A program made the translations under genes and the position numbers. A stretch of 64,000 nt of DNA from Nitratireductor thuwali (GTDB taxonomy: Bacteria; Pseudomonadota; Alphaproteobacteria; Rhizobiales; Rhizobiaceae), in the NCBI RefSeq assembly GCF_036621415.1, contig NZ_CP030941.1:2602001-2666000 (forward strand). Reading direction: 5' to 3'. Positions 1-64,000 of this stretch are shown piece after piece (within the stretch, counting starts at the first letter, position 1; every line of letters begins with the position of its first letter). The notes beneath the pieces are model-generated. The model did no database searches, was not told the origin of the DNA, and was given only the letters and a program-made list of their open reading frames with translations.

Positions 1-75
1 TGCGGCCGCAGTGGCCAAACAGAAATATTGGCGCAGGCACTAAAAAAAGCTGATACAAGCGACTTCATTCGCTAA
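1..75 (+). CDS. C-terminal fragment of an unidentified protein
   Basis: Frame 1 is open from the window edge and ends at TAA (73-75), giving 24 residues that finish in ADTSDFIR. It lies 30 bases before the QueD-like gene on the same strand, so it could be the end of an upstream operon member. The fragment is too short to identify and is less GC-rich than most of the window. It may also be a chance open frame; the sequence to the left would decide. Confidence 0.3.
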   Translation, partial: CGRSGQTEILAQALKKADTSDFIR

Positions 76-105
76 AGCTTCGCTAACAAGGCATGGATAC
101 TGACC

Positions 106-462
106 GTGACAAAGCCAGTTGAGACCTACAAAGAATTCACGTTCGAGGCCGCACATGAGCTACCGCCTTATTCAGGGCTGCACGGCCATTCGTTCAAGGT
201 GCGTATCGCCCTCACAGGAGAGCCGGATCCCAAGTTTGGCTGGTCCGCCAACCTGTACGAGGTCGAGCGCAAGATAGAAGAGATCCACAAGACGCTGGAT
301 CACGGCTATCTGAACCAGGTAGAGGGTCTTTCCGTCCCTTCCTTGGAAAATATCGCGGCGTGGATCTGGCACAAGCTGCATGCTGACCTGCCGGCCATGA
401 GCGAGGTTGCTGTCTCCCGGGGTCCCGACGGCCAGGCTGAAGGCTGCGTCTACCGCGGCTGA
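106..462 (+). CDS. QueD-like 6-carboxytetrahydropterin synthase family protein, catalytic residues apparently missing
   Basis: A 118-residue T-fold protein of the QueD/6-pyruvoyl-tetrahydropterin synthase family, which in queuosine synthesis turns dihydroneopterin triphosphate into 6-carboxytetrahydropterin. The zinc ligands are visible (H17 in EAAH, H26 and H28 in HGHSF), as are LDHGYLN (H66), the PSLENIAAWIW segment and the terminal GCVYRG. Compared from memory with E. coli QueD (KCGRLHGHSF and KETCTAGC), the catalytic Cys position is Tyr22 and the catalytic Glu position is Arg105 in a segment three residues longer. It may therefore be a paralogue with another role. The start is GTG at 106; an ATG at 93 is out of frame. 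No other queuosine gene is seen nearby. Confidence 0.8.
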   Translation: MTKPVETYKEFTFEAAHELPPYSGLHGHSFKVRIALTGEPDPKFGWSANLYEVERKIEEIHKTLDHGYLNQVEGLSVPSLENIAAWIWHKLHADLPAMSEVAVSRGPDGQAEGCVYRG

Positions 463-546
463 GCGATGCTCGTATTCCGTCTGCCCTGTTGATGCCGCCA
501 CATTCCGCGCATATGTGCAGGAAAGTTATTTGAAACGGGGTATGCC

Positions 547-810
547 GTGTCCGCTCTGACCAGATTCCTGGGCGACAGCCCATTGCGCGTGTTGATAAAG
601 CTCCTGATCGTCTCGTTCATCGTGGGCTTCATCATGAGCGTGTTCAACTGGTCTCCGCTGGATGTCTATTATTCGCTGCGCGACACGGTTCTGGGCATCT
701 GGAACATGGGCTTCGAAGCGCTGGGAAGGCTCGGCGGATACATCCTGCTGGGCGCCTTCATCGTCGTACCGGGCTTCATCATCCTGAGGCTGCTGAGCTA
801 CCGACGCTAG
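547..810 (+). CDS. DUF6460 small membrane protein
   Basis: An 87-residue protein with two hydrophobic segments (about residues 15-33 and 63-82), separated by a polar stretch around SPLDVYYSLRDTVLGIW. The overall pattern matches the alphaproteobacterial DUF6460 family, which has no assigned function; it is probably an inner-membrane protein. The start is GTG at 547. It stands alone, 84 bases after the QueD-like gene and 108 bases before the MATE gene, so it may have its own promoter. Identification is by family resemblance only. Confidence 0.7.
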   Translation: MSALTRFLGDSPLRVLIKLLIVSFIVGFIMSVFNWSPLDVYYSLRDTVLGIWNMGFEALGRLGGYILLGAFIVVPGFIILRLLSYRR

Positions 811-918
811 GGGCGTTCCAACCGGCTGGCTTAGCGGAAACCCCAGTTGGGCCTCTTGCCTCGGCGGATGCCGCCAGGGCATTGAAAGCTTCCGCCAAAT
901 CCGGAACCGACCCTGCCC

Positions 919-2259
919 GTGGACCACGCTGCCAAGGAACACATACAACCACCGTTCGAGGTGACCAACAGGCGCGTTCTGACCATTGCCGTGCCCATGA
1001 CGCTCGCCTATCTCACCACGCCCCTTCTGGGCCTGGTCGATACGGCGGTGGTCGGGCAATTGGGGGATGCGGCCATGCTCGGCGGCCTGGCGGCGGGCGC
1101 GATCGTGTTCGACGTTGTCTTCAACACTTTCAACTCGCTGCGTTCGGGTACGACGGCACTGGTGGCTCAGGCCTTCGGACGCGGCGGCGCACGGGAAGAG
1201 CAGGCGGTTCTGTTGCGTTCGTTGGCGCTTGCCGTGGGGCTGGGTATCGCGATCATCCTCATGGGACCGCTGATTTCGGCCGCCGGCGTGTGGTTCATCG
1301 ATCCGCAGGCGGGTGTCGCCGAGGCCATGCGGACCTATATCGCGATCCGCATTCTGGCAGCGCCGCTGACGCTGATGAACTACGCCATACTCGGCTACGT
1401 CTTGGGACGGGGCGAGGGCGCGACGGGCCTTCTCCTGCAGATCTTGCTTAACGGTGCGAACATCGCTCTGTCCCTTTATTTCGGGCTGGCGCTTGGCTGG
1501 GGTCTGGAGGGCGTCGCATGGGGCACGGTCGGGGGCGAACTGCTGGCTGTGCTCGGCGGGGGCGCCGTCCTGCTGCATCGCTTTGCCGGACAGCCGCGTC
1601 CCCGGCGTGCGCATGTGTTCGACATCGATGCGATGCTGCGCATGATCGCGCTCAACGGCGACATAATGATCCGTTCCTTCACGCTTTTGGCCGCCTACGC
1701 GCTGTTCACGCGGCAGGGCGCGCAACTCGGCACCGTGACGCTCGCGGCCAACGCCGTACTGATGAACTTCTTCTTCATAGCGGGTTACTTTCTCGACGGC
1801 TTCGCAACCGCCGCAGAGCAGTTGGTGGGGCGTGCCGTGGGCGCGCGCCATTTGCCTGCCTTCCGCAGGACGGTGTTCCTGAGCACCCTTTGGGGGCTTG
1901 TTCTGGCGCTGGGCGGCACCGCGGTCTTCTACTTCTTTGGCGAGGCGCTGATCGCGCTCATCACCACAGCGCCCGATGTGCGCGCCGTCGCATTGCAATA
2001 TCTCCCATGGGCCGCGCTGATCACCGTCAGCGGCGTGCTCGCCTTCCAGATGGACGGCGTGTTCATCGGCGCGACCTGGTCCCGCGACATGCGAAACATG
2101 ATGCTGCTGTCGCTTGCCGTGTGCGTCGTCGCGCTGCTCGTGCTCGGCGCGGCTTATGGCAATCACGGGCTATGGGCCTCGATGCATATCTGGCTGATCG
2201 TGCGCGGCACGAGCCTTCTGGCGGTCCTGCCCTATCGGGCGCGCCAGACATTCGTCTGA
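919..2259 (+). CDS. MATE family efflux transporter (DinF-like)
   Basis: A 446-residue protein with about twelve membrane segments in two related halves, the usual size for the MATE family. The N-terminal half carries IAVPMTLAYLTTPLLGLVDTAVVGQLGD, the typical first helix and loop of DinF-type members, and the second half repeats the pattern after residue 240 with MIRSFTLLAAYALFTRQGAQ. MATE proteins export cationic drugs or metabolites in exchange for protons or sodium ions across the inner membrane; the substrate cannot be read from sequence. The start is GTG at 919. A 500-plus-residue open frame on the opposite strand is a GC-driven shadow. Confidence 0.9.
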   Translation: MDHAAKEHIQPPFEVTNRRVLTIAVPMTLAYLTTPLLGLVDTAVVGQLGDAAMLGGLAAGAIVFDVVFNTFNSLRSGTTALVAQAFGRGGAREEQAVLLRSLALAVGLGIAIILMGPLISAAGVWFIDPQAGVAEAMRTYIAIRILAAPLTLMNYAILGYVLGRGEGATGLLLQILLNGANIALSLYFGLALGWGLEGVAWGTVGGELLAVLGGGAVLLHRFAGQPRPRRAHVFDIDAMLRMIALNGDIMIRSFTLLAAYALFTRQGAQLGTVTLAANAVLMNFFFIAGYFLDGFATAAEQLVGRAVGARHLPAFRRTVFLSTLWGLVLALGGTAVFYFFGEALIALITTAPDVRAVALQYLPWAALITVSGVLAFQMDGVFIGATWSRDMRNMMLLSLAVCVVALLVLGAAYGNHGLWASMHIWLIVRGTSLLAVLPYRARQTFV

Positions 2260-2277
2260 AGGGTGGTGAAGGAGCAG

Positions 2278-3372
2278 CTAGCCCCCCAGCGGACGCTCCG
2301 CCCAGCGATCGACATGAGTGTCACGCAGTTGCCGAATGGACGACAACCCGGCCGAATGGGCGAAGCTATCCATCTCCGTGACGATACGCGCAGGCAGGCC
2401 GGGTCCGGCATAGATCATGCCGGTATAAAGCTGTACGAGATCAGCGCCGGCCCGTATCTTCTCCATCGCGCTTGCCGCGCTATCGATGCCGCCGACGCCG
2501 ATGATCGGCAGTGCCGGGCCCACAAGCTTGCGCATCCTGGCAAGCGCGATGGTTGATCTGTGGAACAGGGGCTTGCCCGAGAGCCCGCCAGCTTCACCGC
2601 GCGCCGGACCCTTGAGCCCGGCTCGCGAAAGCGTGGTGTTCGAGACGACGAGACCATCGACGCGGTATCTCGCCACCTCTTCGGCAACGTCGACGAAGCC
2701 TTCGTCGGGCAGGTCCGGCGCGATTTTCAGGAACACGGGTATCCGGCGGCCGAGCCGGTCAGCCTCGCTGTCGCGCGCCTCCGTCACCCGGTCCAAAAGC
2801 TCAGCCAGGCTTTTGCGGTGCTGGAGATCCCGCAGCCCCTTGGTATTGGGGGAGGAGATGTTGACGGTCAGATAGGAGGACAGTCCGGCAAAGGCGCGGA
2901 CACCTTCCTCATAGGCAGCGATCCGGTCGTCGCTGTCGCGGTTGGTGCCGATATTGATGCCGACGATGCCGGGCCTTGTGCCTCGCTCGCGAAGCCGCGC
3001 GACGACGCGCTCCAGCCCTTCATTGTTGAAGCCCAGGCGGTTGATGACGGCCTCGTCCTCCGGCAGCCGGAAGATGCGCGGCTTTTCGTTGCCGGCCTGG
3101 GGGCGCGGCGTGACCGTGCCGCATTCGGCGAAGCCGAAACCGAGGCGCAAAAGCGCGTCCGGCACTTCGGCGTTCTTGTCGAACCCGGCCGCCATGCCTA
3201 CCGGGTTCGGAAAATCCAGACCAGCCACGTTGACCGCTAGCCGAGGGGTGGGCAATACGGGCGGGCAGGGCAGGAAGCCTGATTTCAGCGCGGCAATCGA
3301 AAGCGTGTGCGCCCGCTCCGGATCGAGCGCGAAGAGAACAGACCTGCCGACGCGCCCAATCGATCCCTTCAT
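2278..3372 (-). CDS. pyrD: Dihydroorotate dehydrogenase (quinone), class 2
   Basis: A 364-residue FMN enzyme that oxidises dihydroorotate to orotate in pyrimidine synthesis and passes electrons to membrane quinone. Visible landmarks are the N-terminal membrane-associating helix (FALDPERAHTLSIAAL), NPVGMAAGFDKNAE (FMN contact, K66), NRLGFNNEG, the VNISSPNTKGLRDLQ segment containing the class-2 catalytic serine, and GVGGIDSAASAMEKIRAGADLVQLYTG (FMN phosphate site). The ATG at 3372 was chosen because it starts the conserved MKGSIGRVGRSVLFALDPE and overlaps the stop of the upstream DUF952 gene in an ATGA arrangement, implying translational coupling. Length is normal for the class. Confidence 0.95.
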   Translation of the reverse strand: MKGSIGRVGRSVLFALDPERAHTLSIAALKSGFLPCPPVLPTPRLAVNVAGLDFPNPVGMAAGFDKNAEVPDALLRLGFGFAECGTVTPRPQAGNEKPRIFRLPEDEAVINRLGFNNEGLERVVARLRERGTRPGIVGINIGTNRDSDDRIAAYEEGVRAFAGLSSYLTVNISSPNTKGLRDLQHRKSLAELLDRVTEARDSEADRLGRRIPVFLKIAPDLPDEGFVDVAEEVARYRVDGLVVSNTTLSRAGLKGPARGEAGGLSGKPLFHRSTIALARMRKLVGPALPIIGVGGIDSAASAMEKIRAGADLVQLYTGMIYAGPGLPARIVTEMDSFAHSAGLSSIRQLRDTHVDRWAERPLGG

Positions 3373-3713
3373 GGCGAAAGATCGGGAAATTCGTGCCCTT
3401 CGGCCCCGAGCGGCAGCGGCCGGACCCACAGCACCGCGTCGAGGCGAAGGGGTGCGTATAGATGTGGAAACAGCGCCCCGCCCCGCGACGGCTCGTAGCG
3501 AAGCTGCTTGCCGAGCTTTTCCGGATCGACCGCAACCAGGACGAGATCATCCTGTCCGCTGAAGTGCTTTTTCGCGGTCTCCACGACCTGTCCGGCGGTG
3601 GAGAAATGGATGAAGCCGTCGGCAATGTCGACCGGCGCGCCGGTGAATACACCGTCGAGCTCCGCCTGGAGCCAGAGCGGGCGGGGACAGATCTTGAAAA
3701 TTGCGCTTTCCAT
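3369..3713 (-). CDS. DUF952 domain protein, coupled to pyrD
   Basis: A 114-residue protein starting at ATG 3713 (MESAIFKICPRPLW); a farther ATG eight codons upstream is possible. The pattern of IFKI, DGFIHFSTAGQV and LVLVAVDPEKLG, ending in a phenylalanine/proline-rich tail, is typical of DUF952, a small soluble family related to glutathione S-transferase-like or ADP-ribosyl-transferase-like folds with no settled function. Its stop overlaps the pyrD start by four bases, an arrangement common in Rhizobiales, so the two are probably co-transcribed. Nothing in the sequence shows its biochemical role. Confidence 0.8.
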   Translation of the reverse strand: MESAIFKICPRPLWLQAELDGVFTGAPVDIADGFIHFSTAGQVVETAKKHFSGQDDLVLVAVDPEKLGKQLRYEPSRGGALFPHLYAPLRLDAVLWVRPLPLGAEGHEFPDLSP

Positions 3714-3838
3714 GGGGGCGCTATAGTCGGGAAGCACGCCGGAGGAAAGTGTCGTCTGCGCTGGCGGATCGTTTTACACCACCCAATTTGCGGCGCATTT
3801 TTCGCGTAACGGAAAAGAGGTATTTGGGAGCGACATCG

Positions 3839-4276
3839 ATGCAGAACCTGTTTGCCGTGATCCTCGCGCTCGGAGCGCTAATCTTCTCCGGCGAAGTTCG
3901 CGCCCAGGCCGCGCAACGTTTCCAACTGGAGCAGACGGAGAGCGGATATCTGCGGATGGATACGCAGACCGGCGCGATCTCCATCTGCAAGGACCGTTCC
4001 GGCCAGATCGTCTGTACACTGGCCGCCGACGAACACGCGGCCTACGAAAACGAGCTGGAAGCTCTGCGCGAGCGCGTGGCGGATCTGGAGGCGCGCGTCG
4101 CCGCGCTGGAAGGGGCGAGCGCCAGGGGTGAAAGTTCCGAACTGCCCACCGACGAGGAATTTGAGCAGACGCTGGGCCTGATGGAGCGCTTCTTCCGCCG
4201 TTTCATGGACATCGTGAAGGGCCTCGAGGAAGAAACGCAGCCCGGCCAACACTCCCCGGAACCGGGCAGAACCTGA
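3839..4276 (+). CDS. Secreted coiled-coil hypothetical protein
   Basis: A 145-residue protein of unknown function. The start at ATG 3839 gives a clear Sec signal peptide (MQNLFAVILALGALIFSGEVRAQA, cleavage near residue 22-24), so it probably acts in the periplasm. The middle has two cysteines in SICKDRSGQIVCTLAADE, likely able to form a disulfide, followed by a leucine/alanine heptad region (ELEALRERVADLEARVAALEG, about residues 78-100) that should form a coiled coil, and an acidic tail. Similar small proteins with a conserved ISxCxxxxxGWxC-like segment are known in Rhizobiales. It is divergent from DUF952-pyrD. Confidence 0.7.
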   Translation: MQNLFAVILALGALIFSGEVRAQAAQRFQLEQTESGYLRMDTQTGAISICKDRSGQIVCTLAADEHAAYENELEALRERVADLEARVAALEGASARGESSELPTDEEFEQTLGLMERFFRRFMDIVKGLEEETQPGQHSPEPGRT

Positions 4277-4373
4277 GTTCGTTCTTCGCACCTACCGCAG
4301 GGCGGGGCTCAATCCTGTCGTTTTCCGCAGTTTTTCATGCGGATGTCGGGCGATCCAAATGACTGAAAAAAAG

Positions 4374-5192
4374 CTATAGAACGTGCTGCGGCAGATCGAC
4401 CGGGCGCCTCGTCGACAGGTCGAGGACCAAGGCGATGACCTCGGCGCTTGCAATGGGCTCAAGGCCAGGCATGCGCAGCATTTCGTGGCGCAATGTTACG
4501 GTTTTGCCCGATGCGCGGGTGGCGGCCGAGTAGAGGACGAGTGCCTCGCCTGCCCGCGCGAGGCCGTGACGGGTGATCTTCATTTCCACGGCGACACGGC
4601 CAAAGCCATGGGCATCGAGCCACTCGACGCCGATACCGGCCAAGCCCCAGGCAAAGGGCGCGGCATCGGAGAGGCGCGCCACATAGCCCTGCTCGGCCAT
4701 CGGTCCGTCGGCCGAGCACTCGGCGGGTAGAACCATGCTGCGATGGCTCACCGCGCCGCCCATGGCCAAGACCTGTGAGGGCGGGATTGCGGTGAACCTG
4801 TCGGCGGTTGCCGTGCGCGGTACGGCGGCGGCCGCCTCGGATGCCGAAATTTTGTGGCGTGCATCGGTCGCCGGACCGTCGTCGAGACAGGTTGCCGATA
4901 TGCGGCCGGTTTCGCCATTGAGAAGGAAATGAGCCAGCCGCCCGGCGAGCGGCCCGTCAACGATCATGGCCGAGTGCACGACCGTCGTCGCGCCTGCATG
5001 CAGTTCGGCGTGGTAGCGGATATGGCGGTCGCGCGGCAACTCGGGCGTTCCCCGCGCCTTCCCGTCCAGCAGCAGGAAAATCCGCGCCGCCTCGTCGAAC
5101 CGCTTGAGGTAGAACTGCACATTCATGTGCGCGTTCTCATCGCACTCCCAGGTGTTGACGAAGGACCGGTGTGTTTCGAGGGTGCCCTGCAC
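4374..5192 (-). CDS. Thioesterase family protein, double hotdog
   Basis: A 272-residue protein. The N-terminal half has the acyl-CoA thioesterase hotdog signature: WECDENAHMNVQFYLKRFDEA resembles the 4-hydroxybenzoyl-CoA thioesterase/YbgC pattern WxDxDxxGHVN, with D19 and H23 in the active-site region. The second half (from about residue 140, with WLDAHGFGRVAVEMKITRHGLARAGEALVLYSA) looks like a second hotdog domain. It probably hydrolyses a fatty or aromatic acyl-CoA in the cytosol; the substrate is not evident. The best start is GTG at 5192. It is monocistronic, with a palindromic repeat upstream at 5286-5330. Confidence 0.75.
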   Translation of the reverse strand: MQGTLETHRSFVNTWECDENAHMNVQFYLKRFDEAARIFLLLDGKARGTPELPRDRHIRYHAELHAGATTVVHSAMIVDGPLAGRLAHFLLNGETGRISATCLDDGPATDARHKISASEAAAAVPRTATADRFTAIPPSQVLAMGGAVSHRSMVLPAECSADGPMAEQGYVARLSDAAPFAWGLAGIGVEWLDAHGFGRVAVEMKITRHGLARAGEALVLYSAATRASGKTVTLRHEMLRMPGLEPIASAEVIALVLDLSTRRPVDLPQHVL

Positions 5193-5285
5193 CTTGCTGC
5201 TGCCCCATGGATTGAATCAGGCGGCGAAGATGCCAGCTTGCCGACAGGAAATCCATAGTAGCCGCGAAAGGCTCATCCCGCTGAA

Positions 5286-5330
5286 GCATGATCTTTTCCG
5301 AGATCCCGTGTCCGCTTCTCGAGATCGTGC
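5286..5330. repeat. Rhizobiales-type palindromic repeat, copy 1
   Basis: A 45-base imperfect palindrome beginning GCATGATCTTTTCCGAGA and ending GAGATCGTGC. Its ends are inverted copies (GCATGATC / GATCGTGC) and its middle resembles the AAAAG..G..ACCGGTTTTC core of a dispersed intergenic repeat familiar from Mesorhizobium, Brucella and Rhizobium genomes. It sits two bases past the stop of the small membrane protein gene at 5333, a usual position for such elements. Function unknown; it would form a stem-loop in RNA. Confidence 0.65.
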
Positions 5331-5332
5331 GC

Positions 5333-5707
5333 CTAGCCGGATATGCGTGCGAGCCGCAAGACGGCCGAGGCCGCGAAGAAGGAGCAAGCGATCGTGTAAC
5401 TGTTGCGGGCGAAAAAAGCGTATACGTCGCGCAGAACTACCTGGAAAACCGCCCGGCCCGACGCCCCCACCGGCCTGGAAGACGGCTCGAGACAGGTCCA
5501 CACCTCAGTGCGCCGGGGATTTTGCCAGGGCAGGATGATCGCCTTGATGATGAGGATTTCGGACATCGCCATGGTCAGTATGGCCCCGGCGTAAAGGGCG
5601 AGCGCCGGATCGAACGAGAAGGAGAGCATGATGAGCCCGATGGCCAGCGCACCGAACATGACGGCGCGTCCGATACACACAAAGGCTGTTTTGCGAATGA
5701 TCTCCAT
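5333..5707 (-). CDS. Hypothetical membrane protein
   Basis: A 124-residue protein, start ATG 5707 (MEIIRKTAFVCIGRA). Two hydrophobic helices follow (about residues 12-32 and 36-59), then a polar stretch PWQNPRRTEVWTCLEP and a third hydrophobic segment near the C-terminus (NSYTIACSFFAASAVLRL). It probably sits in the inner membrane. I do not recognise a characterised family, though similar short proteins seem widespread in Rhizobiales. It is transcribed away from the response regulator, with a 190-base divergent gap between them in which I see no clear operator. Confidence 0.65.
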   Translation of the reverse strand: MEIIRKTAFVCIGRAVMFGALAIGLIMLSFSFDPALALYAGAILTMAMSEILIIKAIILPWQNPRRTEVWTCLEPSSRPVGASGRAVFQVVLRDVYAFFARNSYTIACSFFAASAVLRLARISG

Positions 5708-5898
5708 AGCCGATCTCACGGGCTGATGCCTGGCCGAAACGCCGATACGCAGTCCAGGTTCCCGAAGGGCGCAACCTCGGCCTTTTGCGACCAAAGGTGC
5801 ATTCAGCTTGAAATGTTCCGCGTTCCCCGCATAATCGTCGACTGGCAGGCTGCGTCATAAAAACGAAAAGTTCGCGCGGCTGGACCGGGGGAGGTTTG

Positions 5899-6558
5899 AT
5901 GCCAATGGGCTATCGATTCGTGATCGCCGACGATCATCCGCTTTTTCGCGGCGCGCTCCAACAGGCCATTGCAGGCTTCCGCGCGGACTGCGAGGTGCTC
6001 GAGGCAGGCGATTTCGATAGCGTGAAGAAGCTGGTGGCCGAGGATCCTGACATCGATCTCGTGCTGCTCGACCTGGCCATGCCGGGGGCGAGCGGGCTTT
6101 CGGGCCTGGTGGCCCTGCGCGGTCTCAATCCCGCCATGCCGATCGTCGTCGTCTCGGCCTATGACAATCCACAGACGATCCGCCGTGCGTTGGAACTCGG
6201 CGCTTCCGGCTTCATTTCCAAATCCGCGAAGCTGGACGAGATACGCAAGGCCGTGCAATCCGTGTTGGAAGGTGCCATTCACACGCCCGAGGAAATCGAC
6301 CTCGGGGAGGAGGCGGACCCGGAGGTTTCCGATCTGATCGCGCGCATACAGACGCTGACGCCGCAGCAGACGCGGGTTCTTGCGATGCTCGCCGAAGGTC
6401 TGCTCAACAAGCAGATCGCCTACGAGCTCAACGTGTCCGAAGCGACCGTGAAGGCGCATGTTTCGGCGGTGCTGCAAAAGCTGGACGTCGACAGCCGCAC
6501 CCAGGCCGTCATCCTGCTTTCGCGGATGGGTACCGATCCCCTGTCAGAGGGCGTTTGA
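5899..6558 (+). CDS. NarL/LuxR-type response regulator (CrbR/ErdR/ActK-like)
   Basis: A 219-residue two-domain regulator. The receiver domain has the acidic pair D11-D12, phosphoacceptor D58 (LVLLDLAMPG), a serine at VVVSAYDN and the conserved lysine in GFISKSAK. The C-terminal LuxR-type helix-turn-helix (about residues 150-215) reads LTPQQTRVLAMLAEGLLNKQIAYELNVSEATVKAHVSAVLQKL. The start is placed at ATG 5899 behind GGGGGAGG; ATG 5905 is also possible. The gene ends five bases from the end of the symporter-type hybrid kinase on the other strand, the pairing seen for CrbS/CrbR and ActJ/ActK, which control acetyl-CoA synthetase and acetate use. The target here is inferred. Confidence 0.85.
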   Translation: MPMGYRFVIADDHPLFRGALQQAIAGFRADCEVLEAGDFDSVKKLVAEDPDIDLVLLDLAMPGASGLSGLVALRGLNPAMPIVVVSAYDNPQTIRRALELGASGFISKSAKLDEIRKAVQSVLEGAIHTPEEIDLGEEADPEVSDLIARIQTLTPQQTRVLAMLAEGLLNKQIAYELNVSEATVKAHVSAVLQKLDVDSRTQAVILLSRMGTDPLSEGV

Positions 6559-6563
6559 AGACC

Positions 6564-9500
6564 TCATTCCGCAGCGGTCTGCATCTGGCGGTACCGCATT
6601 AAAAGCGCGCGTAGGGCTGCCGGCTTCAGCGGCTTGTGCAATATCGGCATCTCAAGGGCCAGCGCCTCGGCCCGCACATCACTTGTGCGGTCGGCGGTGA
6701 TGAGCACGGCGGGTATATCGGCGTCCCAGGCCTCACGCAGCCGTCTGACCGCCTCCAGTCCGGTCTCGCGGTCGAGATGATAGTCGGCGAGAATGAGGTC
6801 TGGTCTGGCGCCCCGCGGTCGCCCCGCTGCGAGGTATGCTGTGCCCGTAAAGGTGCGTACCCGGCAGCCCCAGCTCTGCAGCAGCATGCGCATGCCATCG
6901 AGTATCCGCTGGTCATTGTCGATGCACAGGACATCCAGGCCGGTCAAGAGAACATTGGCGCGAGGCTGCAGCGCCGGCTGTTCCGCGCCAGCGTCCACTT
7001 CCGCCGCGGACACGGGCAGGACAACGGAGAAGCGCGTTCCTTTCGCGCGCTCTGACTGGATCTGGATCTCCAGCCTAAGCACCCGGGCAATGCGGTCGAC
7101 GATGGAAAGCCCGAGCCCGAGCCCCTGAGCCTCGCGCATGCCTTCGTCGAGCCGCGTGAACTCGCGAAACACCGTATTGAGCTCGTCGCCGGCAATGCCT
7201 ATGCCTGTGTCCAAAACCTGTATCTCGACCAGCTCGCCGCGCCTGCGGACGCCGACCAGGACCTTGCCGCTGCGGGTATACTTCACGGCGTTGGAGACGA
7301 GGTTCTGGACCAGCCTCCGAAACAGGTTGCGGTCTGTCATCACCGCCACGGAGGACGGCACGACCCGCAGCTCGAGTCCCTTTTCGGCCGCCAGCGGCTG
7401 GAAGTCTGTCTCTACCTGCCGCAGCAGCCCGCCAAGCCTGAACACGCTCTCTGAGGGCCTCAAGGCGCCGGTGTCGAGCCGCGAGATATCGAGAACCGCC
7501 CCGAGGATCGTTTCCACCGAATCGAGCGAGGATTCGATATTGTCCACCAGACTGCGCAGATCGGCCCGCTCGGCTCTCTCGCGCAGCGGCGCACAGTAAA
7601 GTCGCGCCGCGTTGAGCGGCTGCAGGATGTCGTGGCCTGCGCCGGCGAGGAAGCGTGTCTTGCCGAGATTGGCTTCCTCGGCCAGCATCTGCGCCTGAGC
7701 CAGTTCCTCGTTGACCCGGACAAGCTCGGCCGTGCGGCTGGCCACCCGTTGCTCCAGCGTTTCATTGGCGCGCTTCAGGGCCATGTCGGCCTCCACGCGC
7801 GAGGTGATGTCGGTGTAGGTGGCCACGATGCCGCCGTCGGGCATGGCGTTGGACCGTATCTCCATGATGCGGCCGCTGCGCTGCAGGCGGATTTCCCAGG
7901 GCAGCCTGTGGGTGGTGAGCTGATCGAGAAGCATCGTCTCGCCGTTGCGGTCGAGTTCTCCCCGCTCGATAAGGAACCCCACGATCTGTGCCAGCGAGAC
8001 ACCGACCTGACCCATCGAATCCGGCAGGCCGAACAGCGTGCGGAACTGCCGGTTCCAGCAGGTCAGCCGGAAATCCATGTCGAAGACGGTAATGCCTTCC
8101 TCCATCTGGTCGAGGGCCGTCTGAAGCAGGTCTCGATTGTGCTGCAGCGCGATGGAGGCATCGTCCAGCAGCCGCATTGCATCGCGAGGCGAGCTGTCGT
8201 TCCGCTGGAAGAGCAGCGAAAGGATGAGCCGCGCCGACGAAGAACCGACGGCGCTTGCCAGCAGTTGCTCGGAGAACCGGATGACGGGCATGCTCGCCTG
8301 CTCGTTGCCTTTGAGTTTGGCGCCCTGCTGGCTTTGGAAGGTCAGGAACGACCTTTCCGTTCGCTCCACGCCCAGGTAGCGTGAGATGGTATCCTTGAGA
8401 TCGTTGACCGTGACGGCGGTGCGAAAACGCCGGAAGCTCGGCATCGGCCCGGTATCGCGCGGAACGAAAATCGCCGCCTGTATCCGCTCCAGCGGGCTGG
8501 CCATCCGTGAAAGGGAGCCGAGCACGAAGAAGAGGGAGTTGAGCGCCAGGCTCCACAAGACCCCGTGGTTCAGCGGCTCGGCGACGGTCCCGAACAGGCT
8601 TTGAGGCCTAAGCGCGGCGATGCCGAAAGGGCCGCTGGCTATGATCTCCGTGCCTGCCGGTGCGAGCGACGGAAAAAGCAGCGTGTAGCCCCAAATGACG
8701 AAACCGGCGCTCATCCCCAAAAGCGCGCCGCGGCTGTTGGCGCCGCGCCAGATCAGCCCGCCGAAGAACGAGGGCGCGAACTGGGCGATCGCCGCGAAGG
8801 AGATCAGTCCGATGGCGGCAAGGCGGGTATTGTGAGTGGTCTCCCGGTAATAGAGAAACGCTGCGAACAGGATGATGAAGATGGAGGCGCGACGGATATT
8901 GAGGATAAGCGACGACCAGTCCTCGTTTTCGCGGTGGCTGTTGCGTAGCAGCCGGCGCACGAAAAGCGGGATGACGAGGTCGTTGGAGATCATGATCGAC
9001 AGCGCCACGCTCGCCACGATCACCATCGCCGTAGCCGCGGACAGACCGCCGATAAAGGCGACCAGCCCCAGCACATCATGCCCAGCGAGAAGCGGCAGTG
9101 ACAGCACATAAAGATCCGCGTTGGTCTGATCGCCGACCAGGCTCAGCCCGGCGAAGGCAATGGGAACGACGAATAGGTTGATCAGCACGAGATAAAGCGG
9201 AAACAGCCAGCTCGCCGTGCGCAGCTCGCCTTCGCTCTTGTTCTCGACGATGGTCACGTAGAACTGACGCGGCAGCATGAGGATGGCGCAAGCGCTGAGC
9301 GTGGTCATCACCATCCACGTCGCCAGAGAGGTCGGCGCGGCGAAGGCCTGCGCCACCTGCGGCGAGGCCATCGTCGTCCGCGCCAGATCGGCCGGGCCGT
9401 CGAAGAAGAAGAACGTCACCGCGACCCCGATCGCGAGAAAAGCGGCCAGCTTCACGACGGACTCGACCGCCACGGCCAGCACGAGCCCGTCTTGATGTTC

Positions 9501-10058
9501 GGTGGCATCGGCATGCCGCGTGCCGAAGAGAACGGCGAACAGCGCCAGCAGCATTGCCACCAGCAGCGATATGTCGCCGATGAAGAGGTCGATCGCCGGT
9601 GGCGCGCCATCGTAGTGGGCCACCATCAGGTTGACCGAGTCCGAGACGGCCTTCAGTTGCAGTGCGATATAGGGGATGGTGCCGAAGGTGGCGATGAGCG
9701 TGGCGACCGAGGCCACGGCAAAGCTCTTACCGTAGCGGGCGGCCAGGAAGTCAGCGATGGAGGTGATTTTCTCGCTCTTGGCCAGCCGGACGATGCGGGC
9801 CAGGAGCCGGCCCCCGAAGAGGAACACCAGCACCGGCCCGATATAGATGGCCAGGAACTCGAAAGCCCGCTCCGAAGCGAGCCCGACGGAGCCGAAGAAG
9901 GTCCACGACGTGCAGTAGATGGCCAGGCTGAGCGCATAGATGAAGGGCCGCGCAACGGCGCTTTCCGACGCGGCCGCGCGCCGGTCTCCGACACTGGCGA
10001 TCACGAACAGAAGCGTGACGTAGCCAATGGCGATTATCGCAATCACCCACCCCTGCAC
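6564..10058 (-). CDS. Symporter-type hybrid sensor histidine kinase (CrbS/ActJ/MxtR-like)
   Basis: A 1164-residue hybrid kinase. Residues 1 to about 520 form a sodium/solute-symporter domain with about thirteen membrane helices. A PAS-like domain follows (about 645-760, MEEGITVFDMDFRLTCWN), then the kinase core with phosphoacceptor H809 (GHDILQPLNAARLY), N-box (LVQNLVSNAVKYT) and G-box (DTGIGIAG). A C-terminal receiver has phosphoacceptor D1092 (LILADYHLD) and K in LHKPLKP. GTG 10058 is the start, behind AAGGGAGG five bases upstream. By analogy with CrbS it senses acetate-related carbon supply and signals to the neighbouring NarL-type regulator; transport activity is uncertain. Confidence 0.88.
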   Translation of the reverse strand: MQGWVIAIIAIGYVTLLFVIASVGDRRAAASESAVARPFIYALSLAIYCTSWTFFGSVGLASERAFEFLAIYIGPVLVFLFGGRLLARIVRLAKSEKITSIADFLAARYGKSFAVASVATLIATFGTIPYIALQLKAVSDSVNLMVAHYDGAPPAIDLFIGDISLLVAMLLALFAVLFGTRHADATEHQDGLVLAVAVESVVKLAAFLAIGVAVTFFFFDGPADLARTTMASPQVAQAFAAPTSLATWMVMTTLSACAILMLPRQFYVTIVENKSEGELRTASWLFPLYLVLINLFVVPIAFAGLSLVGDQTNADLYVLSLPLLAGHDVLGLVAFIGGLSAATAMVIVASVALSIMISNDLVIPLFVRRLLRNSHRENEDWSSLILNIRRASIFIILFAAFLYYRETTHNTRLAAIGLISFAAIAQFAPSFFGGLIWRGANSRGALLGMSAGFVIWGYTLLFPSLAPAGTEIIASGPFGIAALRPQSLFGTVAEPLNHGVLWSLALNSLFFVLGSLSRMASPLERIQAAIFVPRDTGPMPSFRRFRTAVTVNDLKDTISRYLGVERTERSFLTFQSQQGAKLKGNEQASMPVIRFSEQLLASAVGSSSARLILSLLFQRNDSSPRDAMRLLDDASIALQHNRDLLQTALDQMEEGITVFDMDFRLTCWNRQFRTLFGLPDSMGQVGVSLAQIVGFLIERGELDRNGETMLLDQLTTHRLPWEIRLQRSGRIMEIRSNAMPDGGIVATYTDITSRVEADMALKRANETLEQRVASRTAELVRVNEELAQAQMLAEEANLGKTRFLAGAGHDILQPLNAARLYCAPLRERAERADLRSLVDNIESSLDSVETILGAVLDISRLDTGALRPSESVFRLGGLLRQVETDFQPLAAEKGLELRVVPSSVAVMTDRNLFRRLVQNLVSNAVKYTRSGKVLVGVRRRGELVEIQVLDTGIGIAGDELNTVFREFTRLDEGMREAQGLGLGLSIVDRIARVLRLEIQIQSERAKGTRFSVVLPVSAAEVDAGAEQPALQPRANVLLTGLDVLCIDNDQRILDGMRMLLQSWGCRVRTFTGTAYLAAGRPRGARPDLILADYHLDRETGLEAVRRLREAWDADIPAVLITADRTSDVRAEALALEMPILHKPLKPAALRALLMRYRQMQTAAE

Positions 10059-10300
10059 GGCGATCCTCCCTTGTCCGAAAAGCCAAGCACAGGGCATGAC
10101 GGCGCGCAATGCTTCTCATGACAGGCACCATGCTCGGTCGCCTACCGTCGATAGGTCCTGGCATCGATCCGGCTTTGGTACGCAACTGTGCATTGTGGCG
10201 AGGATTTCCTTACCTGTCGGAAGGCTTTTGCTATTCTCATTCCTATGGTGCGGGCGACATGGCGTCCTCGCGATTCGCCACTGAAGCGGAGCGGATATAT

Positions 10301-10720
10301 ATGTTCAACGAATTCAGGGAATTCATTGCGCGCGGCAACGTCATGGACTTGGCGGTCGGTGTCATCATCGGCGGCGCATTCGGCCTGATCGTGAAATCGC
10401 TGACCGATGATATCATCATGCCGATCATCGGTGCGATCATTGGCGGCGGCTTCGACTTTTCGGATTATTTCATCCCCCTGTCGGCCTCGGTGACGGCGCC
10501 GACACTGGCAGCGGCGCGCGAGCAGGGGGCGGTGCTGGCCTACGGCAACTTCCTCACCGTGGTCGTCAACTTCCTGATCCTGGCGTGGATCATTTTTCTG
10601 ATGATCAAGGGCGTCAACAATCTGCGCCGTGAGGAAGCCCGGACTCCCGCCGAGCCGGACGCTCCGCCCCAGGACATCCAACTGCTCACGGAAATCCGCG
10701 ATCTGCTCGCCAAGCGATAG
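10301..10720 (+). CDS. mscL: Large-conductance mechanosensitive channel
   Basis: A 139-residue MscL, an inner-membrane pentameric channel that opens under hypo-osmotic membrane tension to release solutes. The start ATG 10301 gives the canonical N-terminus [28 protein letters not shown] (S1 amphipathic helix and glycine-rich pore helix TM1). A periplasmic loop follows, then TM2 ([23 protein letters not shown]) and the charged C-terminal helix ending [12 protein letters not shown]. Length is typical. It is single, read divergently from the sensor kinase, with a 242-base gap. Together with the NAGGN genes it adds to an osmotic-response content in this area. Confidence 0.96.
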
Positions 10721-10741
10721 CCCTTGCGGTAGCCTTTTCGC

Positions 10742-11908
10742 ATGAACATCGTAGAAATGCTGCGCGCCCAGGCGCGTGAGGCGCCGCACAGCGGCATTGT
10801 ATCCGTTGTCGACCACGCACGCGGCCGGCCCGGCCTCATTCCGCTCTGGGTCGGCGAGGGCGACCTGCCGACGCCGGATTTCATACGTGCCGCCGCCGCC
10901 GGCAGTCTGGCAGCGGGCGATACATTCTATACGTGGCAGGGCGGCATACCCGATCTGAGGCAGGCGCTGGCCGCCTATCACGCACGCACCTTCGCCAAGG
11001 CTTTTGCGCCGGAGGAATTCATCGTAGCCGGCGGTGGCATGCAGGCGATCCAGCTTGCGCTGCAGGCGGTGGCAGGCGCCGGCGACGAGGTCGTCTACTT
11101 CTCGCCCGCCTGGCCCAACTTCCCGGCCGCGCTGGGAATTGCCGGCGGCAGACCCGTGCCGGTGCGTCTGGATTTTTCCGAGAAAGGCTGGGACCTGGAC
11201 CTGGCACGCGTGGAGGCGGCCATCACCGGCAGAACCCGTGCGATTTTCGTCAACACGCCCGCCAATCCGACCGGCTGGACCGCCGAAAGGCAGACGCTGC
11301 AAGTGTTGCTCGACATGGCGCGCAGGCATGGCCTGTGGATCATCGCCGACGAGATTTATACCAAGTTCTTCTATGGCGGCGACCGCGCGCCCTCCTTCCA
11401 TGACGTGGCCGACGCGGACGACCGCATCCTTTACGTCAACTCCTTCTCCAAGAACTGGGCGATGACCGGCTGGCGGGTAGGGTGGGTAAAGGCCAATCCC
11501 GCGCTTACGAAGATCTTCGAGAACCTCGTACAGTATTCGACGTCGGGCGTGGCCGAATTCATGCAGCGCGGCGCCCAGGCAGCGCTGGAAGAGGGCGACC
11601 ATTTTGTAGGTGAGCAAGTCGAGCGCGCTCGTATTGCGCGCGACCGCGTGTCCGACATTTTGCAGGCAACGGGCCGTGTAAGGCTCGCGCGTCCGGAAGG
11701 CGCCTTCTATCTGTTCTTCGCTGTCGACGGCATCGAGGATGTGCGAACGGCTGCCATAGAGATCGTCGATGCCACCGGGGTCGGCCTCGCGCCGGGCACT
11801 GCCTTCGGCCCCGGCGGCGAAGTTTTCTTCAGGCTGTGCTTCAACCGCCGCGCGGACCAGTTGGAGGAGGCGGCAACGCGGCTGGCGCGCTGGATTACTG
11901 ACCGCTGA
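10742..11908 (+). CDS. PLP-dependent class I/II aminotransferase
   Basis: A 388-residue fold-type I aminotransferase of the aspartate aminotransferase superfamily. Landmarks are the PLP-stacking region AGGGMQAIQLALQAV, the NTPANPTGW segment (N175), D203/Y206 in IADEIYTKFF, Schiff-base lysine K237 in NSFSKNWAMTGWRVGW and the C-terminal FFRLCFNR arginine that binds the substrate carboxylate. Substrate specificity cannot be assigned; members of this subgroup act on aspartate, aromatic amino acids or other donors. It starts 21 bases after mscL and may be co-transcribed with it. A partial palindromic repeat follows its stop. Confidence 0.88.
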   Translation: MNIVEMLRAQAREAPHSGIVSVVDHARGRPGLIPLWVGEGDLPTPDFIRAAAAGSLAAGDTFYTWQGGIPDLRQALAAYHARTFAKAFAPEEFIVAGGGMQAIQLALQAVAGAGDEVVYFSPAWPNFPAALGIAGGRPVPVRLDFSEKGWDLDLARVEAAITGRTRAIFVNTPANPTGWTAERQTLQVLLDMARRHGLWIIADEIYTKFFYGGDRAPSFHDVADADDRILYVNSFSKNWAMTGWRVGWVKANPALTKIFENLVQYSTSGVAEFMQRGAQAALEEGDHFVGEQVERARIARDRVSDILQATGRVRLARPEGAFYLFFAVDGIEDVRTAAIEIVDATGVGLAPGTAFGPGGEVFFRLCFNRRADQLEEAATRLARWITDR

Positions 11909-11912
11909 TTGG

Positions 11913-11949
11913 GCATGATCCCCAAAAGCGGATGCCGGTTTTTCGGAAA
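11913..11949. repeat. Rhizobiales-type palindromic repeat, copy 2 (partial)
   Basis: GCATGATCCCCAAAAGCGG followed by ATGCCGGTTTTTCGGAAA is the left part of the same repeat class as at 5286-5330. The expected right end (GATCATGC) is missing: the sequence runs straight into the hemA stop codon at 11951. It lies between two convergently transcribed genes (aminotransferase and hemA), where its stem-loop could serve as a shared transcription end. Confidence 0.6.
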
Positions 11950-11950
11950 T

Positions 11951-13228
11951 CTATCCGCCCGACTTCGACACCACCAGCGGCACCACGCGCTCGGTCTGCG
12001 TAACCCGGCTGGGCTGCGTATCGGTGAAGGGAATGCCCACTGCCTCCCACGTCTCCATCAGCGCATCCTTGAGGGCGGCGATAAGCGTGTCGTCGTGAAA
12101 GGGCGTCGGCGTGATGCGCAGGCGTTCGGTGCCACGCGGCACAGTCGGATAGTTGATCGGCTGGATGTAGATGCCATGCATGTCCAGCAGCCGGTCGCTT
12201 GCCTTCTTGCAGAGCTCGGGATCGCCGACATGCAGCGGCACGATGTGAGTTTCCGAAGGCATGACCGGCATGCCTGCCGCCGCCAGCACGTCCTTTGTGC
12301 GCTGGGTCTGCCGCTGGTGCCGTTCGCGCTCCGCGCTCGACGTCTTCAGATGACGGATGGAGGCCGCCGCCGCACTGGCGATGGAGGGTGGCAGGGCGGT
12401 CGTGAAGATGAACCCCGGTGCATAGGAGCGGACCGCATCGATCACCGATGCAGAGCCGGTGATATAACCGCCGATCACACCGAACGCCTTGGCGAGCGTG
12501 CCTTCGATGACGTCTATGCGGTGGGCCAGGCCCCGGGCCTCTGTGATGCCGCCGCCGCGCGGGCCGTACATGCCCACGGCATGCACCTCGTCGATATAGG
12601 TCATCGCATTGTACTTGTCGGCCAGGTCAGCGATCGCCTCGATCGGCGCAATGTCGCCATCCATGGAATACACGGATTCGAACACGATCAGCTTCGCCTG
12701 CTCGCGCCCGGCGGCCTTCAGCAGGCTTTCCAGATGGGCAACGTCATTGTGGCGGAAAATCTTCTTCTCGGCGCCCGAGCGCCGTACGCCTTCGATCATC
12801 GAGGCGTGGTTCAATTCGTCGGAAAGCACCAGGCAGTTCGGCAGGAGACGCGCGATGGTTGAGATCGAAGCTTCGTTTGAGACGAAACCCGACGTGAAGA
12901 CCAGACCGGCTTCCTTATCGTGCAGGTCGGCGAGTTCGGCCTCGAGCTCCACCAGCGGATGGTTGGTGCCGGAAATGTTACGAGTGCCGCCCGCGCCGGA
13001 ACCCATGCGCCCGGCCGCTTCGCGCATGGCCGAAACCACGCTTTCGTGCTGGCCCATGCCGAGATAATCGTTCGAGCACCAGACGGTGATTTCGCGCGTC
13101 TGACCGCCTGAACGCCAGATGGCGCGCGGGAAACGGCCTGCAATGCGCTCAAGATCGGCAAAGACGCGATAGCGCCGCTCGGCATGCAACTGTTCGATCG
13201 CCTCGGAAAAGAACCGCTGGTAATTCAT
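11951..13228 (-). CDS. hemA: 5-aminolevulinate synthase
   Basis: A 425-residue PLP enzyme that condenses glycine and succinyl-CoA to 5-aminolevulinate, the first step of haem synthesis in Alphaproteobacteria. The start ATG 13228 gives [23 protein letters not shown]. Landmarks are [50 protein letters not shown] and Schiff-base lysine K247 in [13 protein letters not shown]. It is about 20 residues longer than the Rhodobacter enzyme because of a C-terminal tail. The reading frame stays open upstream for 67 more codons, but that stretch does not look like ALAS and is not counted. This gene supports the alphaproteobacterial assignment and supplies haem for the oxidase cluster at 38-44 kb. Confidence 0.95.
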
Positions 13229-13459
13229 AATGTCTTTCCTGGGTTTTGCGCCGTGATCATAATGCGAGGTCCCCTCCGCGTCCATGTATTCGCGCAGGGC
13301 AAAATGCCACGGAGCGCGCGCCGCGCCTTGCGCCATGTCAAAGCGCCATATCTGTCTTTCAGCGTCCAAGAAAGACATAGCGGCCAGCGCGGCGATGCCA
13401 AGGCCGCGGCGCAGCCGTATTGGAAGCATGAAAGGTCAAGGGCGAGCGCGCGGCAAGGC

Positions 13460-13987
13460 TCAGGAAACAGAATCAGGCGCTTGAGGCGCCGCCTCGGATT
13501 GATCGGTGCTCAAGAGGTCGGCGAATTCGGTGACGGCGGCGATCAACTGCCTTCGGCGTGCCGTGTCGAGGCACATCAGCCTTTGGATAAAGGCACGGCC
13601 CAGCGGCTCGGGCGCGTTTGCCACCAGAGCGGCTCCTTTCGCGGTGAGACGCGTGTGAACCACCCGACGGTCGTACCGCGACCGGTACCGCTCGATGGAT
13701 CCGCGTTCTTCCAGCTTGTCCAGAATGGTAATCACCGTGGCCGGGCTGAGATCGGCATGGGCTGAAAGGCGCGTGGTTGTCACTTCGCCCAGCGTGGCGA
13801 TAGCCTTGAGTATCACAAGCTGGGCGCCGGTAAGGCCAGTCGCCTTGACCAGCGCTCTCGACCGCAGATCGTTGGCGCGCACGATTCGCCGTATGGCTTT
13901 CTCGGCCGCCCTGACATCGTCAGCGGGGAACTGCTCGTCGACTTGCGCATTCCTGTTCTTGGTCACCACGGGGCACTGATTTGACAT
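13460..13987 (-). CDS. MarR family transcriptional regulator of the NAGGN operon
   Basis: A 175-residue MarR-type repressor. The winged helix is visible at GLTGAQLVILKAIATLGEVTTTRLSAHADLSPATVITILDKLEERGSIERYRSRYDRRVVHTRLTAKG, with the DRR wing motif. The start ATG 13987 was chosen over an in-frame ATG 15 codons upstream because the latter would translate through the palindrome at 13992-14009. It is divergent from asnO, 80 bases away, and MarR regulators in this position are usual in NAGGN clusters; it probably represses itself and the osmolyte genes from the shared gap. The inducing signal is unknown. Confidence 0.82.
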   Translation of the reverse strand: MSNQCPVVTKNRNAQVDEQFPADDVRAAEKAIRRIVRANDLRSRALVKATGLTGAQLVILKAIATLGEVTTTRLSAHADLSPATVITILDKLEERGSIERYRSRYDRRVVHTRLTAKGAALVANAPEPLGRAFIQRLMCLDTARRRQLIAAVTEFADLLSTDQSEAAPQAPDSVS

Positions 13988-13991
13988 GGAA

Positions 13992-14009
13992 TAGTTAGAA
14001 CTATAACTA
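13992..14009. promoter_or_regulatory. Probable MarR operator
   Basis: TAGTTA-GAACTA-TAACTA is an 18-base inverted repeat with perfect six-base arms, four bases upstream of the MarR start codon and between the divergent MarR and asnO genes. Its AT-richness stands out from the surroundings. The size and place fit a MarR dimer site that would block both promoters. Binding is inferred. Confidence 0.55.
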
Positions 14010-14067
14010 AACGGGCATCCGATCGAGATCAAGATGCCACGTCAACAGGAGGTAATGGCCGCTTCAC

Positions 14068-15843
14068 ATGTGCGGAATTTGCGGAGAATTGAAGTTCGAC
14101 GGCTCTCAGCCATCGCCCGTTGTCCTCTCGAAGATGATGGATTGTCTGGCGCCCCGCGGGCCTGACAGTGCAGGCGTCGCCATTCACGGCCCCGCCGCCT
14201 TCGGCCACCGCCGGCTCAAGATCATCGACCTTTCCGAAAAAGCGCGTCAGCCGATGGAGGATCCGGAACTCGGCCTGACCATCGCCTTCAATGGCTGCAT
14301 ATACAATTACCCGGAGCTTCGCGCGGAGTTGGAGGACAAGGGCTACAAGTTCTTCTCCACCGGCGACACCGAAGTGATCCTCAAGGCCTGGCATGCCTGG
14401 GGAGAGGAATGCGTGGAGCACTTTCACGGCATGTTCGCCTTTGTTCTGCGCGAACGGGATACGGGGCGCGTTGTCATGGCGCGTGACCGTTTCGGCATCA
14501 AGCCGCTCTATCTCGCGGAAACACCCGGCCGCATCGCCTTTGCCTCCAGCCTGCCCGCGCTGGTGGCGCGGGGGGATGTCGACACCTCGATAGACCGCAT
14601 AGCGCTTCACCACTACATGACGTTCCACGCCGTCGTGCCGCCGCCGCACACGATCCTGAACGGCGTGCGCAAGCTGCCGCCGGCCACCATCCGCGTGATC
14701 GAGGCCGACGGCCGCAGCCGTCAGCGCGTCTATTGGGACCCGCCTTTCGCGCGCGATCCGTCGCTGACGTCCCTTTCGGCCGACGAGTGGCGTGACCGCG
14801 TTCTGGAGGCGCTGCGGCTTGCCGTCAAGCGCCGCATGGTGGCGGATGTGCCCGTCGGCGTCCTCCTGTCGGGCGGGGTCGATTCCAGCCTGATTGTCGG
14901 CCTTTTGGCCGAAGCAGGCCAGAAGGGGCTGATGACATTTTCCGTGGGGTTTGAGGAAGCTCATGGCGAAAAGGGCGATGAATTTGCCTATTCCGACCTT
15001 ATCGCCGAGCGGTTCGGCACCGATCACCACAAGATTTTTGTGCCTTCGGACGATCTGATGGGGGCGCTCCCTGGCACCTTCGCCGCCATGTCGGAGCCAA
15101 TGGTCTCCTACGACAATGTCGGCTTCTATCTGCTGTCCAAGGAGGTTTCCAAGCACATAAAAGTTGTTCAGTCGGGGCAGGGCGCAGACGAGGTTTTCGG
15201 CGGCTATCACTGGTATCCGCCGCTGATGAGCTCCAACGATGTAGTCGGTGACTATGCGCGCGTCTTTTTCGACCGGTCGCACGAGCAACTGGCTGAGCAA
15301 CTTGCGCCCGAATGGATGGAGGAAGCGGATGTCAGCCGGGCGCTGGTTGCTGGCCATCTGACGCGCGCAGGCGCCGACACGCCGGTCGATGCGGCGTTGC
15401 GACTGGACTCCACGGTCATGCTGGTGGACGATCCCGTCAAGCGGGTCGACAACATGACGATGGCCTGGGGGTTGGAGGCGCGCGTGCCTTTCCTTGATCA
15501 CGAACTCGTCGAGCTCGCCGCCCGCATCCCGCCGGAGGAAAAGCTGAAGCACGGCGGCAAGGGCGTTCTCAAGGACGTTGCACGCCAGGTGGTGCCGTCG
15601 GAAGTGATAGACCGCAGAAAGGGGTATTTCCCCGTTCCGCAGCTGAAATATGTCGACGGACCTTATCTCGACATGGTGCGTGACGCGCTGAGTTCGCAGA
15701 GCGCGCGGGATCGCGGCCTGTTCCGGCAGGATTATCTCGACCGCCTTTATGCCTCGCCGGCCGATCACATCACGCCGCTGCGTGGTTCGGAATTGTGGCA
15801 GGTCGGCCTGCTGGAACTGTGGCTGCAGACCCATGGAATTTGA
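14068..15843 (+). CDS. asnO: N-acetylglutaminylglutamine amidotransferase
   Basis: A 591-residue asparagine-synthase-like enzyme that amidates the dipeptide during synthesis of the osmolyte N-acetylglutaminylglutamine amide (NAGGN). The N-terminal class II glutaminase needs the exposed Cys2 of MCGICGELKF, which fixes the start at ATG 14068. FGHRRLKIIDLS and GDTEVILKAWHAWGE follow. The synthetase half has the PPi-loop VLLSGGVDSSLIVG and VVQSGQGADEVFGGYHWYPP. The strongest ribosome site (AGGAGGT, 14047-14053) is 14 bases from this start and nearer to an out-of-frame ATG at 14055. Three bases separate it from ngg. In Sinorhizobium and Pseudomonas the same trio responds to high salinity. Confidence 0.93.
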   Translation: MCGICGELKFDGSQPSPVVLSKMMDCLAPRGPDSAGVAIHGPAAFGHRRLKIIDLSEKARQPMEDPELGLTIAFNGCIYNYPELRAELEDKGYKFFSTGDTEVILKAWHAWGEECVEHFHGMFAFVLRERDTGRVVMARDRFGIKPLYLAETPGRIAFASSLPALVARGDVDTSIDRIALHHYMTFHAVVPPPHTILNGVRKLPPATIRVIEADGRSRQRVYWDPPFARDPSLTSLSADEWRDRVLEALRLAVKRRMVADVPVGVLLSGGVDSSLIVGLLAEAGQKGLMTFSVGFEEAHGEKGDEFAYSDLIAERFGTDHHKIFVPSDDLMGALPGTFAAMSEPMVSYDNVGFYLLSKEVSKHIKVVQSGQGADEVFGGYHWYPPLMSSNDVVGDYARVFFDRSHEQLAEQLAPEWMEEADVSRALVAGHLTRAGADTPVDAALRLDSTVMLVDDPVKRVDNMTMAWGLEARVPFLDHELVELAARIPPEEKLKHGGKGVLKDVARQVVPSEVIDRRKGYFPVPQLKYVDGPYLDMVRDALSSQSARDRGLFRQDYLDRLYASPADHITPLRGSELWQVGLLELWLQTHGI

Positions 15844-15846
15844 GCG

Positions 15847-17658
15847 ATGGCCAAGAATGACGACCACGCCGCGCGTGCGGCGAGAGGCCGTACCGACAAG
15901 GCGCTGGGCCACCGGCTTAAGCGGTTGCGCGACGAGACCATGAAGCCTGCCATCGGCGGCGAAGGCAGCGGAGGGACTCCCGACCGTGATGCCGTGCTCG
16001 ACCTCGGCTGGGGACGGCTGATTTTCGCGCAGACATTCGAGACCAACGAGGACATCGCCGAGGCTTTGCGGGGAGAGGGGCCGGCGCGGCGGGACATCGC
16101 CTTCTACATCCGCGATCCGCATGTGCTGCTTGCCATCGCGCCGCAGGAACTGTTCCTCGATCCGTCGCATACCTATCGGCTGGACCTTTCGACATACCGA
16201 ACCGGCCGCAGGCAGACGCGCGGCTATTTCATCCGCCGGCTGACATCCGAAGCGGATGCCGAGGCGGTCAACGCCATATATCAGAGCCGCGGCATGGTGA
16301 CCGTGCGTCCCGACTTCTTCTGGACCAGACGGGACAGCCGCGCCGTCACCTATCTGGTTGCCGAGGATGAGCAGACAGGCGATATCATAGGCACCGTGAC
16401 CGGGATCGATCATCATCGCGTGTTCAACGATCCCAAGCGAGGGGCCTCGCTCTGGTGTCTTGCGGTCGATCCGCAGACCCGGCACCCAGGCGTGGGTGAA
16501 ATGCTCGTGCGCCGGCTTGCTGAGCACTTCGCCGCGCGCGGCGCAAGTTTTCTGGACCTGTCGGTCATGCACGACAACGAGCAGGCCATTGCGCTTTATG
16601 AAAAATTGGGGTTCCATCGCGTGCCGGTGTTTGCGGTGAAGCGCAAGAACCCAATCAACGAGAAGCTCTTCACCCAGCCGCCGGCCGAGTTCGATCTTCT
16701 CAACCCTTACGCCCGCATCATCGTCGACGAGGCGCACAGGCGCGGCGTGGCTGTCGATGTGACGGACGCGGAGGCCGGCTTCTTTCGCCTCTCCTTCGGC
16801 GGACGGTCCATCCACTGCCGCGAAAGCTTGTCGGAGCTGACTTCCGCCGTCGCCATGTCAATCTGCGACGACAAGGCCGTTACCCGCCGTATCGTTGAAA
16901 GAGCCGGCGTCCGCGTGCCGGAGCAGCTTGATGCTGATAGTCCGCAGGACGATATCGAGTCCTTCCTCAAGCGGCATGGGCGGCTGGTGGTCAAGCCGGC
17001 GCGTGGCGAGCAGGGTAAAGGCGTTGCCGTCGGCCTGGAAACGGTCGCGGATGTTGACGCCGCAGTCGAAAGCGCCCGCAAGATCTGCGAACGCGTCCTG
17101 CTGGAATCCTACTTCGAAGGCGAGGATCTGCGCCTTGTGGTCATCGACTACCGGCTGGTGGCGGCGGCCGTGAGACGCGCGCCGCGTGTGGTAGGCGACG
17201 GCCACAGCACCATCGAAACCCTGATCCGCCATCAGTCGCGCCGGCGTGAGGCGGCCACCGGCGGGGAGAGCCGCATACCGATCGACGGCGAGACCGAACG
17301 TTGCCTGGGGGGCGCCGGATACAGCCTCGAATCGGTTCCCGCCGAGGGGACCGAGGTTGTCGTGCGCAAGACGGCCAATCTCCATACGGGCGGCTCGATC
17401 CACGACGTTACCGCCGCCGTCCACCCCACCCTGGTCGACGCCGCGTGCCGCGCTGCGCGTGAGATCGACATTCCCGTCGTGGGGATAGATTTGATGGTGC
17501 AGTCGCCAAGCCGCCCCGAATATGTTTTCATCGAAGCGAACGAAAGGCCGGGTCTGGCCAATCATGAACCACAGCCCACCGCCGAACGCTTCGTTGATCT
17601 TCTGTTCCCCCGTTCGGGACCAAAGGCGGCGAAGCAGGCGCTGGCTCCCAAGGAGTAG
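15847..17658 (+). CDS. ngg: N-acetylglutaminylglutamine synthetase (GNAT plus ATP-grasp)
   Basis: A 603-residue two-domain enzyme. The N-terminal half carries a GNAT acetyltransferase (about residues 115-275; LWCLAVDPQTRHPGVGEMLVRRLAEHFAARGASFLDLSVMHDNEQAIALYEKLGFHRVPV). The C-terminal half is an ATP-grasp ligase (about 310-590; GRLVVKPARGEQGKGVAVG, RLVVIDYRLVAAAVRRAP, GIDLMVQSPSRPEYVFIEANERPGL with the metal-binding glutamate). It is expected to acetylate glutamine or glutamate and form the dipeptide that asnO then amidates. It is the middle gene of the asnO-ngg-peptidase operon, with three-base spacings on both sides implying coupled translation. A very long open frame on the opposite strand over both genes is a shadow. 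Confidence 0.92.
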   Translation: MAKNDDHAARAARGRTDKALGHRLKRLRDETMKPAIGGEGSGGTPDRDAVLDLGWGRLIFAQTFETNEDIAEALRGEGPARRDIAFYIRDPHVLLAIAPQELFLDPSHTYRLDLSTYRTGRRQTRGYFIRRLTSEADAEAVNAIYQSRGMVTVRPDFFWTRRDSRAVTYLVAEDEQTGDIIGTVTGIDHHRVFNDPKRGASLWCLAVDPQTRHPGVGEMLVRRLAEHFAARGASFLDLSVMHDNEQAIALYEKLGFHRVPVFAVKRKNPINEKLFTQPPAEFDLLNPYARIIVDEAHRRGVAVDVTDAEAGFFRLSFGGRSIHCRESLSELTSAVAMSICDDKAVTRRIVERAGVRVPEQLDADSPQDDIESFLKRHGRLVVKPARGEQGKGVAVGLETVADVDAAVESARKICERVLLESYFEGEDLRLVVIDYRLVAAAVRRAPRVVGDGHSTIETLIRHQSRRREAATGGESRIPIDGETERCLGGAGYSLESVPAEGTEVVVRKTANLHTGGSIHDVTAAVHPTLVDAACRAAREIDIPVVGIDLMVQSPSRPEYVFIEANERPGLANHEPQPTAERFVDLLFPRSGPKAAKQALAPKE

Positions 17659-17661
17659 CCT

Positions 17662-18834
17662 TTGTCGCGCCTGAAGATCAACGTTGACTACCTGCTCGGT
17701 CAACTCAAGGCTCTATTGTCGATAGACAGTCCCACCGGCTACACCGACACCATCGTGCGATATGTCACGGAGGAGCTTGAGAAGCTGGGCCTGGAGCCGG
17801 AGCTGACCCGCCGCGGCGCAATCCGCACGGTGGTGCGCGGCGGCCGCCGGCTCGGCGCTCGCGCCATCATCACCCATCTCGACACGCTGGGCGCGCAGGT
17901 CAAGTTCGTGCAGGAGAATGGCCGCCTGGAACTGGTGCCTATCGGCAACTGGTCTGCGCGGTTCGCCGAAGGCGCTCGCGTCACGCTTTATTCCGAAAAA
18001 GGCAGCTATCGCGGCACGATCCTGCCGTTGAAATCGTCGGGCCACACTTTCAACGATGAGGTCGACACAGCGCCGGTCGGGTGGAAGCATATCGAGCTTC
18101 GTATCGACGCCATGACATGGAGCCGCGCCGACACGCTGAGCCTAGGCATCGACGTCGGCGACTTTGTCGCCATCGATCCGCAGCCCGAATTCATGGACAA
18201 TGGCTTCATTTCATCGCGCCATCTGGACGACAAGGCCGGCGTGGCGATCGCTCTGGCCTCGCTCGAGGCGCTGATGCGCGGCGACGCCATCGTGCCGGTC
18301 GACACCCACTGGCTGTTCACCATTGCCGAGGAAGTGGGCGTCGGCGCTGCGTCGATCGTCACGCCCGAGATAGCTTCCATGGTGACGATTGACAACGGCA
18401 CCACGGCGCCGGGGCAGAACTCGTCGGAATTCGGTGTCACCATCGCCATGGCCGACCAGGCGGGTCCTTTCGACTACCATCTGACGAAGAAGCTGGTCGA
18501 CCTGTGCCGCGAAGAGGACATCCGCTACCAGAAGGACATTTTCCGTTACTACCGTTCAGACTCGGCCTCGGCCATCGAGGCGGGGCACGATGTACGCACG
18601 GCGCTGATCGCCTTTGGCGTCGATTCCTCCCACGGCTATGAGCGGATTCACGTCCATGCGCTGCGTTCGGTGGCCGAACTGACCACGGCTTACGTGGTGA
18701 GCCCGATGGAGATCGAGCGCGACGTCGAGGAGGTCTCCGATCTGGAAGGCTTCACCGAACAGCCGACCGATCCGGCCGACCAGCCCCGCAAGAAGCGCAA
18801 GCTGCCTGAACCGCTGTCAGCCCCGCAGGACTGA
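17662..18834 (+). CDS. NAGGN-system M42 family peptidase
   Basis: A 390-residue metallopeptidase of the M42/M20 clan that accompanies NAGGN genes and probably degrades the osmolyte or trims peptides. The zinc-site residues are visible: THLDTLGAQ (first ligand), SRHLDDKAGVAIALASLEAL (bridging aspartate), FTIAEEVGVGAAS (catalytic glutamate pair), TIDNGT, and the C-terminal GVDSSHGYERIHVHAL histidines. TTG 17662 is the start, preceded by AAGGAG at 17650-17655. Its last 18 bases overlap the end of the convergent class-V aminotransferase gene. The C-terminus has a lysine/arginine-rich tail (RKKRKLPE). Confidence 0.9.
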   Translation: MSRLKINVDYLLGQLKALLSIDSPTGYTDTIVRYVTEELEKLGLEPELTRRGAIRTVVRGGRRLGARAIITHLDTLGAQVKFVQENGRLELVPIGNWSARFAEGARVTLYSEKGSYRGTILPLKSSGHTFNDEVDTAPVGWKHIELRIDAMTWSRADTLSLGIDVGDFVAIDPQPEFMDNGFISSRHLDDKAGVAIALASLEALMRGDAIVPVDTHWLFTIAEEVGVGAASIVTPEIASMVTIDNGTTAPGQNSSEFGVTIAMADQAGPFDYHLTKKLVDLCREEDIRYQKDIFRYYRSDSASAIEAGHDVRTALIAFGVDSSHGYERIHVHALRSVAELTTAYVVSPMEIERDVEEVSDLEGFTEQPTDPADQPRKKRKLPEPLSAPQD

Positions 18835-20319
18835 CATAGTGCCGGACGCTTCGGCCAAGGCGGGACGGCAGAGTGCGTCGGCCCTGTGTCTGAACCGGGC
18901 TGTGGCTGGGTCGAAGTCATAGTCTTCGACGAGGCGCTCGGCCTCGCGCGAAAGCGTGTCGACCGCTTCGATGATCCGGTCGGCGCGCGCGTCGCTCATC
19001 AGGTAGCTGAAATTGAGGCGCACCCAGCCGGGTTTCTCCATCTCGCGGCCGGCGCGGATCTCTGAAAGGAGTTCACGCGAGCGCCTTTCATCGATATCCA
19101 GCAACGCGTGGGCGTAAGGCCCGGCGCAGGCACAGCCGCCGCGCGCCTGCACCCCGTATTTGTCGCTCAGCATGCGCGTGAAAAGCTGCTGGTGAATATG
19201 GGTGCCGTCGGCGGCGCGCACCCGGAAGGAAAAGATCGGCAGGGCCTTTGCCTGCCCGTTGCCAAGAAGCTCAATATGCGGGTTTTGCGACCAGCGCGCC
19301 AATGCGCGCTCGCGAAGGGCCTGGTCCCGTGCGTCGATGAAGTCCTGCCCGACCGCGTTCTTGACGATCAACGCGAGCGCGGCGCGGACGTCGCCCACCA
19401 CGTTTGGCGTGCCGGCCTCCTCCCGCGCGGCGATGGACGCCGAGTAATCGTGCCCCCAGGGGGAAACGAAGGTGACCGAGCCGCCGCCCGGTGCGGTGGG
19501 GCGATCGGTGCGGACGATATCGTCGCGCAGAACCAGAATGCCGGTGGCGCCGGGGCCGCCCGGAAACTTATGCGGCGAAAAGACAACGGCATCCTTCGCC
19601 TCACTGGTTCCCGCTTTCATGTCGATGGCAAGGTAAGGCGCGCCGCCGGCATAATCCCAGATGGCCAGCGCGCCCGCCGCTTTCAGCATACCCGTCACCG
19701 CATCCGTGTCTGTCAGAATGCCGGTGACGTTGGAGGCGGCGGAAAACGCGCCGACCTTGAGCGCTGCTTCGCGGTGTGTTTCGAGTGCGAAACCGAGGGC
19801 GTCCAGGTCCGGTCCGCCTTTCGCGGATTCGGGAATGGCCACAATCTCCGCCCCGCTTTCCCGCCATGGGAGGATGTTGGAATGATGCTCGTACGGGCCG
19901 ATGAATACGACCGCCCGTTGGCCGCTCGCGGCCATCTGCGGAATCTGCAGCAGGCGGACGAGCTTGTTTATGCCGGCCGTCGCGCCCGAGCCGCAAAAGA
20001 CGACGCTTGTCCCTCCGTCCGCATTCACGCTCTCCTTCACGATCCGCCGCGCCTCCTCGCGCAACCGGGTCGAGTAGGAGCCACAGAAGGAGGCCTCGGT
20101 GTGGCTGTTGGCGTAGTAGGGCAGCACGCGCTCGCGCACAAAATCCTCGACCTGGGCTAGTGCCCGGCCCGACGCCACATAATCGGCATAGATTAATGGC
20201 TTCGGCCCGAACGGGCCGTCGATCGTGGCGTCTTCCCCGATCAGCCCCGCGTGAAGCCGCTCCGGCAGGTTCTCGCCTGCAAGACTCTTTGCAAAATTGT
20301 CGAGCACACCGCCAGCCAT
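18817..20319 (-). CDS. Class-V (NifS/Csd-like) PLP-dependent aminotransferase
   Basis: A 500-residue fold-type I PLP enzyme related to cysteine desulfurases. Seen are YADYVASGRAL, FCGSGATAGINKLVRLL, GPYEHHSNILPWRE (histidine stacking on PLP), WDYAGGAPYLAIDM (aspartate), Schiff-base K251 in FSPHKFPGGPGATG, and RGGCACAGPY with C396 and C398 where desulfurases place the catalytic cysteine. It is longer than SufS or CsdA by about 90 residues at the C-terminus. Substrate is unknown; it could act on cysteine or a related amino acid. The Lrp-type gene read divergently 108 bases away is the likely regulator. Start ATG 20319. Confidence 0.8.
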   Translation of the reverse strand: MAGGVLDNFAKSLAGENLPERLHAGLIGEDATIDGPFGPKPLIYADYVASGRALAQVEDFVRERVLPYYANSHTEASFCGSYSTRLREEARRIVKESVNADGGTSVVFCGSGATAGINKLVRLLQIPQMAASGQRAVVFIGPYEHHSNILPWRESGAEIVAIPESAKGGPDLDALGFALETHREAALKVGAFSAASNVTGILTDTDAVTGMLKAAGALAIWDYAGGAPYLAIDMKAGTSEAKDAVVFSPHKFPGGPGATGILVLRDDIVRTDRPTAPGGGSVTFVSPWGHDYSASIAAREEAGTPNVVGDVRAALALIVKNAVGQDFIDARDQALRERALARWSQNPHIELLGNGQAKALPIFSFRVRAADGTHIHQQLFTRMLSDKYGVQARGGCACAGPYAHALLDIDERRSRELLSEIRAGREMEKPGWVRLNFSYLMSDARADRIIEAVDTLSREAERLVEDYDFDPATARFRHRADALCRPALAEASGTMSVLRG

Positions 20320-20410
20320 CGGTCATTCATCTCCATCCGTTGCGGCAAGGAAAGGATCTCACAGGAGCTGGCGATCAATGGCAGAAAAGATCTTGAGAAT
20401 GGTCAAAATT

Positions 20411-20423
20411 TCATATCATATGA
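20411..20423. promoter_or_regulatory. Candidate Lrp-type operator
   Basis: TCATAT-C-ATATGA is a perfect 13-base palindrome, five bases upstream of the Lrp-family start codon and within the divergent gap to the class-V aminotransferase. Lrp/AsnC regulators often bind short AT-rich palindromes next to their own gene, so autoregulation and control of the neighbour are plausible. Confidence 0.45.
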
Positions 20424-20427
20424 CAAC

Positions 20428-20892
20428 ATGAAGGCAGAGAAACTGGATCAGTTCGACCTCAGGATACTGCGCACTCTCCAGCGTGACGCGTCATTGTCGC
20501 AACGCGATCTGGCCGACCGGGTGGGGCTGTCGCAGAATGCCTGCTGGCGCCGGCTACGTGCATTGGAGGAGAAGGGCGTCATCTTAGGGCGCACCTTGCA
20601 GGTCGACCGCAATAAGCTCGGCCTAGGCCTAGTCGTCTTTGTGATGGTCAAGACCCGGCACCACTCCGCGTCTTGGCTCCAGACCTTTCGCCAGCACGTC
20701 TCCACCATCCCCGAGGTCGTGGACTTCTTCCGCATCGGCGGCGACTACGACTACATGTTGCGCATCGTGACGACGGACATGGCGAGCTACGATACCGTTT
20801 ATCAGCGGCTCATCCAGAAAGTGGAGCTCGATACGGTGACGTCTTACTTCGCCATGGAGGCGATCGAAGAGCGCAGGCCTCTGCCGATATGA
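20428..20892 (+). CDS. Lrp/AsnC family transcriptional regulator
   Basis: A 154-residue regulator. The helix-turn-helix (DLRILRTLQRDASLSQRDLADRVGLSQNACWRRLRALEEKGVI, residues 9-51) is followed by the RAM ligand-binding domain (LGLVVFVMVKTRHH, VVDFFRIGGDYDYMLRIVTTDM), ending SYFAMEAIEERRPLP. Lrp-type proteins sense amino acids and form octamers. ATG 20428 was chosen as the start of the conserved domain. Being divergent from a PLP enzyme gene with a palindrome between, it probably controls that enzyme in response to the enzyme's amino-acid substrate. It is convergent with the LacI gene, 29 bases away. Confidence 0.88.
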   Translation: MKAEKLDQFDLRILRTLQRDASLSQRDLADRVGLSQNACWRRLRALEEKGVILGRTLQVDRNKLGLGLVVFVMVKTRHHSASWLQTFRQHVSTIPEVVDFFRIGGDYDYMLRIVTTDMASYDTVYQRLIQKVELDTVTSYFAMEAIEERRPLPI

Positions 20893-20921
20893 TCATTCTT
20901 CGGCGGGCTCTTGGCTTTCGA

Positions 20922-21935
20922 TCAAGGCTTGCCGGAGCGTACCGACTTGCGCCAGGCCATCGTCGCCGTCAGGTGCACGACATGCGGCTTTTCCTGCGTC
21001 TCGGTGTGGGAGAGCCAGTCCATGGCTGCCGCCGCGATGTCCTCAACTGGCTGCGTGAAGGTGGTGAGCTGGTAAGCCTCCCAACCGGCCTGCGGGATAT
21101 TGTCGAAACCGATTATCGACAGATCGTCGGGTATAGCGAGTGAGAACCGGTGGCGGGCCGCGTCCATGACGCCGCAGGCCAGCAAGTCTGTTGTGCAGAA
21201 CACGGCGTCGGGCCTATCGGGCCGCACCAATAGCCGCTCGCCGAGAACGAGGCCGCTTTCATAGCCGGTCGGCCCGTACCGTTCGCAAATTACGTCGATC
21301 CCGCGCTTGCCGGCCTCGGCCAAAAAGCTCTGCTCACGCGCCACCAGGCTGGGCGTGCCAGCTTCCGAGGTCGCCAGCGCGAGCTTTTTGCAACCTGACC
21401 GCACAAAGGCAATCAGGCCCAGGCGCGCCGCCTCGGCATCGTTGAGGCGGATCTGGATCGAGCTGGTGTGGCTGTCGTCGCGGTTGATCAGAACGAGCCG
21501 CAGGCCATTGCGGTGGCAGAGCTCGGTGATCGACCGTTCGGGCATGCCCGACAAGACAATGGCGGCATCCGCCCGGTAGCGGATGGCCTGCTGCAGTGCC
21601 ATGTCAACGGTCGAGTCGGAGCGGTCCGTATTGATGAGGATCGCCACCTTGCCGGCGGCCTGCAATTGATCGGTCAATGCACGCACCAACTCGGAACGGT
21701 AGGGCGTTGCAAGTTGAGCGACGACCAACGCCACGATTCCGGATTGCTGACGGATTAGGCCACGGGCAAGATGGTTGACCTCATATCCGAGCGCTTCGGC
21801 AGCTTCCAGCACCTTGCTGCGGGTTTCCGGCGACACGCTGGCGCCCGGTGTGAATGTGCGCGAAACCGCCGCGCGGGAAACCCCTGCCTTGGCCGCGACG
21901 TCCTTGGCACTCACGGAGAATCTACGTCCCGTCAC
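20922..21935 (-). CDS. LacI family transcriptional regulator of the adjacent importer
   Basis: A 337-residue LacI-type regulator with N-terminal helix-turn-helix (SAKDVAAKAGVSRAAVSRTFTPGASVSPETRSKVLEAAEALGYEVN, residues 9-54), hinge, and a periplasmic-binding-protein-like sensor domain (IVALVVAQLATPYRSELVRALTDQLQ ... LSIIGFDNIPQAGWEAYQLTTFTQPVEDIA). GTG 21935 was chosen because it directly precedes the DNA-binding domain and has GGGGGA upstream; an open extension of 52 codons is not domain-like. It is divergent from the substrate-binding-protein gene, with two operator-like TTGCAC...GTGCAA palindromes between. It probably represses the importer until the sugar or sugar phosphate arrives. Confidence 0.88.
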   Translation of the reverse strand: MTGRRFSVSAKDVAAKAGVSRAAVSRTFTPGASVSPETRSKVLEAAEALGYEVNHLARGLIRQQSGIVALVVAQLATPYRSELVRALTDQLQAAGKVAILINTDRSDSTVDMALQQAIRYRADAAIVLSGMPERSITELCHRNGLRLVLINRDDSHTSSIQIRLNDAEAARLGLIAFVRSGCKKLALATSEAGTPSLVAREQSFLAEAGKRGIDVICERYGPTGYESGLVLGERLLVRPDRPDAVFCTTDLLACGVMDAARHRFSLAIPDDLSIIGFDNIPQAGWEAYQLTTFTQPVEDIAAAAMDWLSHTETQEKPHVVHLTATMAWRKSVRSGKP

Positions 21936-21986
21936 ACTGTCCCCCGAAAGCTCCCAAACCCGTACAGTAAGCGAAGATAGGTGCCT

Positions 21987-22002
21987 TTGCACTCCTGTGC
22001 AA
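21987..22002. promoter_or_regulatory. LacI-type operator, LacI-proximal copy
   Basis: TTGCACTCCTGTGCAA has perfect six-base arms (TTGCAC/GTGCAA) flanking four central bases, 51 bases upstream of the LacI start. The arms equal those of the site at 22084-22099. A further overlapping palindrome TGCAAATTTTGCA lies at 21998-22010. Likely site of autoregulation. Confidence 0.6.
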
Positions 22003-22083
22003 ATTTTGCACAATACAGGTGTCTGAGCTTTCCGGATGAAATTTAACGTCGAGGATTGACTTGGCGTCCCAAGGGTATGAACA

Positions 22084-22099
22084 TTGCACACGTGTGCAA
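22084..22099. promoter_or_regulatory. LacI-type operator, importer-proximal copy
   Basis: TTGCACACGTGTGCAA is a perfect 16-base palindrome, 33 bases upstream of the substrate-binding-protein start codon. A possible -35 box TTGACT stands at 22056-22061, so the palindrome would cover the -10/+1 zone, where LacI-family binding blocks transcription. It shares its arms with the site at 21987-22002, 97 bases away centre to centre. Confidence 0.65.
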
Positions 22100-22132
22100 C
22101 ACGACAGATCTAGTGCACCAAGGGAGGACGAA

Positions 22133-23161
22133 ATGAGAAATAGTCGTTTGGCTATGGCCATGATTGCATCCGGTTCCGTACTGGCATCTGCAGCTGCGGC
22201 CAGCGCCGCCAATTTGAACCTGATCTGCTCAGCCGACGTTGTGATCTGCGAACTGCTTGTTGAGACGTTCGAGAAGGAGCACGACATCGACGTCTCCATG
22301 GTTCGCCTGTCATCGGGCGAGGCCTATGCCAAGGTGCGCGCCGAAGCGCGCAATCCGAAGACCGATATCTGGTGGGGCGGCACGGGCGATCCGCATCTGC
22401 AGGCTGCAGCCGACGGGCTGACGATGGCTTATCAGTCGCCGATGCTGTCCGAACTTCTTCCCTGGGCGGTGAAGCAGGCCGAAAGTGCAGAATACAAGAC
22501 AGTTGGTGTCTATTCCGGCGCGCTAGGCTGGGGCTACAACAAGGATCTGCTGGAGTCCAAGGGCATTGAGCCGCCGAAATGCTGGGCTGATCTTCTGGAC
22601 CCGGCCCTGAAAGGCGAAATCCAGGTTGCCCATCCCAGTTCATCCGGCACGGCTTACACGGCGCTAGCGACCCTGGTGCAGCTGATGGGAGAGGACGAGG
22701 CGTTCGACTATCTCAAGAAGCTCAATGAAAATGTCTCGCAATACACCAAATCGGGCTCAGCCCCGGTCAAGTCGGCGGCGCGCGGCGAAAACGGCGTTGG
22801 GATCGTCTTCATGCATGATGCCGTCGCCCAGGCGGTCGAGGGCTTTCCCATCGAGGTTGTCGCGCCATGCGAAGGCACGGGCTACGAGATCGGCTCGATG
22901 TCGATCGTCGACAAGGCCCGCAACGTCGAGGAAGCCAAGACCTGGTACGATTGGGTCCTGAAACCCCAGGTGCAGTCGCTGCTGAAAGAGGCCAAGTCGT
23001 TCCAGATCCCCTCCAACGCCTCGGCGGCCGTTCCGGAGGAAGCGCCGAGCCTCGATGAGGTGAAGCTGATCGACTACGACTTTGCTACCTATGGCAGTTC
23101 CGAGCGCCGGCGTGAGCTGCTCGAGCGCTGGGACCGCGAGATCGGCGCTATCGCCAACTGA
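22133..23161 (+). CDS. ABC importer substrate-binding protein, AfuA/FbpA-like
   Basis: A 342-residue periplasmic binding protein with signal peptide (residues 1-26, cleavage after ASAA). The fold resembles the ferric-iron/AfuA group: NLICSADVVICELLVETFEKEHDIDV, KTDIWWGGTGDPHLQAA, LGWGYNKDLLE and VAHPSSSGTAYT. The iron-binding double tyrosine of FbpA is not evident; instead there is H228-D229 (VFMHDAVAQAVEG) and E252, spacing that recalls, from memory, the sugar contacts of the hexose-phosphate binder AfuA. With a LacI regulator and an IMPase-family enzyme in the locus, a phosphorylated sugar or cyclitol ligand is more likely than iron. Start ATG 22133 behind AGGGAGG. A strong stem-loop follows. 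Confidence 0.82.
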   Translation: MRNSRLAMAMIASGSVLASAAAASAANLNLICSADVVICELLVETFEKEHDIDVSMVRLSSGEAYAKVRAEARNPKTDIWWGGTGDPHLQAAADGLTMAYQSPMLSELLPWAVKQAESAEYKTVGVYSGALGWGYNKDLLESKGIEPPKCWADLLDPALKGEIQVAHPSSSGTAYTALATLVQLMGEDEAFDYLKKLNENVSQYTKSGSAPVKSAARGENGVGIVFMHDAVAQAVEGFPIEVVAPCEGTGYEIGSMSIVDKARNVEEAKTWYDWVLKPQVQSLLKEAKSFQIPSNASAAVPEEAPSLDEVKLIDYDFATYGSSERRRELLERWDREIGAIAN

Positions 23162-23179
23162 TCTCGCAACACCGAAGCC

Positions 23180-23207
23180 GTGATCCCGGCCCCTTTGCCG
23201 GGGTCAC
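23180..23207 (+). other. Stem-loop after substrate-binding-protein gene
   Basis: GTGATCCCGGC (23180-23190) pairs with GCCGGGGTCAC (23197-23207) across a six-base loop; ten Watson-Crick pairs and one G-T pair. It lies in the 73-base gap between the binding-protein and permease genes and has no T-run after it, so it more likely stabilises the upstream mRNA or attenuates transcription than stops it fully. Confidence 0.6.
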
Positions 23208-23234
23208 GTTCCGACAGAGGCGACAGGAACCGTC

Positions 23235-25466
23235 ATGACGCGCGAAAATCGCCGGCTCGACCTCACATTCGGGTTCGGCCTGCTTTCCTTGTGCCTTTTG
23301 CCCTGGTATCGGGCCGACCGGGGTTTCTTCGCCTTCGAGTGGATATTCGGGATCTTTGGCGATTCCGACCTTTTCCCAGGTCTCTTCCAACCGTTCGTCG
23401 GCCGCTGGTGGCTGCTGATCGGCTTTGTCCTGTTCGCCGCCGCCTTTGTCGTGCGGATGCAGGAGCCTCCGGGGGATAGACGTGGCGGCAAGCTTGTTAT
23501 CGCGGGCGCACTTGGCGTTGCTTTTCTTACGCTGCAGGGTCTCGCCATCACCATCTGGGGCTGGTCGTGGAACATTGGCGAGGCATTATTCGGTCCGCTC
23601 CCGACTGGACAGCCGGCTTTCGGCGCTGGAGCAACCATCTTCTTCTTATGTTTCCTCGCAATCTTGTCGTTCGGAATGGCCGAGCGGGGCGCGATGAAGG
23701 GAGACGCCTTTACCGTGGGCGCCATCACATTGCTGATCGCGCTGGTCGGCGTCTTCGTATTCTACCCAATCATTTCGATGTTCGCCGGTTCCTTTCAAGA
23801 TTTCCACGGGTCGTTCAACCCGGACGGTTTCATTCGCAATATCCAGGATCCCGCCATCTGGAGTCTAGACTGCGTTATCGGCGGCGCACGCTGCGGCGTC
23901 GCCTGGCGAACGCTTTTCCTGGCGCTCATGACAGCTACCGGCTCCACGTTGCTCGGGCTGGCCTTCGCACTGGTCGCGACACGCACACGATTCCCGGCCA
24001 AGAAGGGCCTGCGTCTCCTGAGCGTCCTGCCGATCATCACCCCGCCCTTCGTTATCGGCCTGGCTTTGACGATGATGCTTGGCCGTTCCGGTTTCGTCAC
24101 GCAGTGGATCGAAGCACTGACAGGTGTCGAACTCGGCCGCTGGCTGTACGGGCTCACCGGCATCTGGATCGCACAGGTCTTGTCCTTCACCCCGATTTCC
24201 TTCCTGGTGCTGATCGGCGTTGTTGAAGGTGTCAGCCCCTCGATGGAAGAAGCCTCACAAACGCTACGGGCAGGGCGCTGGCGCACCTTCCGCAAGGTTT
24301 CTCTGCCGCTGATGGCGCCAGGTCTGGCCAACGCCTTCCTCATCGGCTTCATTGAAAGCATGGCCGATTTCGGCAATCCGCTCGTTCTGGGGGGCAGCCA
24401 TGGTGTGCTTTCGACGGAAATATTCTTTGCCGTCGTCGGCGCGCAAAGCGATCCGTCGCGCGCGGCCGTACTGGCGATTGTCCTGCTCACCTTCACCCTG
24501 TCGGCTTTCCTGTTGCAGCGCCTCTGGCTATCGGGCCGCAGCTTCGCCACCGTGACCGGCAAGGGCGATTCGGGCAAACATGCCGCCCTGCCCATGCCGC
24601 TGGCTGTGTTGCTCTACGCCGTGGTCGTGCCATGGATCGTCTTCACCTTAGCCGTGTATGGGATGATCGTGTTCGGCGGGTTCGTGAAGGTCTGGGGCCT
24701 AGACCACACACTGACCCTCGAGCACTACGCGCGCGGCTTTTCTGTCGTATGGCGTGACGGGGGGCTGGCCTGGACCGGTGTCGCGTGGAACAGTTTCTGG
24801 ACGACGATGAAGATCGCGCTCATTGCCGCTCCCCTGACGGCCGCCGTCGGACTGCTGACCGCGTATCTCATCGTCCGGCACAAGTTCGCGGGCAGAGATG
24901 TTTTTGAGTTCGCCCTGATGATGAGCTTTGCCATTCCGGGCACTGTGATCGGCATCAGCTACATTATGGCCTTCAATCTGCCGCCAATCGAGATGACTGG
25001 CACGGCGTTGATCCTGATCACCTGTTTCGTCTTCCGCAACATGCCGGTGGGTGTGCGTGGCGGTGTGGCCGCCATGAGCCAGCTCGACAAGAGCCTCGAC
25101 GAGGCGTCGATTACGCTGGGCGCCGGCAGCCCCCGCACCATCCGCAATGTGATCCTGCCATTGCTGCGCCCGGCAATCACAGCCGCACTCGTCTATTCCT
25201 TCGTGCGAGCGATTACCTCGATAAGCGCCGTCATTTTCCTTGTCAGCGCCAAGTACAACATGGCCACGGCCTATATTGTCGGCCTGGTTGAGAACGGCGA
25301 ATACGGCATCGCCATCGCCTATTCCTCAGTGCTCATCTTAGTGATGATCTGCGTTATCGGCGGCATGCAGCTCTTGGTCGGCGAACGCCGTTTGAGGAGG
25401 GAAAGTACCGAGGTCCGCCAGCCGAAGGCAAAACGAGTGGTTCCCAATCTGGAGGCAAAGGCATGA
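23235..25466 (+). CDS. Fused ABC permease, AfuB/FbpB type
   Basis: A 743-residue inner-membrane protein containing two ABC permease modules in one chain. Residues 1-165 hold extra membrane helices. The first module has an EAA loop around SMEEASQTLRAGRWRTFRKVSLPLMAPGLANAF; the second has one around SLDEASITLGAGSPRTIRNVILPLLRPAITAAL. Double-module permeases of this kind belong to the ferric/AfuB/ThiP group. It works with the upstream binding protein and the downstream ATPase, whose ATG overlaps this stop by four bases. SD AGGAACC precedes ATG 23235. Specificity follows the binding protein and is inferred to be a phosphorylated carbohydrate. Confidence 0.88.
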   Translation: MTRENRRLDLTFGFGLLSLCLLPWYRADRGFFAFEWIFGIFGDSDLFPGLFQPFVGRWWLLIGFVLFAAAFVVRMQEPPGDRRGGKLVIAGALGVAFLTLQGLAITIWGWSWNIGEALFGPLPTGQPAFGAGATIFFLCFLAILSFGMAERGAMKGDAFTVGAITLLIALVGVFVFYPIISMFAGSFQDFHGSFNPDGFIRNIQDPAIWSLDCVIGGARCGVAWRTLFLALMTATGSTLLGLAFALVATRTRFPAKKGLRLLSVLPIITPPFVIGLALTMMLGRSGFVTQWIEALTGVELGRWLYGLTGIWIAQVLSFTPISFLVLIGVVEGVSPSMEEASQTLRAGRWRTFRKVSLPLMAPGLANAFLIGFIESMADFGNPLVLGGSHGVLSTEIFFAVVGAQSDPSRAAVLAIVLLTFTLSAFLLQRLWLSGRSFATVTGKGDSGKHAALPMPLAVLLYAVVVPWIVFTLAVYGMIVFGGFVKVWGLDHTLTLEHYARGFSVVWRDGGLAWTGVAWNSFWTTMKIALIAAPLTAAVGLLTAYLIVRHKFAGRDVFEFALMMSFAIPGTVIGISYIMAFNLPPIEMTGTALILITCFVFRNMPVGVRGGVAAMSQLDKSLDEASITLGAGSPRTIRNVILPLLRPAITAALVYSFVRAITSISAVIFLVSAKYNMATAYIVGLVENGEYGIAIAYSSVLILVMICVIGGMQLLVGERRLRRESTEVRQPKAKRVVPNLEAKA

Positions 25467-26524
25467 GAACCTCGCAGCGCGGTTCGGTGCGCTTTCGAAA
25501 TATTCGAAAGAACTTCGGCTCGTTCACCGCCATCCACGGGCTCGATCTGGAGATAGAACCGGGGACACTGGTCACGCTACTCGGCCCCTCCGGCTGCGGC
25601 AAGACGACCACGCTGCGCATGCTAGCTGGCCTCGAAACGCCAACGGCCGGTACCATCGAGATCGGCGGCCGCGATATGACTCGGCTGCCGGCGAACGAGC
25701 GCGACGTTGCCATGGTGTTCCAGTCATACGCCCTGTTTCCGCACATGTCGGTGCTGGAAAACGTTGCCTACGGGCTGGAAGCGGGCGGTCAGTCTAAGGC
25801 GGAGGCGCGCGAGAATGCCAATGCGGGTCTCGCCTTGGTCGGACTGGACGATTTCGGCCCTCGTCTACCGGCGGAGCTTTCCGGCGGTCAGCAGCAGCGC
25901 GTGGCGGTGGCGCGGGCGCTGGTTCTGCAGCCCCAGGTGCTCCTGCTGGACGAGCCGCTTTCCAATCTGGACGCCCGGTTGCGCCGCCGTGTCCGCACGG
26001 AAATTCGGGAACTGCAACAGCGCTTGGGCTTCACCGCCGTCTATGTGACCCACGACCAGCAGGAGGCATTGGCTGTTTCAGACCGCATCGTCATCATGGA
26101 AAGCGGCCGCATAGCGCAGGAGGGCCCGCCGCGCGAACTTTACGAACAGCCGGCATCCGAGTTCATCGCCGATTTCATGGGCGAGGCCAATGTGCTGCCT
26201 TGTGAGGTGCTGGAGATCGGTGCGGGCCGGGCAACGGTGCAAGTGGGCAGACTCCTCCACAGCCTGCCCGCTAGCGGAGCGACAACCGGCCCGGCCAAGC
26301 TCGCCGTGAGGGCGAATGCCATCACGCTGACACCCGGCGGCGGCGCGCTGCTGCCGGGCCGGATCCGGAGCTCTGCCTATCTCGGCGACCATGTCGAATA
26401 CGAGGTAGCCGTGGAGGAGGGTATTTTGTTCGTCGTCGATGCTGGCACAACCGACCCTCTGCCGCCGACCACCGACGTTTCGGTAGGCTTCCGCGAGCGG
26501 GGCGTCGCTTTGATCACCGGGTAG
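25463..26524 (+). CDS. ABC transporter ATP-binding protein, AfuC/FbpC/PotA type
   Basis: A 353-residue ATPase. Walker A is GPSGCGKTTT (residues 41-50), Q-loop VFQSYALFPHMSV, signature LSGGQQQRVAVARAL, Walker B VLLLDEPLSNLDARLRRR and H-loop YVTHDQQEALAVSDR. A C-terminal TOBE-like domain (about 240-350) is typical of the sugar/iron/polyamine group. It powers the fused permease encoded just upstream (ATGA overlap), and its own stop overlaps the GTG start of the IMPase-family gene, so the four genes look like one operon. Confidence 0.93.
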   Translation: MRTSQRGSVRFRNIRKNFGSFTAIHGLDLEIEPGTLVTLLGPSGCGKTTTLRMLAGLETPTAGTIEIGGRDMTRLPANERDVAMVFQSYALFPHMSVLENVAYGLEAGGQSKAEARENANAGLALVGLDDFGPRLPAELSGGQQQRVAVARALVLQPQVLLLDEPLSNLDARLRRRVRTEIRELQQRLGFTAVYVTHDQQEALAVSDRIVIMESGRIAQEGPPRELYEQPASEFIADFMGEANVLPCEVLEIGAGRATVQVGRLLHSLPASGATTGPAKLAVRANAITLTPGGGALLPGRIRSSAYLGDHVEYEVAVEEGILFVVDAGTTDPLPPTTDVSVGFRERGVALITG

Positions 26525-27351
26525 TGCCGGACAACATTCAGGAGAATACCGTGACACTATCCGATACAGGCATGGCCGAGCGGCTGGCCTTTGCCAAGAG
26601 GACCGCCGAGATGGCCGGCGCGTTGGCCATGGAGTACTTCCATCAGCGCGATCGTCTGACTGTCGAGGCTAAACGCAATCCTCAGGACCTCGTATCTGAG
26701 GCCGATCGTGCCGTTGAGAAACTCATCCGCGAGCGCATCGCGGCTGCCTTCGCCGACGACGGCATTCTCGGCGAGGAATTCGGCCTCGAGCTCGGCGTGA
26801 GCGGCCTCACTTGGGTGATCGACCCGATTGACGGCACCAGCCCGTTCCTCAACGGCATGCCCAACTGGTGCGTGTCGATGGGAGCGTGCATTGACGGCGA
26901 GCCGGTGCTCGGCGTGATCGCTGCCCCATGTTTCAACGAATGCTACAGCGCATTACGCGGCGGTGGCGCGACACTCAACGGTGTGTCGATCCGCGTCACG
27001 AGTACGCTCGACCTACGCACCGGCGTGGTTGGTCTTGGGTCCAATGATAGGGTTACACCGGCCGCGGCGGCACGCATCGTGGAAAGTTTGTTCGAGATCG
27101 GTGGCAGTTTCGTCCGCAACGGTTCAGGCGCGCTGATGCTGGCCTATGTGGCTGCTGGCCGGCTGGTTGGCTACGCCGAGCCGAGTATGAACGCCTGGGA
27201 CTGCATGGCCGGTTACTGCCTGGTGACGGAGGCCGGCGGAACTGTATTGCCTTTCCCACAAAACGGCCTTCGGGAGCCTGCCCGTGTGCTGGCCGCTGCA
27301 CCGGCAAGCTATGCCGAACTCGAGCAGATTTCCGCGGTGGCACCGGAATAA
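26524..27351 (+). CDS. Inositol monophosphatase family phosphatase
   Basis: A 275-residue lithium-sensitive-type sugar phosphatase family member. Metal-site residues are visible: E84-E85 in LGEEFG, DPIDGTSPF (D100, D103, T105), and AWDCMAGYCLVTEAGG near the C-terminus. Family members remove phosphate from inositol, histidinol, fructose bisphosphate or other sugar phosphates. Being the last gene of an AfuABC-like importer operon, it would dephosphorylate an imported phosphorylated sugar or cyclitol in the cytosol. The likely start is GTG 26524, overlapping the ATPase stop; ATG 26572 is an alternative start for the domain. It ends 14 bases from convergent rhaI. Confidence 0.85.
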   Translation: MPDNIQENTVTLSDTGMAERLAFAKRTAEMAGALAMEYFHQRDRLTVEAKRNPQDLVSEADRAVEKLIRERIAAAFADDGILGEEFGLELGVSGLTWVIDPIDGTSPFLNGMPNWCVSMGACIDGEPVLGVIAAPCFNECYSALRGGGATLNGVSIRVTSTLDLRTGVVGLGSNDRVTPAAAARIVESLFEIGGSFVRNGSGALMLAYVAAGRLVGYAEPSMNAWDCMAGYCLVTEAGGTVLPFPQNGLREPARVLAAAPASYAELEQISAVAPE

Positions 27352-27365
27352 TTCAGGTCTGCGCC

Positions 27366-28655
27366 TCAGACGATCCCGCCGCCGCTGCCTTCTGTCGCCG
27401 GGCGTTTTTCGGCAACCTTCCTGCGGTAGCCGCTGGCCCGATAGGCGGCGACGGGGTCGACTGCGCCGCCGGCCTTCAGCCGCGCGCTGGCGAGGATAGG
27501 CTCGACGTCGGTGCGGAAGGCCGCCTTGAGCGCTTCGCTCGCCATCAGGGCGTCGTTCGCCTCCTGCGCCTCGGCGAGCGCCTGTCGGTCGACCAGCAGT
27601 GCCTGGGCATAGGCGCGCCGCACCTCGCCTGCCGAAACCATCAGGCTTTCGATCGGGTCCGTCACATTGTGGCTCTGGTCCAGCATATGCGCCGGCTGGA
27701 AGCCTGGCGCCTCGCGCCGCTCCGCCTCGACCAACTCGTTGAAGACCAGGAACAGCCGGTAGGGATCGATCGAACCGGCGTCGAGGTCGTCGTCGCCATA
27801 TTTGGAATCGTTGAAGTGGAAGCCGCCCAGCTTGCCGAACTGGATCAGCCGGGAGACGATCATCTCGATATTCACGTTCGGCGCGTGATGCCCGAGATCG
27901 ACCAGGCAATAGGCTTTCGGCCCAAGCTCCTTGGCGATGAGATAATTCGTGCCCCAGTCCTGCACGACCGTCGAATAGAAGGCCGGTTCGTACATCTTAT
28001 GCTCGGTGAAGACGCGCCAGTCCTCGGGCAGGGCGGCATAGACGGCCTTCATCGAGCCCAGATAGCGGTCGAAAGCCCGGGCGAAATCGCTTTGGCCGGG
28101 AAAATTAGAACCGTCGCCGATCCACACCGTCAAGGCTTTGGAGCCAATCGCCTTGCCGATCTCGATACATTCGAGATTGTGCTCGACGGCCTGCTGCCGC
28201 GTCGCCGCGTCGGTATGTGACAGCGAGCCGAACTTATAGGAACGACGCTGGCCCGGCTGATCCTGGAACGTGTTGGAGTTGATGGCGTCGAAGCCCAGGC
28301 CGAAACGGGATGCCGCCTCCTTCAGTGCCTGCGGGTCCGCCTTGTCCCAGGGGATGTGCAGCGAGATCCTCGGGGTGGCGCAGGTCAGTTGATCGATGAC
28401 GGCGCAGTCCTCGATCTTGTCGAATATGTCGCGCGGCTCGCCGGGGCCGGGAAAGCGCGCGAAGCGCGTGCCCCCGGTGCCCACGCCCCAGGAGGGAATG
28501 GCGATGCCGAAGGCGGCAACCTTGTCGCGGATCGCATCGATCGACACGCCGCGCCGGCCGAGCTTGTCACCGAGCGCGGCGTAATCGCGATTGAGGCCGG
28601 TCAGTCGGGCGGCGTTCTCGTTCTCCACCACGCTGCTATCGATGATGTCCTGCAT
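27366..28655 (-). CDS. rhaI: L-rhamnose isomerase (rhizobial type)
   Basis: A 429-residue xylose-isomerase-like TIM-barrel enzyme that converts L-rhamnose to L-rhamnulose. It matches the Rhizobium RhaI / Pseudomonas stutzeri rhamnose isomerase group, not E. coli RhaA. Visible are PSWGVGTGGTRFARFPGPGEPR, ISLHIPWDK, LTVWIGDGSNFPGQ, the metal-binding EHKMYEPAFYST (glutamate), DLGHHAPNVNIE and GGFHFNDSKYGDDDLDAGSIDPYRLFLVF. Start ATG 28655 has GAGGAAA upstream. It follows rhaD by seven bases in the same transcript and its neighbours encode the whole pathway. Confidence 0.95.
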   Translation of the reverse strand: MQDIIDSSVVENENAARLTGLNRDYAALGDKLGRRGVSIDAIRDKVAAFGIAIPSWGVGTGGTRFARFPGPGEPRDIFDKIEDCAVIDQLTCATPRISLHIPWDKADPQALKEAASRFGLGFDAINSNTFQDQPGQRRSYKFGSLSHTDAATRQQAVEHNLECIEIGKAIGSKALTVWIGDGSNFPGQSDFARAFDRYLGSMKAVYAALPEDWRVFTEHKMYEPAFYSTVVQDWGTNYLIAKELGPKAYCLVDLGHHAPNVNIEMIVSRLIQFGKLGGFHFNDSKYGDDDLDAGSIDPYRLFLVFNELVEAERREAPGFQPAHMLDQSHNVTDPIESLMVSAGEVRRAYAQALLVDRQALAEAQEANDALMASEALKAAFRTDVEPILASARLKAGGAVDPVAAYRASGYRRKVAEKRPATEGSGGGIV

Positions 28656-28662
28656 AGTTTCC

Positions 28663-30765
28663 TCACCGCGTAAAGGATTGCGCGTTGCCGGCGTCGACGT
28701 TCACGATGTTGCCGGTCGATTTCGCCGCCATGTCGGAAACGAAGAAATAGATGGCCTCGGCGATGTCTTCGGGAAGGACGTTGCGCTTGAGCAGAGAACG
28801 CTTGCGGTAATGCTCCTCCAACTCGTCCGGGTCCATGTTATACGCCGCCGCGCGCTGCTCGCGCCATTCGCTCGACCAGATCTTCGAGCCGCGCAACACC
28901 GCGTCCGGATTAACCGTGTTGACGCGAATGCCGAACTCGGCCCCTTCGAGGGCAAGGCAGCGGGCGAGATGGATCTCCGCAGCCTTGGCCGTGCAATAGG
29001 CGGCGGCATTCGGCGAGGCGGCAAGCCCGTTCTTTGAGGCGACAAAGACGATCGAGCCGCCATTAGCCTGCGCCTTCATGAGGCGGAACCCTTCGCGCGC
29101 CACGAGGAAGTAGCCCGTCGACAGGATATCCATGTTGCGGTTCCACATCGCAAGATCAGTCTCGTCGATAGGGGCGGACGAGGAAATGCCGGCATTGGAG
29201 ACCAGGATGTCGAGGCCGCCATACTCGCGCGCCACCGCTATGAACGCATCGGCCGTTTCGCTTTCCGAGGTGACGTTGAGTCTGACCGTGCGCACCACAT
29301 CCGCCGAATGCCGGCCGGAAAGTTCTGTCTCGGCGACCTCGAGGGCCGCCTCGTCGATATCGGCCAGCATCACGCAGGCGCCATCGGCTAGAAGCCGCTC
29401 CGCCGTCGCCTTGCCGATGCCGCCGGCGCCGCCGGTGATCAGCGCCACCCTGCCGGCCAGCGGGCGGGGCTTCGGCATGCGCTGCAGCTTGGCCTCCTCC
29501 AGCACCCAATATTCGATGTCGAAGGCTTCCTTCTCCGGCAGTCCCATATAGGATGAGACGCTGGAGGCGCCGCGCATGACATTGATGGCGTTGACGTAGA
29601 ACTCAGCGGAAATTCGCGCAGTCGCCTTGTCCTTGGCGAAAGTCAGCATGCCGACCCCGGGCACCAGATAGACCACGGCGTTGGGATCGCGCATCGGCGG
29701 GCTGTCCGGCTCCTTGCAGCGTTCATAATAGGCGGCGTGGCCCTGGCGATAGGCTTCCAGCGCTGCATCAAGTCCGATGACGGCGTTGTCGATATCCGGC
29801 GTTTCCGGGTCGAAATCGATGACGAGCGGGCTGATCTTGGTGCGCAGGAAATGATCCGGGCAACTGGTGCCGAGCGCCGCGAGCTTCTGCATGTCGCGCG
29901 CGGCGATGAATTCCAGCACCGCAGGCTGATCGTCGAAATGTCCCACCTTGGACTGAGACGACGAGATCTTGCCGCGGATGATCGGCATCAGCCGCGCCGC
30001 TATGGCGCGGCGCTCCGCCTCGGGCAGCGTTTTTCGCACCGGTCCGCCAAAGGCCGGCTTGCCTTCGCTCTCGGCCGCAAACCACTCGATGGCGCGGTTG
30101 ATGATCTCGACGGTCGTTTCATAGCATTCGCGCGCCGTGTCGCCCCAGGTGAAGAGCCCGTGGCTCTCCAGCACGACGCCCCTGGCCCCAGGGTTGTCCC
30201 GGCAGAATTTCTCCAGCCACAGGCCGAGCTCGAAGCCGGGCCGTTTCCATGGCAGCCAACCGATCTCGCCGCCATAGATTTTCCGGGTCAGTTCCCTGCT
30301 GTCTTTCGCGGCGGCGATGGCGATGACCGCGTCGGGATGCATGTGGTCGACATGCTTCTTCGGCACGAAGGCGTGCAAAGGCGTGTCGATGGAGGCGGCG
30401 CGGGGATTGAGGTTGAACGTGCAGTGCGGCAGGTAGCCGACCATCTCGTCTTCGTGCTCGACCCCGCGATAGAGCCCTTTCAGCGCCTGCAACTTGTCGA
30501 TATAGAGCGTGGCGAAACCGTCCATGCCGATGGTGCCGACATCGCCGCCCGACCCCTTCACCCACAGCACTTCGACCTCGTCGCCGGTGAGCGGGTCCCT
30601 CTCCATCGCCTTGGCCGAGGTGTTGCCGCCGCCGTAATTGGTGATGCGCTTGTCGGAGCCGAGCAGGTTTGAGCGGTACAAAAGACGCTCCGGCTCGCTC
30701 ATGGACTGCGCCTTCGCCTCGTCCCAAAGGTTGGCAAGCCGCGTGCCGCCGCGCGTATCGAGCAT
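28663..30765 (-). CDS. rhaD: Bifunctional rhamnulose-1-phosphate aldolase / lactaldehyde dehydrogenase
   Basis: A 700-residue fusion. The N-terminal class II aldolase domain (about 1-410) has the zinc histidines H141 and H143 (DHMHPDAVIAIAA) and H202 (LESHGLFTWGD); it splits L-rhamnulose-1-phosphate into dihydroxyacetone phosphate and L-lactaldehyde. The C-terminal short-chain dehydrogenase (about 433-700) has GGAGGIG (445-451), NAG, S577 and Y590/K594 (YCTAK), expected to oxidise lactaldehyde. The fusion is typical of Rhizobiales. ATG 30765 has GGGAGGA upstream. It is divergent from rhaR across a gap holding two inverted operator-like sites, and leads the rhaD-rhaI transcript. Confidence 0.95.
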   Translation of the reverse strand: MLDTRGGTRLANLWDEAKAQSMSEPERLLYRSNLLGSDKRITNYGGGNTSAKAMERDPLTGDEVEVLWVKGSGGDVGTIGMDGFATLYIDKLQALKGLYRGVEHEDEMVGYLPHCTFNLNPRAASIDTPLHAFVPKKHVDHMHPDAVIAIAAAKDSRELTRKIYGGEIGWLPWKRPGFELGLWLEKFCRDNPGARGVVLESHGLFTWGDTARECYETTVEIINRAIEWFAAESEGKPAFGGPVRKTLPEAERRAIAARLMPIIRGKISSSQSKVGHFDDQPAVLEFIAARDMQKLAALGTSCPDHFLRTKISPLVIDFDPETPDIDNAVIGLDAALEAYRQGHAAYYERCKEPDSPPMRDPNAVVYLVPGVGMLTFAKDKATARISAEFYVNAINVMRGASSVSSYMGLPEKEAFDIEYWVLEEAKLQRMPKPRPLAGRVALITGGAGGIGKATAERLLADGACVMLADIDEAALEVAETELSGRHSADVVRTVRLNVTSESETADAFIAVAREYGGLDILVSNAGISSSAPIDETDLAMWNRNMDILSTGYFLVAREGFRLMKAQANGGSIVFVASKNGLAASPNAAAYCTAKAAEIHLARCLALEGAEFGIRVNTVNPDAVLRGSKIWSSEWREQRAAAYNMDPDELEEHYRKRSLLKRNVLPEDIAEAIYFFVSDMAAKSTGNIVNVDAGNAQSFTR

Positions 30766-30836
30766 GAATTCCTCCCTTGCAGCACCCGTTGAAGGCGCAC
30801 ATCCTTTCCCGCAAGGTCTCAAACGGGGCCTGCAAT

Positions 30837-30857
30837 GTCAATCAGAAACGATCAATT
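30837..30857. promoter_or_regulatory. Candidate RhaR operator, rhaD side
   Basis: GTCAATCA-N5-GATCAATT. The same sequence occurs in inverted orientation at 30887-30907 with the same five-base spacer. Base 30836 makes TGTCAA, the reverse complement of TTGACA, so the site coincides with a possible -35 box for rhaD on the minus strand. Confidence 0.6.
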
Positions 30858-30886
30858 GCGATCATTGTGCATTGCAATATGCGCTA

Positions 30887-30907
30887 AATTGATCAGAAAT
30901 GATTGAC
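30887..30907. promoter_or_regulatory. Candidate RhaR operator, rhaR side
   Basis: AATTGATC-N5-TGATTGAC, the inverted copy of the site at 30837-30857; centres are 50 bases apart, about five helical turns. It overlaps TTGACA at 30903-30908, a good -35 box, with GCTAAT 17 bases downstream (30926-30931) as a possible -10 box for rhaR and the transport genes. Confidence 0.6.
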
Positions 30908-30950
30908 AATGCGCGTTTCCGGTGCGCTAATCGACCCACAGGGAGGAAGC

Positions 30951-31760
30951 ATGCACGAGAAAGAGCGCCATCGGATCATCTTGTCCGCGGTCCAGGAAAA
31001 GCCGGTTGTGACCGTGCAGGAGATCGTGGAGATGACGAGTTCGTCGGAAGCCACGGTCCGCCGTGACATCGCCGCCTTGCATGTGCAGCAGCGGCTGAGG
31101 CGCGTGCGCGGCGGGGCGGAGGCGCTGACGCCGCCGCAGGTAATCGGTCTTGCCGGCCGGCCCTTCCGCGTTAACGAGACGATGCATGCCGGCATGAAGC
31201 GCGCCATCGCGCAGAAGGCGGTCGAACTGTGCACCGATGGCGAGCCGATCATCATCAATGGCGGCACGACGACCTTTCAAATGGTGCACTATTTGGCGGC
31301 GCGGCGCATGCCCATTCTCACCAACTCGTTCGCCATCGCCGATCATCTTCTCAAACATTCGAAGAACACGGTGGTGCTGCCCGGCGGCACGATCTACCGC
31401 GAACAGAACATTGTCCTTTCGCCCTTCGACAACGACGTGACGCGCAATTTCTATGCAAAGCGCATGTTCATGGGCGCGCAGGGGCTGGGGCCGCTCGGCC
31501 TCATGGAAGGCGATCCGCTTCTGATCCAGGCCGAGCAGAAGCTGATCGACCAGGCTGACGAACTGGTGGTTCTGGTCGATTCCACGAAATTCCGTCAGCG
31601 CTCAAGCCTCATCCTGTGCGGGCTGGAGCGCATTTCGACCGTCATCACCGATGACGGCGTGGAGGAGCGCGAAGCCAGGATGCTTGAAGATGCGGGCGTC
31701 CGGCTGATCGTCGCTCCGATACCGGAAAAGGACAGGGAGGTATCTTCGCTGCCGGCGTGA
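30951..31760 (+). CDS. rhaR: DeoR family regulator of rhamnose genes
   Basis: A 269-residue DeoR-type regulator. The helix-turn-helix is at residues 6-57 (RHRIILSAVQEKPVVTVQEIVEMTSSSEATVRRDIAALHVQQRLRRVRGGAEAL); the sensor domain has ELCTDGEPIIINGGTTTFQMV, typical of DeoR-family sugar-phosphate sensing, and DELVVLVDSTKFRQRSSLILCGLERISTVITDD. ATG 30951 has GGGAGGA upstream. It is the first gene of rhaRSTPQ-K and divergent from rhaD-rhaI; in Rhizobium leguminosarum RhaR is the negative regulator of this locus. Paired 21-base sites in the gap are the likely targets. Confidence 0.92.
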   Translation: MHEKERHRIILSAVQEKPVVTVQEIVEMTSSSEATVRRDIAALHVQQRLRRVRGGAEALTPPQVIGLAGRPFRVNETMHAGMKRAIAQKAVELCTDGEPIIINGGTTTFQMVHYLAARRMPILTNSFAIADHLLKHSKNTVVLPGGTIYREQNIVLSPFDNDVTRNFYAKRMFMGAQGLGPLGLMEGDPLLIQAEQKLIDQADELVVLVDSTKFRQRSSLILCGLERISTVITDDGVEEREARMLEDAGVRLIVAPIPEKDREVSSLPA

Positions 31761-31817
31761 GGGGAGGTCTCACCCGCGGCGCTGATGAAACACAACCAAC
31801 GTTTGAGGGAGGACTTG

Positions 31818-32816
31818 ATGAGACTTTTCGGGAAATTAATCGCGGCGGCTGCCATGTCGGTCGCATTCACGGTCAATCCGGCGCAGGCGCAGGATGATGT
31901 CAAGATCGCGCTGGTGGTCAAGGCGCTCGGCATCGGCTTTTTTGAGGCGGCTCATGAGGGCGCCAAGGAGGCCGCCGAGGAACTGGGCGGGGTCGAGATC
32001 ATCTATACCGGCCCCACCGACACCACGGCGGAGGGCCAGATCGAGGTCATCAACTCGCTGATCGCCCAGAATGTAGACGCCATTGCCGTATCGGCAAACG
32101 ATCGCGATGCGCTGGTGCCGACACTGAAGAAGGCAATGGACCGCGGCATCACGGTGATCTCTTGGGATTCGGGCGTGGCGCCGGAAGGCCGGCAGATGCA
32201 TCTCAACCCCTCGTCCAACGCGCTGATCGGCGAAATGTGCGTCAAGATGGCCGCCGAGCACCTGCCGGAAGGCGGCGGCGACGTTGCCATCCTGTCGGCT
32301 TCCGCGACGGCGACCAACCAGAACATCTGGATCGAGGAGATGAAGAAGGTTCTGCCGAACTATCCGGGGGTAAATATCGTTGCCACGGTCTATGGCGACG
32401 ATCTGGCTGACAAATCCTACCGCGAGGCGCAGGGCCTCATCCAGTCCTATCCGGACCTGAAGGCGATTATCGCCCCCACCTCGGTTGGCATCGTCGCGGC
32501 CGCGCAGGCCGTCACCGATGCCGGCAAGGCGGGCGAGATCAACGTCACCGGGCTCGGCCTGCCGTCGGAGATGGCTGGCCACGTAGAGTCCGGCGCGTCG
32601 AAAAGCTTTGCCATCTGGAATCCAATCGACCTCGGATACTCAGCCACCATGATCGCCTACAATCTGGCGACCGAAAAGGCCATGGCCGAGCCGGGCGCCG
32701 AGATTCCCATGGGCCGCATGGGTTCGGTCAAGCTCGACGACAACAATGAGGGCGCGATGGCAGAACCCTTCGTCTACGACGCGTCGAACATCGACGACTT
32801 CAAGGACATATTCTGA
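31818..32816 (+). CDS. rhaS: Rhamnose ABC importer, substrate-binding protein
   Basis: A 332-residue periplasmic binding protein of the CUT2/ribose type (peripla_BP_4) with signal peptide (residues 1-24, ending NPAQAQ). Landmarks are VVKALGIGFFEAAHEGAKEAAEELGG, SLIAQNVDAIAVSANDRDALVPTLKKAMDRGITVISWDSGV and GIVAAAQAVTDAGKAGEINVTGLGLPSEM. It binds L-rhamnose for delivery to the RhaPQ membrane pair. ATG 31818 is preceded by GAGGGAGGA. A perfect 13-base-pair stem-loop follows the stop at 32830-32861. Confidence 0.93.
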   Translation: MRLFGKLIAAAAMSVAFTVNPAQAQDDVKIALVVKALGIGFFEAAHEGAKEAAEELGGVEIIYTGPTDTTAEGQIEVINSLIAQNVDAIAVSANDRDALVPTLKKAMDRGITVISWDSGVAPEGRQMHLNPSSNALIGEMCVKMAAEHLPEGGGDVAILSASATATNQNIWIEEMKKVLPNYPGVNIVATVYGDDLADKSYREAQGLIQSYPDLKAIIAPTSVGIVAAAQAVTDAGKAGEINVTGLGLPSEMAGHVESGASKSFAIWNPIDLGYSATMIAYNLATEKAMAEPGAEIPMGRMGSVKLDDNNEGAMAEPFVYDASNIDDFKDIF

Positions 32817-32829
32817 TCCGATGAGCATT

Positions 32830-32861
32830 CCCCGACCGCCTGCTCCGGCAGGCGGTCGGGG
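32830..32861 (+). other. Strong stem-loop between rhaS and rhaT
   Basis: CCCCGACCGCCTG (32830-32842) pairs perfectly with CAGGCGGTCGGGG (32849-32861) across the six-base loop CTCCGG. It starts 14 bases after the rhaS stop. There is no T-run, so it is probably an mRNA-stabilising or attenuating hairpin that lets rhaS be made in excess of the membrane components. Its presence argues against the ATG at 32821 as the rhaT start. Confidence 0.7.
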
Positions 32862-32907
32862 CGGCTTCACAACAGATTACAGGCAGATCTGGAGCGCCCG
32901 CCGCATC

Positions 32908-34458
32908 ATGTTGAATTCGGCAAGCCCGGCAATCGCGCAGCATGCGTCCCCATTGGCGACCCGGCCGCTTTTGACGCTGGACGGCGTCAGCAAATCCTTT
33001 CCCGGTGTTCGGGCGCTGTCCGAGGTGGCGCTCGACCTTTATCCCGGAACCGTGACCGCGCTCGTCGGAGAAAACGGGGCCGGAAAGTCGACGCTGGTGA
33101 AGATCCTGACGGGCATCTATCAGCCCGACCATGGCACCATCACGCTTGCCGGCGAACCGGTCTCTTTCTCTACCGCCTATGACGCGGCTCGTGCCGGCAT
33201 CACCGCGATCCATCAGGAAACGGTGCTGTTCGACGAGCTTTCCGTGGCCGAAAACATCTATCTCGGCCATGCGCCGCGCGGCCGCTTCGGCCTGATCGAC
33301 TGGAAGCGCATGAACAAGGACGCGGCGGCGCTTTTGCGCCGTGTCGGCGCCGATATCGATCCCGAAGCCAGGTTGCGGGGCCTCGGCATCGCCAGCAAGC
33401 ACCTGGTCGCGATTGCCCGCGCTCTCTCCGTCGATGCGCGCATCGTAATCATGGACGAGCCGACGGCGGCGCTGTCGCACAAGGAGATCAACGAACTCTA
33501 TGAACTGGTGGAGCGCCTCAAGGCCGAGGGCAAGGCGATCCTGTTCATCTCGCATAAGTTCGACGAGATTTTCCGCATCGCCGACCGCTATACGGTTTTC
33601 CGCGACGGCGAATGCGTCGGCGCCGGGCTGATGGCCGACACGAGCCACAATGAGTTGGTGCGCCTGATGGTGGGCCGCTCGGTCGACAAGATATTTCCAA
33701 AGACCGAAGCCGAGATAGGCGAGACCGTCTTCACCGTCTCCGGCTACAGCCATCCCACCGAGTTCGCCGACATCGGCTTTGAACTGCGTCGCGGCGAAAT
33801 TCTCGGCTTCTACGGGTTGGTTGGCGCCGGTCGCAGCGAATTGATGCAGGCGCTATTTGGCATCACCCGGCCTTCCAGGGGGGCGGTCAGGATAGACGGC
33901 GAAGTCGCCGTCATCCGCAGCCCGGCCGAGGCCATCCGGCGCGGCATCGTCTACGTGCCGGAAGAGCGTGGAAGCCAGGGCGCCATCGCGGGCCTGCCGA
34001 TCTTCCAGAACGTCACGCTGCCCTCGCTCGGCAAGACGACCCGCGCGGGTTTCCTGCAGCTTTCCGAGGAGTTCAGGCTGGCGCGCGAATATACCAGCCG
34101 CCTCGAACTGCGCGCCGCCGCCCTGGATCGTGACATCGCCACCCTTTCGGGCGGCAACCAGCAGAAGGTGGTGATCGCAAAGTGGCTGGCGACGAAGCCC
34201 AAGGTCATCATTCTCGACGAGCCGACCAAGGGCATCGATATCGGCTCCAAGGCTGCTGTTCATGAATTCATGAGCGAGCTGGCGTCGGAAGGCTTGAGCA
34301 TCATCATGGTGTCTTCCGAAATACCGGAAGTGCTTGGCATGGCGGACCGGGTGATCGTCATGCGCGAAGGGCGTATTGCGGGCGAGTTTGCGCGCGAGGG
34401 GCTGGATGCGGAAACGCTGGTAAGGGCCGCGGCCGGCATAGACAAGGTACAGTCATGA
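32908..34458 (+). CDS. rhaT: Rhamnose ABC importer, ATP-binding protein
   Basis: A 516-residue double-nucleotide-binding-domain ATPase of the CUT2 family. The first domain has Walker [10 protein letters not shown] and signature-like LGIASKHLVAIARALSVDARIVIMDEPTAALSHKEI; the second has [36 protein letters not shown] and IILDEPTKGIDIGSK. The start is placed at ATG 32908 (MLNSASPAIAQ) because the longer reading from ATG 32821 would run through the stem-loop and gives a non-domain extension; 32821 remains possible. The stop overlaps rhaP by four bases. It powers rhamnose uptake with RhaS, RhaP and RhaQ. Confidence 0.93.
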   Translation: MLNSASPAIAQHASPLATRPLLTLDGVSKSFPGVRALSEVALDLYPGTVTALVGENGAGKSTLVKILTGIYQPDHGTITLAGEPVSFSTAYDAARAGITAIHQETVLFDELSVAENIYLGHAPRGRFGLIDWKRMNKDAAALLRRVGADIDPEARLRGLGIASKHLVAIARALSVDARIVIMDEPTAALSHKEINELYELVERLKAEGKAILFISHKFDEIFRIADRYTVFRDGECVGAGLMADTSHNELVRLMVGRSVDKIFPKTEAEIGETVFTVSGYSHPTEFADIGFELRRGEILGFYGLVGAGRSELMQALFGITRPSRGAVRIDGEVAVIRSPAEAIRRGIVYVPEERGSQGAIAGLPIFQNVTLPSLGKTTRAGFLQLSEEFRLAREYTSRLELRAAALDRDIATLSGGNQQKVVIAKWLATKPKVIILDEPTKGIDIGSKAAVHEFMSELASEGLSIIMVSSEIPEVLGMADRVIVMREGRIAGEFAREGLDAETLVRAAAGIDKVQS

Positions 34459-35438
34459 TCTCCCGGTTTCTCAAATCGCGCGAGGCACTTCTTGCCGGCG
34501 CCATCGTTCTTCTGACGATCCTGATCGCGATCCGCTTCCCGGCTTTCGTCAGCGCTGCCAATCTCGTCCGCGTCTTCAATGACACGTCGATCCTCATTAT
34601 TCTGGCGCTGGGCCAGATGATGGTAATTCTGACACGCTGCATCGACCTCTCGATGGCCGCCAATCTGGCGTTGAGCGGCATGGTGGTCGCCATGCTCAAC
34701 GCGGCGATGCCCGGCATTCCCGTACCGGCGCTGATCGCGCTGGCGATAGCCGTGGGCGCCATTCTCGGTGCCTTCAACGGTATCTTCGTGTGGAAGCTCA
34801 ACATTCCGCCCATCGTCGTCACGCTCGGCACGCTGACGATCTTCCGCGGTCTGGTCTTCGTCCTGTCCGGCGGAGCGTGGGTCAACGCGCACCAGATGAG
34901 CGACGCCTTCAAGGCATTTCCGCGTGCCGTGTTCTTCGGCCTGCCGGTCCTCTCCTGGGTCGCCATATTCATCGTCGTGCTGATGACGGTTCTTATCGGC
35001 CGTACGGCGCTCGGCCGCGCCTTCTACGCAGTGGGCGGCAATCCGACGGCCGCCGTCTACACTGGCATAGACGTCGGGCGCACCCGCTTCGTTGCCTTCA
35101 CCCTCGCCGGGGCCTTGGCCGGCTTGTCCGGCTATCTATGGATTTCCCGTTACGCTGTCGCCTATGTCGACATCGCCGGCGGCTTCGAGCTCGACATCAT
35201 CGCCGCCTGCGTGATCGGCGGCATTTCCATTGCCGGCGGCATCGGGTCGGTCGGCGGCGCGGTGCTGGGCGCGCTCTTCTTCGGCGTGATCAAGAATGCC
35301 TTGCCGGTCGTCAACATCTCGCCCTTCTGGCAGCTCGCCATATCCGGCGCCGCCATCATCTTGGCCGTTGCCTTCAACGCCCGCGCCGAGCGCCGGCGTG
35401 GCCGCATCATACTGCGACAATCGGAGGCCGCCTCATGA
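34455..35438 (+). CDS. rhaP: Rhamnose ABC importer, permease 1
   Basis: A 327-residue inner-membrane permease of the ribose/xylose type with about ten hydrophobic segments. Conserved stretches are ILALGQMMVILTRCIDLSMAANLALSGMVVAML, GAFNGIFVWKLNIPPIVVTLGTLTIFRGLVFVLSGG, GRTALGRAFYAVGGNPTAAVYTGIDVGRTRFVAFTLAGALAGLSG and IIAACVIGGISIAGGIGSVGGAVLGALFFGVIKN. Both ends overlap neighbours in ATGA arrangements (rhaT stop and rhaQ start), implying coupled, stoichiometric translation. It forms the channel with RhaQ. Confidence 0.94.
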   Translation: MISRFLKSREALLAGAIVLLTILIAIRFPAFVSAANLVRVFNDTSILIILALGQMMVILTRCIDLSMAANLALSGMVVAMLNAAMPGIPVPALIALAIAVGAILGAFNGIFVWKLNIPPIVVTLGTLTIFRGLVFVLSGGAWVNAHQMSDAFKAFPRAVFFGLPVLSWVAIFIVVLMTVLIGRTALGRAFYAVGGNPTAAVYTGIDVGRTRFVAFTLAGALAGLSGYLWISRYAVAYVDIAGGFELDIIAACVIGGISIAGGIGSVGGAVLGALFFGVIKNALPVVNISPFWQLAISGAAIILAVAFNARAERRRGRIILRQSEAAS

Positions 35439-36433
35439 GCGACACCACCGCCCGCGCCATCCCCGACCGGCTTGAAAGCCGCTGGACGACATGGCTCAAG
35501 AGCTGGGAGATGCTGCTTGTCGGCGTGGTCGTCTTCGTTTTCGCGGTGAACGCATACGCCTCGCCCTATTTCCTGAACGCATGGAACCTTTCAGACGCCA
35601 CTTTCAACTTCACCGAAAAGGCGATGATTGCCATGGCCATGGCGCTTCTGATCATTGCCGGCGAGATCGACCTGTCGGTGGCCGCCATCATCGCCCTTGC
35701 CTCGACCCTGATGGGGCTGGCGCTGCAATACGGCGCCGGCACGCCGGAGCTGGTCATGATCGGTCTTGGCGTCGGGCTTCTGTGCGGCGCGTTCAACGGG
35801 CTTCTGGTCACCGGCCTCGGCCTGCCTTCCATCGTGGTCACCATCGGCACGATGAGCCTGTTTCGCGGCATCGCCTATATCATCCTCGGCGACAAGGCCT
35901 TCACCGGATATCCGGCCGATTTCGCCTTCTTCGGCCAGGGTTATGTGTGGTGGGTGGTCTCCTTCGAGCTGGTGCTGTTCCTGTTCATCGCCCTGATCTT
36001 CGGCGTCCTGCTGCATGCTACCTATTTCGGCCGCATGGTCTACGCCATCGGCAATAACGCCACGGGGGCGCTGTTTTCGGGCATCCGCGTGGCGCGGGTG
36101 AAGTTCATCCTGTTCCTGCTCACCGGGCTGATGTCGGGCGTGGCCGCCGTCTGCCTCACCTCGCGCCTCGGCTCGACGCGGCCATCCATCGCCTTTGCCT
36201 GGGAACTGGAGGTGGTCACCATGGTGGTGCTCGGCGGCGTCAGCATATTGGGCGGTTCGGGCAGCATTCCTGGCGTCGTGCTTGCGGCCCTCATCATGGG
36301 GCTCGTCACCTTCGGCTTCGGGCTCGCCAATGTACCCGGCATCGTGATGTCGATTTTCATCGGCATGCTTTTGATAGGCGTCATCGCCGCGCCGATCGTC
36401 TGGCGCCGCCTGCGCGGGGAGAGCGTTGGCTGA
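35435..36433 (+). CDS. rhaQ: Rhamnose ABC importer, permease 2
   Basis: A 332-residue permease homologous to RhaP: AMAMALLIIAGEIDLSVAAIIALASTLMGLAL, GAFNGLLVTGLGLPSIVVTIGTMSLFRGIAYIILGD, GRMVYAIGNNATGALFSGIRVARVKFILFLLTGLMSGVAA and VVTMVVLGGVSILGGSGSIPGVVLAALIMGLV. The start ATG 35435 overlaps the rhaP stop; the frame is open farther upstream but out of register with any family similarity. It ends overlapping rhaK by eight bases. In R. leguminosarum a mutarotase gene rhaU comes next; here it is absent. Confidence 0.94.
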   Translation: MSDTTARAIPDRLESRWTTWLKSWEMLLVGVVVFVFAVNAYASPYFLNAWNLSDATFNFTEKAMIAMAMALLIIAGEIDLSVAAIIALASTLMGLALQYGAGTPELVMIGLGVGLLCGAFNGLLVTGLGLPSIVVTIGTMSLFRGIAYIILGDKAFTGYPADFAFFGQGYVWWVVSFELVLFLFIALIFGVLLHATYFGRMVYAIGNNATGALFSGIRVARVKFILFLLTGLMSGVAAVCLTSRLGSTRPSIAFAWELEVVTMVVLGGVSILGGSGSIPGVVLAALIMGLVTFGFGLANVPGIVMSIFIGMLLIGVIAAPIVWRRLRGESVG

Positions 36434-37853
36434 TGAAGCTCAAACACGCCAACTCATGACCGGCCGGCCGCGCCATATCGCCGTCATCGACATCGGCAAG
36501 ACCAATGCCAAGCTGGCGCTTGTCGATCTGGCGTCTCCCCGGGAAATCGACCACAGGCGCATGCCCAACGCCGTGCAGACCGACGGCCCATATCCGCATC
36601 ACGATGTCGACCGCCTGTGGCGCTTCATCCTCGACGGGTTGGCTGAACTTCGGCAGCGGCACCCCGTCGACGCGCTTACCGTCACCACCCACGGCGCGAC
36701 GGCGGCCCTTCTGGACAGCAAGGGTGGCTTGGCCCTCCCGGTACTCGACTACGAGCATGACGGCCCCGACACTCTCGCCTCCGACTATGACGCGGTACGG
36801 CCCGATTTCTCCGAAAGCGGCTCGCCGCGCCTTCCCGCCGGCCTCAATCTCGGCGCCCAATTCTTCTGGCAGTCGCGCGCCTTTCCTTCCGCCTTTGCCA
36901 ATGTCGCGGCGATCATGGCCTATCCACAATATTGGGCATGGCGGCTGACGGGGATAGCGGCCAACGAAGTAACCTCGCTCGGCTGCCATACCGATCTATG
37001 GAATCCCGCCGCTGGCGATTTCTCGTCTCTGGTTGACCGAATGAGCTGGCGGGCACTGATGGCGCCGGTCCGGCCGGCGCAGGATGCGCTCGGGCCGGTG
37101 CTGCCCGACATCGCCGGATATACCGGCCTTGAACCGACGACCCAGGTGCTGTGCGGCATCCACGATTCCAACGCATCGCTGCTGCCGCATCTCCTGTCGC
37201 GCCTCCCGCCCTTTTCTGTCGTCTCGACCGGCACCTGGGTGGTGGCAATGGCGGTGGGCGGCAGGCCGGCAGCCCTCGATCCGGAACGCGACACACTCAT
37301 CAATGTCAGCGCTTCCGGCGATCCGGTGCCCTCGGCACGGTTCATGGGCGGCCGTGAATATGCTGTGCTGACGGACGGGCTCGAACAAGGCTGGACGGAG
37401 GACGACGTCGCGGCCGTCCTGTCGAAAGGCATCTTGCATCTGCCCTCGGTGCAGCAGGGAAGCGGCCCTTTCCCAAGAAGCCGGGCCGCATGGGTCTGCG
37501 ACGGCGAAATCGGTTCGGGCGAGCGGCAGGTGGCGTCGTCGTTCTATCTGGCTATGATGACGGCGGTTTGCCTGGATCTGGTCGGGGCCGACGGCGTGAC
37601 CGTCACCGAAGGGCCGTTCGCTACTAACGATCTCTTCCTGCGCATGCTGTCGGCAGCCACCGGTCGAGGTGTCGTTGCCGACGCGGGCAGCGCGACGGGC
37701 ACGAGCATCGGCGCAACACTGCTTGCAGACTATTCCGGTATGAGATCGAGCAACGATCGCAAGATCATCGAATATCCCGGTTCTCACTGGAATAGCTATG
37801 CCCGCCGCTGGCTGGCTGAGATTAAGGCTCGCGGGCTCGCCGATAGGCCGTGA
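36426..37853 (+). CDS. rhaK: L-rhamnulokinase, FGGY family
   Basis: A 475-residue sugar kinase that phosphorylates L-rhamnulose to L-rhamnulose-1-phosphate. The actin-fold phosphate-1 motif IAVIDIGKTNAKLALVD, a TTHGATAALLD segment, the catalytic-site region TQVLCGIHDSNASLLPHL (aspartate), VVSTGTWVVAM (phosphate-2/adenosine region) and a glycine-rich C-terminal TEGPFATNDLFLRML are visible. TTG 36426 is favoured because GGGGAGA stands just upstream and it overlaps rhaQ; ATG 36456 (MTGRPRHIAV) is the alternative. It is the last gene of the rhaRSTPQK transcript. In R. leguminosarum RhaK is also needed for transporter activity, which would fit the tight coupling here. Confidence 0.92.
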   Translation: MADEAQTRQLMTGRPRHIAVIDIGKTNAKLALVDLASPREIDHRRMPNAVQTDGPYPHHDVDRLWRFILDGLAELRQRHPVDALTVTTHGATAALLDSKGGLALPVLDYEHDGPDTLASDYDAVRPDFSESGSPRLPAGLNLGAQFFWQSRAFPSAFANVAAIMAYPQYWAWRLTGIAANEVTSLGCHTDLWNPAAGDFSSLVDRMSWRALMAPVRPAQDALGPVLPDIAGYTGLEPTTQVLCGIHDSNASLLPHLLSRLPPFSVVSTGTWVVAMAVGGRPAALDPERDTLINVSASGDPVPSARFMGGREYAVLTDGLEQGWTEDDVAAVLSKGILHLPSVQQGSGPFPRSRAAWVCDGEIGSGERQVASSFYLAMMTAVCLDLVGADGVTVTEGPFATNDLFLRMLSAATGRGVVADAGSATGTSIGATLLADYSGMRSSNDRKIIEYPGSHWNSYARRWLAEIKARGLADRP

Positions 37854-37924
37854 GGCTCGGCCTTTGACGACAGATCACGGTCGGAGGCAGCACGGCGCCG
37901 CATCGGCTTCGCCTTTCGCCTCGC

Positions 37925-38776
37925 CTACCTTTCCTGGCGCTCTTCATCGCCCAGGGAATTGAGATAGGCCGCGATGTCCCGCGCATGGCTTGCAGTAACG
38001 CCGAGGTCGGGCATCGCGGTCAACGGATCGACGCCCTGAGGATCGCGGATCCAGCGCACGAGGTTTTCGCGGCTGTTCGGCAGGACCCCCGCAATGTACT
38101 TGCGCGCGCTCATGCGCCTCAAGGGCGGTCCCACCCATGCATCCGGTCCGGTTACCCCCTCGATTGTATGGCAGGAAATGCAGCCATATTGGCGTAGTGC
38201 AACCTTGCCCCTGGCCGCATCGCCGGAATCCTCATCCGGCTCCTCCGCTTCGCCTACCGCCGATTGGGGGGGTTCGATGCCAGCCAACTCGTAGTACTGG
38301 ACGGGAGACAGGTACGGCACGTTGATCGCAAAGGCGACAATGTCCCAGATCTGCCCGTCCGTCAGCTTCAGGTCCCAGCCCGGCATTCCGGTCATCTTCA
38401 GCCCGTGTTTGACGATCCAGAAGATCTCTTCAGGGCTGAGTTCCCGCCCCGCCTGCACGATGGGCGGCGGAACAGGCGTCATGCCCAGGGCAAACTGCGC
38501 CGGCGCGACGCCGGGAGCCCCGTGACACTGGACGCAATGCTCCCGGTAGCGCCGCATGCCCGAGCGGAACCGTTCCTCGCCCGAAAGGTCGGGCGCTTCG
38601 ATATGGTTGGCGCGCACCGCGACCGAACGCGACAGGGCCGTCTGCAGCAACCAGTAGACGGGAGGCGTGTGCTGCCGCGTCGCGGCCACATCGTAGATGC
38701 CGGAGTAGACGTACCCCACGGCTGCACCCAGCCCGACAATCCCGGCCACCAAAATGACGGAAAGCGCCCTCACCAT
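37925..38776 (-). CDS. Membrane-anchored di-haem cytochrome c of the caa3 operon
   Basis: A 283-residue protein with one N-terminal membrane anchor (residues 4-26) and two c-type haem sites, C81-VQC-H85 and C199-ISC-H203. The first domain has downstream methionines around LKMTGMPGWD; the second ends AGVLPNSRENLVRWIRDPQGVDPLTAMPDLGV, the same module found in the neighbouring short cytochrome and at the end of CtaC. It is the last gene of the oxidase operon and its start overlaps the previous stop by seven bases. It probably carries electrons to the caa3 oxidase in the periplasm. Confidence 0.85.
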   Translation of the reverse strand: MVRALSVILVAGIVGLGAAVGYVYSGIYDVAATRQHTPPVYWLLQTALSRSVAVRANHIEAPDLSGEERFRSGMRRYREHCVQCHGAPGVAPAQFALGMTPVPPPIVQAGRELSPEEIFWIVKHGLKMTGMPGWDLKLTDGQIWDIVAFAINVPYLSPVQYYELAGIEPPQSAVGEAEEPDEDSGDAARGKVALRQYGCISCHTIEGVTGPDAWVGPPLRRMSARKYIAGVLPNSRENLVRWIRDPQGVDPLTAMPDLGVTASHARDIAAYLNSLGDEERQER

Positions 38777-39144
38777 TCCCCGTCTCCCGTCCTCGCATAA
38801 AGGTATGCGGCGATATCTCGCGCTTCATCTTCCGCGACGCCCAGGTCCGGCATTGCCGTGCGGGGGTCGACCTCCTGAGGATGCCGGATCCAGCTTACGA
38901 GATCGTCGGTCGTGTTGGGAATGACGCCGGCGACGTAGACACGTCTGCCATAATTGTCCAGCGGCGGCCCCGCCGTGGCGTCGGCCCCCAAAATTCCGGG
39001 GATGGTGTGGCAGGTGCCGCAACCATAATTATCGATCGCCGTTGCGCCTGCCTCGGGATCGCCCGCTGTGACGCGGGGCGCGTCGCTGCAGCCGGAAGCG
39101 GAGAGAAGAGCGGTGAATCCGATGGCGAACCGTTTGGCTATCAC
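38770..39144 (-). CDS. Mono-haem cytochrome c lipoprotein of the caa3 operon
   Basis: A 124-residue protein. GTG 39144 is the start because it overlaps the CtaG-type gene stop (GTGA) and yields a lipoprotein signal (FTALLSASGC, lipid-attached C19). One haem site C42-GTC-H46 follows, then AGVIPNTTDDLVSWIRHPQEVDPRTAMPDLGVAEDEARDIAAYLY with the axial methionine in TAMPDLG. The domain is nearly a copy of the second domain of the next gene and of the CtaC tail, indicating local duplication. Likely an electron carrier tethered to the outer face of the inner membrane. Confidence 0.85.
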   Translation of the reverse strand: MIAKRFAIGFTALLSASGCSDAPRVTAGDPEAGATAIDNYGCGTCHTIPGILGADATAGPPLDNYGRRVYVAGVIPNTTDDLVSWIRHPQEVDPRTAMPDLGVAEDEARDIAAYLYARTGDGEW

Positions 39145-40067
39145 TTGCCGCCTCCCGCGCGATCCGGCACTGGTCCGCGGCGCTCCTGACCTATCCATCG
39201 CGCCCCCACTACGAGGCCGGCGATAAGGTGCGCAAGGCCGCCCGGCACCCACATGATGAGACCGCCGAGTTGCTGGTCCTCCAGCGGCGTCAGGCCCCAA
39301 TGCGCGGCGGTCTCGAGGTAAGGCGAATACCAGGCGCTCGAAGCGAAGGTGAGCAAGGCGCCGAGAAGGGAGGAATGGACGGCGGTGGTGAAGTTGGCGA
39401 CGAGCGCGATGCCGTCGTTGGACCGCCCGTGGCCGGCATCGAGAAACGCCCACCAGAACAGGAGGGCCGCACCAAAGAAGGTGGCGTGTTGCAAGGCGTG
39501 GACGTCATTCCTCACCGTTGCCGCCTCGAAGAGGACGGGCGCGTGCCAAGCCCACAGCACCGTCGCGTAGATGGTCCAGGCTCCCAGAGGATGAGTCAGG
39601 GGACGCCAGATCGCGAGCCATGGCGAGCTCGAGAAAAAGCGGCCGGTCCGGCGACGACCGTTCGGAGAGAACGCCCACAAAAACACTGCGGCGGGCCGCC
39701 CGAGCACGATCAGCGGCGCCGAGACGAGCATTAGGATCTCGTGCTGCACCATGTGCGCTGAAAACAGCTCCTCGCCCCACTGGTCGAGCGGCGACAGGAG
39801 GGCCGCCGCTGCGCTCAGCCACCCGCCGGCAAAGGCTGCCGCCTGCCAGCGCCGGATACCCGCGCCGGCGCCGGCGCGCGCCCACAGGCGGCGCAGCCCC
39901 TGCGCATAGAAAATGGCCGCCAGGGCGAGTGCTGCGGCGGTAAAGGCGGCCCAGGCCAATGACCCGGCCCCGCTGGCAGGGCCGAATGTGTGCGCTGCCG
40001 CAGCGTCGGCGAACGCGGCCGACAAAAGGATCGTCGATAGGAATATCCGCGCTCGCCTTGCCATCAT
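39141..40067 (-). CDS. Caa3-type cytochrome c oxidase assembly protein, CtaG family
   Basis: A 308-residue membrane protein with a signal-like N-terminus and about seven helices. The histidine-rich features LFSAHMVQHEILMLVSAPLIVLGRP, WAWHAPVLFEAATVRNDVHALQHATFFGAALLFWWAF and MWVPGGLAHLIAGL match the Caa3_CtaG family associated with assembly of caa3 oxidases (distinct from the Cox11-type CtaG). ATG 40067 overlaps the previous stop by four bases. It is encoded in the operon between a small membrane protein and the lipoprotein cytochrome, consistent with copper insertion or assembly of the oxidase. Confidence 0.85.
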   Translation of the reverse strand: MMARRARIFLSTILLSAAFADAAAAHTFGPASGAGSLAWAAFTAAALALAAIFYAQGLRRLWARAGAGAGIRRWQAAAFAGGWLSAAAALLSPLDQWGEELFSAHMVQHEILMLVSAPLIVLGRPAAVFLWAFSPNGRRRTGRFFSSSPWLAIWRPLTHPLGAWTIYATVLWAWHAPVLFEAATVRNDVHALQHATFFGAALLFWWAFLDAGHGRSNDGIALVANFTTAVHSSLLGALLTFASSAWYSPYLETAAHWGLTPLEDQQLGGLIMWVPGGLAHLIAGLVVGARWIGQERRGPVPDRAGGGK

Positions 40068-40450
40068 GTTGCCCCCGCACAGGCATCCAGCATGAGAACC
40101 GGTATCGTCTCCACGAGAATGCCGGTGCCGGAAAGGGCGCAGATGAGGACGCCGACGGTTGCCACGAACCGGCCGCGAGAGGCCGCGACCGCGTGGTTGC
40201 CGGTGTCCCTCGCCTCCAACGTCGCTTGGCGTAGCCACCACGACACGTACCCGGCGGCGGCGACAACCGCCAGGGCCAGGAAGGTGGCCAGGTAGAAAGG
40301 CCATTTCGCGCCGGCGCCGCAGAGCAGGTGCGTCAGACCATAGCTCACGTTCTGGTGAGCGGCCCATGCGACCGGACCGAAGAGCCAGCCAGCCCACATC
40401 GCGAGAATGCCGGTCTTTGAGAGCGCAATTTTTTCGCTGCGATTTTGCAT
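40064..40450 (-). CDS. Small membrane protein of the caa3 operon
   Basis: A 128-residue protein with three hydrophobic stretches (about residues 14-45, 52-72 and 92-120). ALSKTGILAMWAGWLFGPVAWAAHQNVSYGLTHLLCG is the most distinctive region. I do not recognise a characterised family; its place between CoxIII and the CtaG-type gene suggests a role in oxidase assembly or as a small subunit, and similar proteins occur next to caa3 oxidases in other Proteobacteria. It overlaps the CtaG-type gene by four bases. Start ATG 40450. Confidence 0.7.
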   Translation of the reverse strand: MQNRSEKIALSKTGILAMWAGWLFGPVAWAAHQNVSYGLTHLLCGAGAKWPFYLATFLALAVVAAAGYVSWWLRQATLEARDTGNHAVAASRGRFVATVGVLICALSGTGILVETIPVLMLDACAGAT

Positions 40451-40465
40451 TTGCGTCTCCCTCCG

Positions 40466-41068
40466 TCACAGGACGCGCGGCGCCCAGCACAGCACGAGAT
40501 AGAGCGCCACCCAGATCCCGGCCACGAAGTACCAGTAGAGCGTATCGACCACGACGCCGAGCTGTCTTTCGGGCGTGAAGTATCCGATCCCCGCCAGCAC
40601 GGCGACGACCGCCGTGCCGATGATCGCGGAGACGACGTGGGTGAAATGGAAGCCCATCATCACCCACACGATCGAGCCGTAGGGGTGGCTGTCCCAGGTA
40701 AAGCCGAGCGTCCAGAGCTCAATGCTTCTGAAGACGAGCACCAGGCAGGCGAGCGCCACGCTGACACTGGTGCCGAGCGTGAGCACGAGCTTGTTGCCCC
40801 TGTTTATCCCCCAGCCGGCCCAGTACATCGTCCCGCTGCTGATCAGCAGGAGAGCGGCATTGGCCGTTGGCAGAAGCAGGCTGGGCGGCTCCACGCCGGG
40901 CGGGGGCCATGCACCGGCATCCATGCGCAGGTAGAAATAGCTCGCGATCAGCGAGGCCACCACGGTCGCCTCGATCGTGACGACTCCAAGGATGCCCCAC
41001 CAGAGCGGATGCGTCCGATGGGCGAAACGGGTGAGATGGCTTGCGTCGTAGCCGGCGCGGTTCTGCAT
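40466..41068 (-). CDS. ctaE: Cytochrome c oxidase subunit III
   Basis: A 200-residue five-helix CoxIII, the shorter form found in caa3/bo3-type oxidases. FAHRTHPLWWGILGVVTIEATVVASLIASYFYLRM includes the conserved glutamate of the lipid-binding helix; VMMGFHFTHVVSAIIGTAVVAVLAGIGYFTPER has the HxxHV motif, and VVDTLYWYFVAGIWVALYLVLCW ends the protein (DxxWyFVxxVW pattern). ATG 41068 lies three bases after the ctaD stop. The open frame upstream over the end of ctaD is a shadow. Confidence 0.92.
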   Translation of the reverse strand: MQNRAGYDASHLTRFAHRTHPLWWGILGVVTIEATVVASLIASYFYLRMDAGAWPPPGVEPPSLLLPTANAALLLISSGTMYWAGWGINRGNKLVLTLGTSVSVALACLVLVFRSIELWTLGFTWDSHPYGSIVWVMMGFHFTHVVSAIIGTAVVAVLAGIGYFTPERQLGVVVDTLYWYFVAGIWVALYLVLCWAPRVL

Positions 41069-41070
41069 CG

Positions 41071-42984
41071 CTAATCGTCCCTCCACGGCCGGCGCGGCCA
41101 GAACCACATGGTGAAGGTTGCCGCCGCTCCGAAGAAGCCGACGAGGAAGAAGCTCGGATGGTAGAGGATGCCGAGGAAGCCCGTCGAAGCGGCCACCGCC
41201 GAAATGAACGGCCAGATCGTCGGGCCGGGCATAACGGCTACAGCCTGCGGCTCGGCATCGAGCACCGATGTCACCAGCACTTCGCGCCGGTCGTCGCGCA
41301 GCCCCGTGACGACGGGCTGTGAGGCCTGGCCCCGCCGCTCCCACAGCGGATAGCGTCCGGAAACGATCGGAATATATTCATGGTTATAGTTTGGCGGCGG
41401 CGAGGGCGTGGCCCATTCGAGAGTCGGTGAACCCCACGGGTCGTCGCCTGCCGGCTCTCCCCGCCACAGGCTCCACACCGCGTTGAAAAGGCTGAGCAGG
41501 AATCCGCCCGCCAGAACGAGCGAGCCGAGGGTCGCCAACAGGTTCAAATCGCCCCAGCCCAATTCTCCGAGATAGGTGTAGATGCGCCGTGGCATGCCTT
41601 CGAGACCGAGCTGGTGCATGGGGAAGAAGGTGACGTTGAAGCCAATGAATGCCAGCCAAAAGCTGATCTTGCCGAGGCGCTCGTCCATCATCCGGCCGAA
41701 CATTTTCGGGTACCAGTAGTAGATGCCGCCGATCAGCGGAAAGACGGCGCCGCCGATCAGTACGTAGTGGAAATGCGCCACGAGGAAGAACGTATCGTGG
41801 ACCTGCAGGTCGAAGGGGATGACTGCCACCATGACGCCGGTTATGCCGCCGGCAACGAAGATGACAAAGAAGCCGAGCACATAAAGCAGCGGCGTCTCGA
41901 AGCGGACGCGCCCGCCCCACAGCGAGGCGATCCAGCAAAAGACCTGTATGCCTTGGGGAATGGCGATCATGGCGCTCGCCGCCATGAAGAAGGTCATGCC
42001 GAGCTGCGGCAGTCCTGTCGTGAACATGTGGTGCACCCAAAGCCCGAAGCCGACGAAGCCGGTGGCGACAAGCGAGAGCACCAGCGCTGTGTAGCCGAAG
42101 ATCGGCCGCTGCGTGAATACCGGAATGATGGTCGAGATAATGCCGAGAGCCGGCATCAGGATGATGTAGACTTCGGGGTGACCGAAGAACCAGAAGAGAT
42201 GTTGCCAGAGCAGCGGCTGGCCGCCCGTTTCCGGCGTAAAGAAATGTGTTCCCACCTGCCGGTCGAGGACCAGCATGCTGCTGGAGGCGATGACGGCCGG
42301 CATGGCGAAGACGATCATGAAGGCGGTCACCAATGCCGCCCAGACGAAGAGCGGCATGCGGGCGAGCGTCATGCCCGGCGCGCGCAGTTTCAGGATCGTA
42401 ACGATGATTTCTACGGCTGCCGTCAGCGCGGAAACCTCGATGAAGGTGATCATCGTCGTCCAGATGCCGACGCCGAGGCCCGGCGAATATTCCTTGCCTG
42501 CCAGCGGCACGTAGTTGAACCAGCCAGCCGACGGCGCGAATCCCAGCAAGAGAGAACCGAAAAATACGGTCCCGCCAATCAGATAGACGTAGTAGCCGAA
42601 GGCGTTCAGCCGCGGGAACGCCATGTCCCGCGCCCCGACCATCATAGGAACGACATAGATGGCGATGCCTTCCATGACGGGGATTGCGAAAAGGAACATC
42701 ATGGCTGTGCCATGCACGGTGAAGAACTGGTTGTAGAGGTCGGGCGAAAGAAAATCGTTTTCGGGGCTCATGAGCTGGATGCGCATCAGCACCCCCAGCG
42801 CCCCGGCCAGGAAGAAGAAGACGAACGCCGTAAGCACGAATCTGCGGCCGATCACCCGTTGGTTGACCGGCATGAACCAGCCGATGAACCCTTTGGGTGA
42901 TTGCCAGGTGGCGCCCAGGCGCTCCACCTCCTCGGGCGTCCGCGCAACGATCGGCTCCTGGCCGCTGTTCGAAGTGACGCTCAT
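41071..42984 (-). CDS. ctaD: Cytochrome c oxidase subunit I with C-terminal extension
   Basis: A 637-residue haem-copper oxidase core subunit of the A1 type. Haem a ligands H91 and H406, haem a3 ligand H404 (DTFFLVAHFHYVLIGG), CuB ligands H269, H318 and H319, the H269-Y273 pair and proton-channel glutamate E271 (FGHPEVY), and D120 in GARDMAFPRLN are all seen. It reduces oxygen to water while pumping protons. After residue about 540 there is an additional region with a membrane segment pair (PTIWPFISAVAASTGFLGILYHPSFFLVGFFGAAATF), longer than ordinary CtaD and typical of caa3 subunit I forms. Its start overlaps ctaC by four bases. Confidence 0.95.
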   Translation of the reverse strand: MSVTSNSGQEPIVARTPEEVERLGATWQSPKGFIGWFMPVNQRVIGRRFVLTAFVFFFLAGALGVLMRIQLMSPENDFLSPDLYNQFFTVHGTAMMFLFAIPVMEGIAIYVVPMMVGARDMAFPRLNAFGYYVYLIGGTVFFGSLLLGFAPSAGWFNYVPLAGKEYSPGLGVGIWTTMITFIEVSALTAAVEIIVTILKLRAPGMTLARMPLFVWAALVTAFMIVFAMPAVIASSSMLVLDRQVGTHFFTPETGGQPLLWQHLFWFFGHPEVYIILMPALGIISTIIPVFTQRPIFGYTALVLSLVATGFVGFGLWVHHMFTTGLPQLGMTFFMAASAMIAIPQGIQVFCWIASLWGGRVRFETPLLYVLGFFVIFVAGGITGVMVAVIPFDLQVHDTFFLVAHFHYVLIGGAVFPLIGGIYYWYPKMFGRMMDERLGKISFWLAFIGFNVTFFPMHQLGLEGMPRRIYTYLGELGWGDLNLLATLGSLVLAGGFLLSLFNAVWSLWRGEPAGDDPWGSPTLEWATPSPPPNYNHEYIPIVSGRYPLWERRGQASQPVVTGLRDDRREVLVTSVLDAEPQAVAVMPGPTIWPFISAVAASTGFLGILYHPSFFLVGFFGAAATFTMWFWPRRPWRDD

Positions 42985-44018
42985 TCAAGGCTCCCGAGGA
43001 AGGCGAGAAGCGCCTGGAGATCACCAGGCTCCATGACCGTCGAGGGCATCTGGTTGCCCGGCTTGACGTGCTGCGGATCGGTGATCCAGCCGCCCAGATG
43101 TCCCTTGGTGTTGGGAATTGTGGCAGCGGCCAGCGTCCGTCGACTAGCAAGATGCGTGAGGTCCGGCCCGATCTCGCCAGCTGCCGACAGGCCGCGGACC
43201 GCGTGGCAGCCGACGCATCCCTGTTCGAGGAAAACCTGCTGGCCCCGCTCCTCCTGGCTGCTCTGGGGATCGTTGGCGGGCTCGGCCTGTCGCGAAAGCC
43301 ACTGCTCGAACTCTTCCGGCGGATCGGCGACCACGAGGAAGCTCATCAGCGCATGCTGCTGGCCGCAATATTCGGAGCACTGGCCGCGATAGACGCCGGC
43401 CCTTTCCGCCTCGATCCAGCTTTCGTTCACCTGACCGGGAATGAGGTCGGTCTTGCCCTGAAGTTGCGGTACCCAGAAGCTGTGGATCACGTTCTCGGAG
43501 ATCAGGCGCAGGCGAACCGGCTGACCGACCGGAACGTGCATCTCGTTAGCCGTCGTCGCAATCAGATCGCCGTTCTCGTCCAAGTAGCGCAGTTCCCACC
43601 ACCAAAGCCTGCCGATGACCTCCACGATCGGGCCGCTGTCGGGCCGGTCGCCGATTTCCCGGCCCATCGAAACGCCCACGACGATCATGGCCAGAATCAC
43701 GACCATTGGTGTGGCCACGCCGCCGGCGAGCACCAGAAGGAAACTGCCGCGTGCCGATAATGGCCGCTCAACAGGCCCCCTGCCGCGTCTCAGGGCGATG
43801 AACAAGGCCAGCAGAACCGCAACGAGAATGGCCGTGCCGACGATGAGCATCCCCCACCACAGATTGGCGATGAGGGCGGCGCTACGGCTGGCCGGATCGA
43901 GGCTGCTTTGAACCTGGGAACAGCCTTGGAGAAGCACGACGCTCAAGGCAAGCAGGACCGCTAGCCTCGAACTTCCCTTGGAATTGTCATGTTGTCGAGT
44001 GTTTCGGCAAGCCCGCAT
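42981..44018 (-). CDS. ctaC: Cytochrome c oxidase subunit II fused to cytochrome c (caa3 type)
   Basis: A 345-residue subunit. It begins with a lipoprotein-like signal (VVLLQGC, C33) and two membrane helices, then the CuA domain with ligands H179, C214, E216, C218, H222 and M225 (GQCSEYCGQQHALM). A fused cytochrome c domain follows with C268-VGC-H272 and NQMPSTVM as axial methionine region, which makes this a caa3 oxidase. It accepts electrons directly through the tethered haem. It is the promoter-proximal gene of the seven-gene oxidase operon; ATG 44018 is the only reasonable start. Confidence 0.95.
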   Translation of the reverse strand: MRACRNTRQHDNSKGSSRLAVLLALSVVLLQGCSQVQSSLDPASRSAALIANLWWGMLIVGTAILVAVLLALFIALRRGRGPVERPLSARGSFLLVLAGGVATPMVVILAMIVVGVSMGREIGDRPDSGPIVEVIGRLWWWELRYLDENGDLIATTANEMHVPVGQPVRLRLISENVIHSFWVPQLQGKTDLIPGQVNESWIEAERAGVYRGQCSEYCGQQHALMSFLVVADPPEEFEQWLSRQAEPANDPQSSQEERGQQVFLEQGCVGCHAVRGLSAAGEIGPDLTHLASRRTLAAATIPNTKGHLGGWITDPQHVKPGNQMPSTVMEPGDLQALLAFLGSLE

Positions 44019-44172
44019 TATATCCGCCGGTGCGTTTCAAATGGAGCGCACTTAGGTCGAGAAGAGTCTCTGGCCCGGCACAGCCACCGGGAGCGCCCCT
44101 CGATGCAACCAGCGGTGCTGAAGATTGTTCCCGCACCGTCGGAACACGGCGGCTGTCCCGGTGAACCGGTAT

Positions 44173-44367
44173 TCAAGCAGGTGGTGCGACCGGCGCCCAC
44201 GGCCACCAGAACGCGACCGCGCCGAAATAGATAAGCACCAGCCAGAGGATCAGGAAGGCAAGCAGTATCCCACCGGGCCAGTATCCCCAATCCCGGCTAT
44301 AGGGGTAGGTCGGCAGTGCAGCGATCAACAGGACCAACAAGAGCAGCAGAATCCAAAAGCCCAACAT
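44173..44367 (-). CDS. DUF3309-like small membrane protein
   Basis: A 64-residue hydrophobic protein beginning MLGFWILLLLLVLLIAALPTYPYSRDWGYWPGG. The ALPxxPYSRxWGYxPxG motif between two membrane helices is typical of DUF3309, very small proteins common in Proteobacteria and without known function. It is upstream of ctaC on the same strand, 154 bases away, and may be separately transcribed. Confidence 0.75.
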   Translation of the reverse strand: MLGFWILLLLLVLLIAALPTYPYSRDWGYWPGGILLAFLILWLVLIYFGAVAFWWPWAPVAPPA

Positions 44368-44540
44368 AAAATGCCTCCACGAGTTTCGGTGCAGTGGTCC
44401 ATTTGGAACGCCAGCAAGGCGAGAACGTTCCTTGCAAGAGACGAGCGTCGGCTGCGTGAACTCGCGCTTGCAAGCGCTACACGGCGTGTAATGCGAAATA
44501 GCGGGATTGGTTCGGCATGGTGGAGGTCGTGGGTGCCGCG

Positions 44541-45011
44541 ATGAAAAAGCTCTATAAGACGGCGGCCTTGGTTTACTTCCTGATTGCCACCGTGACCCTT
44601 ATGGCTTCCGCTTTCCTATTGGTCGGACATGCCGTGTGGGAAGTTGCCAGCGGATTGTTCGCGGCCGAGAGCAACAGCATTGACCGGGTCCGCAGGACGC
44701 TGGATGGCATAGGCCTGATGATCATCGGCTTCGCCGTCGTCGAGACGGGGACCTTTATCGCGGAGGAAGAGCTTTTCCGCAAAAGGGAACTGCGCTCAAC
44801 CCGGGAATCCCGGCGCTCGATCACCAAATTCATCACCATCATCGTGATTGCCGCCAGTCTGGAGGCGCTGGTGATGGTCTTCAAGACCAGCCGCGAGGAC
44901 ATTCCTGCGGTCATCTATCCGGCGGCCCTGTTCGCATCGGCGATGATCGCGCTCGTGGCGCTGGGCGTATATCAGTGGCTATCCAGTCGCGTCGAGCGGG
45001 AGGGCGAGTAG
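44541..45011 (+). CDS. Hypothetical membrane protein, four helices
   Basis: A 156-residue protein with four hydrophobic segments (about residues 6-33, 55-75, 94-114 and 123-147). A charged patch (EEELFRKRELRSTRESRRS) between helices 2 and 3 should lie in the cytosol. ATG 44541 (MKKLYKTAAL) is favoured as the start of a normal membrane-protein N-terminus; ATG 44517 and GTG 44529 are in frame upstream. I do not recognise a characterised family. It is the only plus-strand gene between the oxidase and the SorB-like gene, with which it converges. Confidence 0.7.
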   Translation: MKKLYKTAALVYFLIATVTLMASAFLLVGHAVWEVASGLFAAESNSIDRVRRTLDGIGLMIIGFAVVETGTFIAEEELFRKRELRSTRESRRSITKFITIIVIAASLEALVMVFKTSREDIPAVIYPAALFASAMIALVALGVYQWLSSRVEREGE

Positions 45012-45035
45012 CAGCCGGAGGCCGCGGCTACATGA

Positions 45036-45368
45036 TCACTCGCCGGCGACCTCTGCGACGTACTCGGCCACGGCATCGATTTCCTCGTCGCTAAGCCTGT
45101 CTCCATAGGGCGGCATGCCATCTGCGCCACCGCGCACGACATTGCGCACCTGGTCCTCGGACGGCTGAAGGTTGTCCAGGTTAGGACCGACGCGGCCGGT
45201 GGCATCGGCGTCGGCCAGCGTGTGGCAGACCTGGCAGGCGGGCTCAGCGGAAGTGAAGACGCGCTTTCCCGCTTCGTCTCCCAAGCCGTCTCCCGCCCAG
45301 GCACCGGCCGACCAGAGGATTGCGAGCGCGCGCAAGGCGACGCGCCCGTGGCGATACGTCTTCGTCAT
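45036..45368 (-). CDS. SorB-like cytochrome c
   Basis: A 110-residue periplasmic mono-haem cytochrome with signal peptide (residues 1-25, WSAGAWA) and haem site C45-QVC-H49; GMPPYGDRLSDEEIDAVAEYVAEVAG provides the axial methionine and C-terminal helix. It directly follows the molybdopterin enzyme gene (47-base gap), the SorA-SorB order of sulfite dehydrogenases in which SorB takes electrons from the molybdenum/haem subunit. ATG 45368 has GGGAGAGC upstream. The frame is open far upstream but that part overlaps the SorA-like gene and is a shadow. Confidence 0.82.
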   Translation of the reverse strand: MTKTYRHGRVALRALAILWSAGAWAGDGLGDEAGKRVFTSAEPACQVCHTLADADATGRVGPNLDNLQPSEDQVRNVVRGGADGMPPYGDRLSDEEIDAVAEYVAEVAGE

Positions 45369-45415
45369 GAAGCTCTCCCAAGGCAGGCCGCCCCAAAGGG
45401 ACGGCCCACGACCGA

Positions 45416-46600
45416 TCAAACGACGGTCACGTCCACGGCAAGCGCGCGCCAGCCGCTGTAGTCGTATCCACGATGGTTGGGGGCCGTGACTTCCTCCTGC
45501 ACGGTTCCTTCCGCATCCGTGGCTCGGCTGGTCACCGTATAGGTGCCCGGCTCCAGCTCGGCCGACAGCACGAACGGGCGCCAGGAAAACCGGCCAAGGT
45601 CGGGTCCGAGAAGGCGGGCCTGCTGCCAGTTGTCGCCGCCATCGGTCGACACCTCGACGCTGTCCAATGCGTTGAAGCCGCCGAATGCAACCCCGTGGAT
45701 CTGCACGCGGCCGGTTCCCGCCTCGGCAAGCGGCCGGGTGACCCAGGACTTGACCTTCATCTCCCACATGGAGGGCTGGTCCGGCGCCCCGTCAACTCCG
45801 ACCGGGCGCACACGATAGCCCGTGCGCATGATCGCGGCGTCGCTTTCCTCCTCGGTAAAGGACACGCGCTTCACATATTTCACATTGTTTATGCCGTAGT
45901 AGCCGGGGACAATGACCCGAAGCGGCCCGCCGTGGGCCCGCGGTACCGGCTCGCCGTTCATTTCCCACGCAAGGATCGCATGCTCCACGGCGTGGTCCAC
46001 TGGTACCGAACGCTCGACCACAACCTGCTTAGCATCAATGCCCTCCGGCAACGTCTCTCCGCCGGTGCTGGTCATGAAATTGCGCCCGTCCTCAAGGCCG
46101 CCCAAAGCGTCTACCACATTGCGCACGGGGACACCGCTCCAAAGCAGGTTTCCTGCGGCACCGGTCAGCCACTGTGATCCACTGGTATCGTGATCGAAGA
46201 AGCCGCGTCCGTTGCCCGAGCACTGCAGAACCGTGGCGACCGTCTCCACGCCAAGGTCCTTAAGTTCGCCGACGGTGATCGAGCGCGGCTCGCGCACGCC
46301 TTCGATCGAGACTTCCCAGCTATCCCGGTCGGCAACCCTGTCCTCGTCTGGTGATGGCAGATTGTTGCGCAGGTACAGAACGTCCTTCGAAGTGATGCCG
46401 CTGGTACCGATTGCCCCACGCTCCGTCTCGACGGTGAACTCGGTGTGCACGATTGTGGAATCGGGATCCTTCCAGTCCACCACTTCCGGCAAGGGCCCTT
46501 CGTCCTGTGCCCATGCAGGATTCGCGGAGCGCGACAACGCCGATGCACCTGCGGTTCCGGCAACTGCGACCAGGAAATGGCGGCGGGGAATGGTAAGCAT
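45416..46600 (-). CDS. SorA-like molybdopterin sulfite dehydrogenase
   Basis: A 394-residue sulfite-oxidase-family enzyme. A Tat-type signal (RRHFLVAVAGTAGASALS) sends it folded to the periplasm. The molybdopterin domain has the molybdenum-ligating C127 in VLQCSGNGRGFF, and VPRAHGGPLRVIVPGYYGINNVKYVKRV; the C-terminal Mo-co dimerisation domain starts near residue 290 (VKSWVTRPLAEAGTGRVQIHGVAFGG). It probably oxidises sulfite to sulfate and hands electrons to the SorB-like cytochrome encoded next. ATG 46600 has GGGAGGA upstream. A related non-sulfite substrate cannot be excluded. Confidence 0.87.
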   Translation of the reverse strand: MLTIPRRHFLVAVAGTAGASALSRSANPAWAQDEGPLPEVVDWKDPDSTIVHTEFTVETERGAIGTSGITSKDVLYLRNNLPSPDEDRVADRDSWEVSIEGVREPRSITVGELKDLGVETVATVLQCSGNGRGFFDHDTSGSQWLTGAAGNLLWSGVPVRNVVDALGGLEDGRNFMTSTGGETLPEGIDAKQVVVERSVPVDHAVEHAILAWEMNGEPVPRAHGGPLRVIVPGYYGINNVKYVKRVSFTEEESDAAIMRTGYRVRPVGVDGAPDQPSMWEMKVKSWVTRPLAEAGTGRVQIHGVAFGGFNALDSVEVSTDGGDNWQQARLLGPDLGRFSWRPFVLSAELEPGTYTVTSRATDAEGTVQEEVTAPNHRGYDYSGWRALAVDVTVV

Positions 46601-46842
46601 GAGTTTTCCTCCCTTTGCTTGCAATGCCGGTCGGGCGAACCCGGCAGCGCAGCAGGTCTCCGCAGATCGTGTCGGCTACCCGACCTGCGAAAGCCAACCG
46701 GTTGCCGCGTGCATTTGTTCCTGAAACAGGATCGAAAGGTGGAAGGGGAGGCGACGGCCATACTTGCGCGTTCCACTTCCGCCGTCCAATGGTTCATCTG
46801 CCGCGACTGCGCAACCGGAGGACCAGCGTGTCGAGCGGATTG

Positions 46843-49359
46843 TCAGAAGACATAGCGGTCCCAGCTTCCATAATGTTCGTTGCTCCGCGTTCCGCGTGGC
46901 AAGCTGAGCGTGATCACGAGAAGGCCGCAGATCACGTCGTTCCAGGCCGCCCCGGCAGCCGCGCCCGAAAGCATCCATGGCGCTGCGATGAGCCAGAGGC
47001 CGAACAGAACGTTCAGGAACCGCAGCGGCCGGGCGACCTCCGCCATGGCGATTACCGCGACAGTGATGATCATCGCTCCCACCAGATGATCACTGTCGGC
47101 AACGCCGCCTTCCGCACCGAACATGAGGCGGGAGAACATGAGCCAGGCGCCGAGGACGGAGCTGGCGACCAGCGTCCAGGGCACGGTGACGCCCCACACG
47201 GACGCTTCAGCCTGCTTCCTCAAGGGGTCACCGAACCGGGCACGCTCATCCACCTTGCCTCCGGTGTCCGGTCCGCCCTGCAGGAACGTGCGGATCAGCG
47301 GCCGGCCGGCACGCTGGCTGCGCATCATGTACTGACCCATGGCCACGACCTCGTCGACCGTCAGCGGGATCATCACCAGCATGGCGAAAGCGGCGATCAG
47401 GCAGAGCGTGCAATAGGTGCCTATCATGATCGGCTGGATTACGATGAAGAAGATCGAAACACCACCGAGCGGCACCACGAGAATGAAGAAGAATGCGACC
47501 ATCCAGGGCATTGTGCGCCAGCGCTTGGAGGAGCCCATGACGCCCATCAGCGCCTCGATCATGTAGCTCGTGGCTCCCAGCCCGGCGTCCGGTATCGGCC
47601 AGGCGCGCGAAACGTCGGAGGTGATGATGTGCTCGGTCCCGTTCTGCGTGCCGCGGCCGGAGAAGAACGGCTCCCATATGTGATCGATATGCCCCAGCTG
47701 GTAGGCGGCAAGGTAGCGGGCGATGAAGAAACCAAACAGGCCGAGCGCGATGATCGGCAGGCGCTGCAGCCAGGAAGAGGGCGAGTAGGTCCAGCCGGCC
47801 GGGACGTCGTTCTCGTCCATCATGCCTTCATGGCTCATACCCGGCATCATCGGCACCAGCACCGAGAAGGCAATGGCCAGCGCGCCGACGATGGTGTCGT
47901 TGGCATAGGCTGCCGCACTGGGCGTCCAGAAGAAGAGCGGCGCGAAGAGGAGCCACAGGCCGACGACCGTCGTGCCCCACTGCGCCCATTTGAACCTGGA
48001 GTTCAGAGCGAGTGAGCCGAACAGGATCAGGAGAAGCCCGCAGGCGATCTGGTTCCAGCCGGTGATGGCGTTGCGCAGCGCCGGCTCCCACAGGCCGCGC
48101 TCCTGCGTGACGTCGCGCGCCGCATTGCCGGCCATCTCCGGGTTGAACAGCCCGAACTGGAACGGGCTCGTCAGCAGCCAGGCACCGAGCGCGATGACGA
48201 GAAAATGCACCCACAGCATATGCAGCCGCATGTCGGCCATCCTGCGCATGTGCTCGTGCATGGCCTTGCCGCTATGTCCGGTGTGCCCGGTCGGGCGCTG
48301 GCCGGCAACCTTGGATGCATTCAGCTTGTTCGCCCGGTACCAGCCGGCGGGATCGGCCTTCAGAGCCTCGATCATTCTGGGCAGTGTTTCGCGGAGCGAG
48401 CGTCTCGGCTCCCAGTCGAGCAGCGTCTTTGCGCGGGTGACATCGAGCGCGTAGTGGTCGTCGGCGATGTCGACCATCCACGGCTTGATGAATGGATCCT
48501 CGTCCAGCACTTCCTCTTCCACCCAGGCGCCGGTCTTGGCGAGAGTCTTTGGAACCGGCCAGGTCTCCCACGGCTCGCCGTGGATCAGCAGACCGATCTC
48601 GCGCTGCATCTCGCCGTAGCCGATCGCTTCCGGCTCACCCAAAAGGAGTGGCAGCTCGGCCGGGAGCTCCTTGCGCCGCTCGACGAGCTTCAGCATTCCC
48701 TCTGCCAAGTCGTCGACATGGAGAAAGGACTGGCCGGTTTCGAGGTCGCCCGGATAGACGCGGGCCTTCGGATTCCGCTCGTAGATGCGGGAGATCTGGT
48801 GGGCAAGGAAAGTATTGCTGCACCGGTCGTCGTACACGCCGGCCGGCCGAAGATAGACGACGGGGATGCTCCCGCGCCTTTGCCGTATCATCTGCTCGGT
48901 CTTAACTTTCGATGCGCGATAGGGCAGCTTGGGATCAAGCGGACGGCTTTCATCGATCCTTTCACCGGGCCTGGCGGCCTCGTGCACAAGCATCGTGCTG
49001 GCGAACACGAACTGCTCGACCTCGAAGCGCTGGAGCGCGTCCAGGAGGCGTCCGGTACCACCCACCGTGATCTCGTCATACTTGGGATCCGGCTCCCCCG
49101 TGAGATCGAAATAGGCGGCGAGATGGACAACGGATGCGATGCGGTCTCCGGCATGCTCGCGCACGCGTTCGAACGCTTCCTTCACGCTGCTGTCCGAGGT
49201 GAGATCGATCTCGACGAACAGGTCCGGCTCCGGCCCGCCTTTCGCGGCCTTCAGGTCGAGCGAGATGACGTCGAATTGTCCGCGAAGCCTCGCGATAAGC
49301 GCGCGGCCAAGAAACCCGCTACCGCCAGTGATGATTACCGTGTCTCGCTTTTCCGCCAT
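46843..49359 (-). CDS. Fusion of extended SDR, SPW-repeat and VKOR-like membrane modules
   Basis: An 838-residue protein. Residues 1 to about 335 are an extended short-chain dehydrogenase/NAD-dependent epimerase: TGGSGFLG (11-18), VVHLAAYFDL, S121 and Y147-xxx-K151, RPAGVYDDRC and FLHVDDLAEGM. From about 380 the chain is membrane-bound: an SPW-like module (LGAWLLTSPF ... WNQIACGLLLILFGSLAL, about 385-505), a region resembling vitamin K epoxide reductase with C650-TL-C653 in a helix (GTYCTLCLIAAFAML), and a second SPW-like module (about 730-822, WLIAAPWMLSG). The start ATG 49359 has AAGGAG upstream. Such a protein could couple nucleotide-dependent chemistry to membrane thiol/quinone redox; function unknown. 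It lies upstream of the sulfite dehydrogenase genes on the same strand. Confidence 0.75.
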   Translation of the reverse strand: MAEKRDTVIITGGSGFLGRALIARLRGQFDVISLDLKAAKGGPEPDLFVEIDLTSDSSVKEAFERVREHAGDRIASVVHLAAYFDLTGEPDPKYDEITVGGTGRLLDALQRFEVEQFVFASTMLVHEAARPGERIDESRPLDPKLPYRASKVKTEQMIRQRRGSIPVVYLRPAGVYDDRCSNTFLAHQISRIYERNPKARVYPGDLETGQSFLHVDDLAEGMLKLVERRKELPAELPLLLGEPEAIGYGEMQREIGLLIHGEPWETWPVPKTLAKTGAWVEEEVLDEDPFIKPWMVDIADDHYALDVTRAKTLLDWEPRRSLRETLPRMIEALKADPAGWYRANKLNASKVAGQRPTGHTGHSGKAMHEHMRRMADMRLHMLWVHFLVIALGAWLLTSPFQFGLFNPEMAGNAARDVTQERGLWEPALRNAITGWNQIACGLLLILFGSLALNSRFKWAQWGTTVVGLWLLFAPLFFWTPSAAAYANDTIVGALAIAFSVLVPMMPGMSHEGMMDENDVPAGWTYSPSSWLQRLPIIALGLFGFFIARYLAAYQLGHIDHIWEPFFSGRGTQNGTEHIITSDVSRAWPIPDAGLGATSYMIEALMGVMGSSKRWRTMPWMVAFFFILVVPLGGVSIFFIVIQPIMIGTYCTLCLIAAFAMLVMIPLTVDEVVAMGQYMMRSQRAGRPLIRTFLQGGPDTGGKVDERARFGDPLRKQAEASVWGVTVPWTLVASSVLGAWLMFSRLMFGAEGGVADSDHLVGAMIITVAVIAMAEVARPLRFLNVLFGLWLIAAPWMLSGAAAGAAWNDVICGLLVITLSLPRGTRSNEHYGSWDRYVF

Positions 49360-49469
49360 CTTTGCTCCTTCGGACGGCAAGCCATGTCAGACTCGGGCCG
49401 TTTGCCCTCGACTGGAGCGGCGTGCGTCCGCATGGATACACCAGGGCGCTCCATCTCTTTGTTATCACT

Positions 49470-49513
49470 GCATTTTTGCCGACGTCAGGTGATCCGTCCG
49501 ACTGCAAAAATGC
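49470..49513. promoter_or_regulatory. Long inverted repeat upstream of the SDR-SPW fusion gene
   Basis: GCATTTTTGC (49470-49479) is perfectly repeated in inverted form as GCAAAAATGC (49504-49513) across 24 bases. It lies 111 bases upstream of the fusion gene start and downstream of the Hen1 gene. The loop is too long and T-runs are inside the arms, so it looks more like a two-site operator than a terminator. Confidence 0.4.
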
Positions 49514-49588
49514 CACAGGATCGGCAGCTCCTGTCGCCGGTTGCCTCCGTCGAGAACTCGAATGCGGCTGAGGTGTTCCAGATCGACT

Positions 49589-50239
49589 CTAGGCAGAGCT
49601 CGCCATTGTCGAAAGCCCTTTGGGCGGTTCCTGGCCGGAAACGGGGGTCGTTTGGAACACCGCCATCTGGCTGGCGCCGCCGAGAGAAGGATGACTGCCG
49701 GCAATGTCGCTGCAGGCGGCGGAATATCCGTTGCGGGCGGCAACGCCATGCGTCCAGCGCCGGAAACGCTCGCGGTCCCACTCGAAGCGATGGTCGGGGT
49801 GGCGGTATCTGCGAGGCGGCACGCCGAGCAGCGGATTGAACTCTGCATTTGGAGTCGTGATCACCACGGTTGCCGGCTGCATTTCGGCGAAAACGGCGCG
49901 TTCAAGGGTCGACAGCCGGCCCGGTTCGATATGCTCGATCGTTTCAATCAATACGGCGCAGTCGAAACCGATGAGCGCGTGCGCTCCCTCCGTTAATGAG
50001 CCCTGGATGAGGTCGACCTGCGCATGAAGCCTGTCCAGGCGCGCCAGCCGCTGACGGAGTCGGCCAAGAGACGCTTCACACAGATCGACACCGACAATCC
50101 GCTGGATCTGCGGCTCCACCGCCAGGCGTGTGAGAAAGTCACCGTCGCCGCATCCAAGATCGAGCACGGTGCCGGCGCAGCACTGCCGAACGACTGCAAT
50201 TGCTGCATTCAGCCGCTGCTCGTGCAGCCAGTTCGTCAT
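49589..50239 (-). CDS. Hen1-type RNA 3'-end 2'-O-methyltransferase domain, stand-alone
   Basis: A 216-residue SAM methyltransferase. The SAM motif is VLDLGCGDGDFL (residues 25-36). The Hen1 metal-site pattern is present: E99, E102 and H103 in LIETIEHIEP, and H150 in RHPDHRFEW, with VVITTPNAEFNPLL between. This matches the C-terminal domain of bacterial Hen1, which methylates the 2'-OH of the 3' nucleotide of RNA, normally in a Pnkp-Hen1 RNA repair operon. The usual N-terminal ligase-contacting half (about 200 residues) is absent and no Pnkp gene is in view. It follows the S10 peptidase gene by 31 bases on the same strand. Confidence 0.8.
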   Translation of the reverse strand: MTNWLHEQRLNAAIAVVRQCCAGTVLDLGCGDGDFLTRLAVEPQIQRIVGVDLCEASLGRLRQRLARLDRLHAQVDLIQGSLTEGAHALIGFDCAVLIETIEHIEPGRLSTLERAVFAEMQPATVVITTPNAEFNPLLGVPPRRYRHPDHRFEWDRERFRRWTHGVAARNGYSAACSDIAGSHPSLGGASQMAVFQTTPVSGQEPPKGLSTMASSA

Positions 50240-50270
50240 GCGCCACCTTCCTTTCCCGAAGGCATCCGCA

Positions 50271-51782
50271 TCAGGGCGAAAGTCTGGCGGGGTAGAGCTG
50301 GGAGGCCGCCTCTTTCAGCGCCCGCCGGCTATCCGCCCTGAAATACATCATGTGCCCTCCCTCCAGCACTTCGATGCGGATAGGCTGAGTGCCGCCAAGG
50401 GACGGAACTTGCTCCACCAGATAGCGCGACGTCATGTAGGGCGTAACGAGGTCGGTATAGCCGTGGACTATCAGTACATCGAGCTCCGGGTTCAGCGCGC
50501 GGGCCTGCTGAAGGTCATCCATGACGCCGGCATACCCCTGACGCGAGGGGCTCGTTCCATAGTCCCAGGAACGGCTGATCTCACGGTTGAGGAGCCGGTA
50601 GCTCATCTCCGTTCGGAAATTGAGCTCGTTGCGCGCATAGCTGACGAAGGCCGAGGTGAGCACGGGTATGCTGCGGTCGAGCACGGGATCAGGCCCGGCG
50701 TTTCGCGCGCTTTGCGGGGCGATGTCCGCCGCCCGGATCATGCCGTCATAGGCGCTGAGGGTCATGCCTTCCTGATGCGCGAATTCCTTGGCGAAAAGCG
50801 GTGCCGGGATCCGCGCAAAGTTTCGCCTGACGAGATCGGAAGGCAGGCCGGTAATCTCCGCCACCCGCTCGCTGGCCAGCCGCCCGCCATGCTCAAGGCC
50901 GCGGGCCAGCGCGGCAAGATAGTCGCCGAGCGCATAGCGTTCGATCTCCGCCAGTTGCGCCCGCAAGGCATGACCGGCGACGCCTTCGCTGAGGAGGCGC
51001 ACTGCCGCCAACGACGGAAGTCCGAGCGCCCAGTGCAGCAGCTCGAATTCGTCAGGCCGCACGAGCAAGAATTCGAGTGCCGGCGATATCAGCACGATGC
51101 CGGCCGGAGTGATGCCGACATCCTCCTGAAGCGTCCTGGCAAGCAGCGCCACCCGGAACCCGCCATAGCTTTCGCCGACGAGAAACACCGGCGACTGGGT
51201 GCGGCCGGCCTGTGCCAGGTACAGCCTTATGAACGCGCCCATTGACGCGGCGTCCTGGCTGACACCCCAGAAATCGCTCGGCTTTTCGCCGGGCGCGGCA
51301 CGGCTGTATCCCGTTCCGACCGGATCGACGAAGACCAGATCGGTCATATCGAGCCAGGCGTCCGGATTGTCGATCAGCGTCTGGGGCGGAGGGAGGAATT
51401 CTCCGTTCGCTGCGGTCGCGATAATGCGCGGGCCGAGCGCGCCGAGATGCAGATAGGCCGAAGCTGCTCCCGGACCGCCGTTGAACACGAAGGTGACGGG
51501 ACGTTTGGGATCGGCCATGGCCTGCCCGGAGCGGAGCGTATAGGCGACGTAGAACACCTCCGCGGTAACGTCACCCGTTCCCGATAACAGCGACAGAGTG
51601 CCGGCCTTCGCCTGATACTCAAGCACGCGCTCATCGATCGTCGTCGAATGCCGGGTCGTCTTCGGGGCTGGGAGAAGCGACAACACGCCGCCGGAAGGCG
51701 CGGCCCGTTGGGCGTCCTCCGCCTGTCCCGCATGAAGGCTGCTGACCAGAAGCAGCAGGACAAAGACCGATATGAACCGCAT
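50271..51782 (-). CDS. S10 family serine carboxypeptidase
   Basis: A 503-residue secreted peptidase with signal peptide (residues 1-20, LLLVSSLHAGQA). The S10 features are FVFNGGPGAASAYLHLG (oxyanion hole, residues 98-114), nucleophile S205 in LVGESYGGFR, aspartate in VLIVHGYTDLVTPY and histidine in VLEGGHMMYFR near the C-terminus. It releases C-terminal residues from peptides in the periplasm or outside. ATG 51782 has GGAGGGG upstream; the open extension before it is not counted. It is probably the first gene of a two-gene transcript with the Hen1-type methyltransferase, an odd pairing that suggests no common function. Confidence 0.9.
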   Translation of the reverse strand: MRFISVFVLLLLVSSLHAGQAEDAQRAAPSGGVLSLLPAPKTTRHSTTIDERVLEYQAKAGTLSLLSGTGDVTAEVFYVAYTLRSGQAMADPKRPVTFVFNGGPGAASAYLHLGALGPRIIATAANGEFLPPPQTLIDNPDAWLDMTDLVFVDPVGTGYSRAAPGEKPSDFWGVSQDAASMGAFIRLYLAQAGRTQSPVFLVGESYGGFRVALLARTLQEDVGITPAGIVLISPALEFLLVRPDEFELLHWALGLPSLAAVRLLSEGVAGHALRAQLAEIERYALGDYLAALARGLEHGGRLASERVAEITGLPSDLVRRNFARIPAPLFAKEFAHQEGMTLSAYDGMIRAADIAPQSARNAGPDPVLDRSIPVLTSAFVSYARNELNFRTEMSYRLLNREISRSWDYGTSPSRQGYAGVMDDLQQARALNPELDVLIVHGYTDLVTPYMTSRYLVEQVPSLGGTQPIRIEVLEGGHMMYFRADSRRALKEAASQLYPARLSP

Positions 51783-51989
51783 GTCCCCTCCGTGGCGAGT
51801 GTTCAAGTTACATGACGCTGTCGCGCCCGAAGTCAAACCGGCCCCGCAAGGCCCGCTCATAAAAAGCTCTGCCGGCCAACTCCGGCTTAAATCGGCCTCA
51901 TAGCGGAGCTATCTGCCGATCTGGCCGTAAACACTAGATCAGTTCACGGTTTCACAGAAACGCCAAACTAGTCTAACCATTTGATTTCA

Positions 51990-52041
51990 CGCAATTCCGG
52001 ACGGAGAACCGGCTTCCACTTTTCCTGGAATTTGGAATTGC
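51990..52041. repeat. Rhizobiales-type palindromic repeat, second family
   Basis: The segment starts CGCAATTCCGGACGGAGAAC and ends GGAATTTGGAATTGC, with inverted ends CGCAATTCC / GGAATTGC and a central CCGGCTTCCACTTTTCC. It matches from memory a common intergenic palindrome of Rhizobium and Mesorhizobium whose core resembles the repeats at 5286 and 11913 but whose ends differ. It lies in the 276-base divergent gap between the S10 peptidase and lipid kinase genes; no other clear element is seen there. Confidence 0.6.
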
Positions 52042-52058
52042 TTCAATAGAGAAGGCTC

Positions 52059-52967
52059 TTGCGAAACCCGAAAACCCTGAAGCGCGCGCTTCTCCTCGTT
52101 AACCCGAAGGCCAGACGCGGCACCGGCTCAATCGCTTCGGCGGTCAGCGTGCTGCGGACGAATGGTATTGACATAACCGAGATCAAACCCGGCCCGGAAG
52201 ACACCATGGCCGAGCTCATCCGGCAGCATGGCAGCGGGTTCGATCTGGTTGTGGTTGGCGGCGGCGATGGCACATTGAATGCCGCCGCACCCGGCCTCGT
52301 CGATAGGCAACTGCCGCTCGGTGTGCTGCCGCTGGGCACCGCAAACGACTTTGCCCGCACGGTCGGAATTCCGTTCAATCCGGTCAAGGCAGCCGAATTG
52401 ATTGCCGCCGGAACGCCGCGCCCGATCGATCTTGGCGAGGTCAATGGCCATCTATTCTTCAACGTCGCCAGCATCGGCTTCAGCGCGGAACTTGCCGCCG
52501 ACCTGACCGAGCAGGCAAAGAAGCGCTGGGGCAAGCTCGGCTACGCCATAGCGGCTGCACGCATCCTCGCCCGCTCCAGGGTGTTCACCGCCCACCTCGA
52601 CCACGACGGGACAACCGAGAAGATCAGGACGATGCAAGTTTCCGTCGGCAATGGCCGGCACTACGGCGGCGGCATGACGGTGGAGGAAAGCGCGACGGCA
52701 AGTGACGGGACGCTGGACTTCTACAGCCTTGAGGTCGACCATTGGTGGCGGCTGCTGGCGCTGCTCCCAGCGCTTAGAAAAGGCACGCATGGGCGCTGGG
52801 ACGATGTGCGGGCATTCCGCACCACGGAAGTGACGATCCGGACCAGCCAGCCGCGACCAGTCAACACCGATGGCGAGCTAAGCACCTGGACGCCGGCCCA
52901 CTTCCGTATCCGGCCGGGAGCCATTCAGGTCTTCACGCCGAGGGAAACACGCGTGGGCAGTGCGTAG
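52059..52967 (+). CDS. Diacylglycerol kinase / YegS-type lipid kinase
   Basis: A 302-residue lipid kinase. The nucleotide-binding region has LLLVNPKARRGTG and FDLVVVGGGDGTLNAAAPGL (GGDGT motif), followed by LPLGVLPLGTANDFARTVGIP. The second domain has FFNVASIGFSAELA and VSVGNGRHYGGGMTVEESATASDGTLDFYSLE, typical of the family. It should phosphorylate diacylglycerol or a related lipid at the membrane. The best start is TTG 52059. Its TAG stop abuts the stop of the convergent LysM gene exactly (TAG-CTA at 52965-52970), leaving no room for a separate terminator. Confidence 0.88.
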   Translation: MRNPKTLKRALLLVNPKARRGTGSIASAVSVLRTNGIDITEIKPGPEDTMAELIRQHGSGFDLVVVGGGDGTLNAAAPGLVDRQLPLGVLPLGTANDFARTVGIPFNPVKAAELIAAGTPRPIDLGEVNGHLFFNVASIGFSAELAADLTEQAKKRWGKLGYAIAAARILARSRVFTAHLDHDGTTEKIRTMQVSVGNGRHYGGGMTVEESATASDGTLDFYSLEVDHWWRLLALLPALRKGTHGRWDDVRAFRTTEVTIRTSQPRPVNTDGELSTWTPAHFRIRPGAIQVFTPRETRVGSA

Positions 52968-53951
52968 CTAGCTGCGGGGAGGCTGGGCCCGCGTCATCTG
53001 CTCGACCTCAATGGTGGCTTCGCCCTCCATGCAGAAGGAAATCTCGGCAGTTCGGCCCCTGACACGGACATAGTCGCCGGTGTCGAATTGCGGATCCACG
53101 CCACTCAGGCTGTAGGTCCGGCCATCGGGCGTCCTCAGTACCGGGCATTCGGTGCCTTCCGTCAGTCGCCCCACCTCCGTCCGCGCTTGGTCGCCGTCTC
53201 CGGGGCGGTCGGGGTCCCGGTTCGCGACTACGTCGACCGGCTGGCTTACCTGCGTGCGGCCCGTGTCGGTATGGATGACAAAAACGACCTGCCTTCCAGG
53301 ACGCGCGCTCTCGGGTATGGCCACATGCGCCTCGACCTCACCGTTCGGCCGCACTCGCACACGGTCGAGCGACCGCCACTCGGACTGCGGCGGCCCCACT
53401 CCAATTTCTACCGTTCGGCCCGGTGTGTACTTTTCCCCGCTGACCGTGATGGGCGCTCCAGGCCCGCCCGCCAATGGCTGGACATTGATCGTGGGCTCGC
53501 CGGCGATCGGATCGCCTGCGTCTCCCGAATCCGGAGCGGAGCCGGGAATGCGTATCGTCAGGCCTATCTCGAGATCGTCCGTCTCGATACCAGGATTGGC
53601 TTCGAGCAGGGCGTCAACGTTTACGCCGTACTCCTCGGCGAGCGAAAAGAGCGTGTCGCCGGGTGCGATCTCGTGTGCCGGGCCTCTCTCGGGCGCCTCG
53701 TCGCGCCCGCCGTCGAAGCCGGGGATTGTAAGGCGCATGCCGACAGGAATGTCATGAATGTCGCTGATCTGCGGGTTGGCCCTCAGCAGCGCCGAAAGCC
53801 GAACCCGGCACTGTTGCGTCAACTGATAAAGAGTATCACCGGGCTGGACGATGTATTCGTCCGCACACGGGCTCTGCGCCTGGGCACCCGATCCCGGAAG
53901 AACGGCGGAAAGCGCTACCGCCGCCGCGGCGGTCAACAAATATCTAAGCAT
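52968..53951 (-). CDS. Secreted double-LysM protein
   Basis: A 327-residue protein with signal peptide (residues 1-26, ending SGAQAQ). Two LysM peptidoglycan-binding modules follow (about 33-77, YIVQPGDTLYQLTQQC, and about 92-137, HEIAPGDTLFSLAEEYGVNVDALLEANPGI). A beta-rich Ig/IPT-like domain comes next (about 155-245, PLAGGPGAPITVSGEKYTPGRTVEIGVGP), then a C-terminal domain with cysteines (TECPVLRTPDGRTYSLSG ... ISFCMEGEATIEVEQ). It probably sits in the periplasm attached to peptidoglycan, with no enzymatic domain recognised. ATG 53951 was chosen because it begins the signal peptide; upstream codons are not domain-like. Confidence 0.85.
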   Translation of the reverse strand: MLRYLLTAAAAVALSAVLPGSGAQAQSPCADEYIVQPGDTLYQLTQQCRVRLSALLRANPQISDIHDIPVGMRLTIPGFDGGRDEAPERGPAHEIAPGDTLFSLAEEYGVNVDALLEANPGIETDDLEIGLTIRIPGSAPDSGDAGDPIAGEPTINVQPLAGGPGAPITVSGEKYTPGRTVEIGVGPPQSEWRSLDRVRVRPNGEVEAHVAIPESARPGRQVVFVIHTDTGRTQVSQPVDVVANRDPDRPGDGDQARTEVGRLTEGTECPVLRTPDGRTYSLSGVDPQFDTGDYVRVRGRTAEISFCMEGEATIEVEQMTRAQPPRS

Positions 53952-54274
53952 CTCAAACCTCCTGTTTCGGGCCAGTGGCCGAGCGGCGATGCCATTCGGG
54001 CCGCAACAGTCTCGCGGACGGAAACGTTCCAGCGGGCCGTGCCAGGCATGGACCGGGCGCATCGTGGCGGCTGATTGGCGGGCCACGGCTTCGGCCGCGT
54101 TCCAATCAATGCAAGAAATTTCAGACACCGATTATTTGTTCATCTTGATTGACAAGTCGAGCGGCGACTGCTTCTATCGGCTCATCGATAGAAAAATCGA
54201 TTAATGAAATATCTTGCGATTGAGCCGGCGGGTGCCAGTCGATTGCGAGGGGAGGATCAAAAGTGGAGGAAACA
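53952..54274. promoter_or_regulatory. Divergent regulatory gap before the polyol-type operon
   Basis: A 323-base gap without a convincing gene. A good promoter for the plus-strand operon is present: TTGACA (54149-54154), 17 bases, TTCTAT (54172-54177). An inverted repeat overlaps the -10 box (54172-54193). A ribosome site GGAGGAAA directly precedes ATG 54275. The left part, next to the LysM gene, shows nothing recognisable. Confidence 0.55.
54172..54193. promoter_or_regulatory. Candidate operator for the SorC-family regulator
   Basis: TTCTATCG-N6-CGATAGAA, perfect eight-base arms, 22 bases in all. It overlaps the proposed -10 box and lies 82 bases before the first gene of the operon that also encodes a SorC-family regulator. 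Size and place fit a repressor site; binding is inferred. Confidence 0.55.
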
Positions 54275-55294
54275 ATGAAGACTGTTGGACTGGCCGGGGC
54301 GATCGCCGCGGCGACAATGACTATCGGTCTCGCCTCGACCGGCGGGGCGTCCGCGCAGAGCAAGTTCGCGTGTGAGCCGGGCGAAACATACATCATGAAT
54401 GTAATGGTCTCGGCTCACCCCTACTGGGTGCCCGTATATCAGGGCTTCAAGCAAGCGGCCGAGGCCATGGGCTGCGAGGCCGTGTTCTCGGGCACGCCCG
54501 ACTACGACATCACCAAGCAGATCGCCTCGTTCGAGCAGGATCTGGTGAAGAGCCCTGCCGGCATCCTGCTGCATCCCATGCAGTCGGACCCGTTCATCGA
54601 GCCGATCAACCGCGCGATCGAAAGCGGCGTCGAGATCGTGACATTCGCGGCGGATTCACCGGATTCGAACCGCACGGCCTACATCACCTCCGATAACCTC
54701 GCCGAAGCGAAGTTCGCGGCCGAAGAGATCGTCAAGCAGGTCGGCGAAAGCGGCGAGTATGCGGTGCTGGAGAACCCAGGGCAAAGCAATCACGACCTGC
54801 GTGTCACCGCTTTGGTCTCATACATGGAAGAGAATTACCCGGATATGAAGCTGGTTGGCCGCCAGGCCACCAACCAGGACAGCAACGCCGCCTACCGCGC
54901 GACCGCCTCGATCCTGCAGGCCAATCCGGATCTCGACGCGATGTGGATACCCGAGGCTGGCTCTGCCGAAGGTGCGGTTGCCGCCGTGCAGGAAGCCGAA
55001 GCCGATGTCCTCATCATGCACGCCGACATCACGCCGACCACTCTCGAACACATCAAGGCCGGCAACATCCACATGGCGCTGAACCCCAACCAGGGCATCC
55101 AGGGCTTCGTTGGCTTCGTCGCGACCTTCATGGCGGCACACTCCGACATGTTTGATCCGTTCAACGACTATAAGGTGTCCGGCTATAACCCGATGCAGAT
55201 CCCATTCATCGACAACGGCTTCGCGGTCATCACCAAGGAGAACGCCGATTCCTTCGACCTGAACGCATACATGGAAGGGCGCGATCCCAGCTAG
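54275..55294 (+). CDS. CUT2 sugar ABC importer, substrate-binding protein
   Basis: A 339-residue periplasmic binding protein with signal peptide (residues 1-27, GGASAQ). The CUT2/ribose-type pattern is seen: [74 protein letters not shown], and [34 protein letters not shown]. The ligand is unknown: a pentose, polyol, or an AI-2-like furanosyl compound would all fit the family. ATG 54275 has GGAGGAAACA upstream. A strong stem-loop follows the gene. It is the first gene of an operon running past the window edge. Confidence 0.9.
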
Positions 55295-55310
55295 GACCGC
55301 ATCCACGATC

Positions 55311-55338
55311 GCTCGCGCCGCACGACGGCGGCGCGAGC
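55311..55338 (+). other. Stem-loop after the substrate-binding-protein gene
   Basis: GCTCGCGCCGC (55311-55321) pairs perfectly with GCGGCGCGAGC (55328-55338) over a six-base loop. It starts 17 bases after the binding-protein stop and 31 bases before the ATPase gene, with no T-run. This is the third such hairpin in the window in the same relative position. Confidence 0.65.
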
Positions 55339-55368
55339 CCCTCAAATTCAACCGGGGAGGTCAGCGAC

Positions 55369-56898
55369 ATGTCTGAAGGCGCAGAATGCGACCTGATCCT
55401 CAAGATCACCAAGCTGACCAAATCGTTCGGGCCCATCCGCGCGTTGCGTGGGGTCGACTTCGAATTGCGGCGCGGCGAGATCCACGCGCTGGCCGGCGAG
55501 AACGGTGCCGGAAAGTCGACGCTCATGAACATCATCGACGGCATTCTCAGCCCGGACAGCGGCGAGATCCGCCTCGACGGCGAGCCTGTGACCATGACGT
55601 CCCCCGCCATGGCCCAGAGGCTCGGCATCGGCTTCGTGCACCAGGAAATCGCGCTGTGCCCCGACATCACGGTGGCGGAGAACATATTCATGGCGGCGAC
55701 CAGCACGAGCGGCGCGATGCTGATGGACTTTCGCGCACTTGAGCGCAAAGCCGCCGATATCCTCCATCGTTTGGCAGACATCGATCCCGCACTGCCGGTG
55801 CGGATGCTTTCAATATCGCAGCAGCAACTCGTCGAGATCGCCAAGGCGCTGACGCTGGACTGCCGCGTGCTCATCCTCGACGAGCCGACTGCGGCGCTGA
55901 CGGAGCGAGAATCGCAGATTCTCTTCGACATCATGCGCAACCTTGCGACGCAGGGGATCTCGATCATTTATATCTCGCACCGCATGGTCGAGATTTTCGA
56001 TAATTGCGACCGCGTGACCGTCCTCCGCGACGGCCAATACGTAGCCACCATGAATGTGGCCGAAACCACGCCCGGCGAGGTGGTGAGCGCGATGGTCGGC
56101 CGGGTGATCGACAGTCTCTATCCCGAAAAGCAGCGCGAGAACGAACGATCCGGCGAAACTATCCTCGACGTCCGCAGCCTGACCGAACGAACCCGTTTCA
56201 GCGACGTCTCCTTCGAGCTCAGAAAAGGAGAGATACTCGGCCTGGCTGGACTGATCGGCGCCGGGAGGAGCGAGATCGTCAAGGGGATATGCAGGCTAGA
56301 GGGTGAGGTGACAGGTGATGTCGCGCTCTTCGGGCGCAGGCTGGCGCTCCGCCACTACAGCGACAGCATAGCGGAAGGCATCGTCTATCTTTCCGAGGAC
56401 CGCAAGCAGGATGGCCTGTTCCTCGACATGTCGATCGCCGCCAACGTCTCCGCCCTCGATGTCGGCCAGGTGGCATCGAGAGCCGGTTTGATCGATGACG
56501 ACAGGGAGGCGGAGCTGGCCGAGCGGCTGGGAGGGCGTCTGAACCTGAAATGTGGGCATGTCGGACAGCCGGTATCCGCCCTGTCCGGCGGCAACCAACA
56601 GAAGGTCGCGATCGCCAAGATGCTGTCGGTCAATCCGAAGGTGATCTTTCTCGACGAACCGACACGCGGGGTCGACGTCGGCGCAAAGGCCGAGATCCAT
56701 CGCATCCTGCGCGAACTCGCGCGCAATGGGGTCGGCATCGTCGTCATCTCGTCCGAACTGCCCGAACTGATCGGCGTGTGCGATCGGGTGCTGGTCGTGC
56801 GCGAAGGGCGGGTTGCCGGTGAGGTAGCGGGCGACGAGATGACCGAGCGGAATATCATGTACCTGGCTTCAGTCGCGGAAGAGCGGAAGGAAGCCTGA
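55369..56898 (+). CDS. CUT2 sugar ABC importer, ATP-binding protein
   Basis: A 509-residue double ATPase. First domain: Walker [52 protein letters not shown]. Second domain: [74 protein letters not shown] 55369 has GGGGAGGT upstream. It ends one base into the start of the permease gene. It powers uptake with a single permease species, which would act as a homodimer. Confidence 0.93.
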
Positions 56899-57920
56899 TG
56901 AGTGCGGGGGATAACATGACGATGACAACCGTACCTTCGCAGAAGGAGCACCGATCCGGCGACGGCGTCGCCAGCCTCTTGAAGCGGCTCCTGCGCATGC
57001 GCGAAACCGGCTTGATCCTGATCATCCTGGCCCTGTTCATCGCCATGTCCTTCGCCTCACCTTATTTCCTGACCTGGGTGAACATGCGGGCCATGGCGAT
57101 GGCGTTCGCGGTGGAGGGTATCGTCGTCGTCGGCATGACGATCCTCCTCATCTCCGGCGGCATCGACCTTTCGGTCGGTTCGGTAACTGCCCTGGCGATG
57201 GTGATCGCCGGCTTGCTTTTCCTGAGTGGTGTCGATCCCTGGACCGCATCGGCAGTCGCGATTGCGGCCTGTGCGGCGATCGGCGCGACGATGGGATTCT
57301 TCGTCACCCGGGTTGGCCTGCATCACTTCATCGTATCGCTTGCCGTGATGGTCATCGCGCGGGGCCTGTGCCTTTTGGGCACCGGCGGACGGCCGCTGGG
57401 GCTTTATACGCTGCCGCCGGAGTTCAAGTTCATCGGGCAGGGCTCGATCGGCGTGATACCGGTCGTCATCGTGATCTTCGTTATTGTTGTCGTGGCCTTC
57501 GACTTCATGCTTCGCCGCACGACCTTGTTCCGCAAGGTCTTCTACACGGGCAGCAATGAGAAGGCCGCCGCCTATTCCGGCATCCGTACCAAGAAGGTGG
57601 TGTTCCTGACGACCACGCTCTGCTCGGCGCTGTGCGGCGTCGCCGGCGTCATCTACATGGCGCGTTTCGGCTCAGCACAGCCGACATTCGGTATCGGCAT
57701 GGAGCTCAACGTCATCGCTGCCGCGGTGATCGGCGGGGCCAGCCTGTCGGGCGGATCGGGGACGATCTTCGGAGCCATTCTGGGTGCTGTCCTGCTGTCG
57801 GTTGTGTCCAGCTCGCTGGCTCTTCTCGACGTGTCGGTCTACTGGCAGGATATCATCCGTGGCTCCATCCTTTTGGCCGCGGTCACGATCGACCACTACC
57901 TTAACAAGAGGCGCGGCTGA
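56898..57920 (+). CDS. CUT2 sugar ABC importer, permease
   Basis: A 340-residue permease with about nine hydrophobic segments: [118 protein letters not shown] and [58 protein letters not shown]. The ATG at 56898 overlaps the ATPase stop; ATG 56916, behind GGGGGAT, is a good alternative start. Only one permease gene is present, unlike the paired rhaP/rhaQ. Confidence 0.92.
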
Positions 57921-57946
57921 GCCTTCGAGCCGCATTGGATATCGCC

Positions 57947-58927
57947 ATGGCAGACAAGAAAGAAGACTTTGAATCGATCCGGCAGATCTACACGGTGCTC
58001 ATGCTGCATTTCGTGGAGGGCAAGAAGCAGTCTGAGATCGCCGCAGCGCTCAACCTGTCGGCATCGAAGGTCAACCGGCTGATCAATCAGGGCCGCAGGC
58101 TGGGCATGGTGAAGATCTCCATCGAGAGCCCGTTCCAAAGCCTTGTCGAGCTGGAGAAGCGCCTCGTCGAGACGGCGCATCTGACGGGCAGCCTCGTTAC
58201 ACCCACCGTCTCGGGCAGCGCCGACACCACGCTGCAGCAGGTGGGAAGGGCTGCGGCCAACCATCTTCTGGAAACGTTGCGGGACGGCGACGTCATCGCC
58301 ATCACCGGGGGCAAGGCCGTCAGCGCCGTCGTGGAGAACATGCAGCCCGAACGCGCCTTTGACGTCACCGTGGTGCCGCTCACCGGCGGCGTGCAGGGCA
58401 AATACTATACGGACGTCAACCACCTTGCCACGCGGCTTGCCGAGCGGCTGGGGGGCAGGGCGATGCTCATCCACGCACCACTCTTCGCCGAGAGCCGCGA
58501 GCAGCGCGACATGCTGATGGAGATGGCGTCGATCAAGGAGGTTTTCGACCTTGCCCGCAAGGCGGCGGTCGCGCTCGTCGGCATCGGGTCCATCCAGGCG
58601 CCGGGGTCCAGCTATTACGACCTGCATCCGCTGCCTAACCCGGACCGGGAACTGCTCGTCAAGAGCGGCGTCAGCGGGGAATTTCTGGCCCACCTCGTTC
58701 GAGAGGACGGCACGCTCGCCGACTATCCCCTCAACTCGCGTCTGGTGGCACTGGCGCCCGAAGAGCTTTCGCAGTGCCCGCGCACCATCGGCGTGGTGGC
58801 CGGGGTCGAAAAGGTTCTGCCCATTCGCGCGGCGCTCGCCGGGCGCTTTCTGGATACGCTCGTCCTGGACGAGGAAACCGCCGGGGCGGTTCTGGACACA
58901 ATGGAGAAATTACAGCATGTCGCATGA
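57947..58927 (+). CDS. SorC/DeoR-type sugar-sensing regulator (EryD/LsrR-like)
   Basis: A 326-residue regulator. The N-terminal helix-turn-helix is IYTVLMLHFVEGKKQSEIAAALNLSASKVNRLINQGRRLGMVKISIESPF (about residues 15-66); the sugar-binding domain has GRAAANHLLETLRDGDVIAITGGKAVSAVVENM and VVPLTGGVQGKYYTDVNHLATRLAERLGG, then VALVGIGSI and the C-terminal RTIGVVAGVEKVLPIRAALAGRFLDTLVLDEETAGAVL. The family senses phosphorylated sugars (LsrR: phospho-AI-2; EryD: erythritol). ATG 57947 is favoured over TTG 57935. It overlaps the next gene by 11 bases and probably binds the inverted repeat at 54172-54193. Confidence 0.9.
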   Translation: MADKKEDFESIRQIYTVLMLHFVEGKKQSEIAAALNLSASKVNRLINQGRRLGMVKISIESPFQSLVELEKRLVETAHLTGSLVTPTVSGSADTTLQQVGRAAANHLLETLRDGDVIAITGGKAVSAVVENMQPERAFDVTVVPLTGGVQGKYYTDVNHLATRLAERLGGRAMLIHAPLFAESREQRDMLMEMASIKEVFDLARKAAVALVGIGSIQAPGSSYYDLHPLPNPDRELLVKSGVSGEFLAHLVREDGTLADYPLNSRLVALAPEELSQCPRTIGVVAGVEKVLPIRAALAGRFLDTLVLDEETAGAVLDTMEKLQHVA

Positions 58928-59912
58928 GCTTCTGACGCGTGAAATCGGATCCTCCGGCATCAAGGCGTCCTGCATCGGCCTCGGTACCTGGGCCATCGGC
59001 GGCTGGATGTGGGGCGGCACTGACGAGGGGCAGTCGATCGCGGCCATACAGGCATCGCTGGATGAGGGCGTCAGCCTCATCGATACTGCGCCCGCCTACG
59101 GCCAAGGCCTATCTGAGGAGATCGTCGGCAAGGCGATCAAGGGCCGGCGAGACCAAGTGGTTCTGGCCACGAAGTGCGGCCTGGTCTGGCACACGACCAA
59201 GGGCAATCACTTCTTCGATTACGACGGCCGGCCGGTGCACCGGCACCTGGGAGCGGACTCCATCGCCTATGAGGTCGAGCAGAGCCTGCGGCGGCTCGGG
59301 ACCGACTACATCGATCTTTACATCACCCATTGGCAGGATCCGACCACGCCTGTCGAGGAAACGATGGCGGCGCTGGAAGCGCTGAAGGCGCAGGGCAAGA
59401 TCCGCTCGATAGGGGCGAGCAACCTGTCGCCCGAGGACCTTTCCGCCTATGTGGCCGCAGGCCAGCTCGACGCCGTGCAGGAAGAATACAGCATGGTCAA
59501 GCGCGACATTGAAACGACCCTGCTTCCCATCTGCGCCCGGCACGGCGTGTCGACCTTGAGCTATTCATCCCTCGCGCTCGGTCTCCTGTCCGGGCGGATC
59601 GGGCCGGATCGGGTCTTCGAGGGGGACGACCAGCGCAAGAATAACCTGCGTTTTTCGATAGCCAATCGGGAAAAGGTCACGCGTCTCATGGGTGCTATCC
59701 GGCCAATCGCGGAGAGCCAAAATGCTACCGAGGCGCAAATCGTGATCGCCTGGACGATTCAGCAGCCCGGCATCACCTTCGCTCTGTGCGGCGCGCGAAA
59801 TGCGGACCAAGCCAGGGAAAACGCCAGGGCAGGGCGCATTCGCCTGTCGAAAGATGAAATCGATACGATAAGCGAGGCAGCCACGCGCCATCTGACCGAC
59901 CTCGACGCCTAA
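58917..59912 (+). CDS. Aldo/keto reductase
   Basis: A 331-residue NAD(P)-dependent oxidoreductase of the AKR superfamily. The catalytic tetrad is complete: D56, Y61 (LIDTAPAYGQGLSEE), K86 (VLATKCGLVW) and H138 (YITHWQDP). Cofactor-site features IRSIGASNLSPEDL and FALCGARNADQARENARA are visible. It could interconvert an aldose and a polyol, or reduce an aldehyde released by the aldolase encoded downstream. ATG 58917 overlaps the SorC gene; this tight packing argues for a role in the same pathway. Substrate unknown. Confidence 0.88.
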   Translation: MSHELLTREIGSSGIKASCIGLGTWAIGGWMWGGTDEGQSIAAIQASLDEGVSLIDTAPAYGQGLSEEIVGKAIKGRRDQVVLATKCGLVWHTTKGNHFFDYDGRPVHRHLGADSIAYEVEQSLRRLGTDYIDLYITHWQDPTTPVEETMAALEALKAQGKIRSIGASNLSPEDLSAYVAAGQLDAVQEEYSMVKRDIETTLLPICARHGVSTLSYSSLALGLLSGRIGPDRVFEGDDQRKNNLRFSIANREKVTRLMGAIRPIAESQNATEAQIVIAWTIQQPGITFALCGARNADQARENARAGRIRLSKDEIDTISEAATRHLTDLDA

Positions 59913-59970
59913 CCACCGGAACGACAATCCCTCATGAGAACGCCGCTCAAGGGCGGCGAACGGCGGAGCC

Positions 59971-61704
59971 ATGCCTGAACAAAGAGACGAACACCTCGAA
60001 TTGATCCGCCGTGACGGCGCGTTCGACGTTGTCGTCGTCGGCGGCGGGATCAACGGCATTGGCGTCTATCGTGAGCTCGCACTGCAAGGCCTCCGCGTGC
60101 TTTTGGTCGAGCGCAATGATTTCTGCTCCGGCTGCAGTGCCGCTCCTTCGCGCATGATCCATGGCGGGCTGCGCTATCTTGAGAACGGCGAGTTCGATCT
60201 CGTCAGGGAATCGCTGCGCGAGCGCGACGCATTGCTGGCCAACGCGCCCCACATGGTGCGGCCCCTGGCGACGACGATACCCATCGCCTCGATCTTCTCG
60301 GGGCTGCTCAACGGCGCGGCCGGCTTTCTCGGCCTCACCAGCAAGCCGGCAAGCCGGGGTGCGCTGCCGATCAAAATAGGCCTTATGCTCTATGACTGGA
60401 CCACGCGCCGGCGCCGGGTCTTGCCCCGGCATCAATTTCGCGGCGCGCGGGAGACGCTGCGACTCTGGCCGGAATTGTCGCCACGCCTGCGCTTTTCCGC
60501 CACCTATTACGATGCATGGATCAGCTATCCCGAACGTCTCGGCTTGGAGTTGGTCCTCGATACGAAGCGTCTGGCGCCCGGCAGCGTGGCCTTGAACTAC
60601 GCGCAACTCTCGCGCTCAGGCGAAGCTTTCGAGATCGCCGACGGCGCCAGCGGCGAGCGCCTGTCCGTCGAGGCACGAGCAATCGTCAACGCGACCGGCG
60701 CATGGATCGACGAGGCGCAGGCCAGCCTGTTCGACCGCGTGGCGGATCCGCAGGAGACACTAGTCTCCGGCACCAAGGGCTCGCACCTGATCCTCGATTG
60801 CCCTGCGCTGCACGAGGCGCTGGGCGGGCACATGATCTTTTTCGAGAATTCCGACGGCCGGGTGTGCATTGTCTTTCCCTATCTCGGCAAGGTCCTGGCG
60901 GGGTCGACCGATATCCGCGTCGATGCGCCCGATCGAGTACGCTGCGAGCCGGAGGAGCGGGACTACATCCTCGACGCCCTGCGTCTCGCTTTTCCACGCA
61001 TTGCCCTGGCGGAGGAGGATGTCGTGTTCAGCTATAGCGGTATCCGCCCGCTGCCCCGCAGCGACCACGCGTTCACCGGCCGGATTTCGCGCAGCCATTT
61101 CATCCGTCGTCTGGACGGTTCCGTGCCCCAGTTCTGCATGGTGGGCGGCAAATGGACCACGTTCCGGGCATTCGCCGAGCAGACCGCCGATGCAGTGATG
61201 GCCGAGCTGCGCCATGAGCGTATGCGCGAGACGCTGGACCTGCCGATCGGCGGCGGTGCCGGCTTTCCGCAGCGGCCAGAAGAACTCCGGCACGAACTCG
61301 TGCGGGAGTTCGGGATCGGCGGCGAACGTGCCGCGCATCTGGTAGACGCTTACGGCACGCGCGCCAGGGAGGTGCTGCACTTCTGCATTGGCCGTGACGA
61401 CGATACGCCGCTTGACACGGCCGGTCCTATCACCGCGGCTGAAATCGTTTTCGTTGCAAAGCACGAATTGGTGGTGGGCCTTGCCGACGTCCTCCTGCGA
61501 CGAACCCCGCTGGCGATAAAGGGCGAAATATCACGCGCGCTCATCGAGCGCGTCGCGAAGGTCCTGGCAGTCGAGTCGGGCTGGGATGAAGGAAGAACCG
61601 GCAGCGAGATCGAGGCCTTCACCACGGACCTTGCAAATTATCACGGCGTCTCCCGAAAGATGCTCGACCAGCGAACCCACGACAGGAGTTTGACATGCGC
61701 GTAA
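59971..61704 (+). CDS. GlpD/EryB-like FAD-dependent polyol-phosphate dehydrogenase
   Basis: A 577-residue flavoprotein of the glycerol-3-phosphate dehydrogenase family. The FAD motif VVVVGGGINGIGVYRELALQG is at residues 20-40, followed by APSRMIHGGLRYLENGEFDLVRESL, YYDAWISYPERLGLELVLDTKRL, AIVNATGAWID, GTKGSHLIL and GGKWTTFRAFAEQTADAVM. The C-terminal domain (about 410-560) is the usual GlpD helical cap. It should oxidise a phosphorylated polyol at the membrane and pass electrons to quinone. EryB of the erythritol pathway is the closest functional precedent. It lies 58 bases after the reductase gene and overlaps the aldolase gene by ten bases. Confidence 0.88.
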   Translation: MPEQRDEHLELIRRDGAFDVVVVGGGINGIGVYRELALQGLRVLLVERNDFCSGCSAAPSRMIHGGLRYLENGEFDLVRESLRERDALLANAPHMVRPLATTIPIASIFSGLLNGAAGFLGLTSKPASRGALPIKIGLMLYDWTTRRRRVLPRHQFRGARETLRLWPELSPRLRFSATYYDAWISYPERLGLELVLDTKRLAPGSVALNYAQLSRSGEAFEIADGASGERLSVEARAIVNATGAWIDEAQASLFDRVADPQETLVSGTKGSHLILDCPALHEALGGHMIFFENSDGRVCIVFPYLGKVLAGSTDIRVDAPDRVRCEPEERDYILDALRLAFPRIALAEEDVVFSYSGIRPLPRSDHAFTGRISRSHFIRRLDGSVPQFCMVGGKWTTFRAFAEQTADAVMAELRHERMRETLDLPIGGGAGFPQRPEELRHELVREFGIGGERAAHLVDAYGTRAREVLHFCIGRDDDTPLDTAGPITAAEIVFVAKHELVVGLADVLLRRTPLAIKGEISRALIERVAKVLAVESGWDEGRTGSEIEAFTTDLANYHGVSRKMLDQRTHDRSLTCA

Positions 61705-62537
61705 GTACCAAGGCTCGAATGAACCGGCTGTTCACAAATGGGGGCTGCCTCGACGTTGCGATTGATCACGGCGTCTGCAATGAGCCAAGCTTCCTGGTCG
61801 GCCTCGAGGACATGGAGCGCGTCGTCGACACGCTTGTGCAGGCCAGGCCCGACGCGATCCAGATGACCTACGGCCAGGCGGACCTCCTCCAGAATCGCCC
61901 GGAAAAGGACAAGCCGGCGCTGGTGATGCGCGTCGACATGGGCAATCCCTACAATGCCGAACGCCATCGGGTGATGTGGTCGATGCTGCAGAATCATGAC
62001 GAGCCGATTATCGGCGCGCTCGAAATGGACGCGGCCTGCGTGGTGGTGAATCTGTTCATGCTGCCGGACGAGCCCGAGCTTTTCCGACAGTGTGTCGGAA
62101 ATATCAGCAGAGTGCGCGAGGCTTGCCACAGATACGGCATGCCTCTCATGATCGAGCCGCTTGTGATGCTGCCGAACGAGGTGCGCGGCGGCTATCAGGT
62201 CGACGGCAATGCGGAAAAGATCGTCACGCTGGTGCGGCTCGCCTCGGAGATGGGTGCCGACATTATCAAGGCCGATCCGACCGAGGACCCCGAGGACTTT
62301 CACCGGGTCGTGGAGGCTGCGCGCGTTCCGGTGCTCGTGCGTGGCGGCGGCAAGGACGACCTGAAGGGCGTGCTGGAGAAATCGGCGGCCCTGATGGCGC
62401 AAGGGGCGAAAGGCATGGTCTATGGCCGCAACATCTATCAGCACGCCAATCCCAAGGCCGTGGTGAACGCATTGATGGCCCTGATCCACCAGGACGCAAG
62501 TGGGGAAACAGCCTGGGAGGTCTACAATCGTGGCTGA
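61695..62537 (+). CDS. LsrF/DhnA-type class I aldolase
   Basis: A 280-residue TIM-barrel enzyme of the DhnA fructose-bisphosphate aldolase/LsrF family. The active-site features are LDVAIDHG (residues 19-26), the Schiff-base lysine K192 in MGADIIKADPTEDPE, VPVLVRGGGKD and GAKGMVYGRNIYQHANP (phosphate-binding glycines). It would cleave a ketose phosphate, or act as a thiolase like LsrF on phospho-AI-2. ATG 61695 overlaps the dehydrogenase stop and its own stop overlaps the kinase start by eight bases, so it is firmly in the operon. Its presence differs from the erythritol pathway, which uses isomerases instead. Confidence 0.85.
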   Translation: MRVSTKARMNRLFTNGGCLDVAIDHGVCNEPSFLVGLEDMERVVDTLVQARPDAIQMTYGQADLLQNRPEKDKPALVMRVDMGNPYNAERHRVMWSMLQNHDEPIIGALEMDAACVVVNLFMLPDEPELFRQCVGNISRVREACHRYGMPLMIEPLVMLPNEVRGGYQVDGNAEKIVTLVRLASEMGADIIKADPTEDPEDFHRVVEAARVPVLVRGGGKDDLKGVLEKSAALMAQGAKGMVYGRNIYQHANPKAVVNALMALIHQDASGETAWEVYNRG

Positions 62538-64000
62538 GCGCGGTCGCTATCTCCTCGGCCTTGATGCCGGCAATACAATTATCAAGGCAGTCCTATTCGA
62601 TCTCGAGGGCAGGCCACTGGCGACACATGCCATCGACGGCAGGTCGCATACCCCGCATCCCGGACATGTGGAGCGCGACCTTGAGGAGCTGTGGTCCAAC
62701 GCGCGCGAAACGATCGGCAACTGCATTTCAGCTGCGGGGGTCGACCCACACGAGATTGCGGGGATCGGCTGCGCGGGCCACGGCAACGGCCTCTACCTGC
62801 TCGACAAGGCCCAAAAGTCCTTGCTCGGCATCCAGTCGCTCGATACGCGTGCCGCCGATCTTGCCACCAGCATGTCGGCAGCGGCCGGCGCTCCGCTACA
62901 CGAGATTTGCCTGCAGAAACCGTGGCCGTCGCAGACGCCGACGCTCCTTGCCTGGGTGAAGGCCAACGCGCCCGAGATCTACCGGCGCACCGGGACGGTG
63001 ATGCTGTGCAAGGACTTCATCACCTTCCGGCTCACAGGTGAGCGCGTCAGCGATAAATCCGACATGTCGGGCTGCGGTCTGCTGCGCATGCCGGACTGCA
63101 CCTATGACAACCAGCTCCTGTCGCTCTACGGGCTGGCCGACGCGAGGCCGATGCTGCCGCGCCTCGTTGATTCGGCCGAGATCGCCGGCACTGTCTCGGC
63201 GCGCGCGGCCGCAGAGACCGGCCTTGCCGAGGGTACGCCGGTTATCGGCGGTTTCTTCGACGTCGTCGCCGGCGCGATGGGAGCCGGCGTGATAGCGCCA
63301 GGCGAAGCATCGATCATCGTCGGCACATGGTCTATCAACCAGGTGTTCTCCGAACGGCCGGTCGTCGATCCCTCCATCTTCATGGTGTCGGGTTTCGGGC
63401 CAGGTCGCTTCCTCAATATCGAATCGAGCGCCACCTCGGCCGCCAATCTCGAATGGTATGTCCGCGAACTTGTCGAGCGCGGCGGCCATCACGACGATCC
63501 CTTCGGATACTGCAATGGGCTCGTCGGATCCGTCGATCCTGCGGCTGACGATCCCTTCTTCCATCCCTTCCTGTACGGATCGGGGCAGGATCCGGCGCAC
63601 CGCGCCGGCTTTTACGGCCTAGCAGGCTGGCACGGCGAGGGCCATCTGCTGCGCGCCCTCTTTGAAGGCGTGATGTTCGAGCACAGGCGACATGTCGGCA
63701 TGCTGGCGAATGCCGGCGTGACTTTCGAAAGGGCAGTAATCTCGGGCGGCGGCTCGCGCAGCCTGCACTGGCCGCAGATATTCGCCGACGGGCTTGGCGT
63801 TCCGATCACGGTCGCCGAGGCGCGCGAGACCGGGGCCTTGGGCGCGGCCATCGGCGCTGGGGTGGGCACGGTCAAGTTCGCCGACTACGAAAGCGGCATC
63901 GCGGCGATGACCCGGCCCAAGGCGGTGTTCCAGCCGAATGCGGCGATGAAGAACCACTATGACAGGCGCTACCGCGTCTACACCGGCCTGACGGCAGTTC
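62530..64000 (+). CDS. FGGY carbohydrate kinase, truncated by the window end
   Basis: 490 codons without a stop at the window edge. GTG 62530 gives MAERGRYLLGLDAGNTIIKAVLFDLEGRPLATH, the phosphate-1 motif of the FGGY/actin fold. Further landmarks are GIGCAGHGNGLYLLD, MLCKDFITFRLTGERVSDKSDMSG (FGGY signature region), the catalytic aspartate in PVIGGFFDVVAGAMGAGV, IIVGTWSINQV and RAVISGGGSRSLHWPQIFADGLGVPITVAEARETGALGAAIGAG. It resembles EryA and LyxK-type kinases. It probably phosphorylates the imported sugar or polyol before the FAD dehydrogenase acts. Only the last few residues should be missing. Confidence 0.9.
   Translation, partial: MAERGRYLLGLDAGNTIIKAVLFDLEGRPLATHAIDGRSHTPHPGHVERDLEELWSNARETIGNCISAAGVDPHEIAGIGCAGHGNGLYLLDKAQKSLLGIQSLDTRAADLATSMSAAAGAPLHEICLQKPWPSQTPTLLAWVKANAPEIYRRTGTVMLCKDFITFRLTGERVSDKSDMSGCGLLRMPDCTYDNQLLSLYGLADARPMLPRLVDSAEIAGTVSARAAAETGLAEGTPVIGGFFDVVAGAMGAGVIAPGEASIIVGTWSINQVFSERPVVDPSIFMVSGFGPGRFLNIESSATSAANLEWYVRELVERGGHHDDPFGYCNGLVGSVDPAADDPFFHPFLYGSGQDPAHRAGFYGLAGWHGEGHLLRALFEGVMFEHRRHVGMLANAGVTFERAVISGGGSRSLHWPQIFADGLGVPITVAEARETGALGAAIGAGVGTVKFADYESGIAAMTRPKAVFQPNAAMKNHYDRRYRVYTGLTAV

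Follow-up and report, generated by a model that had tools for sequence, protein, structure and literature searches.

Gene content and extent of the operon

The window analysed here is a stretch of 64,000 nucleotides from Nitratireductor thuwali, and its last part is occupied by eight genes arranged head to tail on the + strand, starting at 54275. The genes of a CUT2 importer come first: the periplasmic binding protein (SBP, 54275..55294; Peripla_BP_4, 173.6 bits), the ATPase (55369..56898; ABC_tran, matched in two stretches) and one permease subunit (56898..57920; BPD_transp_2, 131 bits). They are followed by a SorC-family regulator with a sugar-binding domain (57935..58927; PF04198, 194 bits), an aldo/keto reductase (AKR, 58920..59912; PF00248, 231 bits), a GlpD-superfamily FAD-dependent dehydrogenase (FADDH, 59971..61704; DAO and DAO_C), a DhnA-type class I aldolase with the Schiff-base lysine K192 (ALD, 61695..62537; PF01791, 190 bits) and an FGGY kinase (KIN, 62500..64000; FGGY_N and FGGY_C), the start of which is uncertain and which is truncated by the window end. 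The original prediction had described a packed operon with these components, and all of them were confirmed on the + strand. It had also stated that overlaps join most genes, which is the case at four of the seven junctions (ABC/PERM, 1 bp; SorC/AKR, 8 bp; FADDH/ALD, 10 bp; ALD/KIN, 38 bp, the last on the assumption that KIN begins with the GTG at 62500).

The earlier gene list stood within the window but not at the end of the operon, as the kinase is cut at 64000 and a further gene lies beyond. In the extended locus sequence, KIN stops at about window position 64056 (L004:11056) and is followed 164 bp later by a GMC oxidoreductase gene (L004:11221-12834, about 64221-65834 in window numbering); therefore the operon core consists of nine genes. 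The operon is genuine and larger than first described. The sequence past 64000, proposed earlier as the place to look for eryC/rpiB/tpi or lsrG, contained none of them: no isomerase gene of the eryC, rpiB or tpiB type was recognised after the kinase among ORFs of 150 aa or more, and none is annotated beside the orthologues of R. johnstonii, Shinella and Rhizobium SL42. No lsrG is annotated in the orthologous loci checked, and none stands beside ALD, because KIN directly follows ALD and the 164-bp gap between KIN and the GMC gene is shorter than the 291-bp lsrG.

Conservation of the gene order and upstream palindromes

The comparison set was composed of 80 loci fetched by similarity to ALD; they rank highest among 566 confirmed relatives, and the set therefore leans towards close kin. 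Within these best 80, the eight window genes are conserved in the same order and strand in 69 loci, the succession SorC-AKR-FADDH-ALD-KIN in 78 and the triad FADDH-ALD-KIN in all 80. Since the same eight genes recur in this way in 69 of 80 loci, their arrangement is not due to chance. The GMC gene is present in 68 of the 76 orthologous loci of this set with enough sequence and missing in the other eight. Among the matches listed, the gene set is carried by many named genera of Alphaproteobacteria, including Mesorhizobium, Devosia, Ruegeria, Roseibium and Dongia; it is also found in S. meliloti (probably SMb20496-SMb20504 in strain 2011) and R. johnstonii. The many hosts of the conserved-order gene set live in soil, with plants or in the sea. 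In seven loci the usual importer is replaced by a second CUT2 importer of a different type, which in three further loci is encoded downstream of the enzymes; operator-like sites of 11 bits or more were detected upstream in nine of these ten loci. Importer genes aside, the flanking genes are rarely common between loci and gave no substrate clue.

A palindromic operator-like site, TGMAAKWWATTKCA, which the original prediction did not mention, is present in two copies upstream of the operon. The upstream copy, TGCAAGAAATTTCA (54110..54123, no strand assigned), scores 22.4 bits; the second copy, TGAAATATCTTGCG (54205..54218, no strand assigned), lies 95 bp downstream and scores 19.4 bits on the - strand. 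The site was recovered in 70 of 70 scanned upstream regions, with a matrix built from the same orthologous regions that it scores, and the same matrix found it in 1 of 83 kinase-internal pieces used as a control. These 70 regions were kept after dropping loci with a binding protein less than 70% identical or unmatched; the ten other-importer loci and four plasmid loci were examined apart. In the genome, the upstream copy is the only exact match to TGMAAKWWMTTKCA, the second copy shows one mismatch, and 12 one-mismatch sites occur elsewhere, against 6 in all for a reversed control pattern. The eight regions around 8 of these 12 sites were read by eye, and the clearest sugar context was a locus in which a CUT2 importer is accompanied by mannitol dehydrogenase, a PfkB kinase, a PF01791 aldolase and a ROK-like protein. 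A regulon-wide role of the one-mismatch sites was not retained, because AT-rich chance or the operator of another regulator explains them equally well. The two palindromes upstream of the operon are probably bound by the SorC protein, which would respond to a phosphorylated intermediate.

Family assignment of the encoded proteins

The sequence of FADDH, with the domains DAO (157.6 bits, cut-off 27.9) and DAO_C (87.6 bits, cut-off 31.4), assigns it to the FAD dehydrogenases of the GlpD superfamily. In a tree of 17 hand-picked rows containing one EryB (tblastn had matched 118 loci for the kinase and 114 for the dehydrogenase), the FADDH group is split at 100/100 from the clade of EryB, GlpD and the GlpD-like protein of the genome itself; FADDH was not recovered in the EryB clade of this tree. 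In some loci the kinase and dehydrogenase genes are paired although the annotation, incomplete for plasmids, shows no aldolase within 9 kb; therefore the product of FADDH need not enter an aldolase.

ALD passes the PF01791 cut-off, displays the Schiff-base lysine and DHAP-phosphate motifs, and is a DhnA-type class I aldolase. The residues K192, D24, H25, D81, E154, G217, G218, G244 and R245 are invariant in 21 sequences including ALD, and its predicted structure is closest to the DHAP-binding ADH synthase. ALD carries E154 and L156 at the positions of what we take to be the wild-type Trp and catalytic Tyr of the archaeal FBP aldolase, and its chemistry may therefore differ. The LacD/YihT family was discarded for ALD, as ADH synthase, LsrF and DhnA-type FBP aldolases are closer to ALD in both sequence and fold; YihT has the Glu-Pro position in common with ALD. 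A related aldolase (51-55%) is found in another setting, where its neighbours are a PfkB kinase, a Gfo/Idh oxidoreductase and a protein of an isomerase family. With the LsrF model, ALD reaches 104.1 bits for a cut-off of 297. The earlier labels 'LsrF-like' for the aldolase and 'EryB-like' for the FAD enzyme are right at the superfamily level only. Public records name FADDH a glycerol-3-phosphate dehydrogenase and ALD a fructose-bisphosphate aldolase (the records compared were the 120 closest homologous proteins among about 8000 scored), and these names are not supported by the present tests.

KIN is an FGGY kinase (FGGY_N 176.9 bits, FGGY_C 82.7 bits, both above cut-offs), in which the catalytic D240 is invariant among 12 aligned kinases; it is neither LsrK nor XylB. 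The tree against reference kinases that the original prediction had suggested, made of 25 hand-picked rows and weak at depth with long branches, placed EryA, which is 27% identical, on a long branch adjoining the KIN group (90/87). EryA may be the nearest characterised relative among those tested. The LsrK model gave 190.9 bits for a cut-off of 528. At the LDxRA position, a DARA-like stretch is present in LsrK too. The kinase of G379 is placed apart from the position of its dehydrogenase partner in the two trees.

AKR displays 41% identity to E. coli YdjG; among models as well as solved structures, its best matches are YdjG and General stress protein 69 (best solved relative, 1pz1), both of which we take to be small-aldehyde reductases. 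All six NCBIfam models matching SBP remain far under their cut-offs. A sequence search of solved structures returned only distant sugar-binding proteins (best 7x0g, 135 bits) and the predicted model is mediocre (pLDDT 74.8, pTM 0.65), and a substrate assignment from SBP was given up on these grounds. The best NCBIfam model of the importer ATPase is a xylose ATPase (516 bits, cut-off 699), and the operon proteins fall below the cut-offs of the LsrA, LsrC and LsrR models. The regulator shares 34% identity with EryD and 28% with LsrR.

Candidate pathway and comparison with known systems

We consider that the locus is probably a SorC-regulated catabolic operon that would phosphorylate, oxidise and cleave a polyol, which is either imported as such or made by reduction of an aldose. 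The pathway is built on gene content, gene order, families, conserved residues, phylogenetic placement and conserved operator-like sites. The CUT2 importer would take the compound up and KIN would phosphorylate a terminal hydroxyl; the resulting polyol phosphate would be oxidised by FADDH at the neighbouring secondary alcohol, with FAD, into a ketose 1-phosphate. ALD, through a Schiff base on K192, would then cut this ketose 1-phosphate into dihydroxyacetone phosphate (DHAP) and an aldehyde. The order kinase, FAD dehydrogenase, aldolase is the best reading, each catalytic step being deduced from the sequences. AKR and the GMC oxidoreductase would process the aldehyde or alcohol, or alternatively one of them would act before the kinase.

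The same order, a kinase and then an FAD dehydrogenase acting on a phosphorylated polyol, is that of glycerol catabolism, although GlpK and GlpD are distant from KIN and FADDH (21% and 29%); the genome has separate GlpK- and GlpD-like genes of its own. As a tentative candidate, nearly as credible as not, we propose an undescribed alphaproteobacterial polyol pathway, related forms of which occur in other Proteobacteria, and which would apply this glycerol logic to longer polyols by means of an FGGY kinase giving a polyol 1-phosphate, a new clade of the GlpD superfamily and a DhnA-type cleavage to DHAP and an aldehyde. Its substrate may be a widespread compound that routine carbon panels do not include, for example a rare pentitol or hexitol, or an alditol that is branched, deoxygenated or of higher carbon number. 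AKR and the GMC enzyme together are not neatly explained by the phosphorylation, oxidation and cleavage scheme, and the absence of the GMC gene already noted in eight loci counts against it, as do the kinase-dehydrogenase pairs with no annotated aldolase, the other setting of the related aldolase, the E154 and L156 replacements in ALD, the weak kinase tree and the DARA-like stretch of LsrK. It is rather unlikely, with the rest of the pathway unchanged, that an aldose or ketose is imported and that a redox step precedes the kinase, either reduction of the aldose to an alditol by AKR or oxidation of an alcohol by the GMC enzyme. Some AKRs act as aldose reductases, and the second importer type in ten loci would suit a single set of enzymes supplied with two related compounds, but the best matches of AKR are the presumed small-aldehyde reductases mentioned above.

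The original prediction that the operon matches neither ery nor lsr exactly is supported by the position of FADDH, by the LsrF and LsrK cut-offs and by the missing isomerase and lsrG genes. Its description as a mixture of lsr-like and ery-like parts is misleading, because the CUT2 importer, the SorC regulator and the DhnA aldolase resemble lsr only as members of large families; the resemblance to ery, seen in the kinase tree and in the regulator, seems somewhat better. Rhizobia and Brucella presumably degrade erythritol by eryABCD with tpiB/rpiB. The ery cluster of R. johnstonii also has an FGGY polyol kinase, a GlpD-superfamily FAD dehydrogenase and a SorC-type regulator, whereas in the operon FADDH belongs to another clade, an aldolase replaces the isomerases, and AKR and GMC enzymes are added. 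A variant use of erythritol or threitol, cleaved to DHAP and formaldehyde, would agree with the nearest kinase and with the regulator, yet it is very improbable given the clade of FADDH and the lack of eryC, rpiB or tpiB type genes alongside; moreover, R. johnstonii 3841 possesses, besides the operon, what we take from gene names to be an apparently complete ery cluster, so the operon should not be needed for erythritol there. Import and degradation of AI-2 or a related signal is the least credible of the readings: E. coli lsr likewise combines a CUT2 importer, a SorC-family regulator, an FGGY kinase and a DhnA-fold aldolase, but it has two permeases (LsrC, LsrD) for one in the operon, which has three extra redox enzymes and no room for lsrG, and the LsrB comparison (48.7 bits for a cut-off of 384; SBP 19% identical over 216 residues) falls short, as do those of LsrK and LsrF. 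The same functional types are encoded by E. coli ydjGHIJ (octuluronate kinase, 1-phosphate aldolase), which has in common a YdjG-related AKR, a kinase, an aldolase and further oxidoreductases. That KIN and ALD phosphorylate and cut a large keto-acid sugar 1-phosphate, with AKR reducing the aldehyde, is nevertheless improbable, for ALD is unrelated by sequence to YdjI (E 0.63), KIN is an FGGY kinase whereas YdjH is presumably of the PfkB type, and ydj as annotated is without a GlpD-type enzyme; its transporter and regulator are, we assume, of other kinds. Among the relatives compared, the closest to the operon is RL_RS33905-33935 of R. johnstonii, an adjacent FGGY and GlpD-like pair (KIN 40%, FADDH 44%) with an RbsB-like importer, which differs by a DeoR regulator, a DUF2291 protein and no annotated DhnA aldolase; a class II FBP aldolase adjoins it in a convergent unit.

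Searches of open PMC papers on the gene set, the pathway, the S. meliloti and R. johnstonii genes and ydj yielded no description of the operon or its substrate, subscription papers lying mostly outside this scope. The passages of PMC4961836 describe SMb20484-20487 as the psicose locus of S. meliloti, which is close by gene number but a different locus and was not kept as a substrate clue. Polyols used by S. meliloti are listed in PMC4207669, where no SMb20 tag appears, and in PMC10433430, the text of which has one SMb20 tag; nine FGGY functions are listed in PMC3245297, and none in its passages concerns the operon.

The conservation of the operon suggests that soils, plants or marine habitats commonly contain a carbon compound whose breakdown is not yet described. 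Deletions of the gene set are easy in S. meliloti and R. johnstonii.

Gene content and conservation of the operon

In the genome, which has a size of 4.75 Mb, the window corresponds to bases 2602001-2666000 of contig C1. Eight genes lie head to tail on the + strand from position 54275 to past the window end. In order, they encode a CUT2 binding protein, an ATPase, one permease, a SorC regulator, an aldo/keto reductase (AKR), a FAD enzyme of the GlpD superfamily (FADDH, 577 aa), a DhnA-type aldolase (ALD, 280 aa) and a FGGY kinase (KIN), the stop of which is located at L004:11056 on a same-genome stretch reaching beyond the window (about 64056 in window numbering). A GMC oxidoreductase gene is found 164 bp after this stop, outside the window. 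The top NCBIfam model for its product is choline dehydrogenase, with 559 bits; because this score is below the cut-off of 605, the protein is named here a GMC enzyme of unproven substrate.

Conservation was analyzed in the best 80 of 566 confirmed aldolase relatives, chosen by aldolase similarity. In 69 loci of this set, all eight genes are contained in 11 kb and keep their order and strand; the 11 others comprise three loci truncated by contig ends, one with the regulator elsewhere and seven with a different importer instead. Among the same best 80, the order SorC-AKR-FADDH-ALD-KIN is kept in 78 loci, and FADDH, ALD and KIN are all present in 80. Sequence extends 1.9 kb or more beyond KIN in 76 loci; among them, GMC follows KIN immediately in 52, a zinc-type dehydrogenase gene takes this place in 16 (GMC being next in 15 of them), GMC starts 0.7 kb further on in one more locus and it was not found in eight. 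Apart from the operon genes, GMC, the zinc-type dehydrogenase and importer genes, flanking genes are seldom common to the loci. An aldolase of at least 65% identity was detected in 9/398 genomes of the phylum and in 9/385 genomes of the class (even draws, both including the window's own genome). This distribution is patchy yet wide.

Two irregular genes were observed: the GMC gene of Alloyangia pacifica (L088:14778-15850) is annotated in two pieces and is possibly broken, and one FADDH frame (G361:C3:370525-372180) is reported with one internal TGA.

Operator-like palindrome and second importer type

The palindrome TGMAAKWWATTKCA is common to 70 upstream regions. The word AAATTTCA is present in 56 of these 70, the commonest word of shuffled regions reaching 5. 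A matrix scan detects sites in 70/70 upstream regions versus 1/83 kinase-internal control pieces; since the matrix was trained on the same 70 regions, the first value is partly built in, and the word count and the kinase-internal control are free of this circularity. Operator-like copies are located at 54110 and 54205 in the window, and a perfect TGAAATATATTTCA is found upstream of the orthologues in S. meliloti and R. johnstonii. The SorC protein would be the binder of these palindromes.

A second CUT2 importer type, with two permease families, is found in ten loci, either alongside the usual importer or in its place. It is localized downstream of the enzymes, from about 15.6 kb, in L020, L021 and L027, and upstream of SorC in L028, L040, L057, L072, L076, L082 and L084. 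Nine of the ten loci, all but L082, have an operator-like site where this importer begins; the downstream importer has its own site in three loci (two Ruegeria and one Shimia).

A similar palindrome is found in the window genome (L178:7916) at a divergent sugar locus (L178:2235-13205) containing genes for a mannitol dehydrogenase, an SDR, a ROK-like protein, a PF01791 aldolase, a CUT2 importer and a PfkB protein.

Orthologues in model rhizobia

The orthologous operon of S. meliloti 2011 is carried by pSymB (L086) and probably corresponds to SMb20496-SMb20504. This assignment is based on the descriptions of SMb20504 as a sugar-binding protein (PMC12542648), SMb20505 as tfxG (PMC4053727) and SMb20495 as a large TPR protein (PMC5498481), together with a long frame past the GMC gene of L086 that is TPR-like by eye. 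Deletions covering about 98% of pSymB have been carbon-tested (PMC4961836), and the loci named in the deletion and carbon-test section of that paper are all others than this operon. In R. johnstonii 3841, pRL12 carries both this operon and an apparent ery cluster. Adjoining the latter, L100:3837-12514 contains a FGGY kinase and GlpD-like pair, an RbsB-like importer, a DeoR regulator and DUF2291; it is another uncharacterised kinase-dehydrogenase system.

Proposed pathway and variants of the enzyme set

The most likely scheme, each arrow of which is drawn from family and context, is that a compound would be imported, phosphorylated, oxidised by the FAD enzyme to a ketose 1-phosphate and cleaved into DHAP and an aldehyde, the small product finally being reduced or oxidised by AKR and GMC. 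This scheme is weakest in explaining why AKR and GMC are both present, and in the sequence of its steps. The operon parts are members of known superfamilies; the combination and several subfamilies match none of the characterised pathways tested. No description of the gene set was found in the open PMC papers searched; one may exist in the subscription literature.

A sister aldolase (51-55%) is grouped with a Gfo/Idh oxidoreductase, a protein of the D-lyxose/D-mannose isomerase family, a PfkB kinase and a CUT2 importer (L132:9943-13530, families tested; L090:1801-5478, families taken from annotation; L133, aldolase match only). There, the ketose phosphate could be produced by the isomerase together with the PfkB kinase, a role that KIN and FADDH would have in the window operon. 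The enzyme set recurs in a divergent version at L130:1177-8275, where its neighbours are, by eye, a likely bifunctional class II aldolase/dehydrogenase, another FGGY kinase and a HAD protein.

Genome G308 contains a KIN-FADDH pair (38% and 43%), and the DhnA aldolase that comes next there is a different one (29%). In genome G379, a distant KIN (30%) and FADDH (45%) lie in divergent orientation to the importer, AKR and ALD (72%). Some KIN-FADDH pairs elsewhere are without any annotated aldolase within 9 kb. From these variants, with another aldolase, a divergent layout or no annotated aldolase within that distance, KIN-FADDH looks like a reusable module to which the aldolase is an addition.
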